From NCBI GenBank assembly GCA_023248215.1, contig JAHFEW010000039.1, forward strand, positions 1 to 39,987: a stretch of 39,987 nt of DNA, written 5' to 3'. The notes beneath the pieces are model-generated. The model did no database searches. It worked only from the letters and a program-made list of their open reading frames with translations, and was not told where the DNA came from. Positions 1-39,987 of this stretch are shown in pieces. The DNA comes from Nitrospira sp. (lineage in GTDB: Bacteria; Nitrospirota; Nitrospiria; Nitrospirales; Nitrospiraceae). Made by a program: the position numbers and the translations under genes. Each line of letters starts with the position of its first letter. Positions within the stretch are counted from its first letter, which is position 1.

Positions 1-130
1 TAGGGCGAGATGACGTGGAATGACCGGTATCGGGATCATGGCGGCACGGTATCACGCGTCGCCTCTGTCGTCAAATGACATGCCAAATGACGACTCTGCC
101 GACACTGGAGAATGGCTGCGAGCAGATAGA

Positions 131-340
131 TTATGAGGGGGAGCCACGCCCCGATGCGTTTCGCCACATTCTGATGCTGTGCCCGAGTTCCTCGTGATCG
201 ATGACCCGGCCTGTGTTCGAATCTGCCAGTCCGTGTTCGGCCAGCCGCATAAAGACGAGTTCCCTCAGAACCTCTTCATATGACTTATCGTCGGATTGAC
301 TGTTAAGGAAGTTGACGATTCGTTCCTTATCTGAAGGCAT
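131..340 (-). CDS. Small antitoxin-like protein, apparently orphan
   Basis: A 69-residue acidic protein if the ATG at 340 is used; an in-frame ATG at 370 would add ten residues. The central part (SYEEVLRELVFMRLAEHGLA, then a tail containing GRVIDHEEL) has the look of small antitoxins that partner RelE/ParE-type toxins: a short helical region followed by an 'xGrvishEE' tail. That resemblance is from memory of the family, not a search. A toxin would be expected just downstream, left of 131, but the 130 bases present there hold no RelE-like frame. The toxin may be absent or lie outside the window. It is transcribed divergently from cstA with about 96 bp between starts. Neither start has a clear Shine-Dalgarno sequence. 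Confidence 0.5.
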   Translation of the reverse strand: MPSDKERIVNFLNSQSDDKSYEEVLRELVFMRLAEHGLADSNTGRVIDHEELGHSIRMWRNASGRGSPS

Positions 341-436
341 GGCCACGTTTCTGTGGGCGTGAATCAACATGTAGGCAGTTCCGTATCAGAAGAGCCAGGC
401 GACTCTCGATTTACAAGCGACAGGTGGGTTGTTAGT

Positions 437-2455
437 ATGCCGCGCATGAAATTACCCTTCGTCCTGCTCTGGGTGCTATTGTCTATCCTGGGCGCGGTCG
501 CACTCGCCCACGTGACCGGCCTCGTCAATCCCCACGAAAAAGTGAATGGCCTGTGGCTGGTGGTCGCGGCGGCCTGTCTCTATGTGCTGGCATTTCGTTT
601 CTATGGGCGATGGCTGGCCCGTCACGTGGTGCAGTTGGACGATAAGCGTCTGACCCCGGCGGTGCGCTTGAACGACGGCGTGAACTTTCACCCCACGAAC
701 AAGGTCGTCCTCTTCGGGCACCACTTCGCGGCCATCGCTGGCGCCGGGCCGCTGCTCGGTCCGGTGCTGGCGGCGCAGTTTGGGTTTCTGCCGGGGTTTC
801 TCTGGCTGGTTATCGGGGCGGTGCTGGCCGGGGCGGTACAGGATTTCATCATTCTCGTGGCCTCGATGCGTCGAAACGGTCGCTCGTTGCCTGAAATCGC
901 GCATGACGAACTCGGTTCCATCACCGGCACGGCGACGGCGGTGGCGGTGCTCTTTATTGTAGTCGTGGCGCTGGCGGGGCTCGGCTTCGCGGTGGTGAAT
1001 GCGCTCTACCACAATGCCTGGGGAACCTTCACGATTGCGATGACGATTCCCATCGGTTTTCTGATGGGGTTCTATTTGCAAAAGTTCCGTCCAGGGCAGA
1101 TCGCGGAAGTCTCGCTGTTGGGCGTTGCATTCTTAGTCGCCGCCGTCTTATTCGGCCGTGTCGTGGCGCAGTCGTCGTTTGCGCCATGGTTTGAGTTCGA
1201 TCGCTCGACGTTGGTCGGGCTACTGGCAGGGTATGGTTTTCTGGCCTCCGTCCTGCCGGGCTGGATGTTGCTGGTGCCGCGCGGTTATCTCTCGACCTTC
1301 ATGAAGTTGGGGGTGGTGTTGCTCTTGGGGGTTGGGGTGATCCTCATGGCGCCGACCATTGAGATGCCGCGGATCACGACGTTCGCGTCCGGCGGGGGAC
1401 CGATTATTCCCGGTACGCTGTTCCCGTTTCTCTTCATTACGATTGCCTGCGGCGCCGTGTCGGGGTTCCATTCGCTGGTATCGTCTGGTACGACACCGAA
1501 GATGATTGAGCAGGAGTCGCAGGCCACGGTCGGGTATGGGGCGATGTTGCTGGAAAGTTTTGTCGGCGTGATGGCCTTGATTGCGGCCTCGGTCTTGATC
1601 CCCGGCGATTATCTGGCGATCAATACCATGTTGTCGGGTGACGCGCTGGCGGCGATGGGGTTCCCCACGTCACGGATTCAGGAACTCTCGCAGCTCGTCG
1701 AGGTGGATGTGGCGGGCCGGCCAGGCGGAGCGGTATCGCTTGCGGTGGGAATGGCCTCGATCTTTGCGGCGCTGCCTGGTATGGCTGGGTTGATGGCCTA
1801 TTGGTATCAATTCGCACTGGTCTTCGAGGCGCTGTTCATCCTGACCACCATCGACACTGGGACTCGTGTGGCGCGGTATCTGATCCAGGAGATGGCCGGT
1901 CGGGTCTATGCGCCGTTTCGTCAGATGAACTGGTGGCCCGGGGTGCTGCTCAGCAGCGGGTTTGTGGTGGGAGCCTGGGCCTATTTGATCGGCACGGGGA
2001 GCATCTCCACGATTTGGCCGATGTTCGGCGCAGCCAATCAGTTGCTGGGGACGCTCGCGCTCTGCATCGGCACGACGGTCTTGATCAAGATGTGGAAGTC
2101 GCAGTATCTCTGGGTGACGGCGGTACCGATGTTGTTTGTGGGGGGGATTACGCTGGCCGGTTCGTATGAGATGTTCGGGATGTTCATGAAGAAGGCCGCA
2201 ACGCTGGCGGCGGGAGCCCAGGCCTTTGCGCTCTACCTCGATGCCGTGCTGGTTGCAGCGGTGGCGATTCTCGGCGTGATCGTGCTGGTCGATAGCGCGA
2301 GACAGTGGTACGGATATGTGATCCTCAAGCGCCCGTTTACCAGCAGCGAGATCGTGGCCACGGCCGGCAGCGGATCGGCGGGCCGCGTGCAGACGGCGAT
2401 CCATCAGGAAGATATCAAGATTTTTCGCTTGCCCTGTGGCGGCGGTTGTTGCTGA
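437..2455 (+). CDS. cstA: Carbon starvation protein CstA family transporter (peptide/pyruvate uptake)
   Basis: A 672-residue polytopic inner-membrane protein with many hydrophobic segments along its length. Early motifs match CstA/BtsT closely: NDGVNFHPTNKVVLFGHHFA, then AIAGAGPLLGPVLAAQFG and AGAVQDF. CstA proteins import peptides, and relatives import pyruvate, in nutrient-limited cells. The frame stays open to 353, but the ATG at 437 is preferred: it begins directly before the first membrane helix (MPRMKLPFVLLW) and has an AGGTGG nine bases upstream. Family length is about 690-700, so the protein is full-length. The C-terminus is unusual in ending CGGGCC. The gene stands alone, and its stop is followed five bases later by a long hairpin repeat that probably terminates the transcript. 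The family call is secure; the substrate is inferred. Confidence 0.92.
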   Translation: MPRMKLPFVLLWVLLSILGAVALAHVTGLVNPHEKVNGLWLVVAAACLYVLAFRFYGRWLARHVVQLDDKRLTPAVRLNDGVNFHPTNKVVLFGHHFAAIAGAGPLLGPVLAAQFGFLPGFLWLVIGAVLAGAVQDFIILVASMRRNGRSLPEIAHDELGSITGTATAVAVLFIVVVALAGLGFAVVNALYHNAWGTFTIAMTIPIGFLMGFYLQKFRPGQIAEVSLLGVAFLVAAVLFGRVVAQSSFAPWFEFDRSTLVGLLAGYGFLASVLPGWMLLVPRGYLSTFMKLGVVLLLGVGVILMAPTIEMPRITTFASGGGPIIPGTLFPFLFITIACGAVSGFHSLVSSGTTPKMIEQESQATVGYGAMLLESFVGVMALIAASVLIPGDYLAINTMLSGDALAAMGFPTSRIQELSQLVEVDVAGRPGGAVSLAVGMASIFAALPGMAGLMAYWYQFALVFEALFILTTIDTGTRVARYLIQEMAGRVYAPFRQMNWWPGVLLSSGFVVGAWAYLIGTGSISTIWPMFGAANQLLGTLALCIGTTVLIKMWKSQYLWVTAVPMLFVGGITLAGSYEMFGMFMKKAATLAAGAQAFALYLDAVLVAAVAILGVIVLVDSARQWYGYVILKRPFTSSEIVATAGSGSAGRVQTAIHQEDIKIFRLPCGGGCC

Positions 2456-2459
2456 TGGC

Positions 2460-2580
2460 AGGACGCTGAAAAAGGCTTCCAGCGGCGTTCTCGCATCGTT
2501 CAAAGGCTCAACGTACAGAGAAAGTACGCTTCGCCTTTTCACTCTCTGCGGCCTTGCTGGAAGACCTTTTTGAGCATCCT
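2460..2580 (+). repeat. Long imperfect palindrome, copy 1 (terminator-like dispersed repeat)
   Basis: A 121 bp element whose outer arms (2460-2483 and 2556-2580) are near-complementary. The left arm carries GCTGAAAAAGGC and the right arm carries GACCTTTTTGAGC. A second inner stem pairs about 2501-2516 with 2524-2540. An A-run sits at the outer left of the GC stem and a T-run at the outer right, as in a bidirectional intrinsic terminator. It starts five bases after the cstA stop. Copy 2 at 3120 has the same length and layout. The right arm contains an in-frame start that falsely extends the yajQ frame. Confidence 0.85.
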
Positions 2581-2619
2581 ACAGTAGAGGAAGAATTTGA
2601 GTCAGATGAGGAGGTACTA

Positions 2620-3117
2620 ATGGCTGATCAATCGTCCTTTGATGTGGTGTCGGAAGTGAACATGCAGGAAATGAAAAATGTTGTCGATCAGGCGACGAAG
2701 GAGATCAAGCAGCGCTTCGACTTCAAGGACTCGAAGAGTGAGATCACGTTGAGGGAGAAAGAAAAGGAACTGGTGGTGCTCTCCGACGACGAGTACAAGC
2801 TCAATGCGGTCAATGAAATCATCAAGACGAAATGCGTGAAGCGCGGGGTCTCGCTCAAGGCATTCGAGTACGGGAAGATTGAGGAGGCACTCGGCGCCAC
2901 GGTCCGGCAGGTGATCAAGATTCAGAGCGGCATTTCAACGGAGAAGGCGAAGGAAATCACGAAGGCCGTGAAAGAGTCCAAGTTGAAGGTGCAGGCGCAA
3001 ATCCAAGGTGAACAGGTGCGGGTGATCAGCAAGAGCAAGGATGATCTGCAGACCGCGATTGCGTTTCTGAAGGGGAAGGACTTCGGCATTGATTTGCAGT
3101 TCACCAACTACCGCTGA
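2620..3117 (+). CDS. yajQ: YajQ family nucleotide-binding protein (UPF0234)
   Basis: A 165-residue soluble protein, the family's usual length of about 160-165. It shows the typical opening [19 protein letters not shown], the middle segment [10 protein letters not shown], and the ending [12 protein letters not shown]. YajQ proteins have two ferredoxin-like (RRM-type) halves and bind nucleotides; some members are cyclic-di-GMP effectors. No specific ligand can be read from this sequence. The start at 2620 is chosen because GAGGAGG lies about seven bases upstream and homologues begin at MADQSSFD. The frame stays open upstream to 2554, but that extension is translated hairpin repeat. A second repeat copy starts three bases after the stop. 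Confidence 0.93.
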
Positions 3118-3119
3118 CA

Positions 3120-3240
3120 GGGATGGTGAAAAAGGCCTCCAGCTTCGTTCTCGCGTCGTTCAGAGGCTCGACGTAGAAGCACAGTACGCCTCGCCTCTTC
3201 TCTCGCTCCGGCCTTGCTGGGCGACCTTTTTGACCATCCC
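3120..3240 (+). repeat. Long imperfect palindrome, copy 2 (terminator-like dispersed repeat)
   Basis: A 121 bp element that aligns base for base with the copy at 2460. Its outer arms are 3120-3143 and 3216-3240. Where copy 1 has AGGACGCT paired with AGCATCCT, this copy has GGGATGGT paired with ACCATCCC, so the arms changed together and kept pairing. An inner stem pairs AGAGGC...CGTA with TACGCC...CCTCT around 3161-3200. It begins three bases after the yajQ stop, with the same A-run/T-run terminator layout. Its right arm holds the false upstream start of the next gene. Confidence 0.87.
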
Positions 3241-3264
3241 ATAAGGAATCTGGCAGTTTCCAGC

Positions 3265-4284
3265 ATGACCAGACTTCTCATCTGTGTGTTCTTCATCGCG
3301 TGGTCCCTCGGCGGATGCACCGGCAGCGATCCGATCGTGGTCATTGAGTTGCATCCCACCAACCCCGACATCATCTACATCGCGACCAACGACTACATCT
3401 ATAAAACGCGTGATGGTGGGAAGACCTGGAGCAATCTCTCGAAAGGAATGAGCTATTCGCGTGTGATTGCGATGGCGATTGACCCTGCGTACCCCGCGAC
3501 GATCTATGCGGGCACGAAGGGGGACGCCGTGTACAAGAGTTATGACGGCGGCCAGCGCTGGACGTCGCTCCGCATCGGGCTGGACGATGCCACGATCTCC
3601 TCCGTCGTGAACCAGTTTGTCTTCGACCCGGCCGACGACACGCATCTCTTCCTGGCTACGACCATGGGCGTATTCGAATCGAAGAATGCCGGCGAGCGTT
3701 GGATCAAGCGGATGGAGGGGATGAAGGAAGTGTTGATGGTCGTGACGCTGGGGATGGACCCCACCAGGTCATCGGTGCTGTATGCCGGCACGAGTGGCGG
3801 GGTATACAAGTCGATCAATCAAGGCGCGTATTGGGTGCAAGTGAATAAGGGCCTGGTGCCGACGGACATGGTGAAGACCTCGCGCGCGCTGAGTGTCACG
3901 TCGGTGCAGGTCGATCCGTCTGCGCCGGAGACTGTCTATGCCGCGACGCTGGCCGGTCTCTACAAAACTACGGATGGCGCGGCCTCCTGGGTGCGTATCG
4001 GGGAGGCGCTGCCGGATCAAATGATCGTGGCGATGGTGCTTGATCGTGCACGCGCAGGCGTCCTCTATGTGGCGGCGCGGGATGGGATCCATCGGAGCGA
4101 GGATGGCGGGAGGACGTGGGTGATTCTCAATGACGGGTTGTCCACAACCAACATACGGTCACTCGTGCAGAGTGCGACCGATCCCAAACTGTTCTACGCC
4201 GGAACCAATGGTAGTGGCCTGTACCGGAGTGTGAACGGAGGCGTCCATTGGGAGGCGCTTCCTTCAGTCTTCCCGAAGGAATAG
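3265..4284 (+). CDS. Predicted lipoprotein with seven-repeat beta-propeller (Ycf48/BNR-like)
   Basis: A 339-residue protein starting with a lipoprotein signal: MTRLLICVFF, then lipobox LGGC with the acylated Cys at residue 18. It should be anchored in the periplasm or at the outer membrane. The rest is seven repeats of about 40-48 residues. Each has a (V/I/L)YxaTxxGvyks strand followed by an Asp-box-like turn ending in Trp: DGGKTW (50), DGGQRW (94), NAGERW (141), NQGAYW (185), DGAASW (237), DGGRTW (280) and NGGVHW (324). Seven such repeats fit a seven-bladed propeller like Ycf48/HCF136 or the BNR/sortilin group. No glycosidase active site is evident, so a scaffold or assembly role is more likely than sialidase activity. 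The frame extends 17 codons upstream into the hairpin repeat, but that lacks a signal sequence. The specific role is unknown. Confidence 0.75.
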   Translation: MTRLLICVFFIAWSLGGCTGSDPIVVIELHPTNPDIIYIATNDYIYKTRDGGKTWSNLSKGMSYSRVIAMAIDPAYPATIYAGTKGDAVYKSYDGGQRWTSLRIGLDDATISSVVNQFVFDPADDTHLFLATTMGVFESKNAGERWIKRMEGMKEVLMVVTLGMDPTRSSVLYAGTSGGVYKSINQGAYWVQVNKGLVPTDMVKTSRALSVTSVQVDPSAPETVYAATLAGLYKTTDGAASWVRIGEALPDQMIVAMVLDRARAGVLYVAARDGIHRSEDGGRTWVILNDGLSTTNIRSLVQSATDPKLFYAGTNGSGLYRSVNGGVHWEALPSVFPKE

Positions 4285-4311
4285 GCATTCGCGGAATTGA
4301 CGGGTAAGAGG

Positions 4312-5403
4312 CTATCGGCGGGGTTGGCTATTCAGGGATGAGTCGCCGATCGATGGACCGACGCCTCGCATCTGCACTGATGACGAACTGTCCGCATTTT
4401 CAGCCCCGTTGATCTCAAACCCGAACGCATTCGGCAAGGTGGTGTCTTGCGTGTGGGGGCCGACCCGGTCCGGCAGGGTACTTTCCTTGAGGTCTTCTCC
4501 CCTTCGGGGACGTAGCGATTCATTCACATTGCTGTAGGGCGATACCGTCGCCCCTATGTCGGCGCCGAAGCTCGGATTGAGGGAGCGGTTCAAATTCGTG
4601 TTTTCAATGTCTCCCCCGATCCTCGTCGGAATCGTCGTGTCCTGAATGTCCATGCCTGTCGGGGCTGATCCCGGCGGTTTTCTGGGACGAATGTCACGAG
4701 TAATGGCCTCTCGTTCCTCCTCGATGCGTCGTTCTTCCCTGGCGCGCTGCTCATACTCCAACGAGTCGAGTTTCTCGAATCGCTCGCCCAGTTCCGTAAG
4801 TCGAGTCTTGATTTTCCTGAGGTCATCCCGCGCGGTGGCGACCGTGCCGACGATTTCGCTGAGCGTCCACTGACGCGCAAACGTGCCGAGTTTGGGGGAT
4901 TGGCCGGGTCCGCCGCCCAGTCCACCCGCACCGCTCCCTACTCCGAAGCCCGCACTGTTGTAGATGCCTTTTTGTTGGACCGACATGAGAAGGTGATTGG
5001 ACTGCTCTAGGAGCTCGTCGATTCGTTCGAGCGAGTCAAAGGCGCTGGCGCAGCAGTCGAGAAATTCACGGTACTCCCGTGTAAATTTCGATGCTTCATT
5101 CTGAATGTCGACAATTTTTAGCGGTTCTTTTTGCATCGACTCATCGTGGCCGGACTGATCGAGCTTGTCCGGTTTCCTGGAGTCGCGCTCTGCATCGTAC
5201 AGGGGTGTGCAGCCTGCATCGGGAGTGGCGGTAATCTGCTTGTCGGCCCTACGATTCGGGCACCAATAGATTTTACCGGGCTGATTTAAGGGATTGTCCG
5301 TTCTAAACTCACCCGCTCGGGCAGCGGGCCAGGGCTCAACGACGAGCAGGCTGATGAGCAGCGTCACCCCGATACTTAGATGATGGGCGGAGGTCATACG
5401 CAT
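4312..5403 (-). CDS. Secreted coiled-coil protein with C-terminal short repeats, function unknown
   Basis: A 363-residue protein from the ATG at 5403; a TTG at 5442 would add 13 residues. It opens with a signal peptide (MRMTSAHHLSIGVTLLISLL, likely cut after ARA), so it is exported. A region with CPN and two further Cys (FLDCCASAF) precedes a Gly-rich linker, then a charged coiled coil of about 50 residues (RDDLRKIKTRLTELGERFEK and onwards). The last third is Asn/Asp/Thr-rich with degenerate units beginning G-x-D-(I/L)-x-x-(T/S): GMDIQDTT, GGDIENTN, GADIGATV, GEDLKEST, and a weaker GPHTQDTT. It resembles no family I recognise. It converges on the propeller gene with 27 bp between stops. Neither start has a clear ribosome binding site. 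Confidence 0.65.
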   Translation of the reverse strand: MRMTSAHHLSIGVTLLISLLVVEPWPAARAGEFRTDNPLNQPGKIYWCPNRRADKQITATPDAGCTPLYDAERDSRKPDKLDQSGHDESMQKEPLKIVDIQNEASKFTREYREFLDCCASAFDSLERIDELLEQSNHLLMSVQQKGIYNSAGFGVGSGAGGLGGGPGQSPKLGTFARQWTLSEIVGTVATARDDLRKIKTRLTELGERFEKLDSLEYEQRAREERRIEEEREAITRDIRPRKPPGSAPTGMDIQDTTIPTRIGGDIENTNLNRSLNPSFGADIGATVSPYSNVNESLRPRRGEDLKESTLPDRVGPHTQDTTLPNAFGFEINGAENADSSSSVQMRGVGPSIGDSSLNSQPRR

Positions 5404-5504
5404 TGCAGGTTCGATGATGCGCTTGGGATGAAATTGTGTCAATCAAACCGGGGAATTGTGGTGCCTCGAGACGCCCGCTGTCGTTCGTTCCGCGACTTCA
5501 GGCA

Positions 5505-6020
5505 ATGGAATTTGGGAGGGCCGAGCCGGAGGTTGCATTTGCGCAACTGCCAGACGAGATGGAACTGGCTGAACAGTCTTTGTCCCCTGTGGCCGCTGTG
5601 CCGATGGCACGTTGGGCCGAGCTTCACCTTCTTGCGCGGGATCTGGAAAAGTTCGAGCACGCTACGGCGCCTTTTCCGCGCATTACTCACGAGGAGGCCA
5701 GGTGCAAGAAGAACTTCTGGCGCCTGTTCCACGCCATCATCTTCCGGGCGAGACGTGCAGCGGCCTGGAGCACATACCACCAACGATTTCCAGCCCGCGT
5801 AGGCTACATCTCTTCTATCTTGGGTACCGGGCAGCGCATATCTGTCTGGCCTTCCGGCCCGGTAACAATCGAAGTCTCGATTCGGGCTGAATTCTGCCTC
5901 ACATCTCTTTCATTGGTGGGCGAGTTTCCCACAGTGTTATCCACAAATGTGGATAACTTTTTTGTTCATTCTCGTTCGAAGTGCGGCTTGCGAAAACTGA
6001 ACAATATTCTTGATAAATAG
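5505..6020 (+). CDS. Doubtful open frame in the dcw leader, possible gene remnant
   Basis: A frame of 171 codons from the ATG at 5505 (open back to a GTG at 5436). The first part looks protein-like and uses ordinary codons for this genome, for example QLPDEMELAEQSLSPVAAVP and then WAELHLLARDLEKFEHA. The last third runs through the DnaA-box cluster and AT-rich leader, where coding is unlikely. No ribosome binding site is evident before 5505 and I recognise no family. It may be spurious, or the decayed start of a gene whose 3' end has been lost. The rest of 5404-6099 holds only the regulatory sites listed separately. Confidence 0.22.
   Translation: MEFGRAEPEVAFAQLPDEMELAEQSLSPVAAVPMARWAELHLLARDLEKFEHATAPFPRITHEEARCKKNFWRLFHAIIFRARRAAAWSTYHQRFPARVGYISSILGTGQRISVWPSGPVTIEVSIRAEFCLTSLSLVGEFPTVLSTNVDNFFVHSRSKCGLRKLNNILDK
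5925..5957. promoter_or_regulatory. DnaA-box cluster: two perfect inverted boxes plus one near-match
   Basis: TTATCCACA at 5937-5945 is a perfect consensus DnaA box. Two bases later TGTGGATAA at 5948-5956 is the same box on the other strand, so the pair forms an inverted repeat with 10 bp arms over 5936-5957. TTTCCCACA at 5925-5933 differs from the TTWTNCACA consensus at one position and has the same direction as the first. Box starts are 12 and 11 bp apart. The following ~80 bp is AT-richer than the genome (5957-6045). The cluster lies about 75 bp upstream of the promoter of the division cluster. DnaA binding is inferred from consensus only. Confidence 0.65.
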
Positions 6021-6032
6021 AGGCAAAATCTG

Positions 6033-6060
6033 TTGACAGCTATTTGGTTGGGTGTATACT
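6033..6060 (+). promoter_or_regulatory. Sigma70-type promoter of the division/cell-wall cluster
   Basis: TTGACA (6033-6038), a 16 bp spacer and TATACT (6055-6060) make a near-consensus housekeeping promoter. Transcription should start near 6067, giving a leader of about 33 nt before the rsmH ATG at 6100. No other comparable promoter was noticed down to ftsZ, which fits one long transcript. The -10 box overlaps a GTG (6052) in frame with rsmH, which argues against that upstream start. Confidence 0.75.
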
Positions 6061-6099
6061 CCAGCCGAAGTGTGGGGTGAAGTGGGTGGAAATGGAGAA

Positions 6100-7023
6100 A
6101 TGAATTCTACTCGCGATTCCCATGAGCCGGTTTTAGTCGAAGAAATCATGTTCTGGCTGCAGTGCAAACCAGGTGGAGTTTACGTGGACTGCACTCTCGG
6201 ATATGCAGGGCTGGCTTCTCGCATCCTCGATCACACCGCTCCAGATGGCATCCTTGTGGGAATTGATCGCGATGCGGCGGCACTCGCGGAGTCGCGAATG
6301 CGTCTAGAGGGCAGCATCTCTCGCGTGCACTTGCGACATGGAAACTTTCGCGAGCTCAAGGCGCATGTCCTCGAGAGCGGAGTGCGGCAGGTTGATGGCG
6401 TAATCTTCGATCTTGGCGTGTCATCGCCTCAGCTCGATCGTGCCGAGCGCGGATTTAGTTTTCGGGAAGATGGTCCCTTGGATATGCGCATGGATCAGAG
6501 TGAGGGCTGCACGGCGGCGGACCTCATTCGTGATCTGCCTGAGACAGAGTTGGCCGACCTGATCTATCACCTTGGTGAGGAGCGGTACTCACGGAGAATT
6601 GCCCGAGCGATTGTGCAGGCAAGAATGCAAGGTGTGATCGAGACGACCTGGAAATTAGCTGCCGTGGTGGAGCGCGCCGTGCCGGCTTCGTATCGGCACG
6701 GGCGGATTCATTGTGCCACCCGCACCTTTCAGGCGTTACGGATTGCAGTGAATCGGGAATTGGACGTGCTTGAACCGGCGCTTCGGGATGCCGTGGACAT
6801 TCTGGTGCCTGGTGGGCGAGTCTGTGCCGTCTCGTTTCATTCACTTGAGGACAGAATTGTAAAGAATACGTTTCGGGCGCTGGCAAACGGCCCCGAAGCC
6901 TCGCTGAGAGTATTGACAAAAAAGCCGATCATGGCCTCGGAAAACGAGCGTTGCCGAAACCCGCGGTCGCGGAGCGCAAAGTTGCGCGTCGCAGAGCGGA
7001 TTTCCAAGGAGTGTATGCAATGA
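6100..7023 (+). CDS. rsmH: 16S rRNA m4C1402 methyltransferase RsmH (MraW)
   Basis: A 307-residue SAM-dependent enzyme that N4-methylates C1402 of 16S rRNA in the ribosomal decoding centre. It is the usual first or second gene of dcw clusters. Visible motifs are HEPVLVEEI at the start, the SAM motif DCTLGYAGLA (30-39), GIDRDAAAL, DLGVSSPQLDRAERGFSFRE followed by DGPLDMRMD, TRTFQALRIAVNREL, and VSFHSLEDRIVK near the end. Motif I normally reads GxGGH or GxAGH; here the His is Leu. The usual HPATRTFQ reads HCATRTFQ. The ATG at 6100 is chosen because homologues begin just before HEPVL and the alternative GTG at 6052 sits in the promoter. The stop overlaps the ftsL start (ATGA). No mraZ precedes it. 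Confidence 0.95.
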   Translation: MNSTRDSHEPVLVEEIMFWLQCKPGGVYVDCTLGYAGLASRILDHTAPDGILVGIDRDAAALAESRMRLEGSISRVHLRHGNFRELKAHVLESGVRQVDGVIFDLGVSSPQLDRAERGFSFREDGPLDMRMDQSEGCTAADLIRDLPETELADLIYHLGEERYSRRIARAIVQARMQGVIETTWKLAAVVERAVPASYRHGRIHCATRTFQALRIAVNRELDVLEPALRDAVDILVPGGRVCAVSFHSLEDRIVKNTFRALANGPEASLRVLTKKPIMASENERCRNPRSRSAKLRVAERISKECMQ

Positions 7024-7352
7024 AAGCCGTCGCGTTTGCTGCGGTCACGTCGCTGGTGTTGCTCTTTGTGTGGGAGCGGGTGGACATCGTTCGCATCGGC
7101 TATCACATCGAACGGCTCAAGACGCAGAAGGTCCTTCTTGAGCGTGAGCGCGACGAGCTGCGCGTTAAGCTGTCAGGCTTAACGGCGCCTGAACGGATTG
7201 CCCGGTTGGCCAGTGACAAGTTGGGGATGATGCAGCCGGAGAAAGGTCAGGTCGTCGTGATCAATATCGAGCCTGAGACGCCGGTGAATCCGGTTGTCGC
7301 GGAGGGTGAGATGCGGATCGCCAAAAACATCGTGACGCGGAGAGCGCGGTAG
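7020..7352 (+). CDS. ftsL: Cell division protein FtsL
   Basis: A 110-residue bitopic membrane protein with one N-terminal transmembrane helix (about residues 4-20, AVAFAAVTSLVLLFVW). A leucine-rich periplasmic coiled coil follows (IERLKTQKVLLERERDELRV), then the ERIARLASDKLGM segment typical of FtsL. FtsL joins FtsB and FtsQ and activates FtsW/FtsI at the septum. Sequence conservation in this family is low, so the call also rests on position between rsmH and ftsI. Its ATG overlaps the rsmH stop. The upstream TTG-initiated extension has no support. The stop TAG shares its last base with the ftsI GTG start, suggesting translational coupling. Confidence 0.88.
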   Translation: MKAVAFAAVTSLVLLFVWERVDIVRIGYHIERLKTQKVLLERERDELRVKLSGLTAPERIARLASDKLGMMQPEKGQVVVINIEPETPVNPVVAEGEMRIAKNIVTRRAR

Positions 7353-9070
7353 TGGCTGCCATGCCCTTTCAGGGCCGCCGTATGGTGGTGGCCTGCGGGC
7401 TCGTGGTGGCTTTTATCCTGGTCATTGTCCGTCTCGTGAATCTCCAAGTGATGCAGGCCGCGGAACTGACCGTGAAGGCCGATCGGCAACATCAGAAGAA
7501 CGTCACATTGGAGGGCGCGCGAGGCACGATCTACGATCGAAATAGCAAGGTGCTGGCGATGAATATGGAAGTGCCGTCCGTGTTCGGGGTGCCGACATCC
7601 CTTGGGAATCCGGGTTTGACGGCGCGGAATCTCTCGCCGATTCTGCATGTGAAGGCGACGGAGATCGAGAAGAAGCTCAAGCAGGAAAAGCATTTTGTAT
7701 GGCTGGCGAGAAAGCTGGAACCGGAACAAGGACGCCGGCTCGAACGACTTTCCCTCGACGGTGTGGGGGTCGTCATGGAGGGCCGCCGGTTTTATCCCAA
7801 GGGGCCGTTGCTCTCGCACGTGTTGGGATTTGCCGGAATGGACGATCGTGGGCTGGAAGGTGTGGAGTTGCGGTATGAGCAATATTTGAGGGGCGAGAAA
7901 CGGGCCGTGGTGTTACAGCGGGATGCCTTGGGGCGCGCGGTATTCCCCAAGGGACTCAATGAGGAAGGCGCGGCAGCCGGGCACAGTCTGACCCTGACGG
8001 TGGATGAAGTGGTTCAGTACATTGCTGAAAAAGAGCTGGATGAGGCGGTGAGCCGATCCAATGCGAAGTCCGGCACGATCATTGTTATGAATCCTAGAAC
8101 CGGTGGAGTGTTGGCCATGGCCGTTAGTCCGCGGTTCGATCCCAATGCGGTTGCTGCGCTGGCTCCCGGCCGATGGCGCAACCGTGCGCTGACGGACACC
8201 TATGAGCCAGGCTCGACCATGAAGACCGTCATTGCGGCGGCGGCGCTTGAGGAAAAAGTGATGACGCCCGGCAGTATGCTCTATGGAGAAAACGGACAGT
8301 TGTCGATTGCCAACACAGTCATTCACGACCACGAAAAGACGGGGTGGATGACCTTCGCGCAGATGATTCAGAAGTCGAGCAATATCGGTGCGGCGAAGGT
8401 GGGCATGGCGCTGGGTGAGTGGCGGGTGTTCGACTACCTCAGAGAATTTGGATTCGGAGATAAGACCGGAATCGACTTGCCGGGCGAAACGTCCGGATTG
8501 TTGCGGGGACCGCGCCAATGGGGAAAGCGCTCCCTGGCCTCCATCTCGATGGGGCAGGAAATAGGGGTGACACCGCTTCAAATGGTCACGGCCGTTTCGG
8601 CCATCGCCAACGGCGGCGTCCTGATGAAGCCCTATGTCGTCTCAGAGATCCGGAACGCCAAAGGTCAATTGGTGGCGCAAACCATGCCACAAGCGAAACG
8701 ACGCATCATCTCCGCGGATACCGCCAGGACGCTGACGACACTTTTGGAAGGAGTCGTGACGAACGGGACGGGAGGGAAAGCGGCGATCCCCGGCTATCGC
8801 GTAGCCGGCAAAACAGGCACCGCGCAAAAGGTCGATCCCCGCACCGGCGCCTATTCCTCCACGTTGCTGGTGGGTTCCTTTCTCGGTTATGTTCCAGCGG
8901 AGGATCCGCGGTTGGCGATGATTGTGGTGATCGATGAACCGCGGGGAGAAGGTTGGGGCGGCGTAGTGGCCGCACCGGTGTTCCGCCGCGTTGGAGAACA
9001 GGTCCTCAATTATCTGGGTGTGGCGGTGGACGAGCCCGTCAAGTTGGCCATGGCCGGCTTTGAGTCGTGA
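7352..9070 (+). CDS. ftsI: Septal peptidoglycan transpeptidase FtsI (PBP3)
   Basis: A 572-residue class B penicillin-binding protein. It has one N-terminal membrane anchor (about residues 11-30), a PBP dimerisation domain starting with the GTIYDRN motif (58-64), then the transpeptidase domain. The three active-site motifs are intact: STMK (288-291, nucleophile Ser288), SSN (342-344) and KTG (487-489). It cross-links septal peptidoglycan as partner of FtsW. There is no PASTA extension, as is usual for Gram-negative FtsI. The GTG at 7352 overlaps the ftsL stop; an ATG three codons later (7361) is equally possible. murE begins one base after its stop. Confidence 0.96.
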   Translation: MAAMPFQGRRMVVACGLVVAFILVIVRLVNLQVMQAAELTVKADRQHQKNVTLEGARGTIYDRNSKVLAMNMEVPSVFGVPTSLGNPGLTARNLSPILHVKATEIEKKLKQEKHFVWLARKLEPEQGRRLERLSLDGVGVVMEGRRFYPKGPLLSHVLGFAGMDDRGLEGVELRYEQYLRGEKRAVVLQRDALGRAVFPKGLNEEGAAAGHSLTLTVDEVVQYIAEKELDEAVSRSNAKSGTIIVMNPRTGGVLAMAVSPRFDPNAVAALAPGRWRNRALTDTYEPGSTMKTVIAAAALEEKVMTPGSMLYGENGQLSIANTVIHDHEKTGWMTFAQMIQKSSNIGAAKVGMALGEWRVFDYLREFGFGDKTGIDLPGETSGLLRGPRQWGKRSLASISMGQEIGVTPLQMVTAVSAIANGGVLMKPYVVSEIRNAKGQLVAQTMPQAKRRIISADTARTLTTLLEGVVTNGTGGKAAIPGYRVAGKTGTAQKVDPRTGAYSSTLLVGSFLGYVPAEDPRLAMIVVIDEPRGEGWGGVVAAPVFRRVGEQVLNYLGVAVDEPVKLAMAGFES

Positions 9071-9071
9071 C

Positions 9072-10580
9072 ATGACGCTCGACGAACTCATCAGCCCCAT
9101 TCAGGAGCGCCTCGGAGTGCTGGAACGGATCGGAGACCAGCGCGTGTCGATTACCAGCCTGACCGACGATTCCCGGAAGGTGAAGCCTGGATCTCTCTTC
9201 GTAGCCGTGAAGGGTGAGCGGGTCGATGGACATGAGTTTCTCGATCGCGTCGTGGCCGCGGGAGCGGCGGCGCTCGTCGTGGAGCGAAGCGCGGCGGTCG
9301 GATCGATCCCCTCCGTTCGCGTGCAGGACTCGCGGGCGGCATTGGGGATCCTCGGCAGTCGGTTCTATCGCGCCCCTTCGGCTGCATTGCGGATGATCGG
9401 GGTGACTGGTACGAACGGGAAGACGACGACGACCTACGTCGTGAAGACCATGCTCGAAGCGGCGAACCGGCAGGTTGGCCTCATCGGGACGGTGGCCTAT
9501 CTTGTCGGGAAGGAGTCGATCCCGGCCTCCCATACTACGCCGGGTGCCCTGGAGCTGCAGCAGTTGTTCGCGCGCATGGTCGAGGCCGGGCTGGATACGG
9601 TGGTGATGGAAGTGTCGTCCCATGCGTTGGCCCTGGATCGGACCGCCGGCTCTGAGTTTGATGTCGCGGTGTTTACGAACCTGACCCAAGACCATCTCGA
9701 CTTCCATGTCGACATGGAACGCTATTTTCAGGCGAAGCTCAAACTCTTCGTCGAACTCGGACAGGCGGGAATGCACAAGCCGCGCAAGCGGGCGATCGTC
9801 AATCTGGATGATCCCTGGGGCGCGCGGATTCGTGAGGCCTGCAGGGTTCCGGTCTGGACCTACGGCTTGCACCATCAGACGGACCTGCGCGCAGAGGACG
9901 TGAAGCTGTCGGCAGCCGGCACTATCTTTACCCTGCGCAGCCCCCTCGGGAGCTGCGCCATTCAGAGTCGTTTGGTGGGGGAGCACAATGTCTATAACCT
10001 CTTGGCCGCCATCGGTGTGGTGTTGCACGAGGGACTGACGCTTGACCAAGTCCGTTCCGCCGTCGGAGCTGTCTCCAACGTGCCGGGACGGTTCGAGCGG
10101 GTCGAGGCGGGTCAGGACTTCACCGTCGTGGTGGACTATGCGCATACCGAGGACGCGTTGGTCCGATTGTTGACCGCGGCCCAGGCGCTCCGCACCGGTC
10201 GCATTATCACGGTCTTCGGGTGCGGCGGCGATCGAGACCGGACCAAGCGCCCGAAGATGGGGCATGTGGCCGTGCAGTATAGTGATGTGGTGGTGCTGAC
10301 GTCGGACAACCCGCGAACCGAGGATCCAGCCGCCATCCTGCGCGAGGTCGAAGTCGGGGTGAAGGAAGCACTTGCCGGCCGGGTCCATGTCCAGTACCGC
10401 ATGATCGCCGATCGCCGAGCTGCTATCGAGGCGGCGATTCAGGAAGCGAGAGCGGGAGATATGGTGTTGATAGCCGGGAAGGGACACGAGGATTATCAGA
10501 TCGTGGGGACCACGAAGCATCATTTCGACGATCGTGAAGTGGCGCGTGAAGCGATCGGTCAACTCCGGTCCGGAGCGTAA
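9072..10580 (+). CDS. murE: UDP-MurNAc-tripeptide synthetase MurE (meso-DAP adding)
   Basis: A 502-residue cytoplasmic Mur ligase that adds the third amino acid to UDP-MurNAc-L-Ala-D-Glu. The ATP-binding loop GTNGKTTT is at 113-120, the substrate segment SHTTPGALELQ follows at about 153, and the carbamylated-lysine region YFQAKLKLF is at 218-226. DNPR at 412-415 is the signature of meso-diaminopimelate selectivity (lysine enzymes differ here), which indicates A1gamma-type, Gram-negative-like peptidoglycan. The start at 9072 is chosen because homologues begin near this Met and the longer frame is antiparallel noise over ftsI. It is spaced one base from ftsI and 11 bases from murF. Confidence 0.96.
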   Translation: MTLDELISPIQERLGVLERIGDQRVSITSLTDDSRKVKPGSLFVAVKGERVDGHEFLDRVVAAGAAALVVERSAAVGSIPSVRVQDSRAALGILGSRFYRAPSAALRMIGVTGTNGKTTTTYVVKTMLEAANRQVGLIGTVAYLVGKESIPASHTTPGALELQQLFARMVEAGLDTVVMEVSSHALALDRTAGSEFDVAVFTNLTQDHLDFHVDMERYFQAKLKLFVELGQAGMHKPRKRAIVNLDDPWGARIREACRVPVWTYGLHHQTDLRAEDVKLSAAGTIFTLRSPLGSCAIQSRLVGEHNVYNLLAAIGVVLHEGLTLDQVRSAVGAVSNVPGRFERVEAGQDFTVVVDYAHTEDALVRLLTAAQALRTGRIITVFGCGGDRDRTKRPKMGHVAVQYSDVVVLTSDNPRTEDPAAILREVEVGVKEALAGRVHVQYRMIADRRAAIEAAIQEARAGDMVLIAGKGHEDYQIVGTTKHHFDDREVAREAIGQLRSGA

Positions 10581-10591
10581 GCGAGGAGCAC

Positions 10592-12055
10592 ATGCGGGAG
10601 CATGGAAGCCGTGTGGTGATGGCGCTGTTTACGGTTGAAGAGATCTGTGAAGTCTTGAGTGCCAAGGCGCCGGCCGGGCTGACGCCGCACGATTTAAAAC
10701 AACGGATCCGCCGCGTGGTCACTGATTCGCGCCTGGTCCGAAAAGGCGATCTCTTCATCGCGTTCCAGGGTGATCGATTTGACGGACATGCGTTCGTGAC
10801 GAAGGCCCTGGCGCAAGGAGCCGTCTGCGCCATCGTGCAGGAGGACTATCGCCTGCCGCCGTCGTCCAAACGTGCGGAAGCGCCGGTGCTGCTCGGGGTG
10901 CGGGATACCCTGGAGGCCTACCAACGGTTGGCCTCCCACTATCGAAACCGTTTTCCGATTCCCGTGATTGCCATTACGGGGAGTAACGGTAAGACGACCA
11001 CGAAGGAAATGGTGGCCCAGGTGGTCGCGCAACGCTGGAAGACGCTGAAGACCGAGGGTAATCTCAACAATCGCATCGGTGTCCCGCAGACCCTGTTTCA
11101 GCTCGCGCCGCGCCATCAGGTGGCAGTCATCGAAATGGGTGTGGATCAACAGGGACAAACGACTCGGTTGTGCGAGATTGCGAAACCGACCATCGGCGTC
11201 ATTACGAATATCGGTCCTGATCATTTGGAGTTCTTCGGCAGTATGGAAGGGTCCGCCCAAGCCAAGGCCGAGTTGCTCGATCACCTGCCGCAGGACGGCG
11301 CGGTGGTGTTGAATGCAGACGACGAGTATTTCGATTACCTCGCCGCACGGGCGCAATGCCGGGTGGTGGCGTTCGGTCGTTCGCCGAAGGCGGATATTCG
11401 CGCCGTCAACATTCGATCCGATGAGAAGGGTGGCACGGTGTTTGGCCTTGTGTTGCCGGGCAAGAGTCGCCAGCCCGAGGTGCGCATCCGCACGCAGGGT
11501 CTGCACAACGTGAGCAATGCCCTCGCGGCCGCCGCGGTAGGTTCTGTGTTGGGGCTGTCGGGGACGGCCATTGCGGAAGGATTGGTAAAGTTTCGTCCGG
11601 CCGCCATGCGATCACAGATCAGCACATTACACGGGGTGCAAGTCATCAACGATTGCTACAACGCCAATCCGGCCTCAATGAAGGCTGCCATTCAACTCCT
11701 GGCAGAGCTCGGCCAGGGGAAACGCTCGATTGCGGTACTGGGCGACATGCTGGAATTGGGTGCGGACAGCAAGCGGATGCATCGGGAGGTGGGGGCATTT
11801 CTTGCCGGTCAAGGGATCGGACATCTGTTGGCCTGCGGCGTCCTGGGGCGAGAGCTTGCTGAAGGCGCTCGGCAGGCCGGCATGCCGGCCGACAGGATTA
11901 TCAAACTGCCGGACTCGGCGGCTGCGGGAACCGCCCTGATATCGATGGTGAGGCAGGGCGACGTGGTGCTGGTGAAGGCCTCGCGGGGCATGCGTATGGA
12001 GCAGGTCGTGGAGACCGTGACCGGGATGCGGCGGGTCGCCACGAAGGCATGCTGA
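10592..12055 (+). CDS. murF: UDP-MurNAc-pentapeptide synthetase MurF
   Basis: A 487-residue Mur ligase that adds D-Ala-D-Ala to the UDP-MurNAc-tripeptide, completing the cytoplasmic stem peptide. The ATP loop GSNGKTTT is at 130-137. GNLNNRIGVPQTL (about 155) and NDCYNANPASMKAA (about 353) are MurF-typical, and a C-terminal ligase domain follows. The ATG at 10592 is supported by GAGGAG four bases upstream, although an ATG ten codons later is nearer the usual N-terminus. It lies 11 bases after murE in the same transcript. A 63 bp gap, one of the larger ones in the cluster, separates it from mraY and shows no promoter. Confidence 0.96.
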   Translation: MREHGSRVVMALFTVEEICEVLSAKAPAGLTPHDLKQRIRRVVTDSRLVRKGDLFIAFQGDRFDGHAFVTKALAQGAVCAIVQEDYRLPPSSKRAEAPVLLGVRDTLEAYQRLASHYRNRFPIPVIAITGSNGKTTTKEMVAQVVAQRWKTLKTEGNLNNRIGVPQTLFQLAPRHQVAVIEMGVDQQGQTTRLCEIAKPTIGVITNIGPDHLEFFGSMEGSAQAKAELLDHLPQDGAVVLNADDEYFDYLAARAQCRVVAFGRSPKADIRAVNIRSDEKGGTVFGLVLPGKSRQPEVRIRTQGLHNVSNALAAAAVGSVLGLSGTAIAEGLVKFRPAAMRSQISTLHGVQVINDCYNANPASMKAAIQLLAELGQGKRSIAVLGDMLELGADSKRMHREVGAFLAGQGIGHLLACGVLGRELAEGARQAGMPADRIIKLPDSAAAGTALISMVRQGDVVLVKASRGMRMEQVVETVTGMRRVATKAC

Positions 12056-12118
12056 GAAACAGGGAACAGAAGGGAACTCTAACGCCCGTCGACGGATGGC
12101 GGGCAAAGATGCCGTAGG

Positions 12119-13195
12119 ATGCTATACAACTGGCTCTATCCGCTTCATACACAATTTTCTTTTCTGAACGTTTTTCGTTACCAGAGCTTTCGAATTATCT
12201 ATGCGGCGGTTACGGCGTTTCTCATCGCGTTTGTGATGGCCCCCTGGGTCATTCGCAAGTTGCAGGAGATCAAGCTCGGGCAGCAGATTCGCGACGACGG
12301 GCCGAAGCGGCATTTGGCGAAAAGCGGAACTCCGACCATGGGCGGGATTCTCATCATCTTTGCCGTCGTGTTGTCCACGTTGCTCTGGGCCGATATGACC
12401 AACCGCTATGTGTGGCTGGTGGTGCTGGCGACGGTGGGGTTTGGGGCCGTGGGGTTCGTCGACGATTATTTCAAATTCATCAAGCGGCAATCGAAGGGCC
12501 TGTCGGCAGTGCAAAAGTTTACCTGCCAGATTCTGGTGGCACTCACCATCGGTGTCTTCCTCTACACACTGCCCAGCTACACGACCAAACTCAGCGTGCC
12601 GTTTTTCAAATTCTTCACGCCGGATCTGGGGTGGTTCTACATCGTCTTCGTCATTCTCGTCATCGTGGGCAGTTCCAACGCCGTCAATCTGACGGACGGG
12701 CTCGATGGATTGGCCATCGGACCGGTCATGATCGCCGCGCTGGCCTATACGATCGTGGCCTATGTGACCGGGAACCGCGTGATGGCAGAGTATTTGCTAA
12801 TTCCCTACATCGAAGGCGCGGGAGAAATCGCCATCTTTACCGGAGCCGTGTTGGGGTCGAGTTTGGGGTTCCTCTGGTTCAACACCTATCCGGCATCCGT
12901 CTTCATGGGCGACGTGGGTTCGCTTCCGTTGGGAGCGGCACTTGGGACGGTGGCCGTGATCAGCAAGCATGAGCTCCTGTTGCTGTTGGTCGGCGGCGTG
13001 TTTGTCATTGAAGCGTTGTCCGTCATCCTGCAGGTCGGCTCATATAAGCTCCGAGGGAAACGCATCTTCAATATGGCTCCAATCCATCATCACTTCGAAA
13101 TGAAAGGGTGGGACGAGCCGAAGGTCGTGGTGCGTCTTTGGATCATTGCGATTTTGCTGGCGTTGCTCAGCTTGAGCACGCTCAAACTTCGATAG
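12119..13195 (+). CDS. mraY: Phospho-MurNAc-pentapeptide transferase MraY
   Basis: A 358-residue integral membrane enzyme with about ten hydrophobic helices. It transfers phospho-MurNAc-pentapeptide to undecaprenyl phosphate, forming lipid I. Key motifs are intact: the Asp pair in GFVDDYFKF (115-116), [10 protein letters not shown] (190-199), and the His cluster in [11 protein letters not shown] (323-325). The early cytoplasmic segment [10 protein letters not shown] is also present. Length matches the family (about 360). The start is clear because MLYNWLYPL is the standard N-terminus. murD follows after ten bases. Confidence 0.97.
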
Positions 13196-13205
13196 TCGTG
13201 AACTT

Positions 13206-14594
13206 GTGAACGTCAAAGACCTACAGGTCACAGTGGTCGGCTCAGCGCGTAGCGGCGTGGCGGCCGCGCGGCTGCTGAACCTGCTCGGTGCGCGGGTGAC
13301 CGTGGCCGATCGGAAGGAGCCGCAGGAATTGACCGCCGTCCTGTCGCAACTGGAACAGACGACCATCGCAGTGAACGTGGGCGCGCAGTACGAAGCGGCG
13401 CTCGATGGGGCCGATCTCGTCGTGATCAGTCCCGGCGTGCCGACCCAACTCGATGCCCTCAACCGCGTGCGTGCCCGTGGGGTTCGAGTGATCGGCGAGT
13501 TGGAATTGGCGTCCCAATTTCTGACGGCACCCATCGTGGCCGTGACCGGGACCAATGGGAAAAGCACGACGGTGACATTGATCGGCAAGTTTCTGCAGGA
13601 GAGTGGAAAGCGGGCCTTCGTCGGCGGCAACCTGGGAATAGCCGCTAGCGAGGCTGCACTGGCCTGTGTGCAGGCTAAGGCCGGGAGCGTCGCGCCCTAT
13701 GATTATGTGGTGCTGGAGGTGTCCAGCTTTCAGCTTGAAACGATCGAGCAGTTTCGTCCCTGGATTGCCGCCCTGTTGAACGTGACGTTAGACCACATGG
13801 ATCGCTATGCCTCGGTGGACGACTACGTGGCGGCTAAAGCGAGAATCTTCGCCAATCAAATAGCCGGCGACTTTTCCCTGTTCAACCTGGACGACGCGCG
13901 CGTCGCCACGCTGCGTGGGCGTACGAAGGCGTCGGTGCTGGGATTCAGCCGCAGCGGCGCCATGGTTTCGGGTCTGGCGGGAGCCACATTCCTGGATGGC
14001 GACCGGATCGTGACGACAGTCAGAGGACAACGGGAAGAGATCTGCCGTCGGAGCGACATGCGGTTGATCGGACTGCACAACGTCGAAAACGTGATGGCAG
14101 CGGTGACCTATGGCTTGCTCTGTGGCTGTTCGATCGAGGCGATTCGCGCGGTGCTTCGATTATTTCCCGGCTTGGAACATGCCCTTGAAGTCGTCCGCGA
14201 GCGCTGCGGCGTCCGGTATGTCAACGACTCGAAAGGCACCAACGTCGATGCGGTGCTGAAGGCCTTGGAAGGGATCGAGCAGCCGATATGGTTGATCGCC
14301 GGGGGACGTGACAAGGGGGGCGATTTTGCCCGTTTGCGAGAGTTGATACGGGAGCGGGTGAAGGGACTTATTCTGATCGGCGAGGCGGCCGGCCGCATCC
14401 AGGCTGCCATGGGCGATTTCGATCGGTGTCGTCCTGCAGCGACTCTCCGCGACGCCGTGGAGCTTGCTGCTCGCGAGGCGCAGCCCGGTGAGGTGGTGTT
14501 ACTCTCGCCGGCCTGCGCCAGTTTTGACATGTTCGCGGACTATCAGGACCGGGGCCGGCAGTTCAAGGCCCTCGTGCAGGCGCTGCCGGCCTGA
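13206..14594 (+). CDS. murD: UDP-MurNAc-L-Ala:D-Glu ligase MurD
   Basis: A 462-residue cytoplasmic Mur ligase that adds D-glutamate to UDP-MurNAc-L-Ala. The N-terminal Rossmann-like substrate domain carries [17 protein letters not shown]. The ATP loop GTNGKST is at 115-121, [12 protein letters not shown] is in the central domain, and [12 protein letters not shown] opens the C-terminal domain. It starts with GTG at 13206; no in-frame ATG exists near the expected N-terminus. The stop codon TGA forms the three-base loop of a perfect GC hairpin (14585-14601). Confidence 0.95.
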
Positions 14595-14601
14595 GGCCGG
14601 C
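14585..14601. promoter_or_regulatory. Perfect hairpin with the murD stop codon as its loop
   Basis: GCCGGCC (14585-14591), TGA (14592-14594) and GGCCGGC (14595-14601) form a 7 bp all-GC stem whose loop is exactly the murD stop codon. No T-run follows, so it is not a standard terminator. It could stabilise mRNA ends or modulate translation or attenuation between murD and ftsW. The structure is seen directly; any role is inference. Confidence 0.5.
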
Positions 14602-14630
14602 AATGGCGTGGGAGGAACGACAGCTGAACG

Positions 14631-15839
14631 ATGGCACAGCATGCGCTCGGCACACTGACGTTGCCCTGGTCGGCCTCGACCCAGCGGACGCCCAAGCGCG
14701 TGCCGGTGGACCCTGCGCTCTTGGCGGTCACGCTCATTCTTGCTCTGGTGGGGGTCGTGATGGTGTTCAGCGCCAGTGCGGTGGTGGCGGGGAACCGATT
14801 TCACGATCCCTGGTATTTTCTCAAACGCCAGCTCGCCTGGTTGGGCGCCGGCCTTCTCGTGATGCACGTCGTGTCGAAGATCGACTATACCCTCTGGAGG
14901 AAGCTGTCGATCCCATTGTTGTTCGCGACGACGGTGCTGCTGGTCTTGGTGCTCGTCCCGTCGCTCGGCAGTGCAGCCAAGGGGGCGCGACGGTGGCTGC
15001 ATCTCGGTCCGATCAACATTCAGCCGGCCGAGCTGACCAAATTCGTGGCCGTGATTTATGTGGCGGCCTATGTGAGCAAAAAGCAGGACCAGCTCACTCA
15101 GTTCGCCCGCGGACTGTTGCCGCCATTGATCGTCCTCGGGGTGCTCAGCGGATTGGTACTCCTGGAGCCGGACCTGGGAACGGTCGTCGTGATGGGGCTG
15201 GTCGTGGTGACGCTGTTGTTTCTGGCGGGTGCGCGCATCAAACATCTCGGTCTGTTGTCGTTGTGCGCCTTGCCTGCGGTTGCGGCGTTGATTTTTGGAT
15301 CGAGCTACCGACGGCAGCGGCTGATGACGTTTCTGTCTCCCTGGAAGAATGCCTCCGATTCCGGCTTTCAGATTACGCAGTCGTTTCTGGCGTTCGGCAG
15401 CGGGGGACCGTTCGGTGTGGGTCTAGGCGAGGGGAAGCAGAAGTTGTTCTTTCTGCCGGAGGCGCATACCGATTTCGTGCTGGCCTTGGTTGGGGAAGAG
15501 CTGGGGCTGGTCGGCAGTGTGGCGATCGTCTTGCTGTTCGGCCTGTTCGTCCTCAAGGGTTTTCAGATTGCAGGTCGGGCGCGCCATCCGTTCGGCCGGC
15601 ATCTCGCCATGGGCATCACGATGCTGGTCGGTATGCAAGCGCTGGTCAATGCGGGAGTCGTCACCGGTCTCCTGCCGACCAAGGGACTGACTCTGCCGTT
15701 TGTCAGTTATGGCGGGTCGTCGTTAGTGGCCAATTTGTTCGGCGTCGGGATTTTGTTGAGTATCTCTCGCGACCGGCAGGGCGGGCGGGAAAGCGGTGGA
15801 CAGCGTGGTGGGCGAAAGCGCGGGGTCGTCACAGCATGA
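14631..15839 (+). CDS. ftsW: Septal peptidoglycan glycosyltransferase FtsW (SEDS family)
   Basis: A 402-residue polytopic membrane protein of the SEDS family, which polymerises lipid II glycan chains at the septum with FtsI. Conserved stretches are GARRWLHLGPINIQPAELTK (start near residue 118), LLEPDLGTVVVM, the SDSGFQITQSFLAFGSGG loop, GLGEGKQKLFFLPEAHTDFV, and GLLPTKGLTLPFVSYGGSSL near the end. The E-P-D in LEPDLGT includes the catalytic acidic region. A basic Gly/Arg-rich cytoplasmic tail ends the protein. The ATG at 14631 follows GGAGG by about 15 bases, rather far. Its stop overlaps the murG start (ATGA). Confidence 0.96.
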   Translation: MAQHALGTLTLPWSASTQRTPKRVPVDPALLAVTLILALVGVVMVFSASAVVAGNRFHDPWYFLKRQLAWLGAGLLVMHVVSKIDYTLWRKLSIPLLFATTVLLVLVLVPSLGSAAKGARRWLHLGPINIQPAELTKFVAVIYVAAYVSKKQDQLTQFARGLLPPLIVLGVLSGLVLLEPDLGTVVVMGLVVVTLLFLAGARIKHLGLLSLCALPAVAALIFGSSYRRQRLMTFLSPWKNASDSGFQITQSFLAFGSGGPFGVGLGEGKQKLFFLPEAHTDFVLALVGEELGLVGSVAIVLLFGLFVLKGFQIAGRARHPFGRHLAMGITMLVGMQALVNAGVVTGLLPTKGLTLPFVSYGGSSLVANLFGVGILLSISRDRQGGRESGGQRGGRKRGVVTA

Positions 15840-16957
15840 ACATCGTGATCGCAGCCGGTGGAACAGGCGGCCATCTCTACCCGGCCATTGCCGTGGCGCG
15901 GCAGTTTCTGCAGCGCGATCCCTCTACGCGTATCCTGTTCGTCGGCACGACGCGTGGCATCGAACGCAAGGTGTTGGCGCACGAGGGCTTTCCCTTGCAG
16001 TGCATCGCCGCCAACCCTTTGATGGGCAAGCGCCCCAGCGAGATCGTGAAGGCGCTGCTCACGTTGCCGGTGAGTCTGTGGCAATCGCTCAGGATTCTCA
16101 AGGCGCAGGGGGCTGATCTCGTGTTCGGGGTGGGCGGCTATACCAGCCCGGCGATGCTCGTGGCGGCATTTCTGCGACGAATCCCCGGGGTGATTCTTGA
16201 ACCGAACGCCTATCCCGGTATGGCCAATAAAGCGGTTGCGCCGCTCGTGCAGCGAATCTTTCTGGCCTTCGAATCGACCGTGCAATTCTTCGATCGACGC
16301 AAGGCCAGGGTGGTCGGGACACCCGTTCGTCAGGCATTCCTGGACGCACTGGAGCCGGATGCCGGACGAGTCGAGGAAGGCACCATGCGGCATCTGCTGA
16401 TTTTCGGCGGCAGTCAGGGAGCGAAGGCGATCAACTCGGCGGTGATTGAGGCGTTGCCATTGCTCGGCGCTATGAAAGACACACTGACTATCACGCATCA
16501 AACCGGTGAGGCCGACCACGCCCGGGTCGTCGCTGCGTACGAAAACGCCGGCATGCCTGCGCAGGTCGTCCCCTTCTTGTACGACATGCCGACGGTGCTT
16601 CGTACCGCTGACCTCGTGGTTTCCCGGGCCGGGGCCATGACGATTGCCGAACTGACCGTCTGCGGAAAACCGGCGATTCTGATTCCGCTCCCGACAGCGA
16701 TCTACAATCACCAGCTGCGTAATGCGGAGGTGATGGCCAAGGCCGGAGGAGCCGTGCTGTTGCCGCAAGCGGAGTTGACCGGCGCAGGACTGGCTCGAGC
16801 CATCATGGACATTTTGCGCGAGCCTCAGCGGCTTCAGACCATGAGTCGGCACAGTTGGAATATGCGACGCAGTGATGCGGCAGACACCATCGTTCGTGAG
16901 TGTTATGACGTCATAAGGAGGCGCCATGAGACCAGCGGGAGCGCTCGCGCCCTATGA
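15836..16957 (+). CDS. murG: Lipid II synthase MurG
   Basis: A 373-residue peripheral membrane GT-B glycosyltransferase that adds GlcNAc from UDP-GlcNAc to lipid I, making lipid II. The glycine-rich loop GGTGGHLYP is at 8-16. [14 protein letters not shown] and the HQTGEADH region follow, with the UDP-GlcNAc site [18 protein letters not shown] and then the loop [12 protein letters not shown]. The start overlaps the ftsW stop by four bases. A much longer open frame continuing upstream across ftsW is only a shadow. The 3' end overlaps murC by 32 bases and contains the murC ribosome binding site. Confidence 0.97.
16903..16921 (+). promoter_or_regulatory. Palindrome abutting the murC ribosome binding site
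   Basis: TTATGACGTCATAA (16903-16916) is a perfect 14 bp palindrome. Its last two bases overlap the strong Shine-Dalgarno AAGGAGG (16915-16921), four bases before the murC ATG at 16926. All of it lies inside the murG coding end. It could be chance, an operator, or a hairpin affecting access to the murC ribosome binding site. The ribosome binding site is why 16926 was kept as the murC start. Confidence 0.45.
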
Positions 16958-18428
16958 ACAACGAGAGCGGGAGGGACAGCGGAATGACAGGAGCGGCGTA
17001 CGCAAATTATTCCAGGCACAGGGACTAAGGCAGGCGGCGATGTTTAGGAAAACACAACATATTCATCTGGTGGGTATCGGCGGCTCTGGGATGAGCGGGA
17101 TTGCCGAAGTGTTGTTGACGCTCGGGTACAAGGTCAGCGGTTCGGATTTAACCCAGTCGGAAACCACGCACCGGCTCGAAGAGTTAGGCGGGCGCATTGC
17201 CATCGGCCACCAGGAGTCCAACATCGGTGAGGCGCAGGTGGTGGTGATCTCCTCCGCGGTGGCCGCCACCAATCCCGAAGTGATTGCGGCAAGAGCCAGG
17301 CAGATTCCCGTCATTCCGCGTGCCGAGATGTTGGCGGAATTGATGCGGTTGAAGTTTGGAGTGGCCATCGCCGGTGCCCATGGAAAGACGACGACGACCT
17401 CTATGGTGGCCAATGTGCTCGCCCAAGGCGGGTTGGACCCGACCATGGTGATCGGCGGCAAGGTGAATGCGCTCGGGAGTCATGCGCGGTTGGGACGGGG
17501 CGATCTTCTCATTGCGGAAGCCGATGAGAGCGATGGTTCATTCCTCCGCCTGGCGCCGACGATTGCGGCGGTGACGAATATCGATCGCGAGCATCTTGAC
17601 CACTACGGGACGATGGAGCGGCTCAACGACAGTTTTCTGGAATTCGTGAACAAGGTGCCGTTCTATGGTTTGGCCGTTCTGTGCGCTGACGATGAGCGGT
17701 TGCGGGAGTTGCTCCCGCGCGTCGTCAAGCGCTACCAGACCTACGGCTTACACGAACATCCCGGCCATGTGCCGGATTTTCGTGCGACCGACATCAGTCT
17801 GCGGCAGTGGGGTTCGGAGTTTCGCGTCTTTTTCCGTGGGCGAAATCTCGGACCGTTCCGGCTGGCCATCCCCGGCATCCACAACGTATCGAATTCGCTG
17901 ATTGCGATCGCCATCGGGTTGGAGTTGGAGATCCCCATCGATCTGATCAGGAAAGGCCTCGCGGCCTTTACCGGTGTGGAGCGGCGCTTCCATCTGCGCG
18001 GCGAGAAAGCCGGAATCATGGTCGTGGACGACTATGGACACCATCCGACCGAAGTACGGGCCACAATCGCGGCGGCGAAGCAAGGGTGGGATCGGCGCGT
18101 GGTGGTGCTGTTCCAGCCGCATCGCTACAGCCGTTCACGCGATCTGATGCAGGAATTTGCCCATGCGTTCGATCAAGCGGATGCGCTGTTCATGACGGAA
18201 ATCTATGCAGCCGGCGAACAGCCGATTCCCGGCGTGTCCGGTGAGAAACTGGTGGAGGCTGTGCGGGCAGCGGGTCATCCCTCGGCGACCTTTGTCGAAC
18301 GCAAAGAGAACTTGGCGGATCAGGTGCTGCCGACTCTGAAGTCCGGTGATCTCGTGATCACCCTCGGCGCAGGGGACATCTGGAAGGCGGGCCTGGCGAT
18401 TCTTGAACGGTTGCCGGCCTCAGCGTGA
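16926..18428 (+). CDS. murC: UDP-MurNAc:L-alanine ligase MurC
   Basis: A 500-residue Mur ligase that adds the first stem-peptide residue, L-Ala, to UDP-MurNAc. The substrate-domain motif [17 protein letters not shown] begins at residue 47, the ATP loop GAHGKTT is at 150-156, and [11 protein letters not shown] opens the C-terminal domain. The ATG at 16926 has a strong AAGGAGG but gives a 38-residue polar N-terminal extension. Most homologues begin at [10 protein letters not shown] (17040), whose upstream sequence is a weaker AGGC. Either may be used. It overlaps murG by 32 bases and is followed by murB after four bases. Confidence 0.96.
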
Positions 18429-18432
18429 TGCT

Positions 18433-19377
18433 ATGCCCGAAACGGAGTCAGGTGCGGAGCGCAAGAATCGACCGACGAGGAGCAAGAAAGACTGGGAACG
18501 CATTCTTCAGGGAGTCCGGGGAACGGTCAGGTGTAATGCGTCGTTGCAGTCCTACACCTCATTCCGCATCGGTGGGCCCGCGGAGGTCCTGGTCGAACCG
18601 GCCGATGTGGACGACCTCTGCCGGGTGGTGGCACAGGCCCGTGCGGAAAAGATTCCGATCTTCGTCGTGGGCGGGACAAATCTGCTCGTGCGCGACGGCG
18701 GCATCCGCGGGATCGTCATCAGTCTGGTCAAATTCAAGGGAATCCGCCGGGAGGCGGATCATGTGCTCTATGCGGAAGGGGGCGTCGGGATGCCGACTCT
18801 GATCGGTTATGCGGTCCGTCGCTCGCTGGCTGGGTTGGAGTGGAGCGCCGGCATTCCGGGAACCGTCGCCGGCTGTGTCGTGATGAATGCGGGGACGCGA
18901 TTGGGAGAAATGAAGGATTCGGTGAAAGCCGTGCGCATGATCGACCCGCGCGGCCGGGTGGTGGACATTCCTGCGTCCGCTATCCCGTTCAGCTATCGGC
19001 GGGCACACTTGCCGCGTGGCATCGTGGCAGGGGTCTGGCTGCAACTGAGGCCCGGCGATCATGACCAGATTGAAACAACCGTGAAGGACTATCTGCAGTA
19101 TCGCAAAAACACCCAACCGTTGACGTTGCCGAGTGCCGGCTGCGTCTTCAAGAACCCTCCGCAGGATTCGGCCGGTCGCCTGGTCGAAGCGGCGGGTCTC
19201 AAAGGCGCTCGCATCGGCGATGCGCAGGTGTCGGAGAAACACGCGAACTTTATGGTGAACGTGGGCCATGCGCGCGCGTACGATGTCTTGGCCTTGATCA
19301 AGAAAGTCCGTACGGCGGTGAAAAAGGCATCGGGTGTGGCGTTGGAATTGGAGTTGAAGGTGGTCGGTCAGGCCTGA
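18433..19377 (+). CDS. murB: UDP-N-acetylenolpyruvoylglucosamine reductase MurB
   Basis: A 314-residue FAD enzyme that reduces the enolpyruvyl group to give UDP-MurNAc. FAD-binding motifs are visible: TSFRIGGPAEVLVEPADVDD, VVGGTNLLVRDGGIRG, and SAGIPGTVAGCVVMNAG. The proton-donor region reads SAGCVFKNPP, with Cys where E. coli has Ser229; Ser or Cys are both met in the family as I recall it. The compact C-terminal half suggests type II architecture. The ATG at 18433 is preferred over a TTG-initiated extension at 18403. It is transcribed directly after murC; ddl follows nine bases later. Confidence 0.95.
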   Translation: MPETESGAERKNRPTRSKKDWERILQGVRGTVRCNASLQSYTSFRIGGPAEVLVEPADVDDLCRVVAQARAEKIPIFVVGGTNLLVRDGGIRGIVISLVKFKGIRREADHVLYAEGGVGMPTLIGYAVRRSLAGLEWSAGIPGTVAGCVVMNAGTRLGEMKDSVKAVRMIDPRGRVVDIPASAIPFSYRRAHLPRGIVAGVWLQLRPGDHDQIETTVKDYLQYRKNTQPLTLPSAGCVFKNPPQDSAGRLVEAAGLKGARIGDAQVSEKHANFMVNVGHARAYDVLALIKKVRTAVKKASGVALELELKVVGQA

Positions 19378-19386
19378 CGCGGATCG

Positions 19387-20385
19387 ATGAAGGGAGTGGA
19401 TGTGACGGAACGGAAGCCGCTGACTCGTTCGAAAATCGGGGTGCTGATGGGAGGCCAGTCTTCGGAGCGCGAGGTGTCTCTCAAGACCGGCGAGGCCGTG
19501 TACCGTTCCCTGGTGAAAAGTGGCTATGATGCCGTGGCCATCGACGTCGGACCGGCGCTGTACCAGACCTTGCAGGAACAGTTGGTGGAGATTGCGTTTC
19601 TCGCATTGCATGGACCAGGCGGAGAGGACGGCGCGATTCAAGGATTCCTGGAGACGCTGGGTATTCCCTATACGGGTTCCGGGGTACGGGCCAGCGCCAT
19701 CGGCATGCACAAGGTGGTGACGAAGACGCAACTGGATGCCAATGGGATTCCGGTTCCGCGAGGGACGTCGGTGTTGCGGGGGACAGCTCCGACTCTGGGG
19801 CGCATACTCACCACCGGTAAGTTGAAGCTGCCCGTGGTCGTCAAGCCGGCGAGTCAGGGATCCACCATCGGAGTGACCATCGTCCGCAAGCCCTCGCAAT
19901 GGAAAGAGGCCCTTCGTCTGGCCCATCAGTACGACGAGGAGGCGATGGTCGAAGCCTTTATCCCGGGGCATGAAGTGACGCTGTCGCTCTTGGGTGGAGC
20001 CGATGGGGCGGTGACCGGGCTGCCGGCTGTTGAAATTGTCGCCCCGGACGGATTCTACGATTTCTCCGCCAAGTATGAGAAAGGTCGGACGCAGTATCTC
20101 TGCCCGGCGCCGCTGCCTGCCGCTGTGAGCCGACAGATTCGAGCCCTGGCCATTCAGACCTACCGGGTATTGGGGTGCAGTGGGGCCGCACGGGTCGATT
20201 TTCGTATTACGCCCAAAGGGAAGCCCTATGTGCTGGAAATCAACACCGTCCCAGGAATGACGGAGACGAGCCTCCTGCCATTGGCGGCGAGCAAGGCAGG
20301 GGTTTCGTACGACACATTGACCGAACACATTCTCCAGTCTGCGCTCCAGCGGGCCGGAGTCGGATCGTTTCGAGCGGTGAGGTAG
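19387..20385 (+). CDS. ddl: D-alanine--D-alanine ligase
   Basis: A 332-residue ATP-grasp enzyme that makes the D-Ala-D-Ala dipeptide used by MurF. Motifs are GVLMGGQSSEREVSLKTGEA near the start, LHGPGGEDGAIQGFLE, VKPASQGSTIGVT, and the metal/active-site ending LEINTVPGMTETSLLP. Two starts compete: ATG 19387, and GTG 19402, which has AAGGGAG (19390-19396) five bases upstream and fits the family N-terminus better. The ATG is given as the longer form. It sits between murB and ftsQ, as in many Gram-negative dcw clusters. Confidence 0.95.
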   Translation: MKGVDVTERKPLTRSKIGVLMGGQSSEREVSLKTGEAVYRSLVKSGYDAVAIDVGPALYQTLQEQLVEIAFLALHGPGGEDGAIQGFLETLGIPYTGSGVRASAIGMHKVVTKTQLDANGIPVPRGTSVLRGTAPTLGRILTTGKLKLPVVVKPASQGSTIGVTIVRKPSQWKEALRLAHQYDEEAMVEAFIPGHEVTLSLLGGADGAVTGLPAVEIVAPDGFYDFSAKYEKGRTQYLCPAPLPAAVSRQIRALAIQTYRVLGCSGAARVDFRITPKGKPYVLEINTVPGMTETSLLPLAASKAGVSYDTLTEHILQSALQRAGVGSFRAVR

Positions 20386-20387
20386 GG

Positions 20388-21257
20388 ATGTCCTTGCGGT
20401 GGCGCACAGCACGTGCAGGAAAACTGAATCCGCGGGCGAACGCGCGTTCGGAGTCTGCACTTGAGCGCCATAGGGGAGGTGAGACGGGCGGCTACTGGTC
20501 GAGGCTGGGGCGGGGGCTGCTGATATCCTTGCGGGTGATCGCCACTGTGACGGTCTTGGTGGGGGGCTGTTCGGGGCTGTTCGTCCTGGCCCGCGAATTG
20601 GGACCCCTCACGCGTGAGTGGTTTCTGGTGCGCTCGGTGTCCGTGAATGGCCTGCACCATGTGACCAGAAAAGAAGTGGTCAGCCGACTGGCGTTGAAAC
20701 CCGATACTGCGCTGTATTCCATCAATCCCTCGTGGCTGGCGGAACGGCTCAGGACCCATCCATGGATCAAAGACGCGACGGTGGCATTGAAGCCGTTGCA
20801 CGAAATTCATATCGACATCGTCGAGCGGGTGCCGGCGGTCGTGGTGCGCACCCTGACGGAAAATCTCCTGACCGATGCGGAGGGCTTCTTGCTGGCGCAT
20901 CTTGGGTCAACGGACGACCCGACCTTGCCGATTTTATCCGGTGTCGACGGGAAGCGGCTGGTGCAGGGCAAACCTGAGGATCGGCGTGCGGTCCACGTCG
21001 GCGCGGCCTTGGCTCGCATGGTGGGGCAGACGACCGGCGGGCGTCCGGACATCAATGTGGGGAACCTCAACAATCTGGTCGTGGTGGTGCAGGGCGTCAC
21101 ATTCCAGTTCAGCGAATCATCGATGGATCAACAGTGGTCTCGGTTTCTCACAATGCGGCCTGCGCTGCGTGACGTGGCCTTTGACGGCGAGGGCGCCAGG
21201 GCGAATGAAATCGATCTTCGCTTTGCCGACCGCGTCATTGTTCGGGGAAGGGGGTGA
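20388..21257 (+). CDS. ftsQ: Cell division protein FtsQ
   Basis: A 289-residue bitopic protein: a basic cytoplasmic N-terminus, one membrane helix around residues 43-68 (ISLRVIATVTVLVGGCSGLF), then a periplasmic POTRA domain. The POTRA begins VRSVSVNGLHHVTRKEVVSR and includes HPWIKDATVALKPLHEIHI. A beta-rich FtsQ domain follows. FtsQ bridges early and late divisome proteins through FtsL/FtsB. The ATG at 20388 lies two bases after the ddl stop; the longer frame upstream runs across ddl and is noise. Its stop overlaps the ftsA start (GTGA). Confidence 0.93.
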   Translation: MSLRWRTARAGKLNPRANARSESALERHRGGETGGYWSRLGRGLLISLRVIATVTVLVGGCSGLFVLARELGPLTREWFLVRSVSVNGLHHVTRKEVVSRLALKPDTALYSINPSWLAERLRTHPWIKDATVALKPLHEIHIDIVERVPAVVVRTLTENLLTDAEGFLLAHLGSTDDPTLPILSGVDGKRLVQGKPEDRRAVHVGAALARMVGQTTGGRPDINVGNLNNLVVVVQGVTFQFSESSMDQQWSRFLTMRPALRDVAFDGEGARANEIDLRFADRVIVRGRG

Positions 21258-22498
21258 GCCGAGTGTCTAAGCGGGATCATATCCTGGTCGGACTCGACAT
21301 CGGGACCACCAAGATTTGTGCGATTGTCGCCGAAGTGCCGGAGGAGGGCCCGCTGAACATCATCGGTGTCGGCTCCTGCCCATCGCGCGGGCTTCGCAAG
21401 GGTGTGGTGGTCAATATCGAAAGTACGGTGGAGTCGATCAAGAAGGCGGTCGAAGAAGCGGAACTCATGGCGGCGGTGCAGATCAATTCCGTCTATACGG
21501 GCATCGCGGGCAGCCATATTTCTGGAGAAAACCTCAAAGGTGTGGTCGCCCTCAAAAAGCAGGAAGTCACGCGGGATGACATCAGCCGTGCGGTGGAGAG
21601 TGCACGAACCCTTGCGGTGATTCCGCATGAGCGACGGATTCTGCATGTGCTGCCACGCGAATTCATGGTCGATGACCAGGAAGGTGTTCGTGAGCCGCTG
21701 GGCATGTCGGGCAACCGGCTCGAAGTGAACGTGCATGTGATCACCGGCGCGGTGACGTCGGCGCAGAACATCATCAAGAGTGTGAATCGGGCGGGACTCG
21801 ACGTGGTGGACATTATCCTGCAGCCGCTCGCGTCGAGCGAGGCCGTGCTCAGTGCGGAAGAACGCGAGTTGGGTGTGGCCATGGTCGACCTGGGCGGCGG
21901 CACGACCGATTTGGCGATCTTTCTCGACGGCAGTATCCGGCATACGGCGGTGCTTCCGATCGGTGGGCAGAATCTGACTAAGGACTTGGCGATCGGTCTG
22001 CTGACCTCGCAAACCGACGCGGAAAAAATCAAAGTGCAGCATGGGATTGCTCGTACCGACCTGGTGCATGGACATCAGACCGTGGAAGTCCCCTCCGTGG
22101 GCGATCGCCCACCGCGCCAGTTCACCCGCCGCGATATCGCCGAAATTCTCGAACCGCGCGTCGAGGAGATGTTCGATTTGGTCAAACGAGAAATCGTGCG
22201 GGCCGGGTACGAAGGGATGTTGGGAGCCGGCGTCGTCATCACGGGCGGCACCTCCCTGTTGGAAGGGATGCCGGATGCGGCGGAGCGAGGGTTGAATCTC
22301 CCGGCTCGGCGGGGCATGCCGACGGGCATCGGCGGGTTACGCGATATCGTGAGCAATCCGATGCATGCGACCGGCGTGGGGCTGCTCCTGCATGCGCGCC
22401 AGCATGCCGACAATTTGGAAGCCGCCGGCATTCGTCACGGCAAAGGCTTGGGGAAAGTGTTCGATCGCATGCGATCGTGGATGTTTGAGTTTTTCTAA
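21254..22498 (+). CDS. ftsA: Cell division protein FtsA
   Basis: A 414-residue actin-like ATPase that tethers FtsZ filaments to the membrane. Phosphate loop 1 is VGLDIGTTKICAIVAE, the 1C subdomain carries SGHIS-like SHISGENLKG, phosphate loop 2 is VDLGGGTTDLAIF, and the adenosine motif is VVITGGTSLLEGM. The C-terminal KVFDRMRSWMFEFF is an amphipathic helix, the expected membrane-targeting sequence. It starts with GTG at 21254, overlapping the ftsQ stop; another GTG lies three codons on. A 54 bp gap separates it from ftsZ. Confidence 0.97.
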   Translation: MSRVSKRDHILVGLDIGTTKICAIVAEVPEEGPLNIIGVGSCPSRGLRKGVVVNIESTVESIKKAVEEAELMAAVQINSVYTGIAGSHISGENLKGVVALKKQEVTRDDISRAVESARTLAVIPHERRILHVLPREFMVDDQEGVREPLGMSGNRLEVNVHVITGAVTSAQNIIKSVNRAGLDVVDIILQPLASSEAVLSAEERELGVAMVDLGGGTTDLAIFLDGSIRHTAVLPIGGQNLTKDLAIGLLTSQTDAEKIKVQHGIARTDLVHGHQTVEVPSVGDRPPRQFTRRDIAEILEPRVEEMFDLVKREIVRAGYEGMLGAGVVITGGTSLLEGMPDAAERGLNLPARRGMPTGIGGLRDIVSNPMHATGVGLLLHARQHADNLEAAGIRHGKGLGKVFDRMRSWMFEFF

Positions 22499-22552
22499 CG
22501 TTCGCGGGCGGCATGATGCCGCGTCCGCGCCATCGTCAAGGGAGGTGCCACG

Positions 22553-23755
22553 ATGTTTTCATTCCAAGAAGAACCCCAGTCACCCGTCCGCATCAAGGTG
22601 ATCGGTGTCGGAGGGGCCGGTTGCAATGCCGTCAATACCATGATTACCGGCGGACTGTGCCGGGTCGATTTCGTGGCCGCCAACACGGACGTGCAGGCAC
22701 TTGAGCGGTCCCATGCCTCCTATAAGATTCAGATCGGTCCGGAGCGGACCCGCGGCCTCGGCGCCGGCGCCAAGCCGGAAGTGGGGCGCGACGCCGCGCT
22801 GGAGAGCAAGGATGAGATTCGTGAGAGTCTGGTCGGCGCAGACATGGTGTTTGTCACTGCGGGCATGGGTGGCGGGACCGGCACAGGGGCTGCCCCGATC
22901 GTGGCGAGCATTGCGCGTGAGTTGGGGATTCTGACGGTCGCGGTCGTCACGAAGCCCTTTCAGTATGAAGGTCACCGACGGATGAGCCATGCCGAAGAGG
23001 GCATTCGCGATCTCGGTCGGCATGTCGATACTCTGCTGATTATCCCGAATCAGCGGTTGCTCGGCATCGTCGACAAGGCGACGCCATTGCTGGATGCCTT
23101 CAAGGTGGCGGACGATGTGTTGCGCCAAGCCATTCAGGGTATCGCCGACGTGATTACGACCATCGGGTTGGTGAACGTCGACTTTGCCGACGTGCGGACC
23201 ATCATGGCCCACACGGGACGCGCGGTCATGGGCATGGGAATCGGGCGCGGCGCCAATCGGGCGCAAGAGGCGGCGCAGCAAGCGATTTGCAGCCCCTTGC
23301 TCGAAGAGGGCAGTGTGGAAGGCGCGCGTGGGGTGTTGTTGAATATCACGGGCGGCCCGAACATGTCGCTGCATGAAGTGGAAGAAGCGGCCTCGATCGT
23401 GCAACATGCGGCGGATGCCGAGGCGAACATTATCGTCGGACAAGTCATCAACCCCGAGATCGGCGACGACCTGATCGTGACCGTCATTGCGACGGGATTC
23501 GAGCGGGAAGAAGCACCGGTCGTCCGGCCGGTGACTGCTGCTGAACGCCCAGCGGTGCGGACTCCCAACGGACGCCCCGCGCAGCAGGTCTTGACGGGTG
23601 TGCATCCCTCGGGATCGGATCGACCCCATAAAGATCTAGATCGCCCGACCTTTCTTCGGCGCATGGGCGAGCAGCGGGAAGCCGTGGAACGGGTGGCGGT
23701 GGTCGGCGACGACGAGTGGGATGTGCCGACCTTCCTGCGGAAGCAGGCCGATTAA
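22553..23755 (+). CDS. ftsZ: Cell division GTPase FtsZ
   Basis: A 400-residue tubulin homologue that forms the cytokinetic ring. The nucleotide-binding start is [16 protein letters not shown], the tubulin signature GGGTGTG is at 106-112, and the T7 catalytic loop NVDFADV is at 208-214. After a variable linker the C-terminal peptide [11 protein letters not shown] (388-398) is the expected FtsA-binding tail. A second similar peptide, [10 protein letters not shown], occurs 27 residues earlier (361-370). GGAGGTG (22541-22547) gives a strong ribosome binding site six bases ahead of the ATG, consistent with high expression compared with its neighbours. Confidence 0.98.
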
Positions 23756-23792
23756 GTTACCCTCGTCGAAATCTGTGAGGCAGAGAGGCACG

Positions 23793-24530
23793 ATGGCTTC
23801 CGCGGTGATTACCGTCCCTTCGTTTGCGACGAACGAGGATGGCGTGGAACACTTTTTCGGGACCCGGATGTCGTCCGTCTCGGTGACGCCGGGTCGTTCC
23901 TCTACGACCCAGGGTACGCGTGGGGATCGTGCGGCGACGGTCATGCTGTCGGTCAAACAGGTGCATGGCACGGATGCCCTGGTCGTGGATCAGCCGATCC
24001 GGCAAGGAGAGTCATTCGAAGGAGGCTGGGACGCGCTGGTCACCAATCAGCCTGGGGTGATGGTGACCGTGCGGACTGCGGATTGTGTTCCGGTGCTCTT
24101 GCACGACCCTGTGCAACGGGTGGTCGCGGCGGTGCATGCTGGTTGGCGCGGTGCGGTTGCCGGGATCGTGCCGAGGACCGTGGCGTTGCTCGTCAGGCGA
24201 TTCGGGGCCACCGCCGAGCGACTGCGGATGGCGATCGGTCCCTCCGCCGGCCCCTGCTGTTACGAGGTGGACGAGCCGGTGCTGGCGCGGTTACGTGAGG
24301 CCTTTCCCGAGTGGCGGTCTGTCGTGGAGCCGGTGGGGACACAGAAGGCCCATCTCGATCTGCGTGCGTTTGTGCGGCGGCAAGGGCTTGCGGATGGGCT
24401 GCAAGCGGAACGGATTGTGACGGTCAATGCCTGTACGATCTGCCATCCCGACCTGTTTTTCAGCTACCGTCGCGAGGGTGTGGTGAAGGCCACGATGGTC
24501 AGCGGGATTGCGCTCGTGCCTCACCGGTAG
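23793..24530 (+). CDS. pgeF: PgeF/YfiH family protein (multicopper-polyphenol-oxidase-like, LACC1 fold)
   Basis: A 245-residue protein of the DUF152/YfiH family. Zinc-binding and active-site motifs are intact: KQVHG, RTADCVPVLL (Cys), HAGWRG (His), GPSAGPCCYEV, and the final CTICHPDLFFSYRREG. Members act as purine nucleoside phosphorylases/deaminases in the LACC1 group. E. coli PgeF (YfiH) is reported to clear a mis-made UDP-MurNAc-L-Ser species, which would suit its place behind the mur genes. The start at 23793 is chosen because AGAGAGG lies a few bases upstream; the longer frame overlaps ftsZ. The exact substrate here is unproven. Confidence 0.9.
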   Translation: MASAVITVPSFATNEDGVEHFFGTRMSSVSVTPGRSSTTQGTRGDRAATVMLSVKQVHGTDALVVDQPIRQGESFEGGWDALVTNQPGVMVTVRTADCVPVLLHDPVQRVVAAVHAGWRGAVAGIVPRTVALLVRRFGATAERLRMAIGPSAGPCCYEVDEPVLARLREAFPEWRSVVEPVGTQKAHLDLRAFVRRQGLADGLQAERIVTVNACTICHPDLFFSYRREGVVKATMVSGIALVPHR

Positions 24531-24580
24531 TCGCCCGGGTCGCTCGACTGCGGCGTCGATTCGCAGGGGTTGGTGGCGGG

Positions 24581-25288
24581 ATGGATACAGAGCCGGACAC
24601 GATTGCCGCTCGGGTTCGAACGGTGCGCGACGAGATTCATCGCGCAGCCATCCGTACGGGTCGCGTACCGGACACAATTCGGCTTGTGGCGGTTTCCAAG
24701 ACTGTCTCCGTCGAGCGTTTGCGTGAGGCGGTGGATGCCGGGATTCGGCATGTTGGAGAAAATCGCCTCCAGGAAGCGTTGCCGAAAATCGAGGCATTAG
24801 GGCGCGACGGTGTGGTGTGGCATTTTATCGGGGCCTTGCAGCGGCGCAAGGTGAAGTCGGTCGTGGGTCGATTTGACACGATCCATTCAGTCGACAGCCT
24901 CGCACTGGCGGAAGAGATCGACCGGCGCGCTCAGGAAGCGAGTCTCCGTCAACGCGTCCTATTGGAAGTGAATCTCGGGGGAGAGGTCAGCAAGGAAGGG
25001 TTTGAGCCGGGGGCTCTTGTAGCGGTTCTGTCATCTCTGAACGGGTTGAAGCATCTGGACATTCGCGGCCTCACGGCCATCCCGCCGCCCAGTCCCACAG
25101 CGGAGGACGCGCGTCCCTACTTCCGACAGCTCCGAGAATTGGCGCAGAGATTGACAGCGCAAGGCTGCGGGAACATTAATATGCAAGAGTTGTCGATGGG
25201 CATGTCCCACGACTATCAGGTGGCCGTTGAAGAGGGTGCCACGTACGTGCGAGTGGGAACTGCTATTTTTGGAGCACGATGTGACTAG
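24581..25288 (+). CDS. yggS: Pyridoxal-phosphate homeostasis protein YggS (YlmE/PLPBP)
   Basis: A 235-residue single-domain PLP-binding protein with an alanine-racemase-like barrel. The cofactor lysine is in LVAVSKTVS (Lys40). HVGENRLQEALPKIE, HFIGALQRRKVK (usually HFIGxLQxNK), LLEVNLGGEVSKEGF and LSMGMSHDYQVAVEEGAT are all family hallmarks. It buffers PLP in the cytoplasm and affects amino-acid pools. It is a usual neighbour of proC and yggT, and in Gram-positives it is ylmE behind ftsZ. The ATG at 24581 matches the usual N-terminus; the longer frame overlaps pgeF. Confidence 0.94.
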   Translation: MDTEPDTIAARVRTVRDEIHRAAIRTGRVPDTIRLVAVSKTVSVERLREAVDAGIRHVGENRLQEALPKIEALGRDGVVWHFIGALQRRKVKSVVGRFDTIHSVDSLALAEEIDRRAQEASLRQRVLLEVNLGGEVSKEGFEPGALVAVLSSLNGLKHLDIRGLTAIPPPSPTAEDARPYFRQLRELAQRLTAQGCGNINMQELSMGMSHDYQVAVEEGATYVRVGTAIFGARCD

Positions 25289-26099
25289 CCGGACCCTGAC
25301 AGGACCGATCGCGTTTCTCGGCGGTGGGCAAATGGCGGAGGCCTTGATCGGCGGATTGCTGGCGGCCCGCGTCGGCGAACCGGCCTCGATTGCTGCCACG
25401 GATCCTATTGCCGCCCGCCGAGATGTGCTCAAGGCCCGCTTCGGCATTCAGGTCGGTGAGAACAATACGACTGCTGTTCGCGCGGCTGATATGGTGGTCC
25501 TGGCGGTGAAGCCCCAGGCGATGCCAGCGCTGCTCAATGACGTGGGGCAGGCCATGACCGGGAAATTAGTCGTGTCCATTGCGGCCGGGGTGACCACCGC
25601 CTGGATTCGTGAACGGATCGTGGCGCCGAGAGGAATCGTGCGGGCGATGCCCAATATGCCGGCGTTGGTGCGTGAAGGGGTGACGGCGCTGGCCTATCAG
25701 GCGGATCTCCCCGCAGACGATCTGGCCGCCGTGCGGGTTCTGTTCGAAGCAGTCGGGTCGGTGGTCTCGGTCGAGGAACGACTCATGGATGCCGTGACCG
25801 GTTTGAGCGGAAGCGGGCCGGCCTATGTGTTCGTGGCCATCGAAGCGCTGGCCGACGGTGGAGTGAAGATGGGATTGCCGCGGGCGACGGCGGAACTGCT
25901 TGCCGCGCAGACGGTGTTGGGCGCCGCTCGGATGGTCCTGGAGTGCGGCGAGCACCCGGCTCGGCTGAAGGATCAGGTGGCCTCGCCGGGAGGCACCACC
26001 ATCGCCGGGTTGCATCAGTTGGAGTCCGGAGGACTGCGGAGCTGTTTGATGGCGGCCGTCGAGGCGGCCACGAATCGATCACAGGAGTTGGGACGCTGA
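25281..26099 (+). CDS. proC: Pyrroline-5-carboxylate reductase ProC
   Basis: A 272-residue NAD(P)H enzyme catalysing the last step of proline synthesis. The Rossmann start IAFLGGGQMAEALIGGLL is followed by VVLAVKPQAM, the RAMPNMPALVREG segment, SGSGPAYVF, and the C-terminal motif SPGGTTIAGLHQLE. The GTG at 25281 overlaps the yggS stop by eight bases and has GGAG six bases upstream. A longer ORF to 25227 lies wholly within yggS. In B. subtilis-type clusters sepF occupies roughly this position between ylmE and ylmG; here it is proC, as in the E. coli yggS-proC-yggT arrangement. Confidence 0.95.
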   Translation: MTSRTLTGPIAFLGGGQMAEALIGGLLAARVGEPASIAATDPIAARRDVLKARFGIQVGENNTTAVRAADMVVLAVKPQAMPALLNDVGQAMTGKLVVSIAAGVTTAWIRERIVAPRGIVRAMPNMPALVREGVTALAYQADLPADDLAAVRVLFEAVGSVVSVEERLMDAVTGLSGSGPAYVFVAIEALADGGVKMGLPRATAELLAAQTVLGAARMVLECGEHPARLKDQVASPGGTTIAGLHQLESGGLRSCLMAAVEAATNRSQELGR

Positions 26100-26395
26100 T
26101 GTTTGTGATGAGCAATGTGCTGCAGGGTGCGGCGACGGTGTTGGATACGGTGTTGTGGCTCTATATGTGGGTCATTATCGCCCGCGCGTTGATTTCGTGG
26201 GTCAACCCGGATCCCTGGAATCCGATCGTGCAATTTCTGGAGCGCGCGACGGAACCGGTGCTCGCGCCGATCCGTCGCCTCGTGGGATGGCGCATGAACA
26301 TGGATCTCTCGCCGATGATTGCCATTCTGATCCTTGTCTTTTTGCAGTATGCCGTGGTTCAATCGTTACGTGATATCGCCGTGCGGATGCATTAA
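26099..26395 (+). CDS. yggT: YggT family membrane protein (YlmG)
   Basis: A 98-residue membrane protein with two hydrophobic segments: about 8-32 (LQGAATVLDTVLWLYMWVII) and about 73-90 (MIAILILVFLQYAVV). Between them are the conserved ISWVNPDPWNPIVQFLERAT and EPVLAPIRRLV stretches that define the family. YggT/YlmG proteins influence division-site or nucleoid organisation and osmotic tolerance in some bacteria and plastids; the mechanism is unknown. Its ATG overlaps the proC stop (TGATG), implying coupled translation. An alternative Met is three codons downstream. Confidence 0.88.
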   Translation: MFVMSNVLQGAATVLDTVLWLYMWVIIARALISWVNPDPWNPIVQFLERATEPVLAPIRRLVGWRMNMDLSPMIAILILVFLQYAVVQSLRDIAVRMH

Positions 26396-26416
26396 CCGTC
26401 GGGCAAGAGGTGTCGC

Positions 26417-26929
26417 ATGAAAATCACTCCCATCGACATTCAGCAGATGGTCTTCCAGGTCAAGTTCCGAGGTTATGATCGGGACGAAGTCAACCGGTTT
26501 CTGGAAGAATTGGCGCTGACCGTTGAGAATTTGAACCGAGACAACAGTGCCCTTCGCGATAAGCTTGTCATCACGGAGCAGCAGGTCGCTGATCTGCGGC
26601 GTACGGAGACGACGCTCTCGAATACGTTAGTATCGGCACAGACGCTGGCCGAGGATGTGAAGCGGTCCGCGCAGCGGGAATCCGACTTGATCGTGAAGGA
26701 AGCCGAGCTGAAGGCGAGCGAAATTATCCGGCAGGCCCGGGTGAGCCTCGCCGATATGCAGCGCGGCCTTTCGGACCTGCAGAAACAACGTCTGATGATG
26801 GTGGAGCGATTCCGGTCGACCTTGCGTTCGTTCGAGCGAATGTTGGAAGTCGAAGAAAGTGACGCGTATCAGTCTGATTCTGCATCGGTCGAGGGCAAGC
26901 TGGCCGGCGAATCAAGTTCTACGCGTTGA
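26417..26929 (+). CDS. divIVA: DivIVA domain protein
   Basis: A 170-residue coiled-coil protein. The N-terminal lipid-binding module is recognisable: MKITPIDIQQMVFQVKFRGY followed by DRDEVNRFLEELA. Long heptad-rich helices follow (about 30-145), ending in a Ser/Glu-rich tail. DivIVA binds negatively curved membrane at poles and septa and recruits division or polar proteins. It is the classical last gene of Gram-positive ylm clusters, which makes its presence behind a DAP-type dcw cluster notable. AAGAGG lies about nine bases before the ATG. No clear terminator follows in the 95 bp before the next gene. Confidence 0.92.
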   Translation: MKITPIDIQQMVFQVKFRGYDRDEVNRFLEELALTVENLNRDNSALRDKLVITEQQVADLRRTETTLSNTLVSAQTLAEDVKRSAQRESDLIVKEAELKASEIIRQARVSLADMQRGLSDLQKQRLMMVERFRSTLRSFERMLEVEESDAYQSDSASVEGKLAGESSSTR

Positions 26930-27024
26930 GAGCCCTGCGCCCTGTTGGAATTCCCTCCTCGCCCGCATCAATACGTTGGCCGGCTGGGTCACTCGCCTTG
27001 TGAACCGGACGTAGACTCCTATCC

Positions 27025-28155
27025 ATGACAACCTCAGGCTCAATTCAGTCGGCGCTGCAGGGGGCCGTCGACGACGGCACATTTCCCGGTGCTGTGCTCG
27101 CAGTTCGGTTGCGGGGGGCGTTGGTCTATGAAGGCGCCGTCGGGTGCCTGTCCCTGCAGTTTCCTGGCAATGCGGTGACAGCCCAAACGTGCTACGACCT
27201 TGCGTCTCTGACCAAGGTGCTAGCGACCACGACGGCGTGGGTGCTTCTGATCCAGAATGGACAAGTGGCGCTGGACGATCGGATCGATCGTATCCTTGAG
27301 GAGCTTCGAGGCAGTCCGGTCGGCGTGGCGACGGTGCGGCAATTACTCACGCACAGTTCCGGCCTTCCTGGATGGCGTCCGTATTATGAGTGGATTGCGG
27401 CGACCGAGGCGACTCAGCCCGGGTTTCTTGGGAGCGCTTCGGCGCGTCAGGCTATGCTGGGCTACATTGCGAAGGAAGACCTGCTCTACGAGCGCGGCTC
27501 GCGCAGCCTCTATAGCGACCTTGGGTTCATGCTGCTCGGATTCGCCGTGGAGCGCCTGTCGGGTGAATCGCTCGGACAGTTTTGTAGGGGGCGGATCTAC
27601 GATCCGCTTGATGCCCATCCGCTTACGTATGTGCCGCGCGGGCCACTCGCCCTGCATGCCGCGCCACCTGGGTCGCCGCTTCCGATCGCTCCCACCGAAG
27701 AGGATGCCTGGCGTGGGCGAACGCTGTGTGGTGAGGTGCATGATGAAAATGCGTTTGCATTGGGTGGGGTGGCCGGTCATGCCGGATTATTCGGGACGGC
27801 TCGAGCCGTGCTCGCGGTGGCGCAAGCTTGGCTGGACGGCCGTCGAGGGCAGGCCGGGCTGTTGGAGCCGGACCTCGCCACACAATTCACGACGCGGCAA
27901 CAGACGGTTCCAAATTCCAGTTGGGCTTTGGGGTGGGACACGCCCTCAGCGCCGTCTTCTTCAGGAGCGCTCTTTTCCCCCGAGTCGTTCGGTCATCTCG
28001 GGTATACCGGCACTTCGTTATGGATCGATCCGGTGAAGGAACTGGAAGTGGTGCTGCTCTCGAATCGTGTGCATCCCACGAGAAGGAACGAGCGCATTCG
28101 GGCTTTCCGCCCGCTGATTCATGATCTAGTTTGTCGGGAAGTTCTGGGCGGTTAG
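27025..28155 (+). CDS. Serine hydrolase, class C beta-lactamase-like fold
   Basis: A 376-residue protein of the beta-lactamase/PBP4*-like family (COG1680). The catalytic triad motifs are all present: SLTK (61-64), YSD (163-165; Tyr163) and GHLGYTGTS near residue 333 in place of KTG. HSSGLPGW at 110 and LGFMLLGFAVE after the Tyr are typical of the family. Members include esterases, D-aminopeptidases and carboxypeptidases; the substrate cannot be read here. No signal peptide is visible (MTTSGSIQSA start), so it appears cytoplasmic. A muropeptide-related role is suggested only by its position after the cell-wall cluster. Its stop codon overlaps that of the next, convergent gene. There is no clear ribosome binding site. 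Confidence 0.85.
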   Translation: MTTSGSIQSALQGAVDDGTFPGAVLAVRLRGALVYEGAVGCLSLQFPGNAVTAQTCYDLASLTKVLATTTAWVLLIQNGQVALDDRIDRILEELRGSPVGVATVRQLLTHSSGLPGWRPYYEWIAATEATQPGFLGSASARQAMLGYIAKEDLLYERGSRSLYSDLGFMLLGFAVERLSGESLGQFCRGRIYDPLDAHPLTYVPRGPLALHAAPPGSPLPIAPTEEDAWRGRTLCGEVHDENAFALGGVAGHAGLFGTARAVLAVAQAWLDGRRGQAGLLEPDLATQFTTRQQTVPNSSWALGWDTPSAPSSSGALFSPESFGHLGYTGTSLWIDPVKELEVVLLSNRVHPTRRNERIRAFRPLIHDLVCREVLGG

Positions 28156-28472
28156 GACGGCAGGTCTGGATAGTCGGTCCAAGTTTCTTTTTCGGCCAGG
28201 TACCGGGTGCCTTTGAAATTCACGCGTGTGCGCAACTGGGTAAATCCGAAACCCAAGAGCTTCTCGACGACGGACTTGACGGCTGCGCCTGTAGTTGGAT
28301 GTGCCGTTCCCTCAACGGCGAAGGCTTCATAGGTCACCTTCCCGGCATATCCTCCCGCAACGCGATTGACGAGGACTGCCCGGTTAAAGGAACGATCGCT
28401 TGGATCGATGCCTTCGACTTGGTGCCGTTCGATTAAACCCTCTTTTTTGAAGAGGAGAGGGAGCCCACTCAT
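28152..28472 (-). CDS. Small conserved-looking protein of unknown function
   Basis: A 106-residue soluble protein with mixed alpha/beta character and no signal or membrane segment. GGAGG lies five bases before the ATG (28478-28482 on the plus strand reads CCTCC), strong support for a real gene. I recognise no family. It is basic in the C-terminal half (LGFGFTQLRTRVNFKGTRYL) and starts MSGLPLLFKKEGLIERHQVE. It converges on the serine hydrolase gene with interlocked stops: TAA read from 28154 down to 28152, and TAG at 28153-28155. It is divergent from pgsA with about 127 bp between starts. Confidence 0.7.
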   Translation of the reverse strand: MSGLPLLFKKEGLIERHQVEGIDPSDRSFNRAVLVNRVAGGYAGKVTYEAFAVEGTAHPTTGAAVKSVVEKLLGFGFTQLRTRVNFKGTRYLAEKETWTDYPDLPS

Positions 28473-28552
28473 ACAAACCTCCGTCGATCAGTCGTGAGGA
28501 GAACGTCAAGAGATCAGATTATAGGGACCTGCCTGCTGGAGTGCAACCGTCG

Positions 28553-28582
28553 TTGACAAGGTTCCTCAGGCCTTTCTATGAT
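28553..28582 (+). promoter_or_regulatory. Sigma70-type promoter ahead of the CDP-alcohol phosphatidyltransferase
   Basis: TTGACA (28553-28558), an 18 bp spacer and TATGAT (28577-28582). Transcription would begin near 28589, leaving only about 11 nt of leader before ATG 28600 or 17 nt before ATG 28606. Confidence 0.65.
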
Positions 28583-28599
28583 GCGCCAGCCATTTTTCG

Positions 28600-29142
28600 A
28601 TGAACATGAATGTTCCTAACAGCCTCACGATCCTGCGTATCCTGTTGATTCCAGTCTATGTGGGCTTGCTCAACTATGAGCAATTCGACTATGCGCTGGC
28701 GACTCTCTTCATCGCCGGGCTGACGGATGCGCTCGACGGCACCATCGCCCGCGTCGCCAACCAACGGACCAAACTCGGGGAGGTGCTGGATCCCCTCGCG
28801 GACAAGCTCATGCTCACGACGGGGTTCATTACACTGTCCGTGATGCATCTGGTCCCGCTCTGGATCACCATTCTAGTGGCCAGTCGCGACCTGATGTTGA
28901 TGTTGGGAGCGGCCGTCGCCCATTTCACCAATACGCAGGTCGATATTTCGCCGACCGTGTTGGGGAAGGGGACTACGTTAGTCCAACTGACGACGCTGGT
29001 AGCCGTCGTCTTTTTCGCATCGCGGCGGCTGGAGCTCGCCACGCTTGATCCGCTCCTGTATGTGATGGGTGGCGTCACGCTGCTGTCCGGCCTGCACTAT
29101 CTCTCTCGGGGTTATTGCCACGTCACTTCCAGTCAGGCGTAA
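28600..29142 (+). CDS. pgsA: CDP-alcohol phosphatidyltransferase, probable PgsA
   Basis: A 180-residue integral membrane enzyme. The family signature D-x2-DG-x2-AR-x8-G-x3-D-x3-D is complete in DALDGTIARVANQRTKLGEV followed by LDPLADK. NVPNSLTILRILLIPVYVGL at the start matches phosphatidylglycerophosphate synthases, which transfer phosphatidyl from CDP-diacylglycerol to glycerol-3-phosphate. Four to five hydrophobic segments follow. Related cardiolipin or phosphatidylserine synthases share the motif, so the substrate is likely but not certain. The ATG at 28600 or two codons later may be used. It has its own promoter and stands apart from its neighbours. Confidence 0.85.
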   Translation: MNMNVPNSLTILRILLIPVYVGLLNYEQFDYALATLFIAGLTDALDGTIARVANQRTKLGEVLDPLADKLMLTTGFITLSVMHLVPLWITILVASRDLMLMLGAAVAHFTNTQVDISPTVLGKGTTLVQLTTLVAVVFFASRRLELATLDPLLYVMGGVTLLSGLHYLSRGYCHVTSSQA

Positions 29143-29207
29143 CAAGCCATCGTTTCTCTGAGCCGCTCATTCCGACTTCCGAATCTGTCTTGCTTTCCTG
29201 CAATCGT

Positions 29208-29236
29208 TTGACAGTTTTTAGGTCGTCTTATAGACT
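29208..29236 (+). promoter_or_regulatory. Candidate promoter of the pilC-pilS-pilR block
   Basis: TTGACA (29208-29213) is followed by two possible -10 boxes: TATAGA at 29229 (15 bp spacer) and TAGACT at 29231 (17 bp spacer). Each matches four of six consensus positions. It lies about 70 bp before the pilC start, in the 161 bp gap after pgsA. Confidence 0.45.
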
Positions 29237-29303
29237 TCGATCATAGTTTCCCGCTGCATACGCGCGTGTCCTGCCTGGCGGTCAAAGGAGTGGAAACAGA
29301 CTT

Positions 29304-30521
29304 ATGAGCACATTCGCCTACGTCGGACGAAACCGTCAGGGTGCTGTGAAAAAGGGCGAACTCAGCGCCAAGACGAGAGATGAGGCGGTGGACCAGCTTC
29401 GCAAGCAGCAGGTCGTCGTGACCAGTCTGGAAGAAAAATCAGGCAAGGGCGGGAAATTCAAATTTAGTCTTGGGAGCGGACTCACCGACAAGGACCTGGT
29501 GGTGTTCACCCGTCAATTCGGGACGATGATCAACGCCGGGTTGCCGTTGATTCAGTGCCTCGACATCCTGTCCACTCAATCGGAAAACAAAGTCCTGCAA
29601 GAAACGGTCGGAGACGTGAAGAACAGCGTGGAGGCAGGGTCCACGTTCTCCGATGCGTTGAAGAAACACCCGAAAGTGTTCGACGAGCTCTATATCAACA
29701 TGATCCACGCCGGTGAAGTCGGCGGCCTGCTGGATACGATTCTCACCCGTTTAGCCAAGCACATTGAAAAAGCGATGAAGCTGAAGGGGCAGATCAAGTC
29801 GGCTATGGTCTACCCCTCGGCCATTGTCGGTGTCGCGATCATCGTCATCAGCGTGCTCATGGTGTGGGTGATTCCGGTTTTCGCCCAAATGTTTCTCGAG
29901 ATGTCGGGTGGAAAAATCGGGTTGCCGGGTCCGACCCAGCTGGTGATCGACATCAGCAACTTTTTCCAGAGCTACTGGTATTTCATGGGCGGCGCCCTTG
30001 TAGGCATGATTATCGGGATCAAGCGGTACTATGGAACGGTCAACGGTCGCGTGGTCATCGACCGCCTGCTGCTCAAACTCCCAATTGTCGGAGACCTGAT
30101 TAGAAAAGCGTCCGTCGCCAAGTTCACGCGTACGTTGGGCACCTTGATCACCAGTGGTGTGCCGTTGCTCGAAGGACTGAGTATTTGTGCCAAGACCTCC
30201 GGCAATAAGGTGATCGAGGAAGCGCTCATGAACGCACGGGTGAGCATCAGCGGCGGGAAAACGATCTCCGAACCGCTGGCTAAGTGCAATGTGTTTCCCA
30301 AAATGGTCACCCACATGATCGCCGTCGGGGAGTCTACCGGCGCGCTTGATGCGATGCTGGGCAAGATCGCCGACTTTTATGAAGATGAGGTCGACCAGGC
30401 GGTGGACACGCTGACCTCGCTTCTCGAACCGATCATGATGGTGGTGTTGGGTACCATCATCGGGTTTATCGTCATCGCGATGTATCTTCCGATCTTCACG
30501 ATGGCGCAGGCCATCCAATAA
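29304..30521 (+). CDS. pilC: Type IV pilus inner-membrane platform protein PilC (GspF family)
   Basis: A 405-residue GspF/PilC protein, full-length. Two tandem T2SSF domains are evident: the first with FTRQFGTMINAGLPLIQCLD and MIHAGEVGGLLDTIL, the second with FTRTLGTLITSGVPLLEGLS and MIAVGESTGALDAML. Three membrane segments lie around 170-195, 220-240 and 375-398. PilC anchors the PilB/PilT motors and couples them to pilin assembly. LEPIMMVVLGTIIGFIVIAM at the end is characteristic. An AAAGGAG is 13 bases upstream. No pilB, pilT or pilin gene is in the window; pilS-pilR follow. Confidence 0.94.
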   Translation: MSTFAYVGRNRQGAVKKGELSAKTRDEAVDQLRKQQVVVTSLEEKSGKGGKFKFSLGSGLTDKDLVVFTRQFGTMINAGLPLIQCLDILSTQSENKVLQETVGDVKNSVEAGSTFSDALKKHPKVFDELYINMIHAGEVGGLLDTILTRLAKHIEKAMKLKGQIKSAMVYPSAIVGVAIIVISVLMVWVIPVFAQMFLEMSGGKIGLPGPTQLVIDISNFFQSYWYFMGGALVGMIIGIKRYYGTVNGRVVIDRLLLKLPIVGDLIRKASVAKFTRTLGTLITSGVPLLEGLSICAKTSGNKVIEEALMNARVSISGGKTISEPLAKCNVFPKMVTHMIAVGESTGALDAMLGKIADFYEDEVDQAVDTLTSLLEPIMMVVLGTIIGFIVIAMYLPIFTMAQAIQ

Positions 30522-30613
30522 CGACGCTGCACAGTCGAGTCTGTCCTCTGGCGTGAGGGCCTGATCGTTCGAGAGGGCACCGCGCCGCACATCCACAGGG
30601 CACTGCGCCCCCC

Positions 30614-32422
30614 ATGCTGTCCTCGGCCGATCCAATCCGAACAGACGGAGACGAGCCGTCGCTCCTCACTCGAGCGCTGCCTGCGGGCGCCGAGGCAGCG
30701 CAGCGCGCGCCGGCGGTCGAGCGATCGATGCCTGAGCTGAAAACCAGACTCCATTGGTTGATGGGCCTCCGCGTCGTCGTGGTGACGCTCATGCTGGGGC
30801 TGTCATTGGCCTTTCAAGCGACGCGCGGCGAACTCGCAGTGACCTTCTCCGCCCTGATCATCTTCACCTACCTCATCACCATCGTGTACGCCCTAATGCT
30901 GCGCTATTTGACGGCTTCCGGCGCATTGACGGTCTTCACGTGGGTACAGGTGGGGATGGATTTTGTCTTGGAAACCATCCTCGTGGCGAGGACCGGCGGC
31001 ATCGAGAGTCCGTTCGCGGTGCTGTATGTGATTACTGTCACGGTCGCCAGTCTCGTTCCTCGCCGGCGTGTCGGGCTGGTGACTGGAGCCGGCTGCACGC
31101 TGTTGTTTGGGTTGATAACGGTTGTTCAGTATGTCGGCCTTTTGCCCTCCTCCGCTTGGCTGGCCCCCAGTAAACTCGCCGGGGCCGAAACGTGGCAAAC
31201 ATTTGGAGTGTATGGTCTTGCGTTTCTGGTCGTCGGGTTCTTGAGCGGCGTGCTCGCCGACCAGCTTCGCCGTGCCGACCAGTCGTTGCGGGAGAAGGAA
31301 CAGGGTCTCACGCGCCTGCAGGTCTTCCATGAGAATATCGTGCGGAGCATCAGTAGCGGGGTGTTTACAACCGACGAAGCGGGCCGCATCACCTCGTTCA
31401 ATCCGGCGGCGCACGAAGTGACGGGATATGCGTTTCCGGAAGTCCAGGGACGCTCCTGGCGGGAGGTGTTCAATTGGCATCCCAGCGAACCGTCGGAGGA
31501 AACCGAAGTGACGTCGCTGGCTCCCGTCCGGTTTGAAGTGGAATGTCAGCGCGCGGACGGCAGCCGACTCGTGCTGGGAATGACCGTGTCTCCCTTGCAT
31601 GAGCAAGGCACGCAGCGCGGATTGGTCGGCGTGTTCAAGGATCTGACGCAAATTCGATATTTGGAAGAGGAGATGCGCCGGCGGGAATGGCTTGCCAACC
31701 TGGGCGAGATGTCGGCCGGGATGGCGCATGAAATCCGCAATCCGCTCGGCGCCCTGGCCGGGGCCATGCAAATGTTGCGGCAGGATGTCGGGTCGGACGA
31801 AACCAGCCAGCGGCTCATGGATATTGCGATCCGGGAAGCGAAACGGCTCGACAATATCATCACCGAGTTTCTGCAGTACGCGCGTCCGCCCGCATTGAAT
31901 TTATCGGAGCACGATTTGAACAAAGTTCTTGCCGATACGTTGGATCTGATCCAACATGAAGCGCGATCTCGAAAAGGAATTACCATCATTCCCAAGGCGG
32001 CGTCCGGGGTGTTGACGGCGCAGGTCGATCAAGACCAGTTGAAACAGGTGTTCTGGAATCTAGCCGTGAACGCCTTCGATGCGATGTCCGGCGGAGGCAC
32101 TCTGACGATTGCGACGGGATTGCGGCGGGTCGAAGTCGGTGGTCGCCGCACCAGCGTGATCGAAATTGCGTTTCAGGATAACGGGGAAGGGATTCCCAAG
32201 CCGAATTTCGACAAAATCTTTCTTCCGTTTTTTACCACGAAAAAAGAAGGCTCCGGGTTGGGGCTGGCTCAGGTCCATCGCATCGTGGATTTGCACGGCG
32301 GGTGGATCAAAGTCGAGAGCGATGTCGGGAATGGAGCACGGTTTGTCGTGTGTCTCCCGCAGGCCCCAGAGACCGGCGTGCGCTTGTGGCATGAAGGAAG
32401 GGAACCGTGGAAAAGATTTTAG
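30614..32422 (+). CDS. pilS: Sensor histidine kinase PilS-like
   Basis: A 602-residue membrane kinase. After a ~40-residue polar stretch come about six membrane helices (47-215, the PilS-type sensor region). A PAS domain (about 240-345, FTTDEAGRITSFNPAA) follows, then the HisKA box SAGMAHEIRNPLG with phospho-acceptor His372. The ATPase domain has all boxes: N (FWNLAVNAFDA), G1 (DNGEGIP), F (FFTTK) and G2 (GSGLGLAQ). In Pseudomonas, PilS senses pilin in the membrane and controls PilR. An ATG at 30728 would remove the polar stretch and is a possible true start, as neither has a clear ribosome binding site. It overlaps pilR by 16 bases. Confidence 0.88.
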   Translation: MLSSADPIRTDGDEPSLLTRALPAGAEAAQRAPAVERSMPELKTRLHWLMGLRVVVVTLMLGLSLAFQATRGELAVTFSALIIFTYLITIVYALMLRYLTASGALTVFTWVQVGMDFVLETILVARTGGIESPFAVLYVITVTVASLVPRRRVGLVTGAGCTLLFGLITVVQYVGLLPSSAWLAPSKLAGAETWQTFGVYGLAFLVVGFLSGVLADQLRRADQSLREKEQGLTRLQVFHENIVRSISSGVFTTDEAGRITSFNPAAHEVTGYAFPEVQGRSWREVFNWHPSEPSEETEVTSLAPVRFEVECQRADGSRLVLGMTVSPLHEQGTQRGLVGVFKDLTQIRYLEEEMRRREWLANLGEMSAGMAHEIRNPLGALAGAMQMLRQDVGSDETSQRLMDIAIREAKRLDNIITEFLQYARPPALNLSEHDLNKVLADTLDLIQHEARSRKGITIIPKAASGVLTAQVDQDQLKQVFWNLAVNAFDAMSGGGTLTIATGLRRVEVGGRRTSVIEIAFQDNGEGIPKPNFDKIFLPFFTTKKEGSGLGLAQVHRIVDLHGGWIKVESDVGNGARFVVCLPQAPETGVRLWHEGREPWKRF

Positions 32423-33786
32423 TCGTTGATGACGAACAGAGCTTGCGTGATGTCTTGAGCATCATGTTGAAGCGAGCTGGATATGCCGTCACGCTGGCCT
32501 CGGATGGTGAGGAGGCGATCGGGCATATTCAGAAGGAAATTTTTGATCTCGTCATCACGGACCTCAAGATGCCCAAAGTGGGCGGCCTTGAGGTATTGAA
32601 AGCCGTGAAGGCCGCTTCGCCGGAAACCGTCGTGCTGATGATCACGGCGTTCGCGTCGGCCGAGTCGGCGGTCGAGGCGATGAAGCACGGGGCCTACGAC
32701 TACCTCACCAAACCGTTTCAGGTCGATGAAGTGCAGTTGATCATCCGCAACGCGATCGAACGGCGGCGGCTCTCCACGGAGAATATGCTCCTCAAGCGGG
32801 AGTTGGCCAGTCAGTCGTCGTTTTCCCAAATCATCGGCCAGAGCGAGGCGATGCAGAAGGTCTATGACGTCATCAAGAAGGTGGCCGATTCCAAGAGTAA
32901 TGTGCTGATCGGCGGCGAAAGCGGCACCGGCAAGGAACTGGTGGCGCGGGCCATCCACTACAACAGTGCGCGTGCGCCGATGTCGTTTGTGACGGTCAAC
33001 TGCAGTGCGGTGCCGGAAACCTTGCTGGAAAGTGAGTTGTTCGGCCACATGAAGGGCTCGTTTACGGGCGCGATCGCCAACAAGGCCGGTCTGTTCGAAG
33101 TGGCCAACGGCGGCACCATCTTTCTCGACGAGATCGGCGATACGACGCCGGCCATTCAAGTGAAACTACTGCGTGTCATCCAAGAACGAGAGTTCCGGCG
33201 GGTGGGCGGCACCCAGGACGTGAAGGTCGATGTCCGCATCGTCGCGGCAACCAATCGGGACCTGGAGAAGGCGGTGGCCGAAGGCGCCTTCCGAGAAGAC
33301 CTCTATTACCGGCTGGATGTGATCCCGATCAAGCTCCCGCCGTTGCGCATGCGGACCGGTGATATTCCGTTGCTGAGCCAACATTTCCTGGAGAAATTTT
33401 CCAAGGAAAGTGGTAAACCAGTTCCGACGATGAGCCAGGAGGCCATGCGCGTGCTATTGGCGCATGAGTGGCGAGGCAACGTTCGTGAATTGGAGAACGT
33501 GGTCGAACGCGTCGTGGCTTTCACCACGGGATCGTCGGTGACGGATGCGGATATTCGCGGATGGCTCCACAAGCCGGTGAACAACCAGCAGGCCCTGCCG
33601 ACCGAGTTGCCGGAGGATGGCCTGGATCTGGAAGGGCTCATCAACACGATCGAGAAGGGGTTGCTCCTGAAAGCCCTCGAACGGAGTCAGTGGGTCAAGA
33701 AACGGGCTGCGCGATTGTTGCGGCTGAATACTCGATCGTTCCGGTACCGTCTCGAAAAATACGAAATCAAAGGAGGCCGGGATTAG
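32407..33786 (+). CDS. pilR: Sigma54-dependent response regulator PilR-like
   Basis: A 459-residue NtrC-family activator. The receiver domain (1-120) has VVDDE and phospho-acceptor Asp52 in LVITDLKMP. The AAA+ domain has Walker A GESGTGKE (170-177), the sigma54 loop GSFTGA (217-222, a variant of GAFTGA that PilR proteins also carry), and Walker B GGTIFLDEIGD. A Fis-type helix-turn-helix (KKRAARLLRLNTRSFRYRLE) closes the protein. It should activate sigma54 promoters, classically pilin; no target is visible here. It starts with GTG at 32407 inside the end of pilS. Confidence 0.93.
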   Translation: MEKILVVDDEQSLRDVLSIMLKRAGYAVTLASDGEEAIGHIQKEIFDLVITDLKMPKVGGLEVLKAVKAASPETVVLMITAFASAESAVEAMKHGAYDYLTKPFQVDEVQLIIRNAIERRRLSTENMLLKRELASQSSFSQIIGQSEAMQKVYDVIKKVADSKSNVLIGGESGTGKELVARAIHYNSARAPMSFVTVNCSAVPETLLESELFGHMKGSFTGAIANKAGLFEVANGGTIFLDEIGDTTPAIQVKLLRVIQEREFRRVGGTQDVKVDVRIVAATNRDLEKAVAEGAFREDLYYRLDVIPIKLPPLRMRTGDIPLLSQHFLEKFSKESGKPVPTMSQEAMRVLLAHEWRGNVRELENVVERVVAFTTGSSVTDADIRGWLHKPVNNQQALPTELPEDGLDLEGLINTIEKGLLLKALERSQWVKKRAARLLRLNTRSFRYRLEKYEIKGGRD

Positions 33787-33807
33787 CGCCGCCCCAGTGA
33801 TCTGCGA

Positions 33808-34707
33808 GTGAACTCTACCAGCCTGCGTGTCCTGACTCCTGCCAAAGTCAATCTCATCCTGCGGGTACTTGAGCGGCGTCCTGACGGCTTTCACGCCATC
33901 TGGTCGTTGATGCACACGGTCGGACTCGAAGACGAGCTCACCCTCACCATCCAGCCCGGCGGCACTCGTCGGATCGCCTTGCGCTGTGACCATGCCGTAC
34001 TGGCAGCGGATCAGAGTAATCTGGTCTATCGAGCCGCGCAGCTGGTCCTGGACCAGGTCGATCGAACGGTGGATCTGTCGATCACCCTCACCAAGCGCAT
34101 CCCCCTCGGAGCCGGGTTGGGCGGAGGAAGCAGCGATGCCGCAGCCACCATCCTCGGCCTGAGTCGGCTGTTGGGGTTGGGTTGGTCGGTCGAGCAGATG
34201 GCCGGGGTGGGACAACAATTGGGGAGCGATGTACCCTTCTTTTTCCTGGCGCCTGCCGCCTGTGTCACGGGACGAGGCGAACAGGTGCGGCCAGTGCAAG
34301 TGATCGGGACCCGGTGGATTGCGCTTGTGAATCCAGGGTTTCCCGTCGAGACCAAGTGGGCCTACCAGCAGCTTGCTGGGACCAGGACCGCAGTCCGTCC
34401 CCTGTCACCAGCCTTGCAGCAATTGGGCGGCCGCTCGGTGCTGGACTGGTCGGACGTCATCACATTGGCGGAGAATGATTTTGAAGCTCCGGTGTTTGCG
34501 CAACATCCGGTGCTGGCACAGATCAAACACCAACTGCTGAGCCGGGGAGCTGAAGTCGCCCTGTTATCCGGAAGCGGCGCCACGATGTTCGGGGTCTTTC
34601 CGGATCAGGCCGGGGCGGAGCGTGCCGCAGCGGTGTTTGCCCGCGATCCGACCATGAAGGCCTATGCCGTGCCGACCGCCGGCGCACCGGTGACGAGTGT
34701 GGACTGA
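33808..34707 (+). CDS. ispE: 4-diphosphocytidyl-2-C-methyl-D-erythritol kinase IspE
   Basis: A 299-residue GHMP kinase of the MEP isoprenoid pathway. It opens LTPAKVNLILRVLERRPDGF (family: PAKINLxLxVxGxRxDGYH), carries the ATP loop PLGAGLGGGSSDAA (99-112), and has LLSGSGATMFGVF near the end. The IspE-typical GYHxL reads GFHAI here. It starts with GTG at 33808, 21 bases after pilR. The pathway supplies undecaprenyl precursors used by MraY/MurG. No tRNA-Gln follows it, although such a gene often lies between ispE and prs in other bacteria. Confidence 0.94.
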   Translation: MNSTSLRVLTPAKVNLILRVLERRPDGFHAIWSLMHTVGLEDELTLTIQPGGTRRIALRCDHAVLAADQSNLVYRAAQLVLDQVDRTVDLSITLTKRIPLGAGLGGGSSDAAATILGLSRLLGLGWSVEQMAGVGQQLGSDVPFFFLAPAACVTGRGEQVRPVQVIGTRWIALVNPGFPVETKWAYQQLAGTRTAVRPLSPALQQLGGRSVLDWSDVITLAENDFEAPVFAQHPVLAQIKHQLLSRGAEVALLSGSGATMFGVFPDQAGAERAAAVFARDPTMKAYAVPTAGAPVTSVD

Positions 34708-34800
34708 GCGCTGAGGAGCGTAGCGGTGGGGCCAACGTCTGATCGATTGTCCTGCACGTTCCAATCTCGGCTCGTCCGACTCAAGGCTGCCTCGAATTGG

Positions 34801-34830
34801 TTGACAACTTCCAAGAGTTTTCGCTATTGT
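34801..34830 (+). promoter_or_regulatory. Candidate promoter of the prs-rplY-pth group
   Basis: TTGACA (34801-34806), an 18 bp spacer and TATTGT (34825-34830, four of six consensus matches). It lies about 150 bp before the prs start. The leader up to 34980 has no recognisable riboswitch or tRNA. Confidence 0.5.
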
Positions 34831-34980
34831 GCTGTGCTTCGGTAGGCGTCCTCTTGTCCTGACAGTGCACGAGGCTCAGCGGGATTGTAAACAGGTCCTG
34901 TCCGTGCCCACCGTTTTACACGAATTCGACAAGAACCGTAACAGCATCGGCATCGCCACGTACCGTATTGAAGGGGTGGA

Positions 34981-35922
34981 ATGAACAGGGAACTGAAGCT
35001 CTTTTCGGGCAGCGCCAACCCTGCGCTTGCGGGCGCTATCTGTACCTATCTCGATCTGCCTATCGGCGCCGCGACCGTGTCCTCGTTCAGCGACGGCGAA
35101 ATCCGGATGCGTGTCGAAGAAAACGTGCGCGGGGCCGATGTGTTTGTCGTCCAGTCTTGTTGTTCCCCGGTCAACGACTCGATCATGGAAATGCTCATCA
35201 TGATCGATGCGTTGAAACGTTCGTCGGCCAACCGCATTACGGCGGTGATTCCCTATTATGGCTATGCCCGGCAGGACCGCAAGGATCAGCCGCGCGTGCC
35301 GATTTCGGCGAAGCTCGTGGCCGACCTCATCTCGACGGCCGGAGCGGACCGGGTGCTCACGATGGATCTCCATGCGAGCCAGATTCAGGGCTTTTTCAAT
35401 ATTCCAGTGGATAACCTCTATGCCCTGCCGGTTCTCATGGACTACATCACGAAACGGAAGATTGCAGATCTGGTCGTGGTGTCGCCGGATGCGGGCGGGG
35501 TGGAGAGAGCCCGTGCATTCGCGAAACGGTTGCAGGTGAACCTGGCGATCATCGACAAGCGCCGCGAGGGGCCGAACCAGGCGCAGGTGATGAACATCAT
35601 CGGCGACGTGCAGGGAAAAAGCGCCTTGCTGCTCGATGACATGATCGATACGGCCGGCACCATTGTGCAGGGAGCCCAGGCCTGCATCGACAAAGGCGCG
35701 CGGGAGGTGTGGGCCGGTTGCACGCACGGGGTCTTGTCGGGCCCCGCGTTGGAGCGGCTACAGCAGTCCTGTCTGACGGAAGTGCTCGTGACCGATTCGA
35801 TTCCGTTGCGCGGGAAAGAACAGAAGTGTCAAAAATTGAAGGTGTTGTCGGTGGCCCCTCTGTTAGGGGAGGCCATCAGGCGCATCCATGAAGATGAATC
35901 AGTGAGTTCGTTATTCGGGTAG
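34981..35922 (+). CDS. prs: Ribose-phosphate pyrophosphokinase
   Basis: A 313-residue class I PRPP synthase that makes phosphoribosyl pyrophosphate for nucleotides, His and Trp. Motifs are FSGSANPALA, FSDGEIRMRVEENVRGADVF, the ATP region YGYARQDRKDQPRVPISAKL, the metal/flexible loop DLHASQIQGFF, VVSPDAGGVERARAFAK, and the PRPP-binding loop DDMIDTAGTI. Length matches the family (about 315). AAGGGG about nine bases before the ATG supports the start. It is followed by rplY after 37 bases, a common pairing. Confidence 0.96.
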   Translation: MNRELKLFSGSANPALAGAICTYLDLPIGAATVSSFSDGEIRMRVEENVRGADVFVVQSCCSPVNDSIMEMLIMIDALKRSSANRITAVIPYYGYARQDRKDQPRVPISAKLVADLISTAGADRVLTMDLHASQIQGFFNIPVDNLYALPVLMDYITKRKIADLVVVSPDAGGVERARAFAKRLQVNLAIIDKRREGPNQAQVMNIIGDVQGKSALLLDDMIDTAGTIVQGAQACIDKGAREVWAGCTHGVLSGPALERLQQSCLTEVLVTDSIPLRGKEQKCQKLKVLSVAPLLGEAIRRIHEDESVSSLFG

Positions 35923-35959
35923 GCCGTCCGCGTCGAGCGACTGGTCGAGGAGGAGTATC

Positions 35960-36739
35960 ATGAAATTCGATTTGATCGTTGAGAGCAGAGAGGGTGGAGG
36001 CAAGGGCCCCGCGCGTCAACTTCGTCGTGCAGGTCGGGTTCCGGCTGTATTGTATGGACAGGGGGAATGTCTCCTGCTCTCAGTCAAGCCCGATGAGCTT
36101 GTGAAAATTCTGCGTGCCCAGGCCGGGTCCACCGCGCTCATTTCCATCACCATCAACGGGACGAAGGCCAAGGCGAAGCGCACGGCGCTGCTGCGTGACT
36201 ACCAGGTTGACCCGATTGCAGGGAATGTTCTGCATGCGGACTTCTTTGAAGTGGCGATGGATAAGCCGATTCGGGTTAAAGTCCCCGTGCATCTGACCGG
36301 CGGCCAGCCGCTTGGGCTGAAAGAAGGAGGCGTCCTGCATCAGGCGCTACGCGAGTTGCATATCGAATGTCTTCCGTCGGTGTTGCCGGACTTCATTGCA
36401 GTCGATGCGTCGCAGTTGCAGATCAATGAGGGCATCCACCTGAAGGATATTCAGAAGACGGATGGCTTGCGGTTTCTGGACGATCCCGACCACATGGTCG
36501 TGAGTGTGGCCGCACCGATGACCGATGCCAAGCTCGAAGCGTTGCTCACCACCGGAGCGCCTGGTGCCGAAGGGGCCAAGGAACCGGAGGTGGCAGTAAA
36601 GGGCAAAGCGGTGGCCGAAGGGGCCGCCGGCGCGGATGCCGCGGGCAAGGCAGGCGATGCCAAGGCTAGCGCTGCGGCACCCAAAGCTGGAGCTCCTGCA
36701 GCCAAGGGTGATAAGAAGGAACCGGAAAAGAAGAAGTAG
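35960..36739 (+). CDS. rplY: 50S ribosomal protein L25, CTC/TL5 long form
   Basis: A 259-residue general-stress-type L25 that binds 5S rRNA. The N-terminal L25 domain (about 1-92) begins with a SREGGGKGPARQLRRAGRVP segment. The C-terminal TL5 beta domain (about 93-190) includes the NVLHADFFEVAMDKPIRVKV stretch. The last ~65 residues are a low-complexity Ala/Lys/Gly tail ending in KKEPEKKK, longer than in many members. GAGGAG precedes the ATG by about eight bases. It is transcribed with prs and pth. Confidence 0.95.
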   Translation: MKFDLIVESREGGGKGPARQLRRAGRVPAVLYGQGECLLLSVKPDELVKILRAQAGSTALISITINGTKAKAKRTALLRDYQVDPIAGNVLHADFFEVAMDKPIRVKVPVHLTGGQPLGLKEGGVLHQALRELHIECLPSVLPDFIAVDASQLQINEGIHLKDIQKTDGLRFLDDPDHMVVSVAAPMTDAKLEALLTTGAPGAEGAKEPEVAVKGKAVAEGAAGADAAGKAGDAKASAAAPKAGAPAAKGDKKEPEKKK

Positions 36740-36744
36740 TCGCG

Positions 36745-37329
36745 TTGCGCCTTCTCGTTGGATTGGGCAATCCAGGAGCCGATTATGCCAACACGAGGCA
36801 TAATATCGGCTGCTGGGTGATTGAACGGGCAGCGGCGCGTTGGTCGATTCGTCTCACCAGGAAGGGCGCGGCCCAGCGAGGCTCGGGTCGCGCCGGTTCC
36901 AAGCTGGTTGAACTCGCCAGTACCCTCGACTGGATGAACATCACTGGCCCCCCCCTCAAGGGTCTCCTACGCGATCTCGGCCTGACTCCCGATGACCTGG
37001 TGGTCGTGCACGACGACTTGGATATGGAACCAGGGCGTCTACGGATCCGGCAAAACGGCGGGAGCGGAGGCCACAACGGCATCAAATCTGTGATCGAGGC
37101 CTTGGGAACGCCGCAGTTCGTGCGGTTAAAAATCGGTATCGGTCGCCCGGCGCCGAGACAAGACTCCGCAGACTATGTGTTGGAGAGCGTCTCACCAGAC
37201 GAGATGGCGGTCCATGAGCCTTGCCTCGAACGAGCCGTCGATGCGCTCGAACTGCTTCTGAACCGCGATCTCGCCACGGCGATGAATCAGTTCAATGTGC
37301 GGGAACGCGAGGATGCGAATGAGGAATGA
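36745..37329 (+). CDS. pth: Peptidyl-tRNA hydrolase
   Basis: A 194-residue enzyme that releases stalled peptidyl-tRNAs. Motifs are LLVGLGNPGADYANTRHNIG (catalytic His19), VHDDLDMEPGRLRIR (catalytic-site Asp), NGGSGGHNGIKSV, and FVRLKIGIGRP. It starts with TTG at 36745; no ATG is in frame before residue 64, and the TTG start places the conserved LLVGLGNPG correctly. The stop at 37327 lies inside a GGAATGA-type repeat tract, so the last codons (DANEE) may be repeat-derived. It is five bases after rplY. Confidence 0.95.
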   Translation: MRLLVGLGNPGADYANTRHNIGCWVIERAAARWSIRLTRKGAAQRGSGRAGSKLVELASTLDWMNITGPPLKGLLRDLGLTPDDLVVVHDDLDMEPGRLRIRQNGGSGGHNGIKSVIEALGTPQFVRLKIGIGRPAPRQDSADYVLESVSPDEMAVHEPCLERAVDALELLLNRDLATAMNQFNVREREDANEE

Positions 37330-37412
37330 TGAATGTGGAATGAGGAATTTGGAATGTTGAAGCCACACGCTCTGAACGATCATTCCTCATTCCTCATTTC
37401 TAATTCCTCATT
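37318..37412. repeat. Inverted array of GGAATGA-like short repeats
   Basis: From 37318 to 37356 the plus strand repeats AATGAGGAAT-type units (AATGAGGAAT, GATGAATGTG, GAATGAGGAA, TTTGGAATG). After a ~23 base spacer, 37380-37412 carries the complement (CATTCCTCAT twice, then TAATTCCTCATT). The two halves could fold into one long, weakly paired hairpin. The left half covers the last codons of pth; the right half ends 11 bases before ychF. It is unrelated to the 121 bp palindromes. Confidence 0.75.
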
Positions 37413-37423
37413 GGGTTGAAGCT

Positions 37424-38515
37424 ATGGGTCTCTGTTGCGGCATGATCGGGCTGCCGAACGTCGGGAAGACGACGGTCTATAACGCCTTGACCGGCGGCGG
37501 GGCGCTGGCGGCGAATTATCCCTTCGCCACGGTGGATCCCAATACCGGCATTGCCTTGGTGCCGGACCCCAGGCTTACCATGCTGACCGACCTGTTCAAA
37601 TCCAAGAAAACCACCTACAGCACGTTGGAAGTCCGCGACATCGCCGGTCTCGTCGAAGGCGCGAGCAAAGGCGAAGGGCTGGGCAACCAGTTCCTGGGGC
37701 ACATCCGCGAAGTCGATGCGCTGTTGCATGTCGTGCGCTGTTTTCAGGGCACGGACGTGGTGCATGTGAGCGGCGGCGTGGACCCCCTCCGCGATATCGG
37801 GACGATCGAAACCGAGCTGATGTTGGCCGACCTCGACACGCTCGATCGTCGCAAGCAAAAGACCGAGAAAAAAGTGCGGGCCGGCGATAAGAAAGCGGCC
37901 GCCGAACTCACCTTCGTGCAGAAGCTCATGGGGTTGCTCGACCAGGGGGAATGGTTGGGCAATCTCGACTACACCGCCGAAGAGCGGGTCATGCTGACGG
38001 AGTTCCAGCTGCTGGCCGCCAAGCCGGTGCTCTTCGTGGCGAATGTGTCGGAGAATGCCGCGGCGGATGAGGCCATGGTCGCGAAGGTCCGCGAGTTCGC
38101 CGACAAGCGCCGCGCGCGGGTGGTCACGATTTGCGGACAATTGGAAGCCGAACTCTCGACGTTGTCGGATGCGGACCGGGCGGATTTTTTGAAAGAGATG
38201 GGGCTCACCGAATCCGGGCTCGTCCGGCTCACCCGCGAGGCCTACCAACTCCTCAAGATCGTCACCTTCTTCACGGCAGGCGAAGTCGAATCCCGTGCCT
38301 GGCCGATTCCCGAAGGCATGAAAGCACCGCAGGCCGCCGGCAAAATCCACACCGACATGGAGCGTGGCTTCATTCGCGCCGAAGTCTATCACTACAACGA
38401 TCTGCTCGCCTGTGGAAGCGAGGCGAAAGTGAAGGAGAAGGGTCTGTTCCGCCTCGAAGGCAAAGAGTATGTGATTAAAGAAGCGGATGTCGTCTACTTC
38501 CGCTTCAACGTCTGA
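37424..38515 (+). CDS. ychF: Ribosome-associated ATPase YchF (OLA1)
   Basis: A 363-residue Obg-related P-loop protein that prefers ATP. The P-loop GLPNVGKTT is at 9-17, the switch region [20 protein letters not shown] follows at about 70, and the base-recognition motif NVSE replaces NKxD, as is usual in YchF. A coiled-coil insertion (about 120-200) and a C-terminal TGS domain ([20 protein letters not shown]) complete the fold. It acts at the ribosome in stress and translation control. The pairing with pth is common in bacteria. The stop codon is the first part of a hairpin repeat copy (38514). Confidence 0.97.
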
Positions 38516-38641
38516 CAGGCTGCTGAAAAAGGCCCCCAACTTCGTTCTCGGTCGCGCGTCTCCCTGCGACGTACTGCAGCGTACGCCTCAGTCGCCGCAT
38601 TTCCTGCGGCCTTGTTGGATGGCCTTTTTGAGCCGCCTGTC
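38514..38641 (+). repeat. Long imperfect palindrome, copy 3 (terminator-like dispersed repeat)
   Basis: A 128 bp element. Outer arms 38514-38540 (GACAGGCTGCTGAAAAAGGC onward) and 38614-38641 (ending GGCCTTTTTGAGCCGCCTGT plus C) pair over about 27 bp with few mismatches. An inner stem pairs GCGACGTAC (about 38566) with GTACGCCTCAGTCGC (about 38581). It overlaps the ychF stop codon. It shares the GCGGCCTTGxTGG core and A-run/T-run layout with copies 1 and 2, and longer homology with copy 4, including sequence beyond the right arm to about 38660. Confidence 0.87.
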
Positions 38642-38951
38642 AAAACTCAGTCAGTTTCCGCCTTTCTTCTCGGTAATGGTTTGATGTGTTCCTCCTTCCT
38701 CATTTGAAATCGCTCCAGGCTCTATCGCGGCCGGCTGCTCCTCTGACGCTGCGCCGAAGCGGCGCAATGCCGTCGCAGCTTGGTGAGAATTGCGCAACGT
38801 GAACGGCATTGGCGCTGGGGCTCCTACCTCGCCACGCATCCATTCCAGCCGAGGCTGTGATGGATCGAAGGGCCTGACTCCATTCTTCTCTTCACTTCCG
38901 TCCAGCCCCGTTCTATTTGTGCTCAACCGGGCGTTCGTAGTAACATCGATC
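38642..38951. other. Intergenic stretch without a recognisable gene
   Basis: About 310 bases between repeat copy 3 and the toxin-antitoxin operator. Its first ~20 bases continue the homology with repeat copy 4. A short GC hairpin (TGCGCCG-AAG-CGGCGCA, 38750-38766) lies in the middle but has no T-run. A 91-codon minus-strand frame (38651-38926) covers most of it; it lacks any recognisable motif and is rich in Glu/Ala/Pro, so I do not call it a gene. Confidence 0.5.
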
Positions 38952-38973
38952 GTATCAGAATTGTATCAGAATT
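38952..38973. promoter_or_regulatory. Tandem 11-bp direct repeat, likely antitoxin operator
   Basis: GTATCAGAATT occurs twice back to back (38952-38962 and 38963-38973), ending 24 bases before the preferred antitoxin start. TATGAT (38973-38978) could be a -10 element. Phd/YefM antitoxins repress their own operons from short repeated sites, so this placement fits autoregulation. Confidence 0.5.
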
Positions 38974-38997
38974 ATGATAAACGAAAGGATGGGCGGC

Positions 38998-39270
38998 ATG
39001 CCAATCATTAAGCCGATTTCGGACCTCCGGAATAAGACGAATGAACTCTCTGAATTGGTTCATGGGGGCCGGGAACCGGTGTTCATCACAAAGAACGGCG
39101 AGGGCGACATGGTGCTTATGTCGCTTGCTCAGTATGGTGAACTCCAGCGCAAGCTCGAACTCTATGGAAAACTGGCGATGGCTGAAACGCAGGTCGCGGC
39201 CGGGGACCGTGGCCGTCCACTTGGGCAGGTTCTGAAAACCTTGCGGAAACGGATCCGTGAGGCCCAATAG
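38998..39270 (+). CDS. Phd/YefM family antitoxin
   Basis: A 90-residue type II antitoxin. The DNA-binding N-terminus MPIIKPISDLRNKTNELSEL is typical of Phd/YefM, followed by GREPVFITKNGEGDMVLMSL, the conserved 'repurpose and repress' core. The C-terminal part is helical and basic and should wrap the toxin. The ATG at 38998 is chosen because AAAGGA (38984-38989) lies eight bases upstream and homologues begin MPIIKPISDLR; an ATG at 38974 falls in the probable promoter. It overlaps the toxin gene by 14 bases. Confidence 0.9.
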   Translation: MPIIKPISDLRNKTNELSELVHGGREPVFITKNGEGDMVLMSLAQYGELQRKLELYGKLAMAETQVAAGDRGRPLGQVLKTLRKRIREAQ

Positions 39271-39574
39271 ATATACAGTCCGCCTTCTCTCGATTGCAGA
39301 GCAGGATCTCCAGGAGATTCTGGACTTCATTGCCGCCGACAGTCTCCAGGCGGCACTCACTCTAGCTGATCGGATCGAGACGGATCTGTATCGGCTCGGG
39401 CAACATCCCTATCTTGGAAAGGTTCCTAACGATGAAGGCCTCGTGGGGATGGGGTATCGGGTGCTCGTGATTGAAAACTATCTCGTGTTTTACAAAGTGA
39501 AAGGACGGACGGTCTTGGTGCATAGGATCCTGCACGGGGCACGGGATCTCCCAGGCCTGCTCGAAGACATGTGA
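39257..39574 (+). CDS. RelE/ParE family toxin
   Basis: A 105-residue toxin of the RelE/ParE superfamily. The opening YTVRLLSIAEQDLQEILDFI, the middle helix ALTLADRIETDLYRLGQHPY, and the ending YRVLVIENYLVFYKVKGRTV followed by VHRILHGARDL match the family pattern. ParE members poison gyrase and RelE members cut mRNA at the ribosome. The HxARDL ending with Arg occurs in both branches, so the target is uncertain. It starts with GTG inside the antitoxin gene, giving coupled translation. The pair lies between repeat copies 3 and 4. Confidence 0.88.
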   Translation: MRPNRYTVRLLSIAEQDLQEILDFIAADSLQAALTLADRIETDLYRLGQHPYLGKVPNDEGLVGMGYRVLVIENYLVFYKVKGRTVLVHRILHGARDLPGLLEDM

Positions 39575-39987
39575 CTATCTCCAGCCGGGCGATAGCATCT
39601 GGAATCGTGAGAGGATATGGTGCTGGACCTGGGTGGGTGCCAGACAACGATGCGATCGGAAGACCGGACTCAGAAGAATTCCGTCTCAGTGTATGACTGT
39701 AAGTGAGAAGCGAAGGTGAAGGAAAATGGCCGGTCCCGCGCTCCCTGCGACGTACCGAAACGTATGCCTCAGTCGCCGCGCTTCCTGCGGCCTCGTTGGA
39801 TGGCCTTTTTGAGCAGCCTGTCGGGACTCAGTTAGTTCACGCCGCTCTCCTCGCCAGCGTGTTATCGGTCCCTTAGTCCTTGACCATATTGCCCGGACAG
39901 CGCGTTGGCGTTTGGAAAGCAGAGAGGCCTGAGCTATGTGATCCGTGGCATTCACTTGCTGGACACGGTGGCTATAAGACTGGCTAG
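39575..39987. other. Gene-free end of the window
   Basis: About 410 bases with no supported gene. Repeat copy 4 occupies 39712-39822. The rest (39575-39711 and 39843-39987) shows no recognisable motif. A minus-strand frame over 39686-39955 mostly translates the repeat and is rejected. Confidence 0.5.
39712..39822 (+). repeat. Long imperfect palindrome, copy 4, left arm degraded
   Basis: The right half is intact and nearly identical to copy 3: CTCAGTCGCCGC, TTCCTGCGGCCT, then GTTGGATGGCCTTTTTGAGC through 39822. The inner stem is kept (GCGACGTA near 39747, CGTATGCCTCAGTCGC near 39760). The left arm reads GGTGAAGGAAAATGGCC and pairs only partly, so this copy is decayed. Homology with copy 3 continues past the arm to about 39842. 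It lies about 140 bp after the toxin gene. Confidence 0.7.

Follow-up and report, generated by a model that had tools for sequence, protein, structure and literature searches.

The question of a transcriptional link between bacterial division genes and DnaA, the initiator of replication, is old and unsettled: in Bacillus subtilis, DnaA binding has come with little demonstrated effect, and the classical Escherichia coli case failed. The 39,987-nucleotide stretch of Nitrospira DNA analyzed here (the window) raises the question again, as it carries a cluster of predicted DnaA boxes a short distance upstream of the promoter of the dcw division cluster. What recognizes these boxes, and would it act on the division genes? 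Comparison of the site with its counterparts in related genomes suggests that the cluster is probably a DnaA operator tying dcw transcription to the replication initiator. The literature that we searched yielded no earlier study of DnaA regulation in Nitrospira.

The box trio and its surroundings at the dcw promoter

The site spans 32 bp (5925–5956) as read directly in the window and comprises three predicted boxes, viz., box III (TTTCCCACA, 5925–5933, plus strand), with one mismatch to TT[A/T]TNCACA, box II (TTATCCACA, 5937–5945, plus strand), and box I (again TTATCCACA, 5948–5956, minus strand), inverted with respect to box II across 2 bp. On the strand reading away from rsmH, it takes the form of box I TTATCCACA, 2 bp, inverted box II, 3 bp, and inverted box III TGTGGGAAA. 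The initial annotation had described two perfect inverted boxes with a near-match, and the direct reading confirms their coordinates and distances. At least two boxes fitting TT[A/T]TNCACA and separated by 2–3 bp, the arrangement by which a DnaA-regulated promoter is recognized, are thus found at 5925–5956. Since the 4.69-Mb genome contains 25 copies of TTATCCACA, as against 16 of the reversed control word, single boxes mean little and the exceptional item is the pair with the 2-bp spacing.

Downstream of the boxes lies a predicted sigma-70-type promoter (TTGACA-N16-TATACT, 6033–6060, plus strand), with the −35 element TTGACA at 6033–6038, a 16-bp spacer, and the −10 element TATACT at 6055–6060. 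It matches the consensus at 11 of 12 positions, is kept in nearly all genera of the order, and has its −35 element about 76–77 bp beyond the last box (76 bp as measured), in agreement with the distance of about 75 bp to a near-consensus promoter given at first. The promoter precedes rsmH (6100–7023, plus strand, ATG at 6100; PF01795, E=3.3e-108) and an ftsL-like gene (7023–7352, plus strand; a weak match to PF04999), which are followed, according to Pfam, by ftsI, murE, murF, mraY, murD, ftsW, murG, murC, murB, ddl, ftsQ, ftsA, and ftsZ, with ftsW, ddl, and ftsQ assigned from position only. An apparent FtsW–MurG fusion ORF (14603–16957) was rejected as a mechanical ORF extension for which Pfam gives MurG domains alone; ftsW is likely a separate 402-aa frame at 14631–15839. 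We also rejected a coding ORF running over the boxes (5436–6020), which has no Pfam match and in relatives shows drift at 5960–5999 and length changes of 1 bp. Upstream of the dcw cluster, a 376-aa ORF on the minus strand (4312–5442) likewise has no Pfam match.

The AT-rich tract noted at first between the boxes and the promoter (5958–6035) is real, but its strong conservation is confined to the part at 6001–6018 and to the promoter. The former is an AT-rich block, ACAATATTCTTGATAAAT, located at about −66 to −49 with a mean pairwise identity of 0.95 in the genus; an exact copy occurs only at the dcw site in five of the six genomes tested, and G004 shows two mismatches. It is a partial match to the IHF consensus TAAnnnnTTGATW, with the TTGATA core present and the other half poor. 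On the far side of the boxes, a GTGGG arm (5916–5920) lies in conserved columns and is inverted relative to the CCCAC of box III (GTGGG-N8-CCCAC, 5916–5933). The combination GTGGG-N3-5-GTTTCCCACA occurs exactly once per genome in the six genomes tested, always at the dcw site, and the arm is not accounted for by the DnaA boxes.

Another predicted operator, of the MraZ type (GTGGGGTGAAGTGGGTGGAAATGG, 6072–6095, plus strand), consists of GTGGG/AGTGGG/ARTGG direct repeats with a 10-bp period, lies downstream of the −10 element, and overlaps the predicted dcw start site. Its pattern has one exact copy each in the source genome, G001, and G023, and one copy with a single mismatch in G004 and G009, while the G007 version falls below the one-mismatch limit; the core GTGG-N6-GTGG is found in 107 of 113 rsmH upstream regions of the order. 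MraZ sites described elsewhere lie close to the start site and consist of GTG-containing repeats with a period of 10 bp (PMC7761207, PMC8475190), and the Nitrospira element resembles in these respects the operators of the E. coli, Burkholderia, and mollicute dcw promoters. It differs from them in that mraZ (C141:9544–9945 in the source genome, coding for two MraZ domains) is unlinked from dcw, lies far from rsmH in the complete relatives, and is without repeats of its own, no GTG repeats having been found upstream of mraZ in the 12 genomes examined. The operator is retained across the order although mraZ has moved out of the dcw cluster, and MraZ would act on the dcw promoter in trans, perhaps on this single target.

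Conservation of the site and its second copy before dnaA

We aligned the rsmH upstream regions of 28 same-genus genomes, of which 27 were used, one region ending at a contig end. All three boxes are kept in 26 of the 27. The nine columns of box III are identical throughout, box I shows 99% column conservation, and box II takes the form TT[A/G]TCCACA, with TTGTCCACA in about half of the relatives. Over the 40 bp that separate the boxes from the following conserved block, the mean pairwise identity falls to 0.46, and box I lies 84–86 bp from the −35 element in 26 of the 27 genomes. The remaining one, G004 (89 bp), is the most divergent member of the genus and has decayed boxes I and II. That the boxes are selectively kept at a constant spacing points to a binding protein for which the distance to the promoter is important. 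Among 85 genomes of other genera, six, belonging to five genera, have an exact TTATCCACA box before the rsmH promoter, at places that are not equivalent; with 400 permutations of the word sought within 350 bp, the mean was 0.19 genomes and none of the 400 reached six. This control, together with the reversed-pattern control below, speaks against a chance origin of the dcw boxes, which we rejected.

The same cassette recurs upstream of dnaA. In all 13 genus genomes examined, TT[A/G]TCCACA-NN-TGTNNATAA starts about 60–64 bp before the dnaA ATG, and the full cassette there reads TTATCCACA, 2 bp, TGTGYATAA, 3 bp, TGTGAACAT, so that the dnaA and dcw sites have one geometry in common (box I, 2 bp, inverted box II, 3 bp, box III). 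A search of 29 genus genomes with the pair pattern TTDTNCACA-NN-TGTGNAHAA recovered two sites in most of them (19 genomes), a single site in seven, three sites in one further genome, and no site in the remaining two, whereas the reversed pattern used as control gave no match in these 29 genomes or in 212 genomes of the order. Of the 27 pair loci fetched, 25 carry dnaA or rsmH at the expected position just beside the pair; the exceptions are L310, which starts at a contig end where dnaA would lie, and L304, which has neither gene. The latter (G021:C1:520072-520091) is a stray inverted pair with the 2-bp spacing, TTTTTCACAGCTGTGTACAA, seen in one genome only and away from dnaA and rsmH. Across the 212 genomes of the order, those outside the genus nearly always have no more than one such pair, and all six of the extra-genus pairs fetched (L318–L323) stand at dnaA. 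Given this distribution, the most plausible reading is that the dcw copy was gained near the base of the genus. The neighboring genus g32 (G198) retains a degenerate version of the dcw box site, as does G004.

Two other box arrangements turned up in the course of these searches. In two relatives, opposed DnaA boxes stand 67 bp apart (L128, G023:C1:342107-342182, and L129, G009:C1:1925016-1925091). In the source genome, the region C108:4159-5482 (L062/L118) combines TTGTCCACA and TTATCCACA about 1.3 kb upstream of dnaA with the inverted pair 64 bp upstream of it; this arrangement is conserved in the genus and is likely the oriC region. The boxes upstream of dnaA that come in addition to the trio occupy C108:4159–5471.

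The manner in which the boxes vary bears on the identity of the protein that reads them. Box II at dnaA appears as TTATGCACA, TTATACACA, TTATTCACA, or TTTTCCACA in different genomes, i.e., its position 5 is A, C, G, or T while the other positions mostly hold (TTATNCACA), and position 3 alternates between A and G at the dcw site, the dnaA site, and other boxes upstream of dnaA. The DnaA box consensus, TT[A/T]TNCACA, is free precisely at position 5 (PMC8682772), and this freedom is a DnaA-box signature rather than that of a generic palindrome. The source genome codes for a full DnaA with the C-terminal helix-turn-helix (domain IV, PF08299, E=1.9e-31). On these patterns, it is very likely that DnaA binds the trio at 5925–5956.

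Competing explanations for the site

A dedicated dimeric transcription factor other than DnaA might instead recognize the 20-bp palindrome at both dnaA and dcw, and the palindromic form of the pair and its near confinement to two promoter regions would suit such a protein. We nevertheless regard this as improbable: the half-sites are exact DnaA boxes with the TTATNCACA degeneracy at position 5 and the A/G alternation at position 3, a variation hardly to be expected with a separate dimeric protein, and unpaired single boxes recur upstream of rsmH in other genera. If DnaA is accepted as the binding protein, a serious alternative, albeit one of low probability, is a DARS-like head-to-head complex, in which the trio would exchange the nucleotide of DnaA from ADP to ATP instead of, or besides, regulating dcw, with the promoter being incidental or a read-out. 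In DARS elements, box I opposes boxes II and III, with equal spacing at DARS1 and DARS2 (PMC5742627), and the head-to-head pair of boxes I and II is an essential feature (PMC10380432, PMC8682772). We read the E. coli MG1655 DARS1 and DARS2 cores directly as box I, 5 bp, inverted box II, 3 bp, inverted box III; the Nitrospira trio thus shares with them the three boxes, the opposition of box I to boxes II and III, and the 3-bp spacing between the latter two. The conserved AT-rich, weakly IHF-like block 44 bp away and the location of the site 0.44–0.72 Mb from dnaA in five complete genomes also fit. Against it, boxes I and II are 2 bp and not 5 bp apart, so that the two DnaA molecules would be rotated differently against each other; the second copy lies just upstream of dnaA, favoring transcription control; and DARS-like sites are described as conserved in proteobacteria. 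The Nitrospira element further differs in being placed before the dcw promoter and dnaA; of the IHF and Fis sites of DARS elements, it has a candidate IHF-type match at 6001–6018. As order, orientation, and one spacing agree and the spacing of boxes I and II does not, we did not file the trio as a DARS.

The remaining readings dispense with transcription control of dcw. The initial annotation had left open an origin-like or titration role, given that the boxes are followed by AT-rich DNA. As the main origin the site is refuted, by the criterion that the initial annotation itself had set, and the chance that it is an origin or a remnant of one is negligible: dnaA, with its own separate box cluster, is located elsewhere (on a different contig from rsmH in the source genome and 0.44–0.72 Mb from it in five complete relatives), and the skew of the complete relative G023, sampled as a proxy at genome scale, keeps a positive sign from dnaA (at position 161) as far as about 2.15 Mb, with rsmH inside this stretch at 717 kb, and is negative beyond about 2.37 Mb up to the end. 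Its sign therefore switches at dnaA and is uniformly positive around rsmH, as it is through 1–38 kb of the window; the dcw site, with three boxes only, stands beside neither dnaA/dnaN nor a skew switch. High-affinity boxes would bind DnaA at any location, and the trio could accordingly titrate DnaA without any effect on transcription, but titration would need neither the constant location nor the constant promoter distance, and three boxes are few; we consider this improbable and weaker than the transcription-factor reading. An intrinsic terminator of an upstream transcript is suggested by a 9-pair hairpin followed by TTTTTT (RNA fold z=−4.4). It is very unlikely, as the inverted boxes account for the strength of the hairpin, a similar inverted pair lies before dnaA, and the conserved GC-rich hairpin with T-run that marks a terminator is lacking: the T-run becomes TTTCCC, TTCCTG, and similar in aligned relatives, T6 being peculiar to the source genome.

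A probable DnaA operator common to dnaA and the division genes

We return to the reading of the trio as a DnaA operator, for which an effect of DnaA on dcw regulation is reasonably probable. The proposal of the initial annotation that DnaA acts here as a transcription factor has gained comparative support (three boxes kept, a fixed promoter distance, and the operator at dnaA), from which we infer DnaA binding and regulation; that annotation had included neither the cassette shared with dnaA nor the DARS-like orientation nor the MraZ operator. Against the operator reading stand box III, an imperfect box, the inverted form of the 2-bp pair, which is not that of the tandem double box tested in E. 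coli, and the decay of boxes I and II in G004. On the proposed mechanism, two DnaA molecules would sit head to head on boxes I and II, and a third would join them in tandem on box III. The trio, about 111–142 bp upstream of the predicted start site (near 6067) and in a fixed helical phase relative to the −35 element, would modulate the promoter, and MraZ would act as a separate regulator at the start site. As the boxes lie clear of the promoter, we lean toward activation or loop-type control over simple occlusion. As the same cassette precedes dnaA, dnaA and dcw would respond jointly to the amount or nucleotide state of DnaA.

Several known systems offer points of comparison. The closest in position is that of B. 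subtilis, whose DnaA binds the ftsL promoter region and is a candidate regulator of division genes, with its site in the promoter serving the rsmH-ftsL end of the cluster (PMC8203912, PMC11019786); in Nitrospira, which belongs to a different phylum, the cassette is common to dnaA and stands upstream of an MraZ-type promoter without mraZ in the operon. In Caulobacter, DnaA is similarly tied to a division gene promoter through activation of ftsZ, but the site there is the ftsZ promoter itself and not the head of dcw (PMC8203912). As a caution, the DnaA boxes upstream of E. coli ftsZ proved irrelevant to its transcription, and a major effect of DnaA on the timing of cytokinesis has yet to be shown in any bacterium (PMC8203912). 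E. coli DnaA favors paired boxes with a gap of 2 or 3 bp, and such double boxes lie upstream of purH, nrdA, mioC, and polA; these were modelled and tested in tandem, whereas the stronger Nitrospira pair is inverted (PMC11317965).

What is new here is a predicted two-promoter regulon (dnaA and dcw) with one common cassette of DARS-like layout. We advance only tentatively, as a rather unlikely extension, that this single three-box cassette, a short-spaced relative of the DARS core, is a common cell-cycle operator, ancestral at dnaA and added before dcw near the base of the genus, at which DnaA dimers in head-to-head arrangement would sense, and perhaps also reset, the nucleotide state of DnaA and at the same time set the transcription of the division genes. 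For nitrifying bacteria, comparative genomics yields a sharp candidate two-promoter regulon defined by one operator, and a defined 32-bp piece of DNA with DARS-like geometry outside proteobacteria. The organization of these sites suggests that one protein would help time both DNA copying and cell division.
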